DNA of 44,349 nt from Tyzzerella sp. (lineage in GTDB: Bacteria > Bacillota > Clostridia > Lachnospirales > Lachnospiraceae). Under the pieces are notes generated by a model that was given only the letters and a program-made list of their open reading frames with translations, made no database searches and was not told where the DNA came from. Both the position numbers and the translations under genes were made by a program. Below are positions 1-44,349 of this stretch, one piece after another (position 1 is the stretch's first letter; every line of letters starts with the position of its first letter). The DNA lies in NCBI GenBank assembly GCA_017416155.1, contig JAFQDE010000018.1, positions 1-44,349 of the forward strand, read 5' to 3'.

Positions 1-43
1 ACTGAAAATCCTTGTGTCGCTGGTTCGATTCCGGCTCTGGGCA
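1..43 (+). tRNA. tRNA-Phe (GAA), 5' end outside window
   Basis: This is the 3' half of a tRNA. The anticodon loop CTGAAAA lies at 2-8 with anticodon GAA at 4-6. It is followed by a variable region, a T-arm with GCTGG/CCGGC stem around TTCGATT (19-35), the acceptor strand TCTGGGC (36-42) and discriminator A43. CCA is not encoded. The D-arm and 5' acceptor strand lie upstream of the window. Confidence 0.85.
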
Positions 44-81
44 TTTGTTCTGTAAAAAAGGACAAGCAATTAAATAAGTAT

Positions 82-154
82 GGAGCATTAGCTCAGTCGG
101 TAGAGCACTTGACTTTTAATCAAGTTGTCCGGGGTTCGAATCCCCGATGCTTCA
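82..154 (+). tRNA. tRNA-Lys (TTT)
   Basis: This is a complete 73-nt cloverleaf. The acceptor GGAGCAT (82-88) pairs with ATGCTTC (147-153), with one G-T pair. The anticodon stem CTTGA/TCAAG encloses loop CTTTTAA with anticodon TTT at 115-117. The T-arm is CGGGG-TTCGAAT-CCCCG and the discriminator is A154. CCA is not encoded. It lies 38 bp after tRNA-Phe, so the two are probably cotranscribed. Confidence 0.96.
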
Positions 155-163
155 TTTGAGAGA

Positions 164-190
164 ACATCATACAAAAGTATGGTGTTTTTT
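164..190 (+). terminator. Intrinsic terminator of the tRNA cluster
   Basis: A 9-bp stem ACATCATAC (164-172) / GTATGGTGT (177-185) closes an AAAA loop and is followed by a T-run to 190. It lies directly after tRNA-Lys and should end the tRNA transcript. Confidence 0.85.
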
Positions 191-195
191 GTAAG

Positions 196-223
196 AAAAA
201 ATCCGCTGTTATTCAAACAGCGG
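196..223 (-). terminator. Terminator overlapping the last codons of the cysK-like gene
   Basis: On the minus strand the 8-bp stem CCGCTGTT (223-216) / AACAGCGG (210-203) is followed by ATTTTTTC. The 5' arm of the stem is formed by the codons for the C-terminal Pro-Leu-Phe, and the stop codon (211-209) lies at the start of the 3' arm. Terminator and reading frame therefore share sequence. Confidence 0.8.
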
Positions 224-1135
224 GGTTGAAAAATACCGTTCTGCGGTATCCGGTAAAACCGTTACAACACGTTTTCCTTTACCAAGTTTTTTTGCTAATT
301 TTATTGCGGCAGCAACATTTGTTCCGCTGCTGATTCCGCACATAATCCCTTCTTTTGCAGCCAAATCTTTCGATACCTGAAGAGCTTCCTCGTCTTTTAT
401 AATGCACACATCATCGTAGATGTTTTGATTGAGTATAGGAGGAATAATTCCATCTCCAATTCCCATCTGCACGTGTGTGCCGATAGAACCGCCGGAAAGA
501 ATAGCAGCATTTTCCGGTTCGACAGCCCAGATTGTCATGTTCGGATTATGTTCCTTTAGGACTTCTCCGATTCCGGTGATAGTCCCACCGGTGCCGATTC
601 CTGAACAGAATCCATGTATCTGTCCATTGACTTGCCGTATAATCTCTGTGGCCGTACTGCTTCTTTGAATCGCAGGGTTGGCAGGGTTCTCGAATTGCTG
701 AGGGACAAAGACATTGGGATATTCCTTTTGCATTTGAAGTGCCAAGTTCAAACAGTTTTCAATACAAAGTCCAATATTTCCGTCATCATGTACCAATATA
801 ACCTCAGCACCATAATGCTCCACAAGTTTTCTTCTTTCTTCGCTGACGGAGTCCGGCATAATGATTTTTACTTTGTATCCTCGAACAGCACCTACAAGTG
901 CGAGTCCGATTCCCTGATTTCCGCTGGTTGGCTCCACGATAATTGTATCGGAATTTATAAGTCCCTTTTGCTCTGCATCGGAGATCATATTAAATGCAGT
1001 ACGTGTTTTTATAGAACCTCCAACATTTAACCCTTCAAATTTCACTAAAATTTCTGCATCGTTAGGGTCACTCATGTGTTGAAGTTTAATAATTGGTGTA
1101 TTTCCTAATGCGTCTAATATAGTTTCGCAAATCAT
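209..1135 (-). CDS. cysK: Cysteine synthase family protein (PLP-dependent O-acetylserine sulfhydrylase-like)
   Basis: This is a 308-residue fold-type II PLP enzyme of typical CysK length. CysK makes cysteine from O-acetylserine and sulfide in the cytoplasm. The Schiff-base lysine is K43 in GGSIKTR, the substrate loop is PTSGNQG (69-75), the phosphate-binding loop is GIGTGGT, and the protein ends with the CysK-like ERYFSTPLF. Two positions are unusual: most family members have SGNTG where this has Q74, and KDR where this has KTR. The Thr of SGNTG contacts the substrate carboxylate in characterised enzymes, so a different acceptor, or a cystathionine beta-synthase-like or cysteine-lyase role, is possible. 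The start is supported by AAGGAAGGTGA upstream. No serine acetyltransferase gene lies nearby. Confidence 0.85.
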   Translation of the reverse strand: MICETILDALGNTPIIKLQHMSDPNDAEILVKFEGLNVGGSIKTRTAFNMISDAEQKGLINSDTIIVEPTSGNQGIGLALVGAVRGYKVKIIMPDSVSEERRKLVEHYGAEVILVHDDGNIGLCIENCLNLALQMQKEYPNVFVPQQFENPANPAIQRSSTATEIIRQVNGQIHGFCSGIGTGGTITGIGEVLKEHNPNMTIWAVEPENAAILSGGSIGTHVQMGIGDGIIPPILNQNIYDDVCIIKDEEALQVSKDLAAKEGIMCGISSGTNVAAAIKLAKKLGKGKRVVTVLPDTAERYFSTPLFE

Positions 1136-1171
1136 TTCAAGTCACCTTCCTTACAAGTCTCACTATCCTAT

Positions 1172-1199
1172 ATTATAATATGAAGAAAATAAAAACAAG
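1172..1199 (-). promoter_or_regulatory. Possible promoter of the cysK-like gene
   Basis: On the minus strand a perfect TATAAT (1177-1172) lies about 40 bp upstream of the start codon. A weak -35 CTTGTT (1199-1194) sits at 16-bp spacing. The -10 box is convincing; the -35 box is poor, which would fit an activated promoter. Confidence 0.5.
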
Positions 1200-1209
1200 T
1201 ACAAATGTT

Positions 1210-2088
1210 TTATAAATCCACGCCTAAAAAGCGTTTTGCCAAAATACCTACAACAAATGATACAACAGCTACGCCCACGCTAATTAGTGCCATTTCCCAG
1301 AATCTTGATTTGAATGGTTGGTCTTGAGCAACGGATGTATAATATGTGAACCCTGCAATAATTAGAATCACAATCACTAACATGCAGATCAATGCAGGAA
1401 TATAACTTGCGGAACCAAATAATAAATATGGTGCAATCAGTAGGATTACGGTTATCAGGTATGCGGTCCCGGTATAACTGCATGATTTCATTGCATCGTC
1501 TCGCCCTTCACTGCGTGCAGCTAAAAATTCACTAGACGCCATGGAAAAGGTAGCTGAGATACCGATAATCAAACCGGACAGAGCAATGAGTCTTGTATTC
1601 TGCAGGGCGAATGTAAAACCTGCGAGGGAACCCGTAAGTTCCACCAAGGCATCATTAAGTCCGAGAACCATGCTACCTACATACTGCAAGCGTTCTTCGT
1701 CAAGCATTTCCAAAAGAGCTTCTTCATGTTCTTTCTCTTGCTGTCTGATAAAACTACTTTCTTCGACTTCTTCAGCAACAAGGGAGTATTCTTCCTGAGC
1801 GGTTTCTTCTCCGTTTTCCATTAATTTAACAGTAAAGGTGAAACCAAAAATTCTTGCCAATAATTTATAACGAAAAACTTTGCCTTTTTGAGGTTTCATC
1901 TCAATACTGGTATATTTTTTCCATATTTCATAGTGTGCCTTTTCCTCTTGCGCCAGACGAAGAAGAGTGTTTTTATTTTCATCTCCCTTGGCAAACTCTG
2001 CAATTGCTTCGTAGATGGCACTTTCGTTTAATTCGTTCTGTTGCATTTTTTTTATGATTGCAAATGCGGCCTGTGATATTTTTTTCAT
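1210..2088 (-). CDS. Ferritin-like/rubrerythrin domain fused to VIT1/CCC1-type iron transporter (MbfA-like)
   Basis: The 292-residue protein has two parts. Residues 1-130 form a ferritin-like helical domain with ExxH-type metal ligands (EEKAHYE and EKEHEEA). Residues 140-292 form a VIT1/CCC1 membrane domain with about five hydrophobic helices, starting at GLNDALVELTGSLAGF. Known fusions of this architecture (MbfA/Er-VIT1) export or sequester Fe2+ across the membrane, using the diiron domain as sensor or gate. Mn2+ or other divalent transport is also possible. The start has a strong GGAGGTG site. It is divergent from the zinc-ribbon gene, and both -35 boxes lie in one inverted repeat. Confidence 0.85.
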   Translation of the reverse strand: MKKISQAAFAIIKKMQQNELNESAIYEAIAEFAKGDENKNTLLRLAQEEKAHYEIWKKYTSIEMKPQKGKVFRYKLLARIFGFTFTVKLMENGEETAQEEYSLVAEEVEESSFIRQQEKEHEEALLEMLDEERLQYVGSMVLGLNDALVELTGSLAGFTFALQNTRLIALSGLIIGISATFSMASSEFLAARSEGRDDAMKSCSYTGTAYLITVILLIAPYLLFGSASYIPALICMLVIVILIIAGFTYYTSVAQDQPFKSRFWEMALISVGVAVVSFVVGILAKRFLGVDL

Positions 2089-2142
2089 ATTACACCTCCG
2101 TATCTTATATATTTATGTATTGGAAAGATTTATTATAATTCC

Positions 2143-2171
2143 ATATTAGGAGTGTAAAAATTAATTGTCAA
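2143..2171 (-). promoter_or_regulatory. Promoter of the ferritin-like/VIT gene
   Basis: On the minus strand TTGACA (2171-2166), a 17-bp spacer and TAATAT (2148-2143) make a near-consensus sigma-A promoter pointing at the gene starting at 2088. Confidence 0.8.
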
Positions 2172-2191
2172 TAAAGTTTTACTTATTGACA
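2166..2191. repeat. Inverted repeat joining the two divergent -35 boxes
   Basis: TGTCAATAA (2166-2174) and TTATTGACA (2183-2191) form a perfect 9-bp inverted repeat with an 8-bp centre. Each arm contains the full TTGACA -35 hexamer of one divergent promoter. Six of nine positions are explained by the -35 boxes themselves, so an operator role is inference. Confidence 0.6.
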
Positions 2192-2214
2192 GAGAAAGGC
2201 GTGTTTTATATACT
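2186..2214 (+). promoter_or_regulatory. Promoter of the zinc-ribbon protein gene
   Basis: TTGACA (2186-2191), a 17-bp spacer and TATACT (2209-2214) form a near-consensus promoter about 50 bp ahead of the start at 2265. Confidence 0.85.
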
Positions 2215-2264
2215 AAATATAATTAATAATCTAAAGGAAGACAAAAGAAAAGGAGAGAAAAGTT

Positions 2265-2561
2265 ATGGCATTTTGCAAGAATTGTGGAAACCAAATTGAT
2301 AATAATGCAACTTTCTGTGGACATTGTGGAGCACCTCAGGAAACAAAGCCGCCGGTAGTCGACAATGGAGGAATTGGCTGGGGACTTCTCGGATGCTGTG
2401 TACCGATTGTAGGTCTTATTCTTTTCCTTGTATGGAAAGACACAAAACCTAAAACATCAAAAGCAGCAGGAATGGGAGCACTTATTTCCGTTATCCTTTC
2501 CGTTGTATGGTATGTTTTGATGTTGGCTCTTGGAATCGGAGCAGGGCTGCTAGGAATGTAA
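2265..2561 (+). CDS. Zinc-ribbon membrane protein
   Basis: This 98-residue protein starts with a zinc ribbon of two CxxC knuckles (FCKNCGN and FCGHCGA, residues 4-22). A short Pro-rich linker and two hydrophobic segments follow (about 36-57 and 70-97). Such N-terminal zinc-ribbon plus membrane proteins are common in Firmicutes and their roles are unknown. The start is backed by AGGAG ten bases upstream. It lies 3 bp before the DUF2085 gene, so the two are one operon with a strong promoter. No function can be assigned beyond zinc binding and membrane location. Confidence 0.85.
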   Translation: MAFCKNCGNQIDNNATFCGHCGAPQETKPPVVDNGGIGWGLLGCCVPIVGLILFLVWKDTKPKTSKAAGMGALISVILSVVWYVLMLALGIGAGLLGM

Positions 2562-2564
2562 TTT

Positions 2565-2918
2565 ATGAAAGAATGGCTATATAACTGGCTTCCGATTATC
2601 TTTGGTTGCCATTGCAGGGAAGATCGGTCTTTTTATTATAAAGGTCAGAGATTTCCTATTTGTGCCAGATGTACAGGAGAACTTGTGGGAATGATACTTT
2701 CCTTGTTCTCCTGTTTCTTTTTTCGATTGTCAATATGGGTTTCTATTCTTTTATTATTACCTATGATAATAGACGGTGTTATTCAGGCAATTACGCCTTA
2801 TGTGAGTAATAACACAAAGAGATTTATCACAGGAATTTTGTTTGGATACGGGTTTATTATGTTGTTTGTAGTTACAAGCATTATGGCATTTCAATTCGGT
2901 GTAAATTTAACAAAATAA
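2565..2918 (+). CDS. DUF2085 membrane protein
   Basis: This 117-residue protein carries the DUF2085 signature: GCHCREDRSF near residue 14 and FPICARCTGELVG near residues 30-42, followed by two to three membrane helices. The His/Cys pairs suggest a bound metal, but no DUF2085 function is established. It starts 3 bp after the zinc-ribbon stop codon, and its ribosome site must lie inside that gene (GGAGCAGGG), so translation is probably coupled. The shared theme of the pair is small, Cys-rich, membrane-bound proteins. Confidence 0.8.
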   Translation: MKEWLYNWLPIIFGCHCREDRSFYYKGQRFPICARCTGELVGMILSLFSCFFFRLSIWVSILLLLPMIIDGVIQAITPYVSNNTKRFITGILFGYGFIMLFVVTSIMAFQFGVNLTK

Positions 2919-2922
2919 TTGG

Positions 2923-2951
2923 TTGTAATTGGAATTCTTTTATGATAGAAT
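2923..2951 (+). promoter_or_regulatory. Promoter of the OFA-type transporter
   Basis: TTGTAA (2923-2928), a 17-bp spacer and TAGAAT (2946-2951) lie just after the DUF2085 stop and about 55 bp ahead of the transporter start. Confidence 0.65.
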
Positions 2952-3006
2952 AGGTGAGGTTTTGAGAAAAAAACAGAAGTTTTTAGTTTGAAAGGATATG
3001 AGAATT

Positions 3007-4326
3007 ATGAGTAATTCGGAACAAAAGAAAGGCGGATGGCGCACGAACAAATGGATTCGCGCAGCAATTCCGGCGTTACTTTTACATTGCAGTATCGGTA
3101 CAGTATATTGTTGGTCAATCTTTAGTCAAGAGATTGCAGATTATATCGGATTTTCTAAGGGTGCAACAGAGTGGGCATTCAGTTTTGCTATTTTCTTCCT
3201 TGGTATGTCAGCAGCATTCCTTGGAAATGTAGTGGAAAAGGATATTCACAAGTCATCACTTATTGCAGCAATCTGTTTCGCAGCAGGTATGGCAGGAACA
3301 GGAGCATTTATCTACTATGGTGGATTACATAAGGGAAGCGTTGTTGCACTTGTTGGTATTTATTTATGTTACGGTTTGATTATGGGTATTGGTCTAGGAA
3401 CAGGATATCTTTCACCGGTTAAGACCTTGATGCTTTGGTTTGCAGACAGAAAAGGTCTCGCGACAGGTCTTGCAGTTGCAGGATTTGGTGCAGCTAAGGC
3501 AATCGCAAGCCCAATTATGCAGAAAATGCTTGGTGGTCTTGGGGAAGGCGGCATTTATAAAATGTTCCTTATCTTGGCGGCAGTTTATTTTGTAATGATG
3601 TTTGTTGGACATCTATTACTGAAAAAACCGGATGATTGGCATGAGCCGCAGACAAAAGAAAAAGGTCAGAGTATTATAGATGTTATTAAGACAAGACCGA
3701 TTATGAACTATGTTGGTATTTGGTTCATGTTCTATATTAACATTACTTGTGGTCTTGCTCTTATTTCACAGGAGAAGATGATTGTGAAATGTCTTGGTCT
3801 TGCAGGTGTTGTAGGTATTATTTCAACTGTTTCAGCGGTTTTCAATGCGGCAGGACGTCTCGGTCTTTCCGCATGGGCTGATAAGATGAAGGATAGAAAC
3901 ACAATGTATAAAATTATTTTCATTGGCTCTATCGTGTTTACCGGTCTTGTAATTTTGACAGGAGGTATTAAAAATGGAGCTGACAACATGGGACTTACGA
4001 TTCTCGTGTTAGCGCTTATTATGGTAGTAAATGCAGGTTACGGCGGAGGATTCTCTAATGTGCCGACATTACTTTCCGATCAATATGGAATGGGCAGCAT
4101 CAGTGCTCTTCACGGAATTACACTTTCCGCATGGGCATTTGCCGGACTATCAGGAAATCAATTGGCAAACTGGATTGTTCAGAACTTTGGACAAGAGGTT
4201 GAGATTGGTGGAAACATGGTGAATCCGGTTGGTTATCAGATGGTGCTTTATGTAACAATTGTTCTTTACATTATGGCACTTCTTCTTAGTGTATTCTTTG
4301 TAAAGATGCCAAAAGAATCGAAATAG
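3007..4326 (+). CDS. MFS transporter of the oxalate/formate antiporter (OFA) family
   Basis: This is a 439-residue, 12-helix major facilitator protein. The first helix region HCSIGTVYCWSIFSQ and the motif LMLWFADRKGLATG are typical of the OFA family (OxlT relatives). That family exchanges small carboxylates such as oxalate, formate or pyruvate; the substrate here cannot be read from sequence. The start is placed at 3007, not at the in-frame ATG at 2998, because AAAGGA (2991-2996) is only 1 nt from 2998 but about 10 nt from 3007. It has its own promoter and terminator, so it is probably monocistronic. No oxalyl-CoA or formyl-CoA enzymes are nearby. Confidence 0.88.
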   Translation: MSNSEQKKGGWRTNKWIRAAIPALLLHCSIGTVYCWSIFSQEIADYIGFSKGATEWAFSFAIFFLGMSAAFLGNVVEKDIHKSSLIAAICFAAGMAGTGAFIYYGGLHKGSVVALVGIYLCYGLIMGIGLGTGYLSPVKTLMLWFADRKGLATGLAVAGFGAAKAIASPIMQKMLGGLGEGGIYKMFLILAAVYFVMMFVGHLLLKKPDDWHEPQTKEKGQSIIDVIKTRPIMNYVGIWFMFYINITCGLALISQEKMIVKCLGLAGVVGIISTVSAVFNAAGRLGLSAWADKMKDRNTMYKIIFIGSIVFTGLVILTGGIKNGADNMGLTILVLALIMVVNAGYGGGFSNVPTLLSDQYGMGSISALHGITLSAWAFAGLSGNQLANWIVQNFGQEVEIGGNMVNPVGYQMVLYVTIVLYIMALLLSVFFVKMPKESK

Positions 4327-4334
4327 TATATTTA

Positions 4335-4372
4335 AACCGGGTTCAAATCATAGTTTTTGGACTCGGTTTTTT
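4335..4372 (+). terminator. Terminator of the OFA transporter gene
   Basis: The stem AACCGGGTTC (4335-4344) / GGACTCGGTT (4359-4368), with two G-T pairs, is followed by six T. Confidence 0.85.
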
Positions 4373-4440
4373 GCGGAAATATTCGAATAAAACATGGAAA
4401 ATGCGCCATGCTAATCCATATCAAAATGTTAGAAAAAGAG

Positions 4441-4469
4441 TTGATACACATACTCTTTTCATGTATAAT
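4441..4469 (+). promoter_or_regulatory. Promoter of carB-deoC
   Basis: TTGATA (4441-4446), a 17-bp spacer and TATAAT (4464-4469) are followed by an AGGAGG site (4494-4499) ten bases before the carB start. The leader is only about 35 nt, so no room exists for a PyrR-type attenuator. Confidence 0.85.
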
Positions 4470-4508
4470 TATTAGGATAAGTAGATTTAAAATAGGAGGA
4501 TTTTAGAC

Positions 4509-7500
4509 ATGTCACAAAGAAAAGACATCAAAAAAGTACTGATTATTGGTTCAGGTCCTATTATCATCGGACAGGCTTGCGAGTTTGATTACTCAGGAAC
4601 TCAAGCATGTAAAGCCCTTCGTAATTTAGGTTATGAAATCGTATTGGTAAACTCTAACCCTGCCACAATCATGACAGACCCAGAGATTGCCGATGTTACT
4701 TATATTGAACCGCTTAATGTGGCTCGCTTGGAGCAGATTATTGCGAAAGAAAGACCGGATGCATTGCTTCCAAACCTTGGAGGACAGTCAGGTCTTAACC
4801 TGTGTTCAGAATTAGCTGAAGCAGGCATTCTCGAAAAATACAACGTAAAGGTTATCGGTGTTCAGGTTGATGCAATCGAACGTGGTGAAGATAGAATCGA
4901 GTTCAAGCATACAATGGACAGTCTCGGAATTGAGATGGCAAGAAGTGAAGTTGCTTACTCTGTGGATGAAGCGCTTGCAATTGCTGACAAATTAGGATAT
5001 CCGGTTGTACTTCGTCCGGCATATACCATGGGTGGTGCAGGCGGTGGCCTTGTATATAATGTAGAAGAATTAAAGACTGTTTGTGCACGTGGTCTTCAGG
5101 CAAGTTTGGTTGGACAAGTGTTGGTTGAAGAATCTATCTTAGGATGGGAAGAATTAGAGTTAGAGGTTGTTCGTGACGAGGAAGGTAATATGATTACTGT
5201 ATGTTTCATCGAGAACATTGACCCACTCGGAGTTCATACCGGTGATTCTTTCTGTTCAGCTCCTATGCTCACCATCTCTGAAGAAGTTCAGAAACGATTG
5301 CAGGAAAAATCATACAAGATTGTAGACTCTGTTCAGGTAATCGGTGGATGTAACGTGCAGTGGGCACATGATCCTAAGACAGACAGAGATATTATCATCG
5401 AAATCAATCCTAGAACATCTCGTTCTTCAGCACTTGCTTCTAAGGCAACAGGTTTTCCGATTGCTCTAGTATCAGCAATGCTTGCGGCAGGATTGACTTT
5501 GGCAGATATCCCATGTGGAAAATATGGTACTTTGGATAAATATGTTCCGGATGCAGATTATGTGGTAATCAAGTTTGCACGTTGGGCATTTGAAAAATTT
5601 AAAGGTGTACAAGACAAACTTGGTACTCAGATGAGAGCTGTCGGTGAAGTTATGAGTATCGGTAAGACATACAAAGAAGCATTCCAGAAAGCAATCCGCA
5701 GTCTTGAAACGGGACGCTATGGACTTGGACATGCGAAAGATTTTGATACAAGAACAAAAGAAGAGCTTCTCAAAGCGCTTATTACTCCATCAAGTGAGCG
5801 TCATTTCTTAATGTACGAAGCACTTCGCAAAGGCGTAACCGTAGAAGAACTTCATGAGATTACAAAAGTAAAAGCATGGTTCATCGAGCAGATGAAAGAG
5901 TTAGTAGAAGAAGAGGAAGCGCTCATTGCAAACAGAGGTGCTATGCCTTCAGACGAAGCCCTCATCTCTGCTAAGAAAAATGGTTTCTCTGATAAATACC
6001 TCAGCCAAATCTTAGAGATTGCAGAGGCAGATATCAGAGAAAAGAGAATAGCACTTGGATTGGAGGAAGCATGGGAGCCGGTACACGTTAGCGGTACACA
6101 GGACAAAGCATACTACTATTCGACATACAATGCCAAGGACAAGAACCCAGTCAACGAGGACAAGCCAAAGGTTATGATTCTTGGTGGTGGTCCTAACAGA
6201 ATCGGCCAAGGTATCGAGTTTGACTACTGTTGTGTACATGCAGCACTAGCATTAAAACAACTCGGATTCGAGACAATCATGGTTAACTGTAACCCTGAAA
6301 CTGTTTCAACAGACTACGATACTTCTGATAAGTTATACTTTGAACCTCTTACTCTTGAAGATGTTCTCAGTATCTACAAAAAAGAAAAACCAGTTGGTGT
6401 TATCGCGCAATTTGGTGGACAGACTCCGCTTAATTTAGCAGCTGACCTTGAAAAGAATGGAGTTAAGATTCTCGGTACAGCACCAGCAGTTATCGACCTT
6501 GCAGAAGACCGTGACTTATTCCGCGCAATGATGGATAAGCTTGAGATTCCAATGCCGGAATCAGGAATGGCTGTAAATGTAGACGAAGCACTTGCAATCG
6601 CCGACAAGATTGGATATCCGGTTATGGTTCGTCCTTCATACGTACTTGGTGGACGTGGTATGGAAGTTGTATACGATCCGGAAAACTTAACCAAATATAT
6701 GAATGCAGCTGTTGGTGTAACACCAGACAGACCAATCCTTATCGATAGATTCTTAAATCACGCGTTAGAGTGTGAAGCGGATGCTATTTGTGATGGAACA
6801 CGTGCATTTGTTCCAGCAGTAATGGAACACATCGAGCTTGCAGGAGTTCACTCAGGTGACTCAGCATGTGTGATTCCTTCAAGACACATTTCTGAAGATA
6901 ATGTAAAAACAATTAAGGAATATACAAGAAAGATTGCAGAAGAAATGGGCGTTAAAGGTCTAATGAACATGCAGTATGCTATTGAAAATGACAGAGTATA
7001 TGTACTTGAGGCAAATCCACGTGCGTCGCGTACTGTTCCGTTGGTATCTAAGGTATGTGGTATTCGTATGGTTCCGCTTGCAATTGATATTGTAACTTCA
7101 GAATTAACAGGAAGAACATCGCCGGTGGCTGACCTTAAGGAAAGAGAGATTCCTTACTATGGTGTAAAAGAAGCAGTATTTCCATTCAATATGTTCCAGG
7201 AAGTTGACCCTATCTTAGGACCTGAAATGCGTTCGACAGGTGAGGTTCTCGGATTATCAAGATACTATGGTGAAGCATTCTTCAAAGCTCAGGAGGCAAC
7301 AAAGACAGAACTTCCGCTTGGAGGAACAGTGCTTATTTCTGTAAGTGATAAAGATAAGGAAGAAATGATTGAAGTTGCCAAAGATTTGGCTTCCACAGGA
7401 TTTAAGATTCTTGCAACAAAAGGAACACAAAAAGCCTTGGCAGATGCAGGAGTTGTATCAGAATTTATTTATAAATTGAATGAAGGAAGACCAAACATTT

Positions 7501-7736
7501 TAGACTTTATTACAAATGGAAAGATTGATTTAATTATCAACACACCGCTTGGTGCAGACGGAACAAGTGATGATAGCTACTTAAGAAAGGGAGCTATCAA
7601 GAAGAAAATCCCATATATTACAACAATTGCAGCTGCAAAAGCTACCGCAAGTGGTATGATTTCTATGGGCAAACCGGGTTGTGGAGATGTGAAGTCATTG
7701 CAAGAATGGCATTCAGAGATTAAGGATAAAGAATAA
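4509..7736 (+). CDS. carB: Carbamoyl-phosphate synthase large subunit
   Basis: The 1,075-residue protein has full CarB length. It makes carbamoyl phosphate from bicarbonate, ammonia (delivered by the small subunit CarA) and two ATP, feeding pyrimidine and arginine synthesis. Two homologous halves are visible: the first starts with VLIIGSGPIIIGQACEFDYS (near residue 9) and the second with MILGGGPNRIGQGIEFDY (near residue 556). Each half has an ATP-grasp domain, and an MGS-like allosteric domain follows from about residue 938 (GTVLISVSDKD). No carA lies in the window; the gene has its own promoter after a terminator, so carA must be elsewhere. Its TAA overlaps the deoC ATG. Confidence 0.97.
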   Translation: MSQRKDIKKVLIIGSGPIIIGQACEFDYSGTQACKALRNLGYEIVLVNSNPATIMTDPEIADVTYIEPLNVARLEQIIAKERPDALLPNLGGQSGLNLCSELAEAGILEKYNVKVIGVQVDAIERGEDRIEFKHTMDSLGIEMARSEVAYSVDEALAIADKLGYPVVLRPAYTMGGAGGGLVYNVEELKTVCARGLQASLVGQVLVEESILGWEELELEVVRDEEGNMITVCFIENIDPLGVHTGDSFCSAPMLTISEEVQKRLQEKSYKIVDSVQVIGGCNVQWAHDPKTDRDIIIEINPRTSRSSALASKATGFPIALVSAMLAAGLTLADIPCGKYGTLDKYVPDADYVVIKFARWAFEKFKGVQDKLGTQMRAVGEVMSIGKTYKEAFQKAIRSLETGRYGLGHAKDFDTRTKEELLKALITPSSERHFLMYEALRKGVTVEELHEITKVKAWFIEQMKELVEEEEALIANRGAMPSDEALISAKKNGFSDKYLSQILEIAEADIREKRIALGLEEAWEPVHVSGTQDKAYYYSTYNAKDKNPVNEDKPKVMILGGGPNRIGQGIEFDYCCVHAALALKQLGFETIMVNCNPETVSTDYDTSDKLYFEPLTLEDVLSIYKKEKPVGVIAQFGGQTPLNLAADLEKNGVKILGTAPAVIDLAEDRDLFRAMMDKLEIPMPESGMAVNVDEALAIADKIGYPVMVRPSYVLGGRGMEVVYDPENLTKYMNAAVGVTPDRPILIDRFLNHALECEADAICDGTRAFVPAVMEHIELAGVHSGDSACVIPSRHISEDNVKTIKEYTRKIAEEMGVKGLMNMQYAIENDRVYVLEANPRASRTVPLVSKVCGIRMVPLAIDIVTSELTGRTSPVADLKEREIPYYGVKEAVFPFNMFQEVDPILGPEMRSTGEVLGLSRYYGEAFFKAQEATKTELPLGGTVLISVSDKDKEEMIEVAKDLASTGFKILATKGTQKALADAGVVSEFIYKLNEGRPNILDFITNGKIDLIINTPLGADGTSDDSYLRKGAIKKKIPYITTIAAAKATASGMISMGKPGCGDVKSLQEWHSEIKDKE

Positions 7737-8404
7737 TGGAAATAAAAAAGATTTTAAACATGGTTGATCACACATTGTTGGCGCAAGCTTCTACATGGGA
7801 GCAGATAAAAGGAATCTGTGATGATGGGATGAAATACCAGACGGCATCTGTATGTATTCCGCCGTCCTTTGTCAAACAGGCAAAGGAATACGTAGGCGAC
7901 AGGCTTGTAGTTTGTACTGTTATTGGATTTCCAAACGGCTATAATACAACGGCTGTCAAATGCTTTGAGACAGAGGATGCTGTAAATAATGGTGCTGATG
8001 AAATCGATATGGTAATTAACATCGGATGGGTGAAGGAGCAGAAATGGAATGAACTTCTGGAGGAAATCAAGGCAGTAAAAGATGCTTGCCAAGGGAAACT
8101 TTTGAAGGTAATTATTGAAACATGTTTGCTAACCGATGATGAAAAAGTGAAAATGTGCGAGATTATCTCCGAGTCAGGCGCAGATTATATCAAGACATCG
8201 ACCGGATTTTCGACAGGCGGAGCGACAAAAGAGGATGTTGCATTATTTGCGACCAATGTTGCGCCGGAGCTTAAGGTTAAGGCGGCAGGCGGAATTGCTT
8301 CTATTCAGGTTGCCGAAGACTTTATTAGTCTTGGTGCGGAGAGACTTGGAACAAGCCGTATTGTGAAGATAGTGAAGAATGAAAGTTCAAATGATAAATA
8401 TTAA
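7736..8404 (+). CDS. deoC: Deoxyribose-phosphate aldolase
   Basis: This 222-residue class I aldolase cleaves 2-deoxyribose 5-phosphate to glyceraldehyde 3-phosphate and acetaldehyde in nucleoside salvage. K153 in YIKTSTGF is the Schiff-base lysine, K182 in KVKAAGGI is the proton-relay lysine and D91 in EIDMVIN is the third conserved catalytic residue. Length is normal. Its ATG overlaps the carB stop codon (TAATG), so translation depends on carB. Pairing a pyrimidine-synthesis gene with a nucleoside-catabolism gene is uncommon; usual deo partners (deoA, cdd, pdp) are absent here. Confidence 0.96.
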   Translation: MEIKKILNMVDHTLLAQASTWEQIKGICDDGMKYQTASVCIPPSFVKQAKEYVGDRLVVCTVIGFPNGYNTTAVKCFETEDAVNNGADEIDMVINIGWVKEQKWNELLEEIKAVKDACQGKLLKVIIETCLLTDDEKVKMCEIISESGADYIKTSTGFSTGGATKEDVALFATNVAPELKVKAAGGIASIQVAEDFISLGAERLGTSRIVKIVKNESSNDKY

Positions 8405-8418
8405 CAAGTGAGTAAGCT

Positions 8419-9000
8419 ATGGGGAAAATATTTTATCTAATGGGAAAAAGTGCATCTGGGAAAGACACAATTTACAAAAAAGTGAAGGAACAGCTCCCGG
8501 AGCTTAAAACAATCGTAATCTACACTACTCGCCCAATCCGTGAGGGCGAGAGGGATGGAGTGGAATATTTCTTTGTGGATGACAACCGATTACATGAGTT
8601 GCAAGAAGCAGGGAAAGTTATAGAACTTCGCGAGTACAATACGGTTCATGGAATTTGGAAGTACTTCACGGCGGATGATGGTCAGTTTGATAGAGAGGAG
8701 CACTTGATTGCAATTGGGACTTTAGAATCCTACGTGCAATTAAAAGAATATTTTGGTGATGAGAAATTGGTGCCTGTCTATATAGAAGTCGAAGACGGTT
8801 TGCGGTTGGAGCGAGCTCTTTCTAGAGAGAGACAACAGAAAGAACCTAGGTACAAGGAACTTTGTAGAAGATTTCTTGCAGATGCAACAGACTTTTCTGT
8901 GGATAAATTAAGCAAAGCGGGGATAACTCGAAAATATTTAAACATTAATATGGATAAGTGTATTGATGAAATAGTGCTAAGTATTCGTGAAAAAATGTGA
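8419..9000 (+). CDS. Guanylate-kinase-like nucleotide kinase
   Basis: This 193-residue P-loop kinase has the Walker A GKSASGKDT (9-17) and a guanylate kinase signature TTRPIREGERDGVEYFF (about 36-52). The region after it (ELREYNTVHGIWKYFT) departs from the usual GNYYGT segment of housekeeping Gmk, so this is probably a divergent paralogue rather than the essential enzyme. In Bacillus the equivalent position upstream of holB carries tmk (thymidylate kinase) and small genes. It follows deoC by 14 bp and probably extends the carB-deoC transcript. The substrate (GMP, dGMP or another) is uncertain. Confidence 0.75.
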   Translation: MGKIFYLMGKSASGKDTIYKKVKEQLPELKTIVIYTTRPIREGERDGVEYFFVDDNRLHELQEAGKVIELREYNTVHGIWKYFTADDGQFDREEHLIAIGTLESYVQLKEYFGDEKLVPVYIEVEDGLRLERALSRERQQKEPRYKELCRRFLADATDFSVDKLSKAGITRKYLNINMDKCIDEIVLSIREKM

Positions 9001-9045
9001 TATACTTAAGAAGCACTTGATCATGTATGAAGGGAAGGTGATGGC

Positions 9046-10035
9046 ATGAGTGGATTTAAAGATGTGGTTGGGCATAAAGATATTATCCGATATATTCAGA
9101 ATGCGGTAAGTCAGAATAAGTTGTCGCATGCGTATATCCTGAATGGACAACGTGGTTCAGGAAAGAAGATGCTGGCACGTCTGTTTGCAATGACACTGCA
9201 ATGCGAGTCTGGTCAGTCAGAGCCTTGTATGGAATGCCGCTCCTGTATGCAGACAAAGAGTGGCAATCAACCGGATATTATCACGATTAAGCACGAGAAA
9301 CCGGCTTCTATCAGTGTGGATGATATTAGAGAGCAGCTGAATGGTGACATTATGATTAAACCATACAGCAGTCCCTATAAAATTTATATTGTTCCGGAGG
9401 CTGACCTCATGACGGTGCAGGCGCAGAATGCTCTTCTTAAGACGTTGGAGGAACCGCCGGAGTACGCGATAATATTTCTGTTAACAGAGAATGCGGACAG
9501 TTTGTTGTCAACCATTCGCTCTCGTTGTGTTATGCTTAAGCTTCGCAATATCAAGGATAAGCTGGTTAAAAAATATCTCATGGAGGAGCTTCAGATACCG
9601 GATTATCAGGCAGATGTATGTGCTGCTTTTGCACAGGGCAATATCGGTCGTGCTATTATGCTCGCAAAATCAGAGCATTTTAATGAGATTAAGGACGAGG
9701 CACTTCAACTGCTCAAATATTTGGACGAGATGGAGATGCATGAGATTGTTAGCGCAATCAAACAGATTAATAAATACAAATTGGAAGTGACAGATTATCT
9801 AGATATTATCACCATCTGGTATCGTGACATTTTGCTATATAAAGCTACGAAGGATATAGAAGGCCTGGTGTTCAGTGATCAGTTGAAAACGATTAAGGAG
9901 AAGGCAATCAAAAGTTCTTATGAGGGTATTGAAACGATCCTACAGAGCATTGAGAAGGCGAAGATGCGTTTAAAAGCCAATGTAAATTTTGATTTGGTCA
10001 TGGAACTTTTGTTGCTTACGATAAAGGAGAATTAA
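9046..10035 (+). CDS. holB: DNA polymerase III delta' subunit
   Basis: This 329-residue clamp-loader subunit has a P-loop-like GQRGSGKK (34-41), a four-cysteine zinc module (C53, C61, C64, C67), the segment NALLKTLEEPPEYAIIFLLT and the SRC motif in TIRSRC. Delta' is a largely structural AAA+ subunit loading the sliding clamp. The start has an AAGGTGA site. The order holB-ricT-trmN6-rsmI matches the conserved Firmicute cluster (holB-yaaT-yabB-yabC in B. subtilis), which supports the call over DnaX. It ends 3 bp before ricT. Confidence 0.93.
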   Translation: MSGFKDVVGHKDIIRYIQNAVSQNKLSHAYILNGQRGSGKKMLARLFAMTLQCESGQSEPCMECRSCMQTKSGNQPDIITIKHEKPASISVDDIREQLNGDIMIKPYSSPYKIYIVPEADLMTVQAQNALLKTLEEPPEYAIIFLLTENADSLLSTIRSRCVMLKLRNIKDKLVKKYLMEELQIPDYQADVCAAFAQGNIGRAIMLAKSEHFNEIKDEALQLLKYLDEMEMHEIVSAIKQINKYKLEVTDYLDIITIWYRDILLYKATKDIEGLVFSDQLKTIKEKAIKSSYEGIETILQSIEKAKMRLKANVNFDLVMELLLLTIKEN

Positions 10036-10038
10036 AAT

Positions 10039-10920
10039 ATGACAAAAATAATTGGAGTAAGATTCCGTCAGGCAGGAAAGGTCTACTTCTTTTCGCCGGG
10101 AAAACTTCATGTGAAACAAGGTGATAAAGTAATTGTAGAAACTGCACGAGGAGTGGAGTTCGGCAGTGTTGTGATGGGGCCGAAGGAAGTGAAGGATGAA
10201 GAGATTACACAGCCACTCAAACCAGTAATTCGAGTTGCGACAGAAGAAGATAAACGAAACGAAGAAAAGAATCGTGAAAGAGAAAAAGAAGCATTTGATA
10301 TATGTTTGGAGAAGATTCGCAAGCACGAATTGGACATGAAATTAATCAATGCAGAGTATACTTTTGATGGCAACAAAGTGCTATTTTATTTTACAGCAGA
10401 TGGAAGAATTGATTTTCGTGAACTTGTAAAGGATTTGGCGGCTGTGTTCCGTACAAGAATTGAGCTTCGACAGATAGGAGTTCGCGATGAGACAAAGATT
10501 CGTGGAGGAATTGGTATCTGTGGCCGCGCGCTTTGCTGTCATACTTACTTGTCAGATTTTGCACCTGTATCTATTAAGATGGCAAAGGAACAGAATCTTT
10601 CACTGAACCCAACCAAGATTTCAGGGGTTTGCGGCAGACTTATGTGCTGTCTTACAAACGAAGAAGAAACCTATGAAGAGTTGAACAGTCATCTTCCTGC
10701 AATAGGTGATACAGTTACAACGATAGAAGGTCTCAGCGGAGAAGTGCAGAGCGTTAGTGTTCTGCGTCAATTAGTGAAGGTAGTTGTGAATTTGGATGAT
10801 GATGAGAAGGAGATTCGTGAGTATAAAGCGAGCGAACTTAGATTCAAACCAAGAAAGAGAAAAGATGTAAAGCTTTCAAAAGAAGAGATGAAACAACTTG
10901 CGAAGTTGGAGGAGAATTAG
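10039..10920 (+). CDS. ricT: PSP1-domain protein RicT (YaaT)
   Basis: The 293-residue protein carries the PSP1 domain with two conserved cysteine clusters, GICGRALCCH and GVCGRLMCC. In B. subtilis RicT joins RicA and RicF in a complex with iron-sulfur clusters that assists RNase Y in mRNA maturation and affects sporulation, competence and biofilm formation. The C-terminus is a charged Lys/Glu tail. Its ribosome site AAGGAG overlaps the end of holB, and its stop codon abuts the ATG of the next gene. RicA and RicF are not in the window. Confidence 0.92.
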   Translation: MTKIIGVRFRQAGKVYFFSPGKLHVKQGDKVIVETARGVEFGSVVMGPKEVKDEEITQPLKPVIRVATEEDKRNEEKNREREKEAFDICLEKIRKHELDMKLINAEYTFDGNKVLFYFTADGRIDFRELVKDLAAVFRTRIELRQIGVRDETKIRGGIGICGRALCCHTYLSDFAPVSIKMAKEQNLSLNPTKISGVCGRLMCCLTNEEETYEELNSHLPAIGDTVTTIEGLSGEVQSVSVLRQLVKVVVNLDDDEKEIREYKASELRFKPRKRKDVKLSKEEMKQLAKLEEN

Positions 10921-11661
10921 ATGACAATCAATCTGAAGGAAGATGAGCGTCTGGATGATTTGCAAGTGAATGGATATGAGATTATTCAACATCCCGGAAA
11001 GTTCTGTTTTGGAATGGATGCAGTGTTGCTATCTAATTTTGCACGGGTAAAAAAAGGTGAAAATGCATTGGATCTTGGGACGGGGACAGGAATTATACCA
11101 ATACTTCTAACAGCAAAGACAGAAGGAGAACGATTTGTTGGGCTTGAGATTCAAGATGAAAGTGTAGATATGGCACGAAGAAGTGTCATACACAACCATT
11201 TGGGAAACCGGGTAGAGATTGTAAATGGAGATATCAAAGAGGCATCGAGCATATTTGGCGCTGCCTCTTTTGATGTTATAACAACGAACCCTCCGTATAT
11301 GATAGGACAGCATGGGATTGCAAATGCGTCAGACATGAAGGCAATAGCACGCCATGAAGTATTATGTACATTGGATGATATTTTGCGAGAAAGTGCGAAG
11401 ATACTTCGACCGGGTGGTAGATTTTATATGGTACACAGACCATTTCGACTGGCAGAGATCTTGTCGAAGATGGTGCAGGTGGGGATTGAACCGAAGCGTA
11501 TGAGAATGGTCCACCCTTTTATAGAAAAAGAACCCAATATGGTCTTGATAGAAGGAAAACGCGGGGGAAATTCGCGCATGACCGTAGAAAGACCACTGAT
11601 TGTTTATCGCGAACAGGGAGTGTATAGCGAGGAATTACTGGGTGAATATGGATTAAAGTAG
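10921..11661 (+). CDS. trmN6: tRNA1(Val) adenine-N6 methyltransferase (YabB/TrmN6 family)
   Basis: This 246-residue SAM-dependent methyltransferase has the SAM loop LDLGTGTGIIPI near residues 46-57 and the amino-methylating motif NPPY at 123-126. Relatives methylate A37 of tRNA-Val in enterobacteria; the B. subtilis neighbour is YabB. The ATG follows the ricT stop codon directly (TAGATG), with a GGAG site inside ricT. Assignment to the family is firm, but the exact tRNA target in this organism is inferred from homology and gene order. Confidence 0.88.
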   Translation: MTINLKEDERLDDLQVNGYEIIQHPGKFCFGMDAVLLSNFARVKKGENALDLGTGTGIIPILLTAKTEGERFVGLEIQDESVDMARRSVIHNHLGNRVEIVNGDIKEASSIFGAASFDVITTNPPYMIGQHGIANASDMKAIARHEVLCTLDDILRESAKILRPGGRFYMVHRPFRLAEILSKMVQVGIEPKRMRMVHPFIEKEPNMVLIEGKRGGNSRMTVERPLIVYREQGVYSEELLGEYGLK

Positions 11662-11678
11662 AAAGAAGAGGAATGCGT

Positions 11679-12521
11679 ATGGCGGGGAAATTATACCTGT
11701 GTGCAACACCAATTGGTAATCTGGAGGATATGACCTATCGTGTCATTCGCACTTTGCGGGAAGCTGATTTGATTGCGGCAGAAGATACAAGAAACAGTAT
11801 TAAACTACTGAATCATTTTGAAATCAAGACTCCGATGACCAGCTATCATGAATATAATAAGATCGAAAAAGGAAAAAAACTGATTGAGAAACTACAAGAC
11901 GGTGCAAATATTGCACTTATTACAGATGCAGGAACTCCGGGGATATCAGATCCTGGTGAAGAGCTTGTTCAGATGTGTTATGAAGCAGGAATTGAGGTAA
12001 CATCTTTGCCGGGTGCGGCGGCATGTATTACAGCCTTGACGCTTTCCGGACTCTCCACAAGAAGATTTGCTTTTGAGGCTTTTCTTCCTACAGACAAGAA
12101 GGAAAAACAAGCAGTTCTAAAGGAACTGGAGGTAGAGACAAGAACGATTATTATGTATGAGGCGCCACATCGCTTATTAAAAACTTTGGAGGAATTGTTA
12201 AATTGCCTCGGCAATCGAAGAATTACGGTATGTCGTGAATTGACGAAAAAGCATGAGACGGCATTTGTTACAACCATAGAAGAGGCTATTCATTACTATG
12301 AGACAAATGAACCCAAAGGTGAGTGCGTGCTGGTACTAGAAGGGAAAAGCAGAGAAGAAATCCGTAGGGAAGAGGTGTCAAAGTGGGAAGAGATGACCAT
12401 TGAAGAACACATGGAATATTATCTAAGTCAGGGATTCGACAAAAAGGAAGCCATGAAAATGGTTGCAAAGGACAGAGGAATCAGTAAGAGAGACGTATAT
12501 AGCGACTTTTGTAGAACTTAG
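11679..12521 (+). CDS. rsmI: 16S rRNA (cytidine-1402 2'-O) methyltransferase
   Basis: The 280-residue tetrapyrrole-methylase-fold protein has the RsmI hallmarks LYLCATPIGNLEDMTYR (N-terminus), AAEDTRNS, DAGTPGISDPG and SLPGAAA. RsmI methylates the ribose of C1402 in the decoding centre. The start is set at 11679 rather than the in-frame ATG at 11673: GAGGA (11668-11672) touches 11673 but is 6 nt from 11679, and family members begin just before LYLCATPIGN. It is the last gene of the holB cluster. No clear terminator follows. Confidence 0.94.
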   Translation: MAGKLYLCATPIGNLEDMTYRVIRTLREADLIAAEDTRNSIKLLNHFEIKTPMTSYHEYNKIEKGKKLIEKLQDGANIALITDAGTPGISDPGEELVQMCYEAGIEVTSLPGAAACITALTLSGLSTRRFAFEAFLPTDKKEKQAVLKELEVETRTIIMYEAPHRLLKTLEELLNCLGNRRITVCRELTKKHETAFVTTIEEAIHYYETNEPKGECVLVLEGKSREEIRREEVSKWEEMTIEEHMEYYLSQGFDKKEAMKMVAKDRGISKRDVYSDFCRT

Positions 12522-12565
12522 TCAATATGCACATAAAAAAATTTTATAATTGTTCATAATGAGTG

Positions 12566-12594
12566 TAGACGAAAAAGGGGGTTTTCTGTATACT
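12566..12594 (+). promoter_or_regulatory. Promoter of the MsmK-like ATPase gene
   Basis: TAGACG (12566-12571), a 17-bp spacer and TATACT (12589-12594) precede a strong TAGGAGGA site (12623-12630) and the start at 12640. Confidence 0.65.
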
Positions 12595-12639
12595 TATTAG
12601 AAGGAACATAAACATCCAATCTTAGGAGGAATAATTAGA

Positions 12640-13752
12640 ATGGGAACACTATCATTTAGAAACATTAACAAAGTTTATCCTAACGGATTTCATGCCGTTA
12701 AAGATTTTAATCTTGAAGTAGAAGATAAAGAATTCATCATCTTCGTTGGACCATCAGGATGTGGTAAGACAACAACACTTCGTATGGTTGCTGGTCTTGA
12801 AGAAATCAGTGAAGGTGAATTGGCAATCGATGGACGTATCGTTAATGATGTTGAGCCAAAAGACAGAGATATCGCAATGGTATTCCAGAACTATGCTTTG
12901 TATCCACATATGACAGTATATGATAACATGGCATTTGGTTTGAAATTAAGAAAAGTACCAAAAGCAGAGATTGAAAAATTAGTACATGAAGCAGCTAAGA
13001 TCCTTGACCTTGAGCCATTGTTGGATCGTAAACCAAAAGCACTTTCAGGTGGACAAAGACAGCGTGTTGCTATGGGACGTGCTATCGTTCGTAACCCAAG
13101 AGTATTCCTCATGGATGAACCTTTATCAAACTTGGATGCAAAACTTCGTGGACAGATGCGTATTGAGCTTTCTAAATTGCATCAAAGATTAGGTACAACA
13201 ATTATCTACGTTACTCATGACCAGGTAGAAGCTATGACACTTGGTACAAGAATCGTAGTTATGAATGCAGGTATCGTACAGCAGGTAGCTACACCTCAAA
13301 AATTATATGATGAACCAAACAACTTATTCGTTGCCGGATTTATCGGATCACCACAGATGAACTTCCTTGATGCAAAATGTACCGTTAAGGGAGACAAAGT
13401 TGAACTTGACTTAGGTGAATCAGTAATCACTCTCTCAGGCGACAAAGCTAAGAAGATTATTGATGGCGGATATGACGGAAAGACAGTTGTTATGGGTATT
13501 CGTCCGGAAGATGTTTATGATGACGAAAAAGATGTTGCTGCTCATCCGGAGACAGTTATCGAGTCTACAGTTCAAGGATATGAATTGTTGGGTGCAGAGG
13601 TTCACTTATACTTCGATTATGCTGGTTCTGTCTTTATAGCACGTGTAAAATCTGGCACAACAGCTAGAACAGGCGACCAAATTAAGATTGCTCTTGAGCC
13701 AAGCAAGATTCATGTGTTTGATAAAGAAACAGAAATGGCAATCACAAACTAG
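12640..13752 (+). CDS. msmK: Sugar ABC transporter ATP-binding protein (MsmK/MsiK/UgpC type)
   Basis: The 370-residue ATPase has Walker A GPSGCGKTT (37-45), signature LSGGQ (135-139), Walker B ending D159-E160, the H-loop in VTHDQVEAM, and a C-terminal OB-type regulatory region (about 240-365). This class energises CUT1 carbohydrate importers. No permease or binding protein is adjacent, so it is probably a shared ATPase serving several sugar uptake systems, as shown for MsmK in streptococci and MsiK in Streptomyces. It has a promoter and very strong ribosome site, and codon use that suggests high expression. Confidence 0.9.
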   Translation: MGTLSFRNINKVYPNGFHAVKDFNLEVEDKEFIIFVGPSGCGKTTTLRMVAGLEEISEGELAIDGRIVNDVEPKDRDIAMVFQNYALYPHMTVYDNMAFGLKLRKVPKAEIEKLVHEAAKILDLEPLLDRKPKALSGGQRQRVAMGRAIVRNPRVFLMDEPLSNLDAKLRGQMRIELSKLHQRLGTTIIYVTHDQVEAMTLGTRIVVMNAGIVQQVATPQKLYDEPNNLFVAGFIGSPQMNFLDAKCTVKGDKVELDLGESVITLSGDKAKKIIDGGYDGKTVVMGIRPEDVYDDEKDVAAHPETVIESTVQGYELLGAEVHLYFDYAGSVFIARVKSGTTARTGDQIKIALEPSKIHVFDKETEMAITN

Positions 13753-13761
13753 TGAGCGTAC

Positions 13762-13850
13762 ATAAAAGGGAGTAACTTGCGCTAAGGCGCTTACAATGTC
13801 GTCAATACGATGAGTAATCATCCGCATTGTAATGAAAAAGTGAGACTTTT
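13762..13850 (+). promoter_or_regulatory. yybP-ykoY (Mn2+) riboswitch aptamer
   Basis: The conserved 5' block GGGAGTAAC (13768-13776) follows AAAAG, and the closing block GAGACTTTT (13842-13850) ends the aptamer. P1 pairs AAAAG (13764-13768) with CTTTT (13846-13850). A GCGC hairpin (13779-13790) and a longer arm ACAATG (13793-13798) / CATTGT (13825-13830) containing GTCGTCAATACGATGAG fill the middle. This matches the yybP-ykoY class, which senses Mn2+ and controls cation exporters. The 3' arm of P1 is shared with the following terminator. Confidence 0.85.
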
Positions 13851-13884
13851 ATCGCATATAATATGCGATGGAAGTCTCTTTTTT
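13842..13884 (+). terminator. Riboswitch expression-platform terminator
   Basis: GAGACTT (13842-13848) pairs with AAGTCTC (13872-13878), with an inner stem ATCGCATA/TATGCGAT, followed by six T. The 5' arm overlaps the last strand of the aptamer P1, so ligand-stabilised P1 and the terminator exclude each other. That predicts metal-induced readthrough into the ATPase gene. Confidence 0.88.
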
Positions 13885-13963
13885 GTTGTAAAAAATTGGT
13901 GTAATACACAACTTTTCAGGGCAAACTAGAGACAGAGGTCGTGGAAACAAATAGGAGGGTAAT

Positions 13964-16579
13964 ATGAAATTTTATTGTGAAAATGCAGAAAAAGTATTAA
14001 ATCAAGTGGGTTCCACAGAAAATGGTCTAACGGAAACAGAGGCTCAGAAGAGACTTGAGGAAAAGGGAAAGAACCGTTTGGAAGCCGCGAAAGGGGAATC
14101 AATTATTCGGAGATTTCTAGAACAGTTGGCAGATCCAATGATAATTATTTTATTGGCAGCCGCAGCAGTAAGCGGTGTGCTTGCAGCAATGGAACCGGAA
14201 GGAGAATTTGTTGACGTAATCATCATTTTGGCAGTTGTAATTATTAATGCTGTACTTGGTGTATATCAGGAAAGCAAGGCAGAGAAAGCAATTGAGGCAT
14301 TACAGGAAATGTCGGCTGCGACATCGAAAGTTCTTCGAGAAGGGAAAGTGCAGGTTGTTCACAGTGAAGATTTGGTTGTGGGGGACATTATTCTGTTAGA
14401 AGCAGGAGATGCAGTTCCGGCAGATGCAAGAATCCTAGAGAGTGCAAGTCTTAAGATTGAGGAGGCAGCGCTTACCGGAGAATCTGTTCCTGTGACAAAG
14501 TTTATTGATATTATTAATTTAAAAGATGGCGAAAAGGATGTGCCACTTGGTGACCGTAAGAATATGATGTATATGGGAAGTACCGTTGTGTATGGTAGAG
14601 GTAAGGCAGTTATTACAGCTACCGGTATGGATACGGAGATGGGTAAAATTGCTGATGCTCTGACACAAGCAGAGGAGGGACAAACCCCACTTCAGAGAAA
14701 GTTGGCAGGGCTCTCTAAAATACTTACATGGCTTGTGCTAGGGATTTGTGTAGTTGTATTTGCGGTACAGATATTAAGAGCAGGAAGTTTTAACTTTGAG
14801 GTAGCCCTTGATTCGTTTATGGTTGCAGTATCGCTTGCAGTAGCGGCGATTCCGGAAGGTCTTGCTGCAGTTGTGACCGTTGTATTATCAATCGGTGTTA
14901 CAAATATGTCTAAGAGAAATGCCATCATTCGTAAGTTGACAGCAGTTGAGACACTTGGATGTGCGCAGATTATTTGTTCAGATAAAACAGGGACCTTAAC
15001 ACAGAACAAGATGACGGTTGTAGATTTCTTCGGAGAGGATGAAGCACATTTGGCAACAGCCATGGCTCTTTGCAATGATGCTGAGATTGATAACGATGGA
15101 AATGTTACAGGTGAGCCTACCGAGGCGGCTCTTGTAGTATGGGCAAATAAATTAGGGCTTAATAAGAATAATTTGAAGGTACAATTCACCCGTGCGGGTG
15201 AAGCACCATTTGATTCTGGAAGAAAAATGATGTCAACCATACATCATACAGCGAATGGTCTTGTGCAATATACAAAGGGTGCGCCGGATGTGATTATCGG
15301 GAAGTGCGACTATTACTTGGAAAAAGGGAAGCTGGTTCCGATGACACAGGAATATATAGACAAGATTCTGGAAGCTAATAAAGCGATGGCTGATAAGGCG
15401 CTCCGTGTACTCGCATGTGCAGAGAGAGTATGGAATGCGCTTCCTGCAGAATATGATGCAGATCTCTTAGAGCAGAAGCTTTGTTTTACCGGTCTTTGCG
15501 GCATGATTGATCCAGTACGTCCGGAGGTAAAAGATGCGATTGTAGAATGCAGAGGTGCAGGTATCCGTCCGATCATGATTACCGGAGATCACGTAGATAC
15601 AGCTGTTGCAATTGCAAAAGAACTTGGAATCATCACAGAAGGAACTTATGCAATCACTGGTTCACAGCTTAATGAAATGGATGATGAGCAGTTTGAAAAA
15701 GAATTCATGAACATCAGTGTATATGCCCGTGTACAGCCGGAGCATAAAACACGTATTGTAAATGCTTGGAAAAAAGCAGGTTTCGTAACAGCCATGACAG
15801 GTGATGGTGTGAATGATGCACCTTCCATTAAGTCAGCAGACATAGGTGTAGGAATGGGCATTACAGGTACAGACGTCACAAAAAACGTTGCAGATATGGT
15901 TCTTACAGATGATAACTTTGCAACAATTGTTGGAGCAGTAGAAGAAGGAAGAAGAATATACGATAATATCCGTAAAGCGATTCAGTTTTTACTTGGTTCG
16001 AACATGAGTGAAGTATTAACCATTTTTATTGCAACATTAATTGGTATTAAGATATTTGAACCGGTACATTTGCTCTGGATTAACTTAGTTACAGACTGTT
16101 TTCCTGCATTAGCACTTGGTATGGAAAAAGCAGAACCAAACATTATGCGTCGCAAACCGCGTGATGCAAAAGCAGGTATTTTTGCAGATGGTATGGGCTT
16201 TGACATTGGTTATCAAGGTTTTCTTGTAACGATTTTGGTTCTCATTTCATACTTTATTGGTAATAGTATGGGTGGAGCAACACATGGAACAACCATGGCG
16301 TTCCTCACGATGTCATTGGCAGAGATTTTTCACAGCTTTAACATGCGTTCACAAAGGCAAAGTATTTTTATGCTTGGAACGAAAAACAACTTCTTATTGC
16401 TTGCAGGAGTTGGATCGTTTATTGCCACAAGTGTTGTATGTGAAGTTCCGCTTCTTGCCGGTGCATTTAAGTTTGCCAGTGTTGGATTGACAGAATACCT
16501 CATCGCGATTATACTTGGTGTATGTATTATTCCTGTTGTGGAACTAGTAAAACTGATACAGAGAAAATTGGTGAGATAA
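13964..16579 (+). CDS. P2A-type cation-transporting ATPase, probable Mn2+ (or Ca2+) exporter
   Basis: This 871-residue P-type ATPase has the phosphorylation motif DKTGTLT at D340, the M4 motif PEGL with E298, the actuator TGES and the hinge TGDGVNDAPS. Metal-site residues on M5 (N680, E683) and M6 (N707, T710, D711) match those of SERCA-like pumps. Sequence alone suggests Ca2+ or Mn2+. The upstream yybP-ykoY riboswitch favours Mn2+ export, as for the riboswitch-linked P-type ATPase YoaB of Lactococcus. Ten hydrophobic helices are apparent and length is normal. The start has an AGGAGGG site. Its TAA overlaps the next ATG. Confidence 0.93.
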   Translation: MKFYCENAEKVLNQVGSTENGLTETEAQKRLEEKGKNRLEAAKGESIIRRFLEQLADPMIIILLAAAAVSGVLAAMEPEGEFVDVIIILAVVIINAVLGVYQESKAEKAIEALQEMSAATSKVLREGKVQVVHSEDLVVGDIILLEAGDAVPADARILESASLKIEEAALTGESVPVTKFIDIINLKDGEKDVPLGDRKNMMYMGSTVVYGRGKAVITATGMDTEMGKIADALTQAEEGQTPLQRKLAGLSKILTWLVLGICVVVFAVQILRAGSFNFEVALDSFMVAVSLAVAAIPEGLAAVVTVVLSIGVTNMSKRNAIIRKLTAVETLGCAQIICSDKTGTLTQNKMTVVDFFGEDEAHLATAMALCNDAEIDNDGNVTGEPTEAALVVWANKLGLNKNNLKVQFTRAGEAPFDSGRKMMSTIHHTANGLVQYTKGAPDVIIGKCDYYLEKGKLVPMTQEYIDKILEANKAMADKALRVLACAERVWNALPAEYDADLLEQKLCFTGLCGMIDPVRPEVKDAIVECRGAGIRPIMITGDHVDTAVAIAKELGIITEGTYAITGSQLNEMDDEQFEKEFMNISVYARVQPEHKTRIVNAWKKAGFVTAMTGDGVNDAPSIKSADIGVGMGITGTDVTKNVADMVLTDDNFATIVGAVEEGRRIYDNIRKAIQFLLGSNMSEVLTIFIATLIGIKIFEPVHLLWINLVTDCFPALALGMEKAEPNIMRRKPRDAKAGIFADGMGFDIGYQGFLVTILVLISYFIGNSMGGATHGTTMAFLTMSLAEIFHSFNMRSQRQSIFMLGTKNNFLLLAGVGSFIATSVVCEVPLLAGAFKFASVGLTEYLIAIILGVCIIPVVELVKLIQRKLVR

Positions 16580-17718
16580 TGGATTTAGACAAACATACAA
16601 TTAAAAAAATCAGAGGTTTAATTCTTTTTACCATCTTCGTTTTGGTTGCACTTTGGAACTACGAAGTTGTGTTTGATGGGATTCAGTTTATATGGGGTGT
16701 AATATCTCCGTTTGTATTAGGCGGAGTTATTGCATTTATTGTAAATATTCCAATGCGATTTTTCGAAGAGAAAATATTTAATAAGACCAACATAAGAAAG
16801 AAAAAGTGGGCAGAAAAGATTGCCCGTCCGTCAAGTCTGATTCTAGCGCTGATTGTTATTATTGGTATTATTGCAACAGTTGTGCTGATTGTTATCCCGC
16901 AACTTGGCAACACCATTTTGAATCTTGGCAAGACGATTCAGGATTTTATTCCAAAAGCACAAGCATGGGCAATACAGACATTTGAGGATAATCAAGAAAT
17001 AGCAAAGTGGATAGCTGATATTGATTTTAAATGGGATGAAATTCTTTCTCAGGGACTTGACTTTCTGAAAAACGGAGCGAGCAGTGTACTTGGTTCTACT
17101 TTTGAAGCAGCCATGAGCATTATCAGCGGTGTTGCAACGTTCTTTATCGCGGTTGTTTTTGCTTGTTATGTTTTGGTTCAGAAAGAGAAACTGGGTGAAC
17201 AGGTCAAGAAGCTGATGTATGCATTTCTTCCGGAGGATTGGAACAATATTTTGTTGGCATTAGGAAGTGTCGTAAATAAGAGTTTCACAAACTTCTTTAC
17301 AGGACAGTGTCTGGAAGCAGTAATTTTGGGACTGATGTTCTTAGTTGTTATGGTTATTTTGCGTCTTCCGTATGCACTTCTTATCAGTGTACTTATTGCC
17401 TTCACGGCTCTTATTCCAATTTTTGGAGCATTTATTGGATGTGGAGTAGGAGCACTACTTATCTTTATGATAAGTCCGACGAAAGCATTGATTTTTATTA
17501 TCATGTTTTTAGTGCTTCAGCAAATTGAAGGAAACTTTATTTATCCGCACGTGGTTGGTAATTCCGTGGGACTTCCGTCTATCTGGGTACTTGTTGCAGT
17601 GAGTGTCGGTGGAAGTTTGATGGGACTTTCGGGAATGTTGATATTTATCCCGATTACAGCGGTAGTGTATACGATGCTTCGTGGAATTGTAAACAGAAGA
17701 CTTGGGTTAAAAGAATAA
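16579..17718 (+). CDS. AI-2E family transporter
   Basis: This 379-residue membrane protein of the AI-2E/PerM family (UPF0118) has about eight helices, with the family's C-terminal block (QQIEGNFIYPHVVGNSVGL). Family members have been linked to autoinducer-2 export and to Na+/H+ antiport; the substrate here is open. The start is set at the ATG (16579) that overlaps the ATPase stop (TAATG). The longer frame from 16522 would extend 19 codons into the ATPase gene and lacks a ribosome site. Coupling to the ATPase places it under riboswitch control, suggesting a role in cation or membrane homeostasis. Confidence 0.85.
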   Translation: MDLDKHTIKKIRGLILFTIFVLVALWNYEVVFDGIQFIWGVISPFVLGGVIAFIVNIPMRFFEEKIFNKTNIRKKKWAEKIARPSSLILALIVIIGIIATVVLIVIPQLGNTILNLGKTIQDFIPKAQAWAIQTFEDNQEIAKWIADIDFKWDEILSQGLDFLKNGASSVLGSTFEAAMSIISGVATFFIAVVFACYVLVQKEKLGEQVKKLMYAFLPEDWNNILLALGSVVNKSFTNFFTGQCLEAVILGLMFLVVMVILRLPYALLISVLIAFTALIPIFGAFIGCGVGALLIFMISPTKALIFIIMFLVLQQIEGNFIYPHVVGNSVGLPSIWVLVAVSVGGSLMGLSGMLIFIPITAVVYTMLRGIVNRRLGLKE

Positions 17719-17719
17719 T

Positions 17720-17772
17720 ATTCAGCATACATTGTAAAAAAGGAATTTGGAGCAATGTATGCTGAATTTTTT
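17720..17772 (+). terminator. Terminator-like hairpin containing the spmA start codon
   Basis: A perfect 15-bp inverted repeat pairs 17720-17734 (ATTCAGCATACATTG) with 17753-17767 (CAATGTATGCTGAAT). Six T follow (17767-17772). It begins 2 bp after the AI-2E stop codon, so it can end that operon. The spmA GGAG site (17749-17752) lies in the loop and the ATG (17759-17761) in the 3' arm. Confidence 0.75.
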
Positions 17773-18352
17773 ATGGGCAGGAATGATTATCATAGGGGTG
17801 ATGTATGCAGCATTCACAGGAAACATTGCAGAAGTGACAAATGCTGCGTTGGATTCTTCAAAAGAAGCGATTACACTTTGTCTGACAATGCTTGGAGTTA
17901 TGTCTTTTTGGATGGGCCTTATGGAGATTGCGACAAAAGCGGGTATTGTCGGAGCTCTTTCAAGATTTCTGAGACCGGTCGTTCGATTTATGTTTCCTAA
18001 TATACCGAAAAGGCATAAAGCGAATGAACATATCACGACCAATTTGATTGCAAACATACTAGGACTTGGCTGGGCGGCGACGCCTGCCGGACTTCAGGCA
18101 ATGGAAGCATTAGGACAATTAGAGGAGGAGCGAGGAAACGACAGAAGTATTGCGAGCGACGAGATGTGCACGTTTCTAATTGTTAATATTTCATCCCTTC
18201 AACTGATTAATATCAATATAATTGCGTACCGAAGCCAGTATGGCAGCGTGAATCCAACTAGGATTGTCGGAGCCGGGATTGTGGCAACTATTGTAAGCAC
18301 TATTGTGGGCTGCTTGTATTGTAAAATGAAAAACAGAGGGGTACGGAGATAG
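17759..18352 (+). CDS. spmA: Spore maturation protein A
   Basis: This 197-residue membrane protein of the nucleoside-recognition (Gate) family has the SpmA features MLNFLWAGMIIIGVMYAAFTG at the N-terminus (split here by function, not by domain) and NLIANILGLGWAATPAGLQA in the middle. In Bacillus SpmA and SpmB are needed for full spore core dehydration and heat resistance. The start is ATG 17759, with GGAG 6 nt upstream. The upstream TTG (17747) is only 2 nt from AGGA and adds four residues not seen in the family. The start lies within a strong hairpin. Its TAG overlaps the GTG of spmB. Confidence 0.93.
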   Translation: MLNFLWAGMIIIGVMYAAFTGNIAEVTNAALDSSKEAITLCLTMLGVMSFWMGLMEIATKAGIVGALSRFLRPVVRFMFPNIPKRHKANEHITTNLIANILGLGWAATPAGLQAMEALGQLEEERGNDRSIASDEMCTFLIVNISSLQLININIIAYRSQYGSVNPTRIVGAGIVATIVSTIVGCLYCKMKNRGVRR

Positions 18353-18888
18353 TGAATACGAATTTATTTGTGTATATCAGTGATTTTATTGTGCCTTCCG
18401 TTATCATACTAATTGTTGCTTATGGAGTATTGGAAAAAGTAAAGGTTTATGATGAATTTGTAAAAGGCGCAAAAAAAGGATTTTCTACAGTCATCAAGAT
18501 TATGCCGACGTTGGTTGGACTTATGGTAGCAGTTGGGATCCTCAGAGCCTCGGGCTTTCTTGAATTTTTATCCGGGCAGATAGGAAAGGTTACGGATTAT
18601 ATTGGATTTCCTTCACAGCTTGTACCACTATCAATTGTTCGATTATTTTCGGCATCAGCGGCAACGGGGCTTGTACTCGATATCTTTAAAGAGTATGGGA
18701 CAGATTCAAGAATCGGACTTATTGCATCAATTATGATGTGTTGTACAGAGACCGTATTCTACACCATGAGTGTGTATTTTATGGCTGCAAAAGTAAAGAA
18801 GACCAGATATACTTTGACGGGAGCGCTGCTTGCGACAGTGGCGGGAATTGTGGCGAGCGTGTGGCTTGCAGGGAGGATTCTTTTATAA
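18352..18888 (+). CDS. spmB: Spore maturation protein B
   Basis: This 178-residue Gate-domain membrane protein starts with GTG overlapping the spmA stop (TAGTG), so the two are translationally coupled. Family features include KVYDEFVKGAKKGF, the RLFSASAATGLVLDIFKEYG segment and MMCCTETVFYTMSVYF. It works with SpmA in spore core dehydration. A ribosome site (ACGGAG) lies 8 nt upstream of the GTG. The pair supports a spore-forming host. Confidence 0.94.
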   Translation: MNTNLFVYISDFIVPSVIILIVAYGVLEKVKVYDEFVKGAKKGFSTVIKIMPTLVGLMVAVGILRASGFLEFLSGQIGKVTDYIGFPSQLVPLSIVRLFSASAATGLVLDIFKEYGTDSRIGLIASIMMCCTETVFYTMSVYFMAAKVKKTRYTLTGALLATVAGIVASVWLAGRILL

Positions 18889-18908
18889 GATGCATTGTGT
18901 CAAAAAGA

Positions 18909-18937
18909 TTGACCACAATATAGAATTGTGTTAATAT
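18909..18937 (+). promoter_or_regulatory. Promoter of the 44-aa peptide gene
   Basis: TTGACC (18909-18914), a 17-bp spacer and TAATAT (18932-18937) lie about 35 bp ahead of the peptide start. Confidence 0.7.
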
Positions 18938-18973
18938 GAAAGCAATATAAAGAAATTAATGGGGTGAGTTGAA

Positions 18974-19108
18974 ATGAAAAAATTATATGAGGCACCTGAA
19001 GTAATGGTCATAACTTTTCATTCTGACGATGTTATACAGACATCAGGATTGGTTGTAGACAAAGAGGAGCAGAACCCAGGAGGAAAACCGTGGGGGCCAT
19101 TGTTCTAA
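18974..19108 (+). CDS. Small orphan peptide, 44 residues
   Basis: This short gene has its own promoter, a GGGGTGAG ribosome site 5 nt upstream and a strong terminator, so it is very likely real. The peptide begins MKKLYEAPEVMVITFHSDD, has VIQTSG in the middle and ends GGKPWGPLF. It has no cysteine, no signal peptide and no membrane helix. The layout (basic start, 'Y..PE' motif, acidic middle with 'DVI.TSG', Gly/Pro-rich end) recalls small uncharacterised peptides I associate with Lachnospiraceae, but I cannot name a family. No maturase or exporter is adjacent, so a ribosomally made natural product is only a possibility. Confidence 0.7.
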   Translation: MKKLYEAPEVMVITFHSDDVIQTSGLVVDKEEQNPGGKPWGPLF

Positions 19109-19132
19109 TAAAATATATATCATGTAATAATG

Positions 19133-19154
19133 GGGGCTGTTTGACAGCCCCTTT
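19133..19154 (+). terminator. Terminator of the peptide gene, probably bidirectional
   Basis: GGGGCTGT (19133-19140) pairs with ACAGCCCC (19144-19151) and is followed by TTT. It sits between convergent genes (stop codons at 19108 and 19156). The T-run is short on both strands. Confidence 0.7.
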
Positions 19155-19155
19155 G

Positions 19156-20868
19156 TCATTGCAACATATATTTCCGGATTATTTCAAATGGTGCCGGTCC
19201 AATCTCCAGTAATTCTTTATGAAAAATTTTCTGAGAAAATTCATTTCCCTTCTGATTCATATAATCTTTCTTGAGTTCTAAAATTTCCAAGTAACCAACA
19301 TAATATTTTAGATAATTTGCAGGGTCTCCCAAGATATATTCGTAGATATCCGATATAACTGACGTATCTTCTATGCCATAGGCTGCAAAGTGATTGATTG
19401 TATCTTCCAGTGTCCATCCATCGTAATGAATCCCAATATCTGCAGTAGCATACAGTCCAAGAATAATGGAATTATTTTTTTGTAGCAGTGTTGCATGAGG
19501 TTTAGACAGGGGGGCCAGATAATAGGAACACATTTCAGCATACGTTGCCCAACCTTCTATATAACCGGAGCAGTTTATTAGGTTTCGCACAGGGTCCGGT
19601 TCTGTGTTTGCAAAATAGGTAGTCTGATAAAGATGTCCAGGGTAACCTTCGTGAGCAAGCGTAGTGAACAGGTTGATATCGGTAAGGGAATGCCCTTGAT
19701 TGATATAAATGGTGTTCTCATTATAGTTGTCAATTGCGGGTATTAAGTAAAATGCAGGGCTAAGGTATTCTTCCAGAGCTTTTGGAACATATTTTATATT
19801 TACATTTACATCTGCAGAAGAAGGAAAAGCAATCGATATTTTGGATACCAATGATTGCAAAATAGTTTCGGGTGATTCCGTGACGGAGTCGGCTTCTTCT
19901 AATATATTTGGATTTTGGCTTAATACTTTTTGACTTTCATGTAGGTCAGTTAATATCTGAGCCTTTATCAGTTCTTTTATCTCAGGAAGACTCCGAATGC
20001 TTCCTGTTTCTGATGTCACAAGATGACAGTAATATTCTTTCCCTTGCGGGGAATTGCATAATCCCTGTGCATTTGTTCCGCTTCCCTTTAGCGAGGCGAT
20101 GGAGGTGGCCAGAGAATCGTATGCCGGAAGCACAAAAGATTTGATGATTTCTTTGTTTTCCTCAATCAGCTTTTTTTGTTCGCCATCTGTCAATTTTTTA
20201 ATACCTTTTACACGTTCTTCAAAAGTAGATAGCAGATAATTCTCTTCCCCCATTTCGGTAAAGGCATTACACTGCGCAATGACTTCGTCTGCAACTGCGT
20301 CTGACATAAAAAGTCCCACACTTGATTTTTGCTGTTCAAATCGAGCAAGAGAAGAGAAATAATTAGGCAAGGTCTTCAAAAGAGAGAGGTAGGTTTCTGC
20401 ATCCTTTTTCTCGTTCAATTGATACTCGGCAAGCAACACCGGTAGTTGCGCATGAATGCCGGTGACCGGGCTTAGAGGTTCTTGATAGAGATAATAAGAT
20501 ATATCTTGTCGGAGGGTTTCAAAGTAATGGGAGAGGATATCATATGTAAGCTTGTTTTCTTCAGAGAGTGAATTAGGGGAAAATTTGTGGAGTGCGGATT
20601 CCCAGTTTTCGATAGAAGCAAGTGTGGCAACCTCGCTCATATCATAGGAACCAAGGGTAATAGGTGCTTCTGTGATTCCGTATTTTTCAGGTTCCCGCAG
20701 AGTGTAATGAAGGTTAAGGGTATTAGAAGCCAATTCCTGTTGAAAGAAATAAAGTGTAAAGTTTTGAAAGGCGGTGTTGGCATTGGTGGGAATAGATATT
20801 TTGTCACATCCGGTTAAGAGTAAAAGAGTGCTAATCAGTATGAAGGCAAATTTCTTTTTTAAGTTCAT
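19156..20868 (-). CDS. DUF885 family lipoprotein, putative zinc peptidase
   Basis: This is a 570-residue protein. The N-terminus MNLKKKFAFILISTLLLLTG with the following Cys is a lipoprotein signal, with lipobox LLTGC. The DUF885 motif HEGYPGH lies at 406-412 and EGWATY at 438-443. His406, Glu407, His412 and Glu438 are probable zinc and catalytic residues, making it a likely surface-anchored metallopeptidase, though family activity is poorly defined. The start is set at ATG 20868 with AGGA upstream. A longer in-frame start at 21018 would run through the terminator of the upstream gene. It lies behind an AbgT transporter, hinting at peptide or aminoacyl-glutamate use. Confidence 0.87.
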   Translation of the reverse strand: MNLKKKFAFILISTLLLLTGCDKISIPTNANTAFQNFTLYFFQQELASNTLNLHYTLREPEKYGITEAPITLGSYDMSEVATLASIENWESALHKFSPNSLSEENKLTYDILSHYFETLRQDISYYLYQEPLSPVTGIHAQLPVLLAEYQLNEKKDAETYLSLLKTLPNYFSSLARFEQQKSSVGLFMSDAVADEVIAQCNAFTEMGEENYLLSTFEERVKGIKKLTDGEQKKLIEENKEIIKSFVLPAYDSLATSIASLKGSGTNAQGLCNSPQGKEYYCHLVTSETGSIRSLPEIKELIKAQILTDLHESQKVLSQNPNILEEADSVTESPETILQSLVSKISIAFPSSADVNVNIKYVPKALEEYLSPAFYLIPAIDNYNENTIYINQGHSLTDINLFTTLAHEGYPGHLYQTTYFANTEPDPVRNLINCSGYIEGWATYAEMCSYYLAPLSKPHATLLQKNNSIILGLYATADIGIHYDGWTLEDTINHFAAYGIEDTSVISDIYEYILGDPANYLKYYVGYLEILELKKDYMNQKGNEFSQKIFHKELLEIGPAPFEIIRKYMLQ

Positions 20869-20919
20869 GTGAAATCCTGGCTTTTTTAGTATTATATGAG
20901 ATGTGTTCTGTGGGAATGC

Positions 20920-20975
20920 AAAAAACACCATGCGATACCCTCGATTTTGCAAAACAGTGGGTATTACATGGTGTT
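20920..20975 (-). terminator. Terminator of the minus-strand AbgT gene
   Basis: On the minus strand AACACCATG (20975-20967) pairs with CATGGTGTT (20932-20924), with an inner ATACCC/GGGTAT stem, followed by a T-run (20925-20920). It starts 5 bp after the AbgT stop codon and separates that gene from the lipoprotein gene. Confidence 0.85.
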
Positions 20976-20980
20976 CAACA

Positions 20981-22507
20981 TTACAGTCCAATCGGCAAGC
21001 CAAAAGATAACCATACAATTAACATCAATGTCCAACCCACCAAAAATACAAGTGAATAAGGGATCATGGTAGCAGTAATTGTGCCGATACTTGCCTTTTT
21101 GTCATAGCGCTGTGCAAATGTCAAGATAACGGCAAAGTACGTCATCATCGGTGTAATGATGTTGGTTGAGGAATCTCCAATACGGTAAGCCAACTGGCAA
21201 AGCTCCGGACTGTATCCAAGTTGCATAAACATCGGAACAAATACCGGTGCGAGAATATTCCACTTCGCAGAGGCTGAACCCATAAAGAGGTTCATCAGTG
21301 CGGAGAATAGTACAAAAATAATCATTAAGGGAACAAGACCGATTTTAACGGAGTCCAAAAAGCTTGCGCCGGACATGGCAATGATTGTTCCAAGCTTCGT
21401 GTAGTTAAAGTAGTTAATAAATTGCGATGCAACAAATGCCAATGCGATAAAAGATCCCATAGATGCCATCGATTTTGTCATTGCATCACATACACCGTTT
21501 TCTCTTGTAAATACGCCAACTGTTTTTCCATATGCGATTCCCGGAAGTAGGAACATCAAGGTAATTAATATTTCGATTCCGTTTAGGAAAGGCGAAGTTG
21601 GTGTTCCGAACAAAGAGCCATTTTCGTTTTTCAAAAATGAATCCACAGGGAGAGCTGCAATCACAACTACTGCTGCAAAGAGAAGTGCAACAATACCTGC
21701 ATTGCGGATACCTCTTTTCTCCAGAGGAGAGATTGTAGTTAAAGAAGCATCTTCAGATACATGGAGATTATCTTGGTATTTGCCTAAACGTGGTTCCACA
21801 ATTCTATTTGTAACAAAAGTACCGAGTATCATAATTAAAAATGTAGATGCGAGCAGGAAAAAATAGTTTCCCATAACTGACACTTCGTAGTTCGGATTGA
21901 TTTCGGATGCAGCAGCTTGAGAGATCCCCGCCAATAGTGGATCCAGCGATCCTACCAGTAGATTGGCTGAATATCCACCTGACACTCCGGCAAATGCAGC
22001 GGCAAATCCTGCAATCGGGTGACGGCCGTAAGCGCGGAAAACCATGGCACCAAGCGGAATTAGGATAACGTATCCCGCATCACTTGCAATATTAGACATT
22101 ACACCAAGAAATACAATGGCTGGTGTAATTAGCTTTGCGGGGGTTATTTTTACTGCATATTTGAGTAAAGTGTGAATGAGTCCGGATTGCTCTGCAACCC
22201 CTACACCGAGCATAGCCACAAGGACCATGCCAAGAGGTGCATAAGTTATAAAGTTGTTTATAGCTTCTGTTAACATATAGGTTAAGCCGTCTTTGGTTAG
22301 CAGGCTGACGGCAGAGACGGTTGTTTCTTGTAAACTTCCATTTGAAATCAACTCGCCTGTAGCAGATACACCAAACGCAGAGCAAATGGCAGAGATGATA
22401 ACGATTGCAACAGAGAATATTCCGAATAATGCAATCGGATGAGGCAATCGATTTCCAATAATCTCTATGCCGTTTAACCAACGATTATATATGTTTCTTC
22501 TTTTCAT
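20981..22507 (-). CDS. AbgT family transporter (copy 1)
   Basis: This 508-residue membrane protein of the AbgT family has the conserved blocks GVMSNIASDAGYVILIPLGA, GSASAKWNILAPVFVPMF and GDSSTNIITPMMTYFAVI. Characterised members import p-aminobenzoyl-glutamate (AbgT) or export antimetabolites such as sulfonamides (YdaH, MtrF). The start is ATG 22507 with AAAGGAGA upstream; a longer frame to 22591 lacks a ribosome site. The divergent gene at 22731 is a close paralogue, nearly identical over long blocks. The main differences are a short insertion near residue 60 in copy 2 and different C-termini. The substrate cannot be deduced. Confidence 0.92.
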   Translation of the reverse strand: MKRRNIYNRWLNGIEIIGNRLPHPIALFGIFSVAIVIISAICSAFGVSATGELISNGSLQETTVSAVSLLTKDGLTYMLTEAINNFITYAPLGMVLVAMLGVGVAEQSGLIHTLLKYAVKITPAKLITPAIVFLGVMSNIASDAGYVILIPLGAMVFRAYGRHPIAGFAAAFAGVSGGYSANLLVGSLDPLLAGISQAAASEINPNYEVSVMGNYFFLLASTFLIMILGTFVTNRIVEPRLGKYQDNLHVSEDASLTTISPLEKRGIRNAGIVALLFAAVVVIAALPVDSFLKNENGSLFGTPTSPFLNGIEILITLMFLLPGIAYGKTVGVFTRENGVCDAMTKSMASMGSFIALAFVASQFINYFNYTKLGTIIAMSGASFLDSVKIGLVPLMIIFVLFSALMNLFMGSASAKWNILAPVFVPMFMQLGYSPELCQLAYRIGDSSTNIITPMMTYFAVILTFAQRYDKKASIGTITATMIPYSLVFLVGWTLMLIVWLSFGLPIGL

Positions 22508-22538
22508 TGAACTTCTCCTTTTGATTTCATTTATGTCA

Positions 22539-22553
22539 TGCACAGTGTGTGCA
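22539..22553. repeat. 15-bp palindrome in the AbgT intergenic region
   Basis: TGCACA (22539-22544) and TGTGCA (22548-22553) are perfect inverted arms around GTG. The site lies just downstream of the minus-strand -10 box, where a bound repressor would block copy 1. Confidence 0.5.
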
Positions 22554-22566
22554 AAAGGTCTATACC

Positions 22567-22596
22567 ATCTTATTATGTGGAGAATGGGCAAGTCAA
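22567..22596 (-). promoter_or_regulatory. Promoter of AbgT copy 1
   Basis: On the minus strand TTGACT (22596-22591), an 18-bp spacer and TAAGAT (22572-22567) lie about 60 bp upstream of the start at 22507. Confidence 0.6.
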
Positions 22597-22637
22597 ATGC
22601 AATAAATGTAAATCATGTAAGGATTATCCTTATTTTA

Positions 22638-22667
22638 TTGACTGGCATAAGAGAAATATGGTAAAAT
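22638..22667 (+). promoter_or_regulatory. Promoter of AbgT copy 2
   Basis: TTGACT (22638-22643), an 18-bp spacer and TAAAAT (22662-22667) precede an AAGGAG site (22717-22722) and the start at 22731. Confidence 0.65.
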
Positions 22668-22730
22668 AGCAAAGATAGTGTGCGCCTAAAATGGTGTATG
22701 ATATAAATACATAATGAAGGAGATTTTCAA

Positions 22731-24317
22731 ATGACAAAAACAAAATCAACAAACAAAGTCAGCCTGTATAATCGCTGGCTCAATGGAATCGAAGCTGTTG
22801 GAAATAAGCTTCCTCATCCGATTGCGTTATTTGCAGTTTTTGCGCTTGCCATTGTTGTTATTTCAGCAATCTGTTCACTGCTCGGTGTATCTGCAACAGG
22901 TGAATTGGTTGTCAAATTAGAAGATGGCTCATCTGCATTGCAGGAGACAACTGTTACAGCAGTCAGCCTGCTAACCAAAGACGGCTTAACCTATATGTTA
23001 ACACAGGCAGTGAATAACTTTACCACTTATGCGCCACTCGGTATGGTACTCGTTGCCATGCTCGGTGTAGGGGTTGCGGAGCACTCAGGTATGATTAACG
23101 CACTGTTAAAATCAGCTGTAAAGGTTACTCCGGCGAAGCTTATCACACCAATGGTAGTATTCTTGGGTGTAATGTCTAATATTGCAAGTGATGCCGGATA
23201 CGTTATCCTGATTCCACTTGGCGCAATGATTTTCCGTGCTTACGGTCGTCACCCAATGGCTGGTCTTGCGGCGGCATTTGCAGGTGTATCCGGAGGATTT
23301 TCTGCAAATTTATTAATTGGTACATTAGATCCGATGCTCGCAGGTATTTCACAATCAGCAGCATCTATTATTGATTCAAACTACGAAGTGTCTGTTATGG
23401 GTAACTATTTCTTCCTGTTTGTATCTACATTCTTGATTACAATTATCGGAACATTTGTTACAAACAAGATTGTAGAGCCACGCTTGGGAGCATATAATCC
23501 TTCTAATGCAAGCGAGGAAGACGATACTCTTACAACAATCACAGAAAAAGAACGCAAAGGTTTAAGAAATGCAGGTCTTGCGGCTCTTGCTTTCGTGGCA
23601 GTGATTGTGATTGCATGTATTCCGGCTGATTCATTTATGAAAAATGCAAATGGACAATTGTTCGGGAACCCTGCTTCACCATTTGTAAATGGTATCGTAG
23701 TGTTAATTGCACTCCTGTTTATGATTCCGGGCATTGCATACGGAAAAACAGTTGGCACATTTACAAAAGAAGACGGTGCTTGCAATGCCATGTCAAAATC
23801 TATGGCGTCTATGGGTTCATTCCTTGCACTTGCTTTTGTGTCAGCGCAGTTTATTAACTACTTTAACTACACGAAGCTTGGAACAATCCTTGCACTTGCA
23901 GGAGCAAACTTCTTCAAGAGCATTAACATCGGGTTGATTCCATTGATGATTATCTTCGTATTGTTCTCAGCATTTATGAATCTTTTCATGGGTTCTGCCT
24001 CTGCAAAGTGGAATATTCTTGCGCCGGTATTCGTTCCGATGTTCATGTTACTTGGATATAGTCCGGAACTTTGCCAGTTGGCATACCGTATTGGAGATTC
24101 CTCAACCAACATCATTACACCGATGATGACTTACTTCGCTGTAATCATTACATTCGCACAGCGCTATGATAAGAAAGCCGGAATCGGTACAATTACAGCG
24201 ACTATGATTCCATATTCTGTATTGTTCTTAGTATTCTGGACATTACTATTGGTTGTATGGCTTCTTGCGGGTCTTCCAATCGGACCGGGAATCGGAATTA
24301 CATATGCACTTGGATAA
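22731..24317 (+). CDS. AbgT family transporter (copy 2)
   Basis: This 528-residue paralogue of the divergent transporter shares the same conserved blocks (ITPMVVFLGVMSNIASDAGY, ASAKWNILAPVFVPMF, GDSSTNIITPMM). Its C-terminus is longer, ending GLPIGPGIGITYALG. The family moves p-aminobenzoyl-glutamate or antimetabolites and works as dimers with re-entrant hairpins. The inverted arrangement suggests duplication followed by separate promoters, so the copies may differ in substrate or timing. The ATG has AAGGAG 8 nt upstream. No T-rich terminator follows; the next promoter lies 9 bp after the stop. Confidence 0.92.
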   Translation: MTKTKSTNKVSLYNRWLNGIEAVGNKLPHPIALFAVFALAIVVISAICSLLGVSATGELVVKLEDGSSALQETTVTAVSLLTKDGLTYMLTQAVNNFTTYAPLGMVLVAMLGVGVAEHSGMINALLKSAVKVTPAKLITPMVVFLGVMSNIASDAGYVILIPLGAMIFRAYGRHPMAGLAAAFAGVSGGFSANLLIGTLDPMLAGISQSAASIIDSNYEVSVMGNYFFLFVSTFLITIIGTFVTNKIVEPRLGAYNPSNASEEDDTLTTITEKERKGLRNAGLAALAFVAVIVIACIPADSFMKNANGQLFGNPASPFVNGIVVLIALLFMIPGIAYGKTVGTFTKEDGACNAMSKSMASMGSFLALAFVSAQFINYFNYTKLGTILALAGANFFKSINIGLIPLMIIFVLFSAFMNLFMGSASAKWNILAPVFVPMFMLLGYSPELCQLAYRIGDSSTNIITPMMTYFAVIITFAQRYDKKAGIGTITATMIPYSVLFLVFWTLLLVVWLLAGLPIGPGIGITYALG

Positions 24318-24325
24318 TTGCAACC

Positions 24326-24354
24326 TTGACACATAACTTATCTTATGTTACGAT
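24326..24354 (+). promoter_or_regulatory. Promoter of the metG T-box operon
   Basis: TTGACA (24326-24331), a 17-bp spacer and TACGAT (24349-24354) point at the T-box leader. The spacer region contains an inverted repeat ACATAA/TTATGT (24330-24347). Confidence 0.75.
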
Positions 24355-24379
24355 TTTCAAGTATTAAATAAAAGAAAAC

Positions 24380-24640
24380 GCAGTGACGAAAAGAGTACAT
24401 TCTTGGAAGTTTTACAGAGAAACCCCATTTTGGCTGAGAGGGGTAAATGAAAAAGAATGGAAGATGGCTTCTGAGCGGTGTGCTGAGCGAAGGATTCGTT
24501 AGGTACAATGGGTTCGCCCTTTATAGCGAAAGAGTTTGAGAGAACTTACTGAGGTTGGCATTGTGAAATGTCAGCGAAGAGAAGTGGTAACACGGAATTT
24601 AGCCCGTCTTCTTATTAAAATAGGAAGAACGGGCTTTTTA
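24380..24640 (+). promoter_or_regulatory. T-box leader for methionyl-tRNA synthetase
   Basis: This leader binds uncharged tRNA and permits readthrough into metG. Stem I begins near GACGAAAAGAGTA, with the AGTA S-turn at 24395-24398. The proposed specifier is ATG (Met) at 24457-24459 in the 3' side of the internal loop (GAATGGAA). The T-box core TGGTAACACGG lies at 24585-24595; TGGT can pair with the ACCA end of tRNA-Met. An antiterminator pairs GAAGA (24576-24580) with TCTTC (24607-24611), excluding the terminator. The specifier position is read by eye and fits the downstream gene. Confidence 0.92.
24601..24640 (+). terminator. T-box terminator
   Basis: AGCCCGTCTTC (24601-24611) pairs with GAAGAACGGGCT (24624-24635), with one bulged A, followed by TTTTT. 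Its 5' arm is shared with the antiterminator. Confidence 0.92.
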
Positions 24641-24686
24641 TTTACCAGCTCGTCTTCAATTCAATGAAAAATGGAGGAGAAAACAA

Positions 24687-26588
24687 ATGGAAAACAAGAA
24701 ATTTTATATGACAACAGCGATTGCCTACACATCAGGCAAACCACATATTGGCAACACATATGAATTCGTTCTTGCAGATGCAATTGCAAGATATAAGAGG
24801 AGCCAAGGCTATGACGTTTGGTTCCAGACAGGAACTGACGAACATGGTCAGAAAATTGAAATGAAAGCACAGGAAGCCGGGAAATCACCAAAAGAATTCG
24901 TTGATGGTGTGGCAGCACAGGTAAAAGAGATTGCCGATATGATGAACACTTCTTATGATTATTTCATCCGTACAACCGATGATTATCATGAGAAACAAGT
25001 ACAAAAAATGTTTAAAAAAATGTATGAAAAAGGTGACATTTACAAAGGACATTATGAAGGTATGTACTGTACACCATGTGAGTCTTTCTTTACAGAATCT
25101 CAATTGGTAGACGGGAAATGTCCGGATTGTGGACGTGAAGTACAGCCTGCAAAAGAGGAAGCGTATTTCTTCAAAATGAGCAAGTATGCTGACCGTTTGA
25201 TTGAGCATATTAATACACACCCTGAATTTATCCAACCGGTGTCTCGTAAAAATGAGATGATGAACAACTTCTTGTTGCCAGGTCTTCAAGACCTTTGTGT
25301 ATCAAGAACATCATTTAAATGGGGAATCCCGGTAGACTTTGATGACAGACATGTTGTGTATGTATGGCTTGATGCACTCACAAACTATATCACAGGTATC
25401 GGATATGACTGTGATGGTGAAAGCACAGAACAGTTTAACAAAAACTGGCCTGCAGATTTGCACTTGATCGGAAAAGATATTATCCGTTTCCATACAATTT
25501 ACTGGCCAATCTTCTTAATGTCATTAGATTTACCATTGCCAAAACAAATCTTTGGACACCCATGGTTACTTCAAGGCGATGGCAAGATGAGTAAGTCAAA
25601 AGGAAATGTTATCTATGCAGATGAGCTAGTAAATATGTTCGGCGTAGATGCAGTTCGTTACTTCTTGCTTCACGAGATGCCATTTGATAACGATGGTGTA
25701 ATCACATGGGAGCTTATGGTTGAGCGTATCAACTCTGACCTTGCAAACACATTAGGTAACCTTGTCAACAGAACAGTTTCGATGACAAATAAATACTTTG
25801 GTGGAACAGTTGCAGATAAGGGTATTGTAGGTGATGTTGATGCTGACTTTAAGGCAGTAGTAGAAGGTGCGACTGTAGCAGTAGATGCGAAGATGGAGAC
25901 ACTCCGTGTTGCAGATGCAATTACAGAAATCTTTAACGTATTCAAACGTTGCAACAAATATATCGATGAGACAATGCCATGGGTACTTGCAAAAGACGAG
26001 GCTCAAAAAGACAGACTCGAAACAGTGCTTGCAAACTTAATCTACGGTATTGAGACTGGTGCCAAATTACTCGCTTCATTCCTTCCGGAAACAGCAGAGA
26101 AGATTCTGAAACAGACAAACGGCGGAAATGTAACAGACAAGCCGGAAATCTTATTTGCACGTCTTGACCTCGAAGAAGTACTTAAGAAAGTGGAAGAGCT
26201 TCATCCACCTGTAGCGGAAGAAGCTCCTGTAGAAGAAGATGTCATCGACATTGAGCCAAAAGAAGAGATTACATTTGAAGACTGGATGAAAATGCAATTT
26301 CAGGTGGGTGAGATTATTGCCTGCGAGGAGGTTCCGAAATCAAAGAAACTACTTTGCTCGCAAGTAAAAATCGGAAGTCAGGTAAAACAAATTGTGTCAG
26401 GTATCAAGGGGCACTACACAGCGGAAGAAATGGTTGGTAAAAAAGTAATGGTACTTGTAAACTTAAAACCGGCAAAATTGGCAGGAGTGTTATCAGAAGG
26501 TATGCTTCTCTGTGCGGAGGATACAGATGGAAACCTTGCACTGATGACACCGGAAAAGGATATGCCGGCTGGCGCTGAGATAGCATAG
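24687..26588 (+). CDS. metG: Methionyl-tRNA synthetase
   Basis: This 633-residue class I synthetase charges tRNA-Met. It has the HIGH motif as HIGN (20-23), a zinc knuckle with CTPC and CPDC, KMSKS at 300-304, an anticodon-binding helical domain, and a C-terminal tRNA-binding OB domain (Trbp111 type) from about residue 530 (DWMKMQFQVGEI). An acidic linker (EEAPVEEDVIDIEPKEE) joins catalytic body and OB domain. The start follows GGAGGAG. Control is by the T-box. It opens an operon with ddh, tatD and rsmA. Confidence 0.97.
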   Translation: MENKKFYMTTAIAYTSGKPHIGNTYEFVLADAIARYKRSQGYDVWFQTGTDEHGQKIEMKAQEAGKSPKEFVDGVAAQVKEIADMMNTSYDYFIRTTDDYHEKQVQKMFKKMYEKGDIYKGHYEGMYCTPCESFFTESQLVDGKCPDCGREVQPAKEEAYFFKMSKYADRLIEHINTHPEFIQPVSRKNEMMNNFLLPGLQDLCVSRTSFKWGIPVDFDDRHVVYVWLDALTNYITGIGYDCDGESTEQFNKNWPADLHLIGKDIIRFHTIYWPIFLMSLDLPLPKQIFGHPWLLQGDGKMSKSKGNVIYADELVNMFGVDAVRYFLLHEMPFDNDGVITWELMVERINSDLANTLGNLVNRTVSMTNKYFGGTVADKGIVGDVDADFKAVVEGATVAVDAKMETLRVADAITEIFNVFKRCNKYIDETMPWVLAKDEAQKDRLETVLANLIYGIETGAKLLASFLPETAEKILKQTNGGNVTDKPEILFARLDLEEVLKKVEELHPPVAEEAPVEEDVIDIEPKEEITFEDWMKMQFQVGEIIACEEVPKSKKLLCSQVKIGSQVKQIVSGIKGHYTAEEMVGKKVMVLVNLKPAKLAGVLSEGMLLCAEDTDGNLALMTPEKDMPAGAEIA

Positions 26589-26598
26589 GAGGATAAAC

Positions 26599-27579
26599 AT
26601 GATTAGAATAGGTATTGTAGGATATGGCAATATTGGACGTGGCGTGGAGTTAGCAGTAGAGCGCAATGAAGACATGAAGCTCGTTGCAGTTGTTACTCGC
26701 CGTAATCCGGAGGATGTAAAAGTTCTTACAGACGATGTAAAAAAAGTACATTTAGATGATATTCTTTCTTTAAAAGGTGAAGTAGATGTTATGATTCTCT
26801 GCGGTGGTTCCGCAACGGACCTTCCTGTAATGGGACCAAGTGTTGTAGCGAACTATAACACAATTGACAGCTTTGATACCCATGCAAAGATTCCGGAATA
26901 CTTTGCAAATGTTGATGCGGCTGCAAAAGAAGCAGGAACAATCGGCATTATTTCTGTGGGCTGGGATCCAGGAATGTTCTCACTGAACAGAATCTATGCA
27001 GAGTCTATTTTAGTACAGGGAAGCACATATACATTCTGGGGCAAAGGCGTAAGTCAGGGACATTCAGATGCAATTCGCCGTGTTCCGGGAGTGAAAAATG
27101 CAATTCAATATACAGTTCCGATAGAGGCAGCAGTCGAGGAAGTTCGAAGCGGAAGTGAGCCACAGCTTACAACCAGACAAAAGCACCTTCGCGAATGTTA
27201 TGTAGTAGCAGAAGAAGGAGCAGATCTTGCGATAATCGAAGAGACAATCAAGACAATGCCGAACTACTTTGCAGACTATGATACAACCGTAACATTTATT
27301 ACAGAGGAAGAACTAAAGGCCAACCATAGCAAGATGCCTCACGGTGGATTTGTCATCCGCACGGGAGAGACAGGTAGAGATGGTAACAAACATGTGATTG
27401 AATATTCACTGAAGTTAGACTCTAATCCGGAATTCACTTCAAGTGTACTTGTTGCTTATGCAAGAGCAGCATACAGACTTGCTGAGAAAGGTGAATCGGG
27501 AGCAAGAAGTGTATTTGATATTGCACCGGCGCTACTCTCTATGAAAACATCGGAGCAACTTCGCAAGGAGATATTGTAA
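26599..27579 (+). CDS. ddh: meso-Diaminopimelate D-dehydrogenase
   Basis: The 326-residue protein starts with a dinucleotide-binding motif GIVGYGNIGRG. It contains CGGSATDLP, SFDTHAKIPEY and SVGWDPGMFSLNR, all typical of Ddh. The enzyme makes meso-diaminopimelate from tetrahydrodipicolinate in one NADPH-dependent step for lysine and peptidoglycan. This short route occurs in a minority of bacteria, including some Clostridia. The gene lies 10 bp after metG behind AGGAGG, and its TAA overlaps the tatD ATG. Placement between metG and tatD is unlike Bacillus, and it puts a cell-wall gene under methionyl-tRNA control. Confidence 0.94.
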   Translation: MIRIGIVGYGNIGRGVELAVERNEDMKLVAVVTRRNPEDVKVLTDDVKKVHLDDILSLKGEVDVMILCGGSATDLPVMGPSVVANYNTIDSFDTHAKIPEYFANVDAAAKEAGTIGIISVGWDPGMFSLNRIYAESILVQGSTYTFWGKGVSQGHSDAIRRVPGVKNAIQYTVPIEAAVEEVRSGSEPQLTTRQKHLRECYVVAEEGADLAIIEETIKTMPNYFADYDTTVTFITEEELKANHSKMPHGGFVIRTGETGRDGNKHVIEYSLKLDSNPEFTSSVLVAYARAAYRLAEKGESGARSVFDIAPALLSMKTSEQLRKEIL

Positions 27580-28346
27580 TGGCAATGATATTTGAGAGTC
27601 ATGCGCATTATGACTCTCATCAATTTGATGAAGACAGGGAAGTGCTCTTAGGCTCAATGCAGGAGAATGGAGTTGGAACCGTTGTCAATATTTGTGCAGA
27701 CTGGGATTCGGTTACAGAGGTTGTAGAGATGGTGCAAAACTATCCATTCATGTATTCAGCAGTTGGTTTACATCCAGATGAAGTAGGAGACCTTGATGAG
27801 GAGAGATTCGAGTTCTTAAAAACCCAATGCCAAAAGGAAAAAGTAGTTGCAGTAGGTGAAATCGGACTTGATTATTATTGGGACAATGAGTCTCATGATC
27901 TTCAGAAAAAATGGTTTGTGAGACAATTGGAATTGGCGAGAGAACTGAGCTTGCCGGTTATCATTCACAGCAGAGATGCGGCTGAAGATACACTTCAGAT
28001 TATGAAAGAACATGCGCAGGGACTTCGAGGCGTGATTCACTGTTTCTCATATTCCAAAGAATTAGCGGAAGAGTATGTGAAAATGGGATTTTACATTGGA
28101 ATTGGTGGAGTGGTTACATTTAAGAATGGAAAGAAACTTAAAGAAGTGGCAGAAGTCGTTCCGCTGGAGAGAATTCTCTTAGAGACCGACTGTCCGTATC
28201 TTGCACCGGAACCATATCGTGGGAAACGAAATTCTTCAATCTATATCCCACATATTGCACAGGCGATAGCAGATATTAAGGGATGCACATGCGAGGAAGT
28301 AGTAGCTCAGACAGAAGCAAACGGAAAGGAATTATTTAATATATGA
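27579..28346 (+). CDS. tatD: TatD family metal-dependent hydrolase (DNase)
   Basis: The 255-residue TIM-barrel hydrolase has the metal-binding residues of the family: ESHAHYDSH near the N-terminus, EIGLDYY, IIHSRDA, HCFSYS and ETDCPYLAPE. B. subtilis YabD occupies the same place after metS. TatD proteins are 3'-5' exonucleases or deoxyribonucleases in DNA repair or degradation; the exact substrate here is unknown. Start and stop overlap both neighbours (TAATG at the start, ATGA at the end), giving tight coupling. Confidence 0.93.
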   Translation: MAMIFESHAHYDSHQFDEDREVLLGSMQENGVGTVVNICADWDSVTEVVEMVQNYPFMYSAVGLHPDEVGDLDEERFEFLKTQCQKEKVVAVGEIGLDYYWDNESHDLQKKWFVRQLELARELSLPVIIHSRDAAEDTLQIMKEHAQGLRGVIHCFSYSKELAEEYVKMGFYIGIGGVVTFKNGKKLKEVAEVVPLERILLETDCPYLAPEPYRGKRNSSIYIPHIAQAIADIKGCTCEEVVAQTEANGKELFNI

Positions 28347-29215
28347 AACAGCCGACACTTGGCAATCCGCAAAATACAATCGAAATATTGCAAAAATACA
28401 GTTTTTCCTTTCAGAAGAAGTTCGGCCAGAACTTTCTGATAGATACACATGTGCTTGATAAAATCATTGCGTCTGCAAACATCACAAAAGACGACATGGT
28501 ACTCGAAATAGGACCGGGAATCGGAACGATGACGCAGTATCTTGCGTGTGCGGCAGGGAAAGTGGTGGCGGTTGAAATTGATAAAGCACTCATTCCAATT
28601 TTGGAAGATACATTAAGTGCTTATGATAACGTGACGGTTATTAATGAGGACGTGTTAAAGGTAGATATCAATCAATTAGCCAAAGAGTATAATGGTGGAA
28701 AACCAATCAAGGTAGTTGCTAATCTTCCGTATTATATTACAACACCGATTATTATGGGACTATATGAGAGTCATGTGCCAATCGAAAGTATTACAGTAAT
28801 GGTACAGAAGGAAGTGGCAGACCGCATGCAGACAGGCCCGGGAAGCAAGGATTACGGTGCATTATCTCTTGCAGTTCAATACTATGCTGAGCCGTATATC
28901 GTGGCAAATGTACCACCGAACTGTTTTATGCCAAGACCAAATGTGGGATCAGCAGTTATCAGGTTGATAAGTCATAAAAAGCCGCCTGTTCAGGTTAAGG
29001 ATGAACAGTTGATGTTCAAAATTATCAGAGCTTCCTTTAATCAGAGAAGAAAGACTTTGGCAAACGGACTTAACAACTCGCCGGAGATTCAACTTCCGAA
29101 GGAAGTAATCATCGGCGCGATAGAGAGCCTTGGGAAAGGTGCGAGCATCAGAGGTGAGGCTTTGACACTTGAGGAGTTTGCAAAATTAAGTAATACAATT
29201 AGTGAGATGTTATAA
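28343..29215 (+). CDS. rsmA: 16S rRNA dimethyladenosine transferase
   Basis: The 290-residue KsgA enzyme dimethylates A1518 and A1519 in 16S rRNA. It has the N-terminal FGQNFLID, SAM motif LEIGPGIGTMT, acidic VAVEIDKA and catalytic NLPYYITTP, then a C-terminal region with PRPNVGSAVIRL and ASFNQRRKTL. Its ATG overlaps the tatD stop codon. In many Firmicutes rnmV (RNase M5) lies between tatD and rsmA; it is absent here. It ends the metG operon ahead of a shared terminator. Confidence 0.97.
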   Translation: MKQPTLGNPQNTIEILQKYSFSFQKKFGQNFLIDTHVLDKIIASANITKDDMVLEIGPGIGTMTQYLACAAGKVVAVEIDKALIPILEDTLSAYDNVTVINEDVLKVDINQLAKEYNGGKPIKVVANLPYYITTPIIMGLYESHVPIESITVMVQKEVADRMQTGPGSKDYGALSLAVQYYAEPYIVANVPPNCFMPRPNVGSAVIRLISHKKPPVQVKDEQLMFKIIRASFNQRRKTLANGLNNSPEIQLPKEVIIGAIESLGKGASIRGEALTLEEFAKLSNTISEML

Positions 29216-29252
29216 AAATAAGAAAAGCGGAATCATATGAGTGGTTCCGCTT
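29212..29252 (-). terminator. Bidirectional terminator between rsmA and the sensor kinase
   Basis: AAGCGGAATCA (29225-29235) pairs with TGGTTCCGCTT (29242-29252), with one G-T and one T-G pair. On the minus strand it is followed by TTCTTATTTTT and ends the kinase transcript. The plus-strand side has a weaker T content. Confidence 0.75.
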
Positions 29253-29264
29253 AATTACTTTCTA

Positions 29265-30587
29265 TTATAGATTTAACATAAACGACACACAGAACAGCTC
29301 ACCTTTTGCATCTGCAGAAAAAAATCCATTATATCGTTCTACAATCTTTTTGGCGGAGTTCACCCCAATTCCATTTCCGGTTGGTTTAGTTGTGAGAAGT
29401 TCGCCATTTTTATTTTTCTTAATGATATTTTCAAATGTATTATCGATAGTAAAAACGAGTGAATGTGAATCCCCGTCTCCTTTTACAACAATACGTCGTT
29501 TTTCGTTTTCCTGTGTAACACAAGCATCTACTGCATTTTCCAGTAGGTTTCCGAGCAACACTGAAATATCATGCTCGTCCACAGGCATATCCTGTGAGAT
29601 GGCAACCTGCACCTGAAAATCAATCGCATGTTTTTTGGCTTGAGTGGCAAAAAAGAGCAAGATATTGTTAACAATGTGATTCTCACAGAAACGAACATGG
29701 TCGACATCAGGAATGGAATTGCCGTAGGCACGGACATATTCCTCAAGTTTATCATATTCCTTCTTTTCAAGATAATAACCAAGCATATGTATATGGTGTC
29801 TTAGGTCATGTCGCATGCGTCTAGTTTCATCAATACGCTCTTTTAGTGACTGATAACCAACATACTCCAAATCACGATAATGCTGTTGTTCTTCTAATTC
29901 AAGATTTTTTGCAAGTTGTCCATCCAACTTTAGCATGATGTAATAGATGAGAAGTGCACCAAAATTAATAATAAAAAGGAATATAACATTGTTTGGATCT
30001 TGAATGTTTTCAAGACCGGTTCTGGTGCCGCCGTTAATCTGGTATTGCCATATAATGTAGAAGACAGAAGGTACAATCCAATAGTAATACCATTCGTTTC
30101 CTATAAGAGGATTGCGTAGCATCGGCACAAAGTAGCGCCTTACTTCCAATCCCCAAGGAATTGTGATAACCAGATGCAGAAGTATCATCACAACAGATGA
30201 GTGCCAACAGTAAAGGTGATGGGCGATACCAGGAAACAGATTTCGTTCAATGCACACCGCAGCAACCAGAATGAAATTACCAAGATTGGCGTAAATGAGT
30301 TCTATAAACAAAACCTTTCCAAACTTCCGATCAAACAGGATGGCATACCCACTTATAAATATAATAAGTCTTATGATACTCATTATTACACTGGTATTAA
30401 TCCCCATCATTGCAGACCAGTATCTGGTAACAAATTGGATGAGAAAAAGAAACATACATCCTGCAATGGTAATCCATTTATGAAAACGTTGATATTGACG
30501 GAATACATAGTAGGACATGATTACATAAGGTGCGAAATTACAGAACGCAAATAATAGTATCTCAAGAGTTCGTGGTAATGTAAACAT
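29265..30587 (-). CDS. AgrC-like sensor histidine kinase (GHKL ATPase)
   Basis: This 440-residue membrane kinase has six or seven hydrophobic segments in residues 1-220, as in AgrC/ComD peptide sensors. A coiled region follows, then the dimerisation segment RRMRHDLRHH with phosphorylatable H260, the N-box NLLENAVDAC (347-356) and the G-box TGNGIGVNSAKKIVE. It should sense an extracellular ligand and phosphorylate the adjacent LytTR regulator. Its ATG overlaps the regulator's stop codon (TAATG). No agrB-like peptidase or agrD-like peptide gene is visible nearby, so the signal is unknown. Confidence 0.9.
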   Translation of the reverse strand: MFTLPRTLEILLFAFCNFAPYVIMSYYVFRQYQRFHKWITIAGCMFLFLIQFVTRYWSAMMGINTSVIMSIIRLIIFISGYAILFDRKFGKVLFIELIYANLGNFILVAAVCIERNLFPGIAHHLYCWHSSVVMILLHLVITIPWGLEVRRYFVPMLRNPLIGNEWYYYWIVPSVFYIIWQYQINGGTRTGLENIQDPNNVIFLFIINFGALLIYYIMLKLDGQLAKNLELEEQQHYRDLEYVGYQSLKERIDETRRMRHDLRHHIHMLGYYLEKKEYDKLEEYVRAYGNSIPDVDHVRFCENHIVNNILLFFATQAKKHAIDFQVQVAISQDMPVDEHDISVLLGNLLENAVDACVTQENEKRRIVVKGDGDSHSLVFTIDNTFENIIKKNKNGELLTTKPTGNGIGVNSAKKIVERYNGFFSADAKGELFCVSFMLNL

Positions 30588-31294
30588 TAGTTTCCCCCCT
30601 TCCGCATCTCTTCAAAACGAAAATGTGCATAAGCTTCCAGAGCATCCTTAGCTTTTCTTCTGCTTATCGGAACCTGCTCGCCGTTTTTTAAAACGAACAT
30701 TCCGTCTTGGGAACATTCTACTTCATGGAAGTTCACTACGAGTCCTTTCGAACAGCTATATAAAAAGTTATATTCTGCAAGAATTGATTCCCATTCCATT
30801 TGTGACATGCGGGTTTGTAAAGATGCGCGTTTTTTGGAATGAATAATAATCGTATGATTATAGTATTCTGTATATGTAATGTTGCGAAGCACAATCTTTT
30901 GTCCGTCAGGCAGTGTAATGAAGCGATTCATTTCGTAATCATCCAGACGAATCATCTTCAGCATTCTCTGGAAGCTGCTTGTAGAAACAGGCTTCTGCAG
31001 GTAATAATTCGCACCCACCTCATAGCTTTCGCTGGCAAATTCATTGCTGGTAGTACAGAACACGATGCGCACATCCGAATCCGTTTCACGCACCTTTCGT
31101 GCCACATCGACTCCAAGCATTTCTTCCATGTAGATATCGAGGAGGATAAGGTCATAAGTATTGTTTTCCCAATCCTTTAAAAAAGTTTCTCCGCTTGAAA
31201 AAAATGAAACTTCAGACTGAGGCAACTCATTGTCTACAATGTCTAAAAGAATTTGAAGTTCTTCCGGCGTATCATCCACTAATGCAACTCTCAT
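30587..31294 (-). CDS. LytTR-family response regulator
   Basis: The 235-residue regulator has a receiver domain (1-115) with the acidic pair D7-D8, phosphoacceptor D53 in LLDIYM, and K101 in YLQKP. A LytTR DNA-binding domain follows (about 130-225; FITLPDGQKIVLRNITYTE to QVPISRRKAK). Such regulators bind direct repeats spaced two helical turns apart and control surface proteins, bacteriocins or virulence genes. A matching repeat lies upstream at 31366-31395. The -10 box is a perfect TATAAT. It is first in a two-gene operon with the kinase. Confidence 0.93.
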   Translation of the reverse strand: MRVALVDDTPEELQILLDIVDNELPQSEVSFFSSGETFLKDWENNTYDLILLDIYMEEMLGVDVARKVRETDSDVRIVFCTTSNEFASESYEVGANYYLQKPVSTSSFQRMLKMIRLDDYEMNRFITLPDGQKIVLRNITYTEYYNHTIIIHSKKRASLQTRMSQMEWESILAEYNFLYSCSKGLVVNFHEVECSQDGMFVLKNGEQVPISRRKAKDALEAYAHFRFEEMRKGGN

Positions 31295-31328
31295 ATCGGG
31301 TTATCTCCGTCTAAAAATTGATATGTTT

Positions 31329-31357
31329 ATTATACGCCTCAAAGAAAAGAATAGCAA
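31329..31357 (-). promoter_or_regulatory. Promoter of the regulator-kinase operon
   Basis: On the minus strand TTGCTA (31357-31352), a 17-bp spacer and a perfect TATAAT (31334-31329) lie 35 bp upstream of the regulator start. Confidence 0.82.
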
Positions 31358-31365
31358 GTTTTTGA

Positions 31366-31395
31366 CCGCTTGAGTCGTAAATTTGCCGTTTGAGT
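31366..31395. promoter_or_regulatory. Direct repeat, probable LytTR binding site
   Basis: CCGCTTGAGT (31366-31375) and CCGTTTGAGT (31386-31395) are repeats with one mismatch whose starts are 20 bp apart, about two turns. The similarity extends a few bases further (TCGTAA and TACAA). LytTR regulators such as AgrA and ComE bind direct repeats of about 9 bp with similar phasing. The site lies 8 bp from the -35 box of each divergent promoter. Confidence 0.7.
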
Positions 31396-31409
31396 TACAA
31401 CTATTGTAA
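31395..31409. repeat. Inverted repeat over the -35 of the adhesin operon
   Basis: TTACAA (31395-31400) and TTGTAA (31404-31409) are perfect arms around CTA. The right arm is the proposed -35 box, and the left arm overlaps the end of the second direct repeat unit. It could be a second operator or chance in AT-rich DNA. Confidence 0.45.
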
Positions 31410-31433
31410 AGCAAAAACTTGTAGTGTAATAAT
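31404..31433 (+). promoter_or_regulatory. Promoter of the pseudo-receiver/adhesin operon
   Basis: TTGTAA (31404-31409) is followed at 18 bp by AATAAT (31428-31433) with an extended -10 TG (31425-31426). The weak hexamers fit an activator-dependent promoter. A strong AAGGAGGT site (31448-31455) follows. Confidence 0.55.
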
Positions 31434-31461
31434 AGAATCAGAAATGTAAGGAGGTGTGGAT

Positions 31462-31836
31462 ATGGATGTATTAATCTATGGAAACGCAACAGAGAAGGAA
31501 CTTCTCATACAACATTTAAAATCAGAAGCGTATATGGCATTTCGGATGGTCCGATATTCACACGCAGAGGATTATGACACATATTTAAAAAAATTAAGGA
31601 GTCATGAATTTGACGTCGTATTTGTCATGGCAGACAATGCGGCAGGCATGGAGGGAGTTATCGCAGTACAGAATGTGCATCCCGATGTGCCGATTGTCTG
31701 GTTCTCCAATGATAAAAATTTTGTGGCGCAATCTTATCGTTTGGGGGTTGCCTACTTTGCAGTAAAACCAATCGACGAAAAAACAGTAAGCCTGGCAATT
31801 AAGAGATGTCAGCGAAGGGAGGAAATGGCGATATGA
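31462..31836 (+). CDS. Degenerate receiver-domain protein
   Basis: This 124-residue single-domain protein resembles the receiver of the divergent regulator (PIVWFSNDKNFVAQSYRLG versus RIVFCTTSNEFASESYEVG; AVKPI versus LQKPV). The conserved lysine is kept (K102), but the acidic pair at the start is replaced by Y6-G7-N8 and the phosphoacceptor slot by M56 (FVMADN), although D58 is close. Normal phosphorylation is therefore unlikely. The start is ATG 31462 with AAGGAGGT 6 nt upstream; the GTG at 31456 touches that site. It overlaps the giant surface protein gene (ATGA), so it is translated with it. A regulatory or partner-binding role is inferred. Confidence 0.85.
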   Translation: MDVLIYGNATEKELLIQHLKSEAYMAFRMVRYSHAEDYDTYLKKLRSHEFDVVFVMADNAAGMEGVIAVQNVHPDVPIVWFSNDKNFVAQSYRLGVAYFAVKPIDEKTVSLAIKRCQRREEMAI

Positions 31837-34800
31837 GAAAAAACAGCATTTTAAAAACAAGAAAAGGCAAGATAGGGGCAGCAGTTATAGCAATGGTTTT
31901 AGTAGTAGCTATGGCCATTGGATTGATACCAAACAATACAGCGAGTGTGCTTGCTGCTGATAAAGTATCTGATTATGGAACAGAGACAAAGTACACAGAG
32001 TCACTTGGCGACAATGCTTCTACAGAATACTCAGGACGTATCTGGACAGATAAATCCGTATATTCTGACAGCGTAACATTTGATTTGTTTACAGAAGAAG
32101 GTCAGGCACAGAAAACAGCGACAGTGAGTAAAGATGACGACTCAGATTTCTTGATTGCGTTTTCTGCACTCGGAACTACACAGTCAGTTTCCGGTCAGGC
32201 ACAGGCACCTGTTGACGTAGTCTTCGTAATTGACATGTCTGGTTCCATGAGACAGAACAGCATGGGCAACAAAACTCGTATGGGACGCACCATAGACGCA
32301 TTAAATACCGCTATCGAGACTCTTCTGGCAGGAAATGAAAACACAAGAATCGGTGTAGTTGCATTTAGCGGGGAAGCGCAGGTGTTGTTGGAACTAGATC
32401 ACTATACAAAGTTGAATAATCAGAACTTTTTCTCTACAAATTCACGCGAGACCAGTATTTATACACGCGCAGTAGGTGCTACAAAAGGAACAATTAACAA
32501 AACGATAACCACTTCTTCCGGAACTAATATCCAACGTGGTATTTTCGATGGAATGAATATGCTGGCAACGGAAGATGAGACAACGGCTAGTGTTGATGGA
32601 CAGACAATTCCAAGAACTCCTTCTGTAGTCATTTTATCTGATGGTGCTCCGACAATCGGTTCCGATTATCAGAGCTGGTGGGATTTGTCCGGAGACACAA
32701 AAGATTATGATTATGATACGGAAAGAGCTCTCTATGGTATGCAGGCCATTATGACAGCGTCCTATATGAAAGACGCCATAGACAGAAATTATAGATTGAC
32801 AGGAACAAATACAACAAAAGTATACACTATTGGAATGGGTATTGATTCGATTTCCGGTACTGCAGGGCAGATTGCGAGAATCACCATTGATCCGCTTAAC
32901 CATCTGAACGAGAACAATACTATCGCACAAACGGTTCGTAATGCTTGGAATACATACAACAATGGTGGAACACCTAGTTTAGGCGGGAATAGAAACAATT
33001 ATACATTCCGTCATCCAAACACAGGACATGATATTGACAGTATCGTATACAATGATGCTTATTACAGTGCAGATAACGCACAGGAAGTAGTGGATACCTT
33101 TGAAGCCATTGTTTCAAATATCACAATCAGTGCACCGCAGATTCCTACGGAAGTAAAAAATCCGAATGCAATTGATGCGGATGGTTATATTACATATACA
33201 GACCCGTTAGGCGAATATATGGAAGTAAAAGACGTAAAGGCAATCAGTTATGCGGGAACTGTATATACGAAAGAAAATAGTACAAAGACAGTTAAAACAG
33301 TCAGTGGAACAGAGACCACATATGAGTTTGCGGCAGCAGTTCACAGTGCAATTTACGGGGACCAAAATCTGAAAAACATCTTAATTACGGCAAAAGAAGA
33401 TGCGAACGGAATGGAAACGCTTACTATTAAAATTCCGGCATCCGTTATTCCTGTTCGAGTTAATACGGTAGTATTAAATGCAGACGGAACAGTGAAAACA
33501 CACACGAATAATGGCGCATATCCGGTACGCGTATTCTATACGGTAGGATTAAAGAACGGCATTATCGAAAACAGAGTGGTTAAAGTTGGAGATGGCGGTG
33601 TATCAGAAGAATATGTCTTGGAAAACTCTAATGCAGATGGTTCTGTAAACTTCTACAGCAACTTATTTACCGGGGAAAACGAAGTCATCGTTCTAGATAA
33701 TGGTATGGAAGTTCATAAGAAAGTTGGAAACGCAACGGTAGAGTTTGAACCATCTCATACCAATCCATTTTACTATATTATAGAAGATATGCCGATTTAC
33801 AAGGATGAGGCAGGGACAACGCAGGTTAGAGCTACAGAGGGAATCGACGAGGGAACGACTTATTATTACAAAAACACTTATTATCATGGTACTTCTGTTG
33901 AAGAAGAGCACTTGGCACGTACCGGCGCACAACTGTTAAAGACGGATATTATTGAAAAAGACGGTTATCTTTATCGTGCAAAAGGGTCTCCGCGCCTCAA
34001 CCGTATCATGGAATTTGAAGGTGAGAAGCTTGACAATCATACAGAGACAGCGGAAGATTTCTATGCACCGACATTTGCATACGCTTCGGGTAGCACAGAC
34101 CCATATGATGGTAGATTTGTAATCTATCTTGGAAATAACGGTGTGATTTCTGCGATGGCTGGTGGAAATCTCAAAATCAAAAAGGATGTGGTGATACCGG
34201 ATGGATTAAACCCATCTACAGCTGAATTTGAATTTACAGTTAATTTCAATGGCAGCAGTCAGGTAGACGGTACATATGCGTATAATGTATTAGATGCAAA
34301 TGAAGTTGTCCTGGAAAACAGAGGCGGCACAATCACAGATGGCGGAAAACTTAAATTAGCAGGCGGAGAAACAGCGATCATTCGAAACATTCCAAGAGAT
34401 ATTACTTATGAAGTAGTAGAGACTGAAGCAAATGCAAACGGATTCACAACAACTGTTTCAGGTGTGACAGGAACGATTGCAGCAGGAGAAACAAAAGAAG
34501 CAATCTTTACAAATACATATGCAGTGCAAACAGTTATCGTTGGTGCAAGTGATGGCTTCCGAGTATCAAAGACATTAACCGGCAGACACTGGAATGAAGA
34601 TGCATTTACGTTCATCTTAGAAAGTGTAAGTTCAGATGCACCGATGCCAAGCGGAAGTACAAATGGAGTGAAGGAGATTACCATTCAAGAAGAGGCCAAT
34701 GATGATTATCAAGTAAATACACCTATAGAAAAAGCGTTTGGTAATATCGAATACAATAAACCTGGCACATATGTTTATACAATTGCAGAAAAGATGCCGG

Positions 34801-37800
34801 CATCGGCAACAGAGTATCTTCCGGGTATATCATATTCAGGTGCAATTTACAGAATTGAAGTTGTTGTAACAGATAATGGTGCAGGCCAATTAGAAGCAAC
34901 GACAACCATGATTCGTACAAATGGTGACGACGGAGCATTAGATAACAGTACATTGCCGGATAACAGTGAAATCGCAGCGTTTGTAAACGATTACGACGCA
35001 CAGAGTACTGCGTGGACACCGGTCGGAACAAAGCATTATGAGGATTTATCAGGAAGCAATCCGATGACAGCACGCATGTTCCAGTTTAGAATCAGACCAA
35101 TCGGCGCGAACGCAGCGGATGCACCGATGCCGACAGGCTCATCAGGAACAGGCGTTGACAGATATTACGACTCTAATAATATCGGCACAGAGATTGCTTA
35201 TCCGCAAATTGTATTTGAACACAGACATGCAACCACAGGCGGAACAACCTATACATATGAATTTTCAGAAGTAAATACAAACAAACCGGGTGTTACATAT
35301 GATGATTCTACTTATACAGTAACAGTTGTTGCAAAACTTGACAGCACAACAAATGCAGTGCAGTTGGAAGTAAGTTATGTGAAAGATCATGCCAGCGGAA
35401 CTTACAGTCGTGTGGAATTCTCGAATAAGTACAAAGCAACATCTGTAACGGCAGACATTGTTGGAAGTAAGACTTTAACAGGAATTACGCCTGCAAATGC
35501 AGATGATTTCAAAGTAAAAATTGAAGCGGCGGATGACGCAACAAAGACTGTTCTTGCAACAGCGGATACAGTTGATATACCGGATTCCGTAATTAACAAA
35601 GCAAATACATTTATCATAGCAGATGATTTGGAATTCACAAAACCGGGAACATATGTATTTAACGTAAGCGAAGTAAATGCAGGCAAAACTATTGAGGGTA
35701 TTACTTATGACTCACATACAGAAGTCGTAACAGTGATTGTTAGCGATAATGGCGGAGCACTTATCGTAGATAGCATTACTTATAGCAATGGAAGTGTAGA
35801 AAATGCGGCATTTGCTAACACATACAAATCTGCATTTACAGGTACACCAATTAGTTTGGCAGGAACAAAGAGTTTAACCGGACGTGATATATTAGAAGGT
35901 GAGTTCTGGTTTGCAGTTGTGCCACAGGGAAATGCACCGGCAGGAAGAGCAAGTATTGTATCTGCAACAACTGATGGGAAAATTCAACTGCTTACAGATG
36001 TAATCTTTACATCTGTAGGAACTTATGAATACTGGTTCTATGAACACATTCCAACAACAGCAGTCAATAACATTCAAAATGGTGTAACATATGACACTAC
36101 TGTTTATAAATATGTGATAGAAGTAGAAGATAACTGGGACGGAACTATTGAAGTGAAGTCACAAAAGCTTTACAAGGCAGACGGAACAAGAGATGCACAA
36201 GGAAACGTATCTGTAGCAGCGGGAACTTGGGGAAGGGAGTTGACAGGTAGTGACAAAGAGGTTGTGTTTAAAAATAAATATACAACAGAATCGTTATCAC
36301 TTGTTGTTCCGACACTTCAGAAGGTACTTGAAGGATATAGAAAAGAAGGCTTAAAAGAAAATGAGTTCCAATTTACCATGAGTGTGAAGGCTACTACATC
36401 AAAAGGAGCACAGATTTCGGAAGCAGAGTTGGATGACTATATTACTTTGAATAATCAGGTACAAGATGCAACAAAGGGACTTTTAGGCACAGTTTCCAAC
36501 ACAGCAGACGGAAGCATCCGGTTTGGATCAGTAGCATTCCGCAAACCGGGACATTATATTATTACATTTGAAGAAGTAATACCATCAGACAGTAATAAGG
36601 TAAAAGGTGTAACTTATACAGAACAAAAATTGGTAGCTGAATTCAATGTTACAGATAATGGACTTGGACAATTAGTGGCAGAACTACAGAATCTCCACGG
36701 AAATTATCAGTTTACAAACACTTATGTGTCAATGGGAACGGTTCAATTGACAATTGAGAAGATTCTCACAGGTCGTGAGTGGAAAGACACAGACGAATTC
36801 CAGGCAGAGGTTGTAATTCTTGACCCAACAACACAGGAAGCAGTAGATGCAGGAGAAATCGTATTCCCTTCTGACGCTGACGGAATTCAAAAAGTTACAC
36901 TTACAAAAGCTAAGAAGTCTGTGACATCGCCGAAAATCGAGATTCTCAAACCAGGAACCTATAAGTTTGTAGTGCGTGAAGTGACAGGAAGCATTCCTGG
37001 TGTAAATTATGATTCTACAAGATATGACGTAATTACAACAGCGACAGATAATGCGGATGGCACATTGACAATTGTAACAAATATTACAGACAATAAGATT
37101 ACATTTACGAATGTTTACGATGCACAGTCTACGGTATTGTCAGGACACGACAATCTTTGGGTTGAAAAAGAATTTACAGGTCGCGAAGGTGACAAGTGGT
37201 TAGATACAGATGTATTTACATTCACTTTGGCACCGGCAAATGCAGCAACAGAAAAAGCTGTGACAGATAATGATGTTGAATTTACATCAACAACCTTAGA
37301 AGTAACAAATGCAAACAAAGCACATGCGCACTTTGGTGCAATTACATTCCATAAAACAGGAATATATACATTTACGGTTACGGAAGCTGCAAGTACAAAA
37401 CCATACATTGTACATGATAAGGATAAAGATCGCACAGTTATCGTAGAAGTGAAAGATGATGGAGAGGGCAATCTGGTTGCCACATTGGCAGCAAACAGTG
37501 AGGCTCTCAAATTCACAAACACGTATATTGCGGAAGACGTTACCTTAGAAGGTGCGACGAGCTTAAAGGTAGAGAAAGTTCTCACAGGACGCAATTGGTT
37601 TGACAGTGACTCTTTCCGATTTACATTAAAAGCAGAGACTGAAGACGAAGTAAAGGAAATCGATTCTATCTCTACAAGTAAGGCAGTTGAAAAAGGCTAT
37701 GTAGTACTGCCAAGCAATGCTAACGGAATCATAATTACAAAAGCAGACTTAAGTGGTAATGCCTATACAAAAGCATTTGGAGATATTGTCTTCAAGGAGA

Positions 37801-40361
37801 CAGGAACATATCAATTCCGAATCAAAGAAACAAAAGGCAATATCGACAATGTGAAATATGATTCGCACGAATGCATAGTGACTGTTGTGGTAACAGACGA
37901 CAATGAGGGACATTTGGTAGCAACACCATCTTATTCCGGCAGTAAAGTATTTGAAAACATATATACACCAGACCCTGTAACAGCTACATTGACAGGAGTA
38001 AAGGTATTAAACGGACGTGATTTGAAAGCGGGCGAATTCAGATTCCACATTGAAGTGGCAGCCGGTTCTGCAGCAAACACACCATTGCCGGCAACAAGGA
38101 CAATTGCAAATGATGCAGACGGAATTGTTAAATTTGCAACTATGACATATGCAAAAGCTGGAACTTATAAGTACACCATTTCTGAAATCAAAGGACATCT
38201 TGCAGGTGTGACATATGATGAAGTGGCAGTACAGGCAATTGTCAAAGTAACATACGATGACACAACAGGTCTTCTGACACCGGTGGTTTCTTACGAGAAG
38301 GGAACTGTTGGTACTAAGTTTGAGTTCGTAAATACGTATTCAACAAAACCGGTTGGAGTGACAGATATTAATGCACTTAAAACAGTATCAACTACACATG
38401 GAGCAGGGTATGACTTGAATGGAAATGATTTCCGATTTGAGATTGAACCATCTGCAAGCAATCCACAATCTGATCCAATGAAGAGAGGATTTGTATATAA
38501 TGACACACATGGTATTATAACAATCTTTGATGGTGTGGTATATACGGAAAAAGGAACATATGTATACACAGTTCACGAAGTAGATGGAAATCGTGCGGGT
38601 ATCACATATGACGATTCCGTATACACGATTACGGTGAAGGTAACGGATGATAATTCTGTGGCGAAATTGAGTGCTACTATCAGCATTACAAAGACAAAAG
38701 GCGGCAAGACCACAAATGTGAATGAGATTGAATTTAATAACGAATATGATGCACAATCAGCAACAGCAGTTATTCACGGTCACAAGACATTGGAAAGTGA
38801 ACATAAAAACTTGGAAGCAGGCGAATTCCAATTTGAAATCACCGCAGTTACAGCGGGAGCTCCAATGCCGGCAGATACCGTAGTGACAAACGCAGAGACA
38901 GGACTCTTCCAATTTGATGTAATTACTTATAATAGAGTAGGAGAATACAAGTACAAAGTTCGCGAATTAATTCCTGCAGCAGCAGTAAACAATACATTAA
39001 ATGGAAAAACTTATGATTCAAGAGAGTATACAGTAACTGTAAACGTTGAGAACGATCAAACTGCAGGGGCATTGAAAGCAACGGTAGTTGGGGTTGTAGA
39101 TACTAGTAACAATCCTATAATCATATTTAAGAATGGTTATGTTCCAAATAAGGTTGTTTTAGAAGGTAAAACAGCAATTCAAGGAAAGAAAACATTAACC
39201 GGTCGTGATATGAACGCGAGGGAATTTAAGTTTGAACTTACAGCAATCACGACAGGAGCGCCGATGCCTTCCAATGCGGCAAATGGAGTTGCAACTGCAG
39301 AAAACAGCGGAAAGGGAGCAGAAAGTGCATTTGCATTTGAAGCAATTACATTTACAAAAGCAGGAGAATATTTGTACAACATTACAGAGAAGGCTATGGG
39401 TAAAGGTGGTGTAACATACGACACTACAAACTATGTGGCAAAGGTTGTTGTGACGGATAAGGGTTACGATGGACAGTTAGACGCAAAAGTCACTTATTAC
39501 AAAGATAATGGTGAAACGGCACTCGAATTCAATAACTTTTACAAGGCAGACCCTGTTGGATTAATTCTTGGCTTGACGAAGAGATTAAATGGGCGCGAAT
39601 TAAATAGAGGTGAATTCACATTTACAATCAAGGCCATTACAGCAAATGCTCCAATGCCAATGGATGAAGATGGTAAAATAGCAGATACCTCAACAAATAC
39701 AGATTCCGGAGAAGTTAACTTTGCTGAAATTATATACAACAAAGCAGGAACTTATGAGTACGAGATCTCTGAAGTAAAAGGCTCTGTACCGGGAGTAACT
39801 TACGATGAGAGTGTATATAAGATTACGGTAATTGTAACGGATAATCTGGAAGGAAACTTGGAGGCAAAAGCAGAAGGCATTGACAATCTGGTATTTACAA
39901 ATATTTACAAAGCTGCGCCTACAACTGCACAAATTAAAGCAATCAAGAAGTTGACCGGTCGTGATTTAAAAGCGGGCGAATTCAGATTCATCTTAGAAGA
40001 TAAAGATGGCAATAAGATTTATGCAGTAAACACAGCAGATGGAGCAATCATATTTGAAGATATTACTTATACGGAAGCAGGAACATACACATATAAGTTG
40101 TATGAAGAAAAGGGCGATGCAAAGCATGTGAAATATGATGATACAGTTTACACCGTTACAGTAGTGGTGGAAGATGACCTTAATGGTTCTCTCCGTGTAA
40201 ACAGTGAACTTAACGCAGACAACTTTGCATTCAACAATGCTTATGAGAAACCGACAGTGATTCAAACAGGTGATTCAACAATGATCTTTGCAATGATGGC
40301 AATGCTTGTATTATCAGCAGGATACATTGTAGCGTCTATTTCAAAGGCACGCAGAAGATAA
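31833..40361 (+). CDS. Giant VWA and pilin-isopeptide repeat surface protein
   Basis: This 2,842-residue protein is probably a long surface fibre or adhesin. It has a signal peptide (1-41, ending SVLA). The VWA domain (about 115-430) has a complete MIDAS: DMSGS at D134, T231 and D270. A linking region reaches about 775, then one Cna-like module. Fourteen modules of about 135 residues follow (about 900-2805), resembling streptococcal FctA/Spy0128 pilin domains. Most start K-x-L-x-GR, contain a Glu near YTISE and end F-x-N-x-Y: the Lys, Glu and Asn of self-formed isopeptide bonds. The end is Q2811-TGD, a membrane helix and RRR, a sorting-like signal lacking LP. No sortase gene is in the window. 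The start is ATG 31833 with GGAGG upstream; an earlier in-frame ATG at 31806 lies within the preceding gene. Confidence 0.93.
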   Translation: MRKNSILKTRKGKIGAAVIAMVLVVAMAIGLIPNNTASVLAADKVSDYGTETKYTESLGDNASTEYSGRIWTDKSVYSDSVTFDLFTEEGQAQKTATVSKDDDSDFLIAFSALGTTQSVSGQAQAPVDVVFVIDMSGSMRQNSMGNKTRMGRTIDALNTAIETLLAGNENTRIGVVAFSGEAQVLLELDHYTKLNNQNFFSTNSRETSIYTRAVGATKGTINKTITTSSGTNIQRGIFDGMNMLATEDETTASVDGQTIPRTPSVVILSDGAPTIGSDYQSWWDLSGDTKDYDYDTERALYGMQAIMTASYMKDAIDRNYRLTGTNTTKVYTIGMGIDSISGTAGQIARITIDPLNHLNENNTIAQTVRNAWNTYNNGGTPSLGGNRNNYTFRHPNTGHDIDSIVYNDAYYSADNAQEVVDTFEAIVSNITISAPQIPTEVKNPNAIDADGYITYTDPLGEYMEVKDVKAISYAGTVYTKENSTKTVKTVSGTETTYEFAAAVHSAIYGDQNLKNILITAKEDANGMETLTIKIPASVIPVRVNTVVLNADGTVKTHTNNGAYPVRVFYTVGLKNGIIENRVVKVGDGGVSEEYVLENSNADGSVNFYSNLFTGENEVIVLDNGMEVHKKVGNATVEFEPSHTNPFYYIIEDMPIYKDEAGTTQVRATEGIDEGTTYYYKNTYYHGTSVEEEHLARTGAQLLKTDIIEKDGYLYRAKGSPRLNRIMEFEGEKLDNHTETAEDFYAPTFAYASGSTDPYDGRFVIYLGNNGVISAMAGGNLKIKKDVVIPDGLNPSTAEFEFTVNFNGSSQVDGTYAYNVLDANEVVLENRGGTITDGGKLKLAGGETAIIRNIPRDITYEVVETEANANGFTTTVSGVTGTIAAGETKEAIFTNTYAVQTVIVGASDGFRVSKTLTGRHWNEDAFTFILESVSSDAPMPSGSTNGVKEITIQEEANDDYQVNTPIEKAFGNIEYNKPGTYVYTIAEKMPASATEYLPGISYSGAIYRIEVVVTDNGAGQLEATTTMIRTNGDDGALDNSTLPDNSEIAAFVNDYDAQSTAWTPVGTKHYEDLSGSNPMTARMFQFRIRPIGANAADAPMPTGSSGTGVDRYYDSNNIGTEIAYPQIVFEHRHATTGGTTYTYEFSEVNTNKPGVTYDDSTYTVTVVAKLDSTTNAVQLEVSYVKDHASGTYSRVEFSNKYKATSVTADIVGSKTLTGITPANADDFKVKIEAADDATKTVLATADTVDIPDSVINKANTFIIADDLEFTKPGTYVFNVSEVNAGKTIEGITYDSHTEVVTVIVSDNGGALIVDSITYSNGSVENAAFANTYKSAFTGTPISLAGTKSLTGRDILEGEFWFAVVPQGNAPAGRASIVSATTDGKIQLLTDVIFTSVGTYEYWFYEHIPTTAVNNIQNGVTYDTTVYKYVIEVEDNWDGTIEVKSQKLYKADGTRDAQGNVSVAAGTWGRELTGSDKEVVFKNKYTTESLSLVVPTLQKVLEGYRKEGLKENEFQFTMSVKATTSKGAQISEAELDDYITLNNQVQDATKGLLGTVSNTADGSIRFGSVAFRKPGHYIITFEEVIPSDSNKVKGVTYTEQKLVAEFNVTDNGLGQLVAELQNLHGNYQFTNTYVSMGTVQLTIEKILTGREWKDTDEFQAEVVILDPTTQEAVDAGEIVFPSDADGIQKVTLTKAKKSVTSPKIEILKPGTYKFVVREVTGSIPGVNYDSTRYDVITTATDNADGTLTIVTNITDNKITFTNVYDAQSTVLSGHDNLWVEKEFTGREGDKWLDTDVFTFTLAPANAATEKAVTDNDVEFTSTTLEVTNANKAHAHFGAITFHKTGIYTFTVTEAASTKPYIVHDKDKDRTVIVEVKDDGEGNLVATLAANSEALKFTNTYIAEDVTLEGATSLKVEKVLTGRNWFDSDSFRFTLKAETEDEVKEIDSISTSKAVEKGYVVLPSNANGIIITKADLSGNAYTKAFGDIVFKETGTYQFRIKETKGNIDNVKYDSHECIVTVVVTDDNEGHLVATPSYSGSKVFENIYTPDPVTATLTGVKVLNGRDLKAGEFRFHIEVAAGSAANTPLPATRTIANDADGIVKFATMTYAKAGTYKYTISEIKGHLAGVTYDEVAVQAIVKVTYDDTTGLLTPVVSYEKGTVGTKFEFVNTYSTKPVGVTDINALKTVSTTHGAGYDLNGNDFRFEIEPSASNPQSDPMKRGFVYNDTHGIITIFDGVVYTEKGTYVYTVHEVDGNRAGITYDDSVYTITVKVTDDNSVAKLSATISITKTKGGKTTNVNEIEFNNEYDAQSATAVIHGHKTLESEHKNLEAGEFQFEITAVTAGAPMPADTVVTNAETGLFQFDVITYNRVGEYKYKVRELIPAAAVNNTLNGKTYDSREYTVTVNVENDQTAGALKATVVGVVDTSNNPIIIFKNGYVPNKVVLEGKTAIQGKKTLTGRDMNAREFKFELTAITTGAPMPSNAANGVATAENSGKGAESAFAFEAITFTKAGEYLYNITEKAMGKGGVTYDTTNYVAKVVVTDKGYDGQLDAKVTYYKDNGETALEFNNFYKADPVGLILGLTKRLNGRELNRGEFTFTIKAITANAPMPMDEDGKIADTSTNTDSGEVNFAEIIYNKAGTYEYEISEVKGSVPGVTYDESVYKITVIVTDNLEGNLEAKAEGIDNLVFTNIYKAAPTTAQIKAIKKLTGRDLKAGEFRFILEDKDGNKIYAVNTADGAIIFEDITYTEAGTYTYKLYEEKGDAKHVKYDDTVYTVTVVVEDDLNGSLRVNSELNADNFAFNNAYEKPTVIQTGDSTMIFAMMAMLVLSAGYIVASISKARRR
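38016..38045 (+). repeat. 30-bp direct repeat, copy A (within the adhesin gene)
   Basis: CGTGATTTGAAAGCGGGCGA continues as ATTCAGATTC and encodes GRDLKAGEFRF. It matches 39960-39989 with 29 of 30 bases, 1,944 bp (648 codons) away and in the same frame. Confidence 0.85.
39960..39989 (+). repeat. 30-bp direct repeat, copy B (within the adhesin gene)
   Basis: This is the second copy of the repeat at 38016, differing at one base (TTTAAAAG versus TTTGAAAG). Recombination between the copies would remove five modules in frame. Confidence 0.85.
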
Positions 40362-40396
40362 TATAGAATTGTAAATGCATAGATACAAAGTAAATT

Positions 40397-40426
40397 GGTC
40401 GGGGTTCTTCGGAACCTCGGCCTTTT
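40397..40426 (+). terminator. Terminator of the adhesin operon
   Basis: GGTCGGGGTTC (40397-40407) pairs with GGAACCTCGGCC (40411-40422), with two G-T pairs, followed by TTTT. Confidence 0.85.
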
Positions 40427-40447
40427 CGTATAAAAATACTGATTCGC

Positions 40448-40476
40448 TTGAAAGATCAAGAAATACATGATATAGT
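40448..40476 (+). promoter_or_regulatory. Candidate promoter of the HTH/ATPase/STAS gene
   Basis: TTGAAA (40448-40453), a 17-bp spacer and TATAGT (40471-40476) lie 60 bp ahead of the start. A second TATAGT at 40513-40518 behind GGAAATTCTAG is an alternative. Confidence 0.55.
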
Positions 40477-40499
40477 TGAAATATAGAAAATTAAAGTTC

Positions 40500-40518
40500 G
40501 GAAATTCTAGAATATAGT
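40500..40518 (+). promoter_or_regulatory. GGAAATTCTAG motif, copy 1
   Basis: GGAAATTCTAG (40500-40510) is followed by a -10-like TATAGT (40513-40518). The same 11 bases occur before the citrate synthase -10 box at 41611-41621. In this copy ATTCTAGAAT (40504-40513) is a perfect palindrome. Confidence 0.45.
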
Positions 40519-40538
40519 TACAACAAAAAGGAGCAATT

Positions 40539-41585
40539 ATGTCATTTCAAGAAGAAAAACGAGAACTTATTAAACGTTACATGTTGGAAAAGATTCGCTT
40601 AGATGATGTGGAATTCATTCAAAAGACAACCTATAATTTTCAAATATCAGTTACAACGGTAAAGCGTTATATACAAGAATGTTTGCAAAAAAATATAATT
40701 TTTGCAGATATAAGTGCAGAGTGCGGATATCGATTAAAGAAGGGAGAATATTTTTTTCAATACGCTATAAAAGATGGTTTGGATGAGGACGCAATTTATT
40801 ATGACGATATTTCTCCGTTATTGCAGAATGTTTCAAATGAGTCAAAGCGTATTTGGAGATATGCTTTTATGGAAATGATGAACAATGCTATCGAGCATTC
40901 CAGATGTGAGAGTATATATTGCCGCGTTGTAATAGATGATCTTTATACAGAGATTACGATTACGGATGATGGAGTTGGTATTTTCAAACATGTGCAGAAT
41001 TATTTAACACAACAGTTAGGTAGGAAAGCGACATATCAGGATGCATTGACAGAATTGTATAAAGGTAAATTGACGACAGCGCAGCAAAATCATTCCGGAG
41101 AAGGTATTTTTTTTAGTTCTAAGGCTTTGGATGAATTTGCCATTTGGTCTGACAACACGGTTTATGTTCAGCGCGTATTAGAGAGAGCCAAATTTATACA
41201 AGACCATCTGATTGCATATTATACAAGATTAAAACATATTGGAACAGCAGTCATGATGAAATTGGAGAATCGAACAAGCAGAGTGCTGAGGGAGGTGTTT
41301 GACATGTATTCTACAATAGATGATGGATTTGTTAAGACAAGAATTCCAATTAAGGAGGTATGTCAAGAAGGTGAGCCGATTGCCCGGTCTCAGGCTAGGA
41401 AAATTTTATATAGATTAGAACAGTTCCGGACAGTAGAATTGGATTTTGGCGGAGTTGATTTTATGGGACAGGGATTTGCAGATGAGGTGTTCCGTGTGTT
41501 TAAAACCCGGTATCCTGAGATACAAATTATTGCATTGAACGCATGTCCCGATATTTTGAGAATGATAAAACACGTGCAGAGATAA
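40539..41585 (+). CDS. HTH, histidine-kinase-like ATPase and STAS-like (DUF4325) regulator
   Basis: The 348-residue protein combines three parts. Residues 1-65 look like a helix-turn-helix (QISVTTVKRYIQECLQK). Residues 85-205 hold a GHKL ATPase with N-box FMEMMNNAIEHS, DDGVGIF and HSGEGIFFSS, but no His phosphoacceptor region. Residues 270-345 resemble DUF4325, a STAS-like domain (VELDFGGVDFMGQGFADEVF). The combination recalls anti-sigma kinase and antagonist pairs fused into one chain with a DNA-binding head. It may be a soluble transcription or partner-switching regulator; its target is unknown. It has its own promoter and an AAGGAG site. Confidence 0.82.
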   Translation: MSFQEEKRELIKRYMLEKIRLDDVEFIQKTTYNFQISVTTVKRYIQECLQKNIIFADISAECGYRLKKGEYFFQYAIKDGLDEDAIYYDDISPLLQNVSNESKRIWRYAFMEMMNNAIEHSRCESIYCRVVIDDLYTEITITDDGVGIFKHVQNYLTQQLGRKATYQDALTELYKGKLTTAQQNHSGEGIFFSSKALDEFAIWSDNTVYVQRVLERAKFIQDHLIAYYTRLKHIGTAVMMKLENRTSRVLREVFDMYSTIDDGFVKTRIPIKEVCQEGEPIARSQARKILYRLEQFRTVELDFGGVDFMGQGFADEVFRVFKTRYPEIQIIALNACPDILRMIKHVQR

Positions 41586-41598
41586 CGCGATTTTTTCA

Positions 41599-41627
41599 TT
41601 GTATTTATCTGGAAATTCTAGTATAAT
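41599..41627 (+). promoter_or_regulatory. Promoter of citrate synthase, with GGAAATTCTAG copy 2
   Basis: TTGTAT (41599-41604), a 17-bp spacer and TATAAT (41622-41627) form a good promoter. The spacer contains GGAAATTCTAG (41611-41621), shared with the preceding gene's upstream region. Confidence 0.75.
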
Positions 41628-41670
41628 GAAAACACGTTTATGAGATTCGAGAAGAGAAAGGAGCAAAATT

Positions 41671-43044
41671 ATGAGAAATGCAACATTAGACGAGACATTA
41701 TTTGAGATTACTCCTGAGATTTTATATCTTTCCGAGAAGAGTGAAAAAAGCAATGCAATTGATAGAGATTTGTATGTGCAACACAATGTGAAGAGAGGCC
41801 TTCGTGACCTTGACGGACGAGGTGTGCTTGCAGGTCTTACGAATATATCGGACGTTTGCGCATCAAGAGATGAAGATGGAGTCAGAATACCGATTCCGGG
41901 CAACCTGTATTATAGAGGTTATAATATTAAGGACTTGGTAAAAGGATTCTTAGATGACGGACATTTTGGATTTGAGGAGATAGCATATCTTTTGCTCTTT
42001 GGAGACCTTCCGACAAAAGAGGAGCTTCATAGATTTTCTGATATGTTGGCAGAGCGCAGAACACTTCCGAAGTACTTTGTGCGAGATGTTATTATGAAGG
42101 CACCGAGTCCAGACATGATGAACAGCTTGTCGCGTTCGATTTTGACACTTTATGCATATGATGAGAAAGCGGATGACACGTCATTACCGAACGTATTGCG
42201 TCAGTGTTTGAATCTAATCAGTGAATTTCCGATGCTGATGGTATATGGTTATCATGCATACAACTATAGAAAAGGTCAAGACTTATTTATCTATGCACCA
42301 GATAAGGATAAATCTATGGCGGAAAATATCCTTATGATGCTTCGTGAGGACAAGCAGTATACTCCGCTTGAAGCAAAGATTCTTGACATGGCACTTGTGC
42401 TTCATATGGACCACGGCGGCGGTAATAACTCGACATTTACAACCCATGTTGTTACATCCTCCGGCACAGATACATACTCAACTATCGCTGCTGCGATGGC
42501 ATCCTTAAAAGGACCGAAGCATGGTGGAGCAAACATAAAGGTTTCGCAGATGTTTGAAGATATGAAAGAACATGTGAAAAACTGGACAGATCGCGATGAG
42601 GTTCGTAAGTATTTGGAGGACATCTTAGATAAGAAAGCTTTCGACCAGAAGGGACTTATCTATGGAATGGGCCATGCGATTTATTCTATTTCTGATCCGA
42701 GAGCCGAGGTGTTTAAAGGCTTCGTAAAAGAACTGGCAATGGAAAAAGGTCGTCAGGAAGAATATGCACTCTACGAGATGGTAGAACACATGGCACCGGA
42801 GATTATCGCTCAGAGAAGAAAGATGTACAAAGGTGTTAATGCGAACGTGGACTTTTACAGTGGACTTGTGTATGGTATGCTCGGTATTCCGAAGGAACTT
42901 TATACACCGCTTTTTGCTGCAGCTCGTATCGTAGGCTGGAGCGCACACAGATTAGAAGAGCTTAAGAATGTGGATAAGATTATCCGTCCGGCATATATGC
43001 CGTTATGCCCTTACAAAGAATACTCGAAAATTGATGACAGATAG
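41671..43044 (+). CDS. gltA: Citrate synthase
   Basis: This 457-residue enzyme condenses acetyl-CoA with oxaloacetate. The catalytic triad fits H284 (GPKHGGAN), H335 (GMGHAIY) and D394 (ANVDFYSG). Conserved MDHGGGNNST and the C-terminal GWSAHRLEEL and RPAYMP are also present. It is somewhat longer at the N-terminus than many type II enzymes, as is common in clostridial Si-citrate synthases. No aconitase or isocitrate dehydrogenase is adjacent; it appears monocistronic, with promoter and terminator. A 2-methylcitrate synthase role is less likely without prp genes. The start has AAAGGAG. Confidence 0.93.
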   Translation: MRNATLDETLFEITPEILYLSEKSEKSNAIDRDLYVQHNVKRGLRDLDGRGVLAGLTNISDVCASRDEDGVRIPIPGNLYYRGYNIKDLVKGFLDDGHFGFEEIAYLLLFGDLPTKEELHRFSDMLAERRTLPKYFVRDVIMKAPSPDMMNSLSRSILTLYAYDEKADDTSLPNVLRQCLNLISEFPMLMVYGYHAYNYRKGQDLFIYAPDKDKSMAENILMMLREDKQYTPLEAKILDMALVLHMDHGGGNNSTFTTHVVTSSGTDTYSTIAAAMASLKGPKHGGANIKVSQMFEDMKEHVKNWTDRDEVRKYLEDILDKKAFDQKGLIYGMGHAIYSISDPRAEVFKGFVKELAMEKGRQEEYALYEMVEHMAPEIIAQRRKMYKGVNANVDFYSGLVYGMLGIPKELYTPLFAAARIVGWSAHRLEELKNVDKIIRPAYMPLCPYKEYSKIDDR

Positions 43045-43048
43045 GTTG

Positions 43049-43079
43049 AACAGGACGGATAAAAGGCCGTCCTGTTTTA
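43049..43079 (+). terminator. Terminator of citrate synthase
   Basis: AACAGGACGG (43049-43058) and CCGTCCTGTT (43067-43076) form a perfect 10-bp stem, followed by TT and further T-rich sequence. The next gene starts 22 bp later, so some readthrough is likely. Confidence 0.8.
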
Positions 43080-43100
43080 TGTTTTTGAGGAGAGAAGTAT

Positions 43101-44024
43101 ATGAAAAACGAATTTTATTATTTGTCTGCAGATGAGAAAACGCAAATACATGCAATTGAATGGATACCGGAGGAAGAACCGAAGGCGGTGGTTCAATTAT
43201 GTCATGGTATGGCAGAATACATAGAACGATATGATGATTTTGGAGAATTTCTATCTCTGAATGGTTACTATGTCGTTGGGCATGACCATTTGGGACATGG
43301 CAAATCTATCAGCAGTTCCGATAAGCTTGGATTTTTCCACGAGACAAACGGAAATGAATATGTTGTTTCAGATATTCACAGCTTACGTATGCGGACAGAG
43401 GAAAAGCATCCAAATCTTCCTTATTTTATGATGGGACACAGTATGGGCTCCTTTTTAGTTCGTCAATATATCGGTATGTATGGTGCCGGTTTGGCAGGAG
43501 CAATCGTTATGGGTACTGGCCAATTGCCAACACCTGTTTTGAGGGCAGGACGCATGGTGTGCAGACTCCAGGCAATGATTCATGGATGGAATTACAGAAG
43601 TCAACTGGTAGATGGTATGGCAGCGGGTGGATATGAGAAGCATTTTACGGATGTGACAGACGGTTCCAACTGGCTGTCTCGCAATCCGGAGAATGTAAAA
43701 AAATATAAGAACGATACCATGTGTGGCTTCATGTTTACTGTGAACGCATACTATCATATGTTTACAGGCATGATTAAGATGAATCAGCAGGAGAAAGCTG
43801 GAAAGATATCTAAAAAGATGCCGATTCTTCTAGTTGCCGGACAAGATGATCCGGTAGGCAACTACGGCAAAAGTGTCAAGCAAGTTTATAAAAAATACAA
43901 AGAATTAGGAATACAAGATGTCAAGCTCAGACTATATGAGAACGACAGACATGAAATATTGAATGAACTTGATAGACAGATAGTGTTTGTTGACATTTGT
44001 AAATGGTTGGAAAAAAGGAGGTAA
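43101..44024 (+). CDS. Alpha/beta hydrolase (monoacylglycerol-lipase-like, S33 family)
   Basis: The 307-residue protein is a serine alpha/beta hydrolase. S114 lies in the nucleophile elbow GHSMGS, the acid is in AGQDDPVGNYG and the His in NDRHEILNE. HGMAEYIERYDDF near residue 35 and GHDHLGHGKS are typical of the Hydrolase_4 group, which includes monoacylglycerol lipases and lysophospholipases. No signal peptide is seen, so it acts in the cytoplasm. The start has GGAGAG about 7 nt upstream. No obvious promoter separates it from the citrate synthase terminator, so it may rely on readthrough. Confidence 0.88.
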   Translation: MKNEFYYLSADEKTQIHAIEWIPEEEPKAVVQLCHGMAEYIERYDDFGEFLSLNGYYVVGHDHLGHGKSISSSDKLGFFHETNGNEYVVSDIHSLRMRTEEKHPNLPYFMMGHSMGSFLVRQYIGMYGAGLAGAIVMGTGQLPTPVLRAGRMVCRLQAMIHGWNYRSQLVDGMAAGGYEKHFTDVTDGSNWLSRNPENVKKYKNDTMCGFMFTVNAYYHMFTGMIKMNQQEKAGKISKKMPILLVAGQDDPVGNYGKSVKQVYKKYKELGIQDVKLRLYENDRHEILNELDRQIVFVDICKWLEKRR

Positions 44025-44072
44025 TTCTTAAGAGAGCGTTTAGAAAGTTTCGATTCTTTTTAGAAAGCAACC

Positions 44073-44178
44073 ATAATTTGAACACAAATTATTTCTATAA
44101 TGAATTCAGATAGTTGATAACACACAACTATCACCCCCTCATAAAGTAATACCCTCGGCAAGACCGAGGGAATACTTT
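44073..44178. repeat. Three consecutive hairpins between the hydrolase and the insertion sequence
   Basis: Three perfect or near-perfect inverted repeats follow one another. They are ATAATTTG/CAAATTAT (44073-44092), GATAGTTG/CAACTATC (44109-44132) and AAAGTA..CCCTCGG/CCGAGGG..TACTTT (44143-44178). The first is followed by TTTCT and may be a weak terminator. None has a strong T-run. The rest of 44025-44209 shows no gene. Confidence 0.6.
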
Positions 44179-44209
44179 ACTCTCATTCCTTTAGATAACT
44201 AGTCGAAAA

Positions 44210-44349
44210 TGCACTAGTCAACAAAAAGTAGACACAATTTTTAATTTTTAGGCACAGTCTATAGGGAGTAATACTCCCTATACTGTTTTGGGGTCAGGTA
44301 ATTCAAAGAATACGCTGGCCTTTCTTCATTAAAGAACACTATGTAATCT
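44210..44349 (-). mobile_element. IS3-family insertion sequence, 3' end (cut by window)
   Basis: The window ends inside an insertion sequence read on the minus strand. The last 30 codons of its transposase are present, followed by an A/T-rich tail and a terminal sequence starting TGCACTAGTCAAC (44210 onward on the plus strand). This is consistent with IS3-type TG...CA ends. The exact boundary is inferred; the other end and target duplication are outside the window. Confidence 0.72.
44259..44349 (-). CDS. IS3-family transposase OrfB, C-terminal fragment
   Basis: The minus-strand frame entering from the window edge encodes NEERPAYSLNYLTPKQYR and ends REYYSL followed by TAG (44261-44259). The pattern N-x-x-R-P-x-x-x-L-x-x-L-T-P-x-x-Y is the C-terminal end of the rve integrase domain of IS3/IS150 group transposases, which carries out DDE strand transfer. 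The catalytic residues lie outside the window. The fragment is open to the edge, so whether the element is intact cannot be judged. Confidence 0.8.
   Translation of the reverse strand, partial: DYIVFFNEERPAYSLNYLTPKQYREYYSL

Follow-up and report, generated by a model that had tools for sequence, protein, structure and literature searches.

We have identified a conserved family of single-domain receivers without the phosphoacceptor Asp, here called pseudo-receivers (PsRs), which is genetically tied to LytTR response regulators. One member lies in a contig of Tyzzerella sp. (GCA_017416155.1, JAFQDE010000018.1), and the whole analysed stretch of 44,349 nucleotides is referred to as the window. 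Our comparison strongly indicates this family and its tie to LytTR regulators, and also that the PsR operon is usually preceded by a tandem repeat with a period of about 20 bp, such as LytTR proteins bind. We regard the PsR-LytTR module as well supported. With a confidence just short of even, we consider PsR to be a dedicated third component of the LytTR two-component system, which acts back on the regulator through pairing of the two receivers; the pairing and its sign are what we infer from the module.

In the window, a minus-strand GHKL kinase and LytTR regulator are opposed to a plus-strand operon of PsR and a giant protein with VWA and FctA domains (Table 1). The sequence-only reading had described this divergent arrangement, together with a receiver lacking the phosphoacceptor Asp and an ATGA overlap that joins its gene to the surface-protein gene, and our analysis bore out each of these points. 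The window PsR carries Met56 in the Asp slot, along with Trp80, Arg93 and Phe99. The kinase has six hydrophobic segments, and a kinase stands at the equivalent position in two further loci (L024 and L025). With a GHKL kinase and a REC-LytTR regulator that keeps its Asp, the window has the components of a LytTR two-component system of the AgrA/ComE type. The surface protein shows the repeated FctA/strep_pil_rpt architecture of Spy0128-like proteins, with FctA domains in 14 stretches (803 bits, Pfam) and TIGR03786 in 13. For candidate Lys-Asn isopeptide bonds with their Glu, and by regular expression only, F-x-N-x-Y ends 15 segments, and a Y-x-Y-x-I-x-E-like motif occurs in 13 of the 14 segments after the first. 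No Rfam match to a structured RNA was obtained in 29100-32100. On the 3' side of the surface-protein gene, positions 40539-41585 encode a protein with DUF4325 (STAS-like) and HATPase domains, and in L024 a relative stands at the matching place, with an extra gene before it.

Table 1. Features of the PsR locus in the window. The promoter consensus scan of the region returned 12 sites, against 10.5 in shuffled sequences.
Feature	Position	Strand	Basis
GHKL-family (AgrC-like) sensor histidine kinase, 440 aa	29265..30587	-	Pfam HATPase_c_5 59 bits
LytTR response regulator with intact phosphoacceptor Asp, 235 aa	30587..31294	-	Pfam Response_reg 73 bits, LytTR 34 bits; alignment
Putative promoter of the regulator-kinase operon, TTGCTA-17-TATAAT	31329..31357	-	Consensus scan only, 10/12 matches
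Putative LytTR operator, tandem direct repeat CCGCTTGAGT-N10-CCGTTTGAGT, 20-bp period	31366..31395	+	Sequence pattern
Putative promoter of the PsR operon, TTGTAA-18-TG-AATAAT	31404..31433	+	Consensus scan only, 9/12 matches
Single-domain pseudo-receiver (PsR), 124 aa	31462..31836	+	Alignment, structure model
Surface protein, 2,842 aa	31833..40361	+	Signal-like N terminus, VWA, DUF7601, 14 FctA, sorting-like C terminus

We aligned 27 PsRs with 22 receivers of neighbouring LytTR regulators and 11 background receivers, the latter picked with an Asp-motif filter. A 94-aa truncated PsR (G295c) and a 96-aa fragment that stops within the matched stretch (G308) are not among the 27; duplicates of kept rows (L065, G318, G201, G024 and L058/L059) were left out, and a short frame with a stop that gave no readable ORF (G407) stands outside the PsR counts. 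The Asp slot was never Asp in the 27 PsRs. Each of them carries Trp at the T-2 position, which was found in none of the 33 aligned Asp-bearing receivers. When 27 further distinct full-length receivers matched by the PsR model were read without any filter, three of them being neighbours of PsRs themselves, all kept the Asp and none had the Trp. The PsRs also have a beta3-alpha3 loop shorter by two residues, Ser in place of Thr in 23 of 27 and Phe in place of Tyr in 26 of 27. Arg is found at the end of alpha4 (Arg93 in the window) in 25 of 27, and the same position is Glu or Asp in 10 of the 22 neighbouring regulators. Charge complementarity between Arg93 and Glu was considered as a rule and not upheld, the position being acidic in only these 10 regulators.

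The window PsR shows the (beta-alpha)5 receiver fold in a well-formed predicted structure. It has lost the acidic pair, of which one residue is retained in some other PsRs, and PsRs do not have the combination of phosphoacceptor Asp and acidic pair that marks REC domains. They class as Asp-less receivers (PsR/ALR), relatives of receivers without the residues for phosphotransfer. None of the five PsRs tested passed the Pfam cut-off. In the IQ-TREE tree, in which several PsRs sit on long branches, a single branch (UFBoot 96, SH-aLRT 58, 96% of bootstrap trees) separates the PsRs from the other receivers, which favours a single origin over repeated decay of local regulators. Among three congeners, pN was 0.15-0.19 for PsR, 0.16-0.23 for the regulator, 0.26-0.35 for the kinase and 0.38-0.47 for the surface protein. 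PsR is the most constrained of the four genes in this comparison and is under strong purifying selection.

Relatives were sought by the PsR sequence, and short frames were followed up regardless of their neighbours. PsRs occur in at least 18 of 397 genomes of the family-level sample, one of them as a fragment (G308), and, by score, in 3 of 10 genomes of the genus sample. The matches fall mostly in Lachnospiraceae. They include metagenome-assembled genomes labelled Tyzzerella (deer-gut), Ruminococcus, Roseburia, Ruminiclostridium, Lachnospiraceae and Oscillospiraceae, as well as Hominifimenecus microfluidus, Blautia sp. MSJ-9 and Diplocloster agilis. At E<=1e-15, a threshold that would miss weak members, we saw no other short frame without the Asp among 391 Clostridia genomes of a class-level sample. 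Ten genomes besides the window's own matched there; the short frames of two (G454, G755) keep the Asp, and the other eight matches are long frames that were left unread. A scan of viral contigs found no relative. Fusions of PsR to a receiver were looked for by frame length among the matches listed, of which the longest that we noticed (G089, 493 aa) retains its Asp.

A LytTR regulator, called by sequence and frame length, is adjacent to or one gene away from 24 of the 27 PsR genes. It is divergent for 22 PsR genes (21 loci). Blautia and L067 have both genes on one strand, in L067 with the kinase between PsR and the regulator. The three PsRs without a LytTR gene alongside are those of G315, G198 and L066, the last of which is cut by the contig end. 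Of the neighbouring regulators, 23 could be read; every one retains the Asp and is matched by a LytTR profile made for this analysis, nine of them also by Pfam. The 18 PsR-bearing genomes hold 178 LytTR domains over about 72 Mb, from which we calculate a chance of about 1% that a random gene stands this near to a LytTR gene. The only LytTR gene found in G009, the only one in G172 and both in G254 adjoin PsRs, and other PsR-bearing genomes have up to 22 LytTR domains. The distances among PsRs correlate with those among their regulators (r 0.79 over 21 pairs, reached in 0 of 5,000 permutations), a value that is uncorrected for shared species history. A kinase gene, recognised by profile or by eye, lies near PsR in about 21 of 26 loci.

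Several loci depart from this plan. In a Roseburia-labelled genome (L062:4300-5800), the regulator ends after about 75 residues and is followed by a kinase-tail-like reading, while the PsR and the 20-bp repeat are retained; either a genuine deletion or an assembly fault may account for this remnant. In G090 (L129:10279-11017), the PsR gene overlaps an ORF for a stand-alone LytTR DNA-binding domain (Pfam 43 bits), which has its own ribosome-binding site GGAAGGAG and looks like part of a split response regulator. At L128:9893-10309, a PsR without a LytTR neighbour lies between metG- and tatD-like genes, and this neighbourhood (metG, tatD and ksgA by reading) matches that of the window locus. A further, recurrent variant (L026:12445-16579, L127:9419-13403, L133:11623-15737 and L152:9703-13765) has a secreted-looking protein of about 690-740 aa behind the regulator, together with a larger sensor kinase. 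Three of these four loci contain a PsR, and none was found in the 20 kb of L152.

In 17 of 26 loci, the gene behind PsR codes for a large protein (683 to >3,300 aa) that begins with a signal-like stretch. In this tally, secretion was called by eye from a signal-like N terminus, and two loci with an unreadable next gene, one because the stretch reads N (G172) and one because of the contig end (L066), were not scored positive. The first reading frame stops early in two of the loci, after 752 aa in L060 and 697 aa in L062, and a long one comes behind it. The sequence-only reading had made its case depend on PsR recurring, rather than being absent, beside related regulators and surface proteins in other genomes, and the counts for both neighbours do not refute it. 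Its tie between PsR and a giant adhesin proved frequent but not defining. On the one hand, seven of the 26 loci have no large secreted protein next: in Blautia, PsR precedes the genes for the regulator and kinase and no giant gene comes after it; in Diplocloster and G282, it heads what reads as an exopolysaccharide-type operon; and it is followed by a hybrid-kinase-like protein (by reading) in G166, a stand-alone LytTR gene in G090 and other genes in G180 and G198. On the other hand, the surface proteins have unrelated architectures. VWA/FctA is found in the window and L067, SLH/YDG/choline-binding in G305 and G254a, LRR/List-Bact/Big_2 in G079, YDG in Hominifimenecus and fn3 in G371, and nothing was recognised in G295a or the fragment locus G308. 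The LytTR regulator is a steadier partner of PsR than the giant surface protein.

The cargo genes also show that PsR can be exchanged. Surface-protein genes of G305 and G315 share 90-99% DNA identity over 5,688 of 7,017 bases, and the similarity starts just past the PsR stop. Their PsRs match over only 34 residues and belong to different subfamilies, so PsR does not follow its cargo. In a PsR-less locus of G242 (L151:8862-13623), a secreted-looking protein of 1,259 aa is opposed to a LytTR regulator and kinase like those of the window, and the spacer contains a repeat of 20-bp period (10/11). This sister locus shows that regulator and surface protein can occur together in the absence of PsR. 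Taken together, the shared cargo of G305 and G315 and the PsR-less locus of G242 suggest a core circuit of regulator, operator and surface protein, to which PsR is an added and exchangeable layer. A role of PsR as a cargo-specific chaperone is disfavoured, since cargo architectures are unrelated and G305 and G315 have most of a cargo gene in common and not the PsR. L122 and L123 carry largely one surface-protein gene in two genomes with different PsRs. Their neighbours read like relaxase, replication and recombinase genes, and the arrangement resembles a mobile cassette in which the regulator is exchanged.

For the putative operator, we took the best self-match of 11-mers at each offset from 12 to 40 in 19 divergent PsR-LytTR spacers and in 73 control spacers of the same loci. 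The mean at offset 20 was 9.16 in the 19 spacers, compared with 6.2-7.1 at other offsets. The control spacers were flat (6.8 at offset 20), and 2,000 length-matched resampled draws reached at most 7.84. Offset 20 was best or joint-best in 15 of 19 spacers and in 12% of controls. Taken singly, 9 of 19 spacers passed a shuffle test at p<0.05 at offsets 20-23, the best offset being 22 in Diplocloster and 21 in G079. The spacers of G295b and L062 fit the 20-bp period (10/11 and 9/11), those of G254b, G295a and G090 were unremarkable against shuffles, and offset 20 is not prominent in Blautia, L066, L067, G315 and G198. The sequence of the repeat varies among loci, while its spacing holds.

This behaviour is as expected of LytTR operators, in which spacing and not sequence is conserved and the repeats lie mostly 12 bp apart, in some cases 11 or 13, just upstream of the -35 (PMC6193735). 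In the window, the sequence has the pattern of a tandem-repeat operator with a period of about 20-22 bp just upstream of the -35, and the putative -35 of the PsR operon begins 8 bp past the end of the repeat. The window repeat by itself is no more than suggestive (shuffle p about 0.07). With as many as three mismatches allowed, its motif has one site each in G000, G002 and G009, always at the promoter of the PsR operon, and the reversed control motif has no site in these genomes; this suggests that the regulator is devoted to that promoter, the genomes searched being 65-88% complete.

In our preferred reading, the kinase would phosphorylate the LytTR regulator, which would then dimerise, fill the two half-sites and turn on the operon of PsR and surface protein. 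PsR would be made first from this operon and would pair with the receiver of the regulator via its beta4-alpha4-beta5 side. Considering that PsR has no DNA-binding domain, a mixed pair would hold only one half-site, and rising PsR would damp the promoter. Such negative feedback may cap the output of a very costly surface protein. The sequence-only reading had proposed that PsR titrates either the kinase or the regulator and so closes a feedback loop. Titration of the regulator is the leading hypothesis, and the kinase is the less likely target. The sign of the feedback is the least certain step, as pairing could instead stabilise the active regulator. In its fullest form, the proposal is that an Asp-less PsR with the Trp signature, made from the operon that the regulator activates, limits that regulator through heterodimers at the 20-bp-period operator and is portable between cargoes, as one kind of Lachnospiraceae governor for many giant surface structures; this we put forward as a possibility with some way to go to an even chance.

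The face by which PsR makes contact bears on the choice of partner. PsR is most conserved in beta4 and alpha4 and least in beta2, alpha1, alpha2 and alpha5. However, the neighbouring regulators, which must dock the kinase, are also low in alpha1 and alpha5, and the PsR peak includes buried core. PsR conservation is therefore weak evidence for the choice of a face, and it does not decide between the two partners. For the same reason, low conservation of alpha1 is no objection to a role of PsR on the kinase, as a decoy receiver that occupies the phosphotransfer surface or damps autophosphorylation, with the feedback one step earlier. The kinase gene is a common neighbour, as noted above, and binding competitors of such a kind have been proposed for PsRs (PMC12632262). 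Considering that the regulator is the more constant neighbour, and that in G295b a divergent LytTR gene is intact beside PsR while the stretch after it reads no kinase, we think a role on the kinase unlikely.

Another reading has PsR at work outside the two-component pair. It may, for instance, be an adaptor that uses its alpha3-beta4-alpha4 face, as FrzS does with SgmX (PMC12632262), to set the place or pace at which large surface structures are made or exported. This would suit its position at the head of surface-protein or exopolysaccharide-type operons and the overlap of its gene with the surface-protein gene in three congeners. It is hard to reconcile with one cargo gene occurring with different PsRs, with the unrelated cargo architectures and with Blautia, where PsR is followed by the regulator and kinase and not by a surface gene, and we consider it improbable. 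The genetic evidence for negative feedback would serve equally for PsR as a ligand sensor or positive co-factor that stabilises the active LytTR dimer, giving a positive loop. In G090, PsR overlaps the gene for a stand-alone LytTR DNA-binding domain, as if the two acted together, and the LytTR regulator HdrR autoactivates (PMC6193735). A partner without a DNA-binding domain would more readily be a damper at an operator of two half-sites, and we give the positive loop a small chance. Finally, PsR has lost its catalytic residues as a decaying, functionless duplicate of the regulator's receiver would, but strong purifying selection on the most conserved of the four genes among three congeners, the invariant PsR-specific Trp, the well-formed predicted fold and the presence in 26 loci make such a relic hardly credible, and we rejected it on the selection result.

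Several known systems come close to this locus. CmrRST of Clostridioides difficile likewise encodes an Asp-less receiver protein, CmrT, with an ordinary kinase-regulator pair that is its presumed partner (PMC12632262). CmrT is an OmpR-family regulator (PMC12548384) and therefore has an output domain. In contrast, the window PsR, at 124 aa, is a receiver only, its neighbour is a LytTR regulator, and it heads the other, divergent operon. WhiI and BldM of Streptomyces both carry DNA-binding domains, unlike PsR. Their heterodimer is similar in that an atypical receiver protein pairs with a regulator and alters its output (PMC12632262).

The LytTR Regulatory Systems HdrRM and BrsRM resemble the locus in their tandem direct repeats and in a modulator dedicated to the LytTR regulator (PMC6193735). 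Their regulators are paired with a membrane inhibitor and no kinase, whereas the window has a kinase, a regulator with a phosphorylatable receiver and a PsR without a membrane segment. AgrC-AgrA and ComD-ComE combine a kinase with a LytTR regulator as in the window. The kinases AgrC and ComD are of the same type as that of the window, and to our knowledge PsR is not a part of these systems. BlpS, from the bacteriocin system of Streptococcus gallolyticus, keeps a LytTR domain and has no receiver, which is the reverse of PsR. In that four-component system, as here, extra regulator parts have been added to a LytTR two-component system (PMC8545106). AgrA binds two direct repeats (PMC4227749). The FrzS pseudo-receiver of Myxococcus xanthus acts by protein contact through its alpha3-beta4-alpha4 face; its target is type IV pili at the cell pole, and it is not described there with a LytTR pair (PMC12632262).

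Pseudo-receivers, LytTR systems and FctA surface proteins are each already known, and Asp-less or phosphorylation-independent proteins that partner regulators have precedents in CmrT and WhiI-BldM (PMC12632262). The text of that paper does not contain the terms 'LytTR' or 'single-domain', nor does PMC4395418 contain 'LytTR' or 'Clostridi'. Among the titles and abstract openings of the matches listed from open-licence full texts, none presented a receiver-only PsR in LytTR loci or before surface-protein genes. A PsR beside a LytTR pair, often before a giant surface protein, suggests an undescribed feedback part. The family offers a clean setting: the PsR is receiver only, one candidate partner is adjacent, the operator is predicted and the output is visible. 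Many genomes repeat this arrangement, and loci without a PsR or with a swapped one serve as natural controls. Work on it would reveal how giant surface proteins are rationed by gut Lachnospiraceae, and would give a name to small genes that Pfam misses as receivers.

Some genomes carry more than one PsR. G295 has three copies (L119, L120 and L121): one is truncated, and the other two adjoin LytTR genes and secreted-looking proteins that are paralogous (683 and 713 aa, 81% identical). In G254, two different PsR genes stand in tandem before one surface protein of 2,254 aa (L127:7632-8580), and the same genome holds a second, separate PsR locus (L126).
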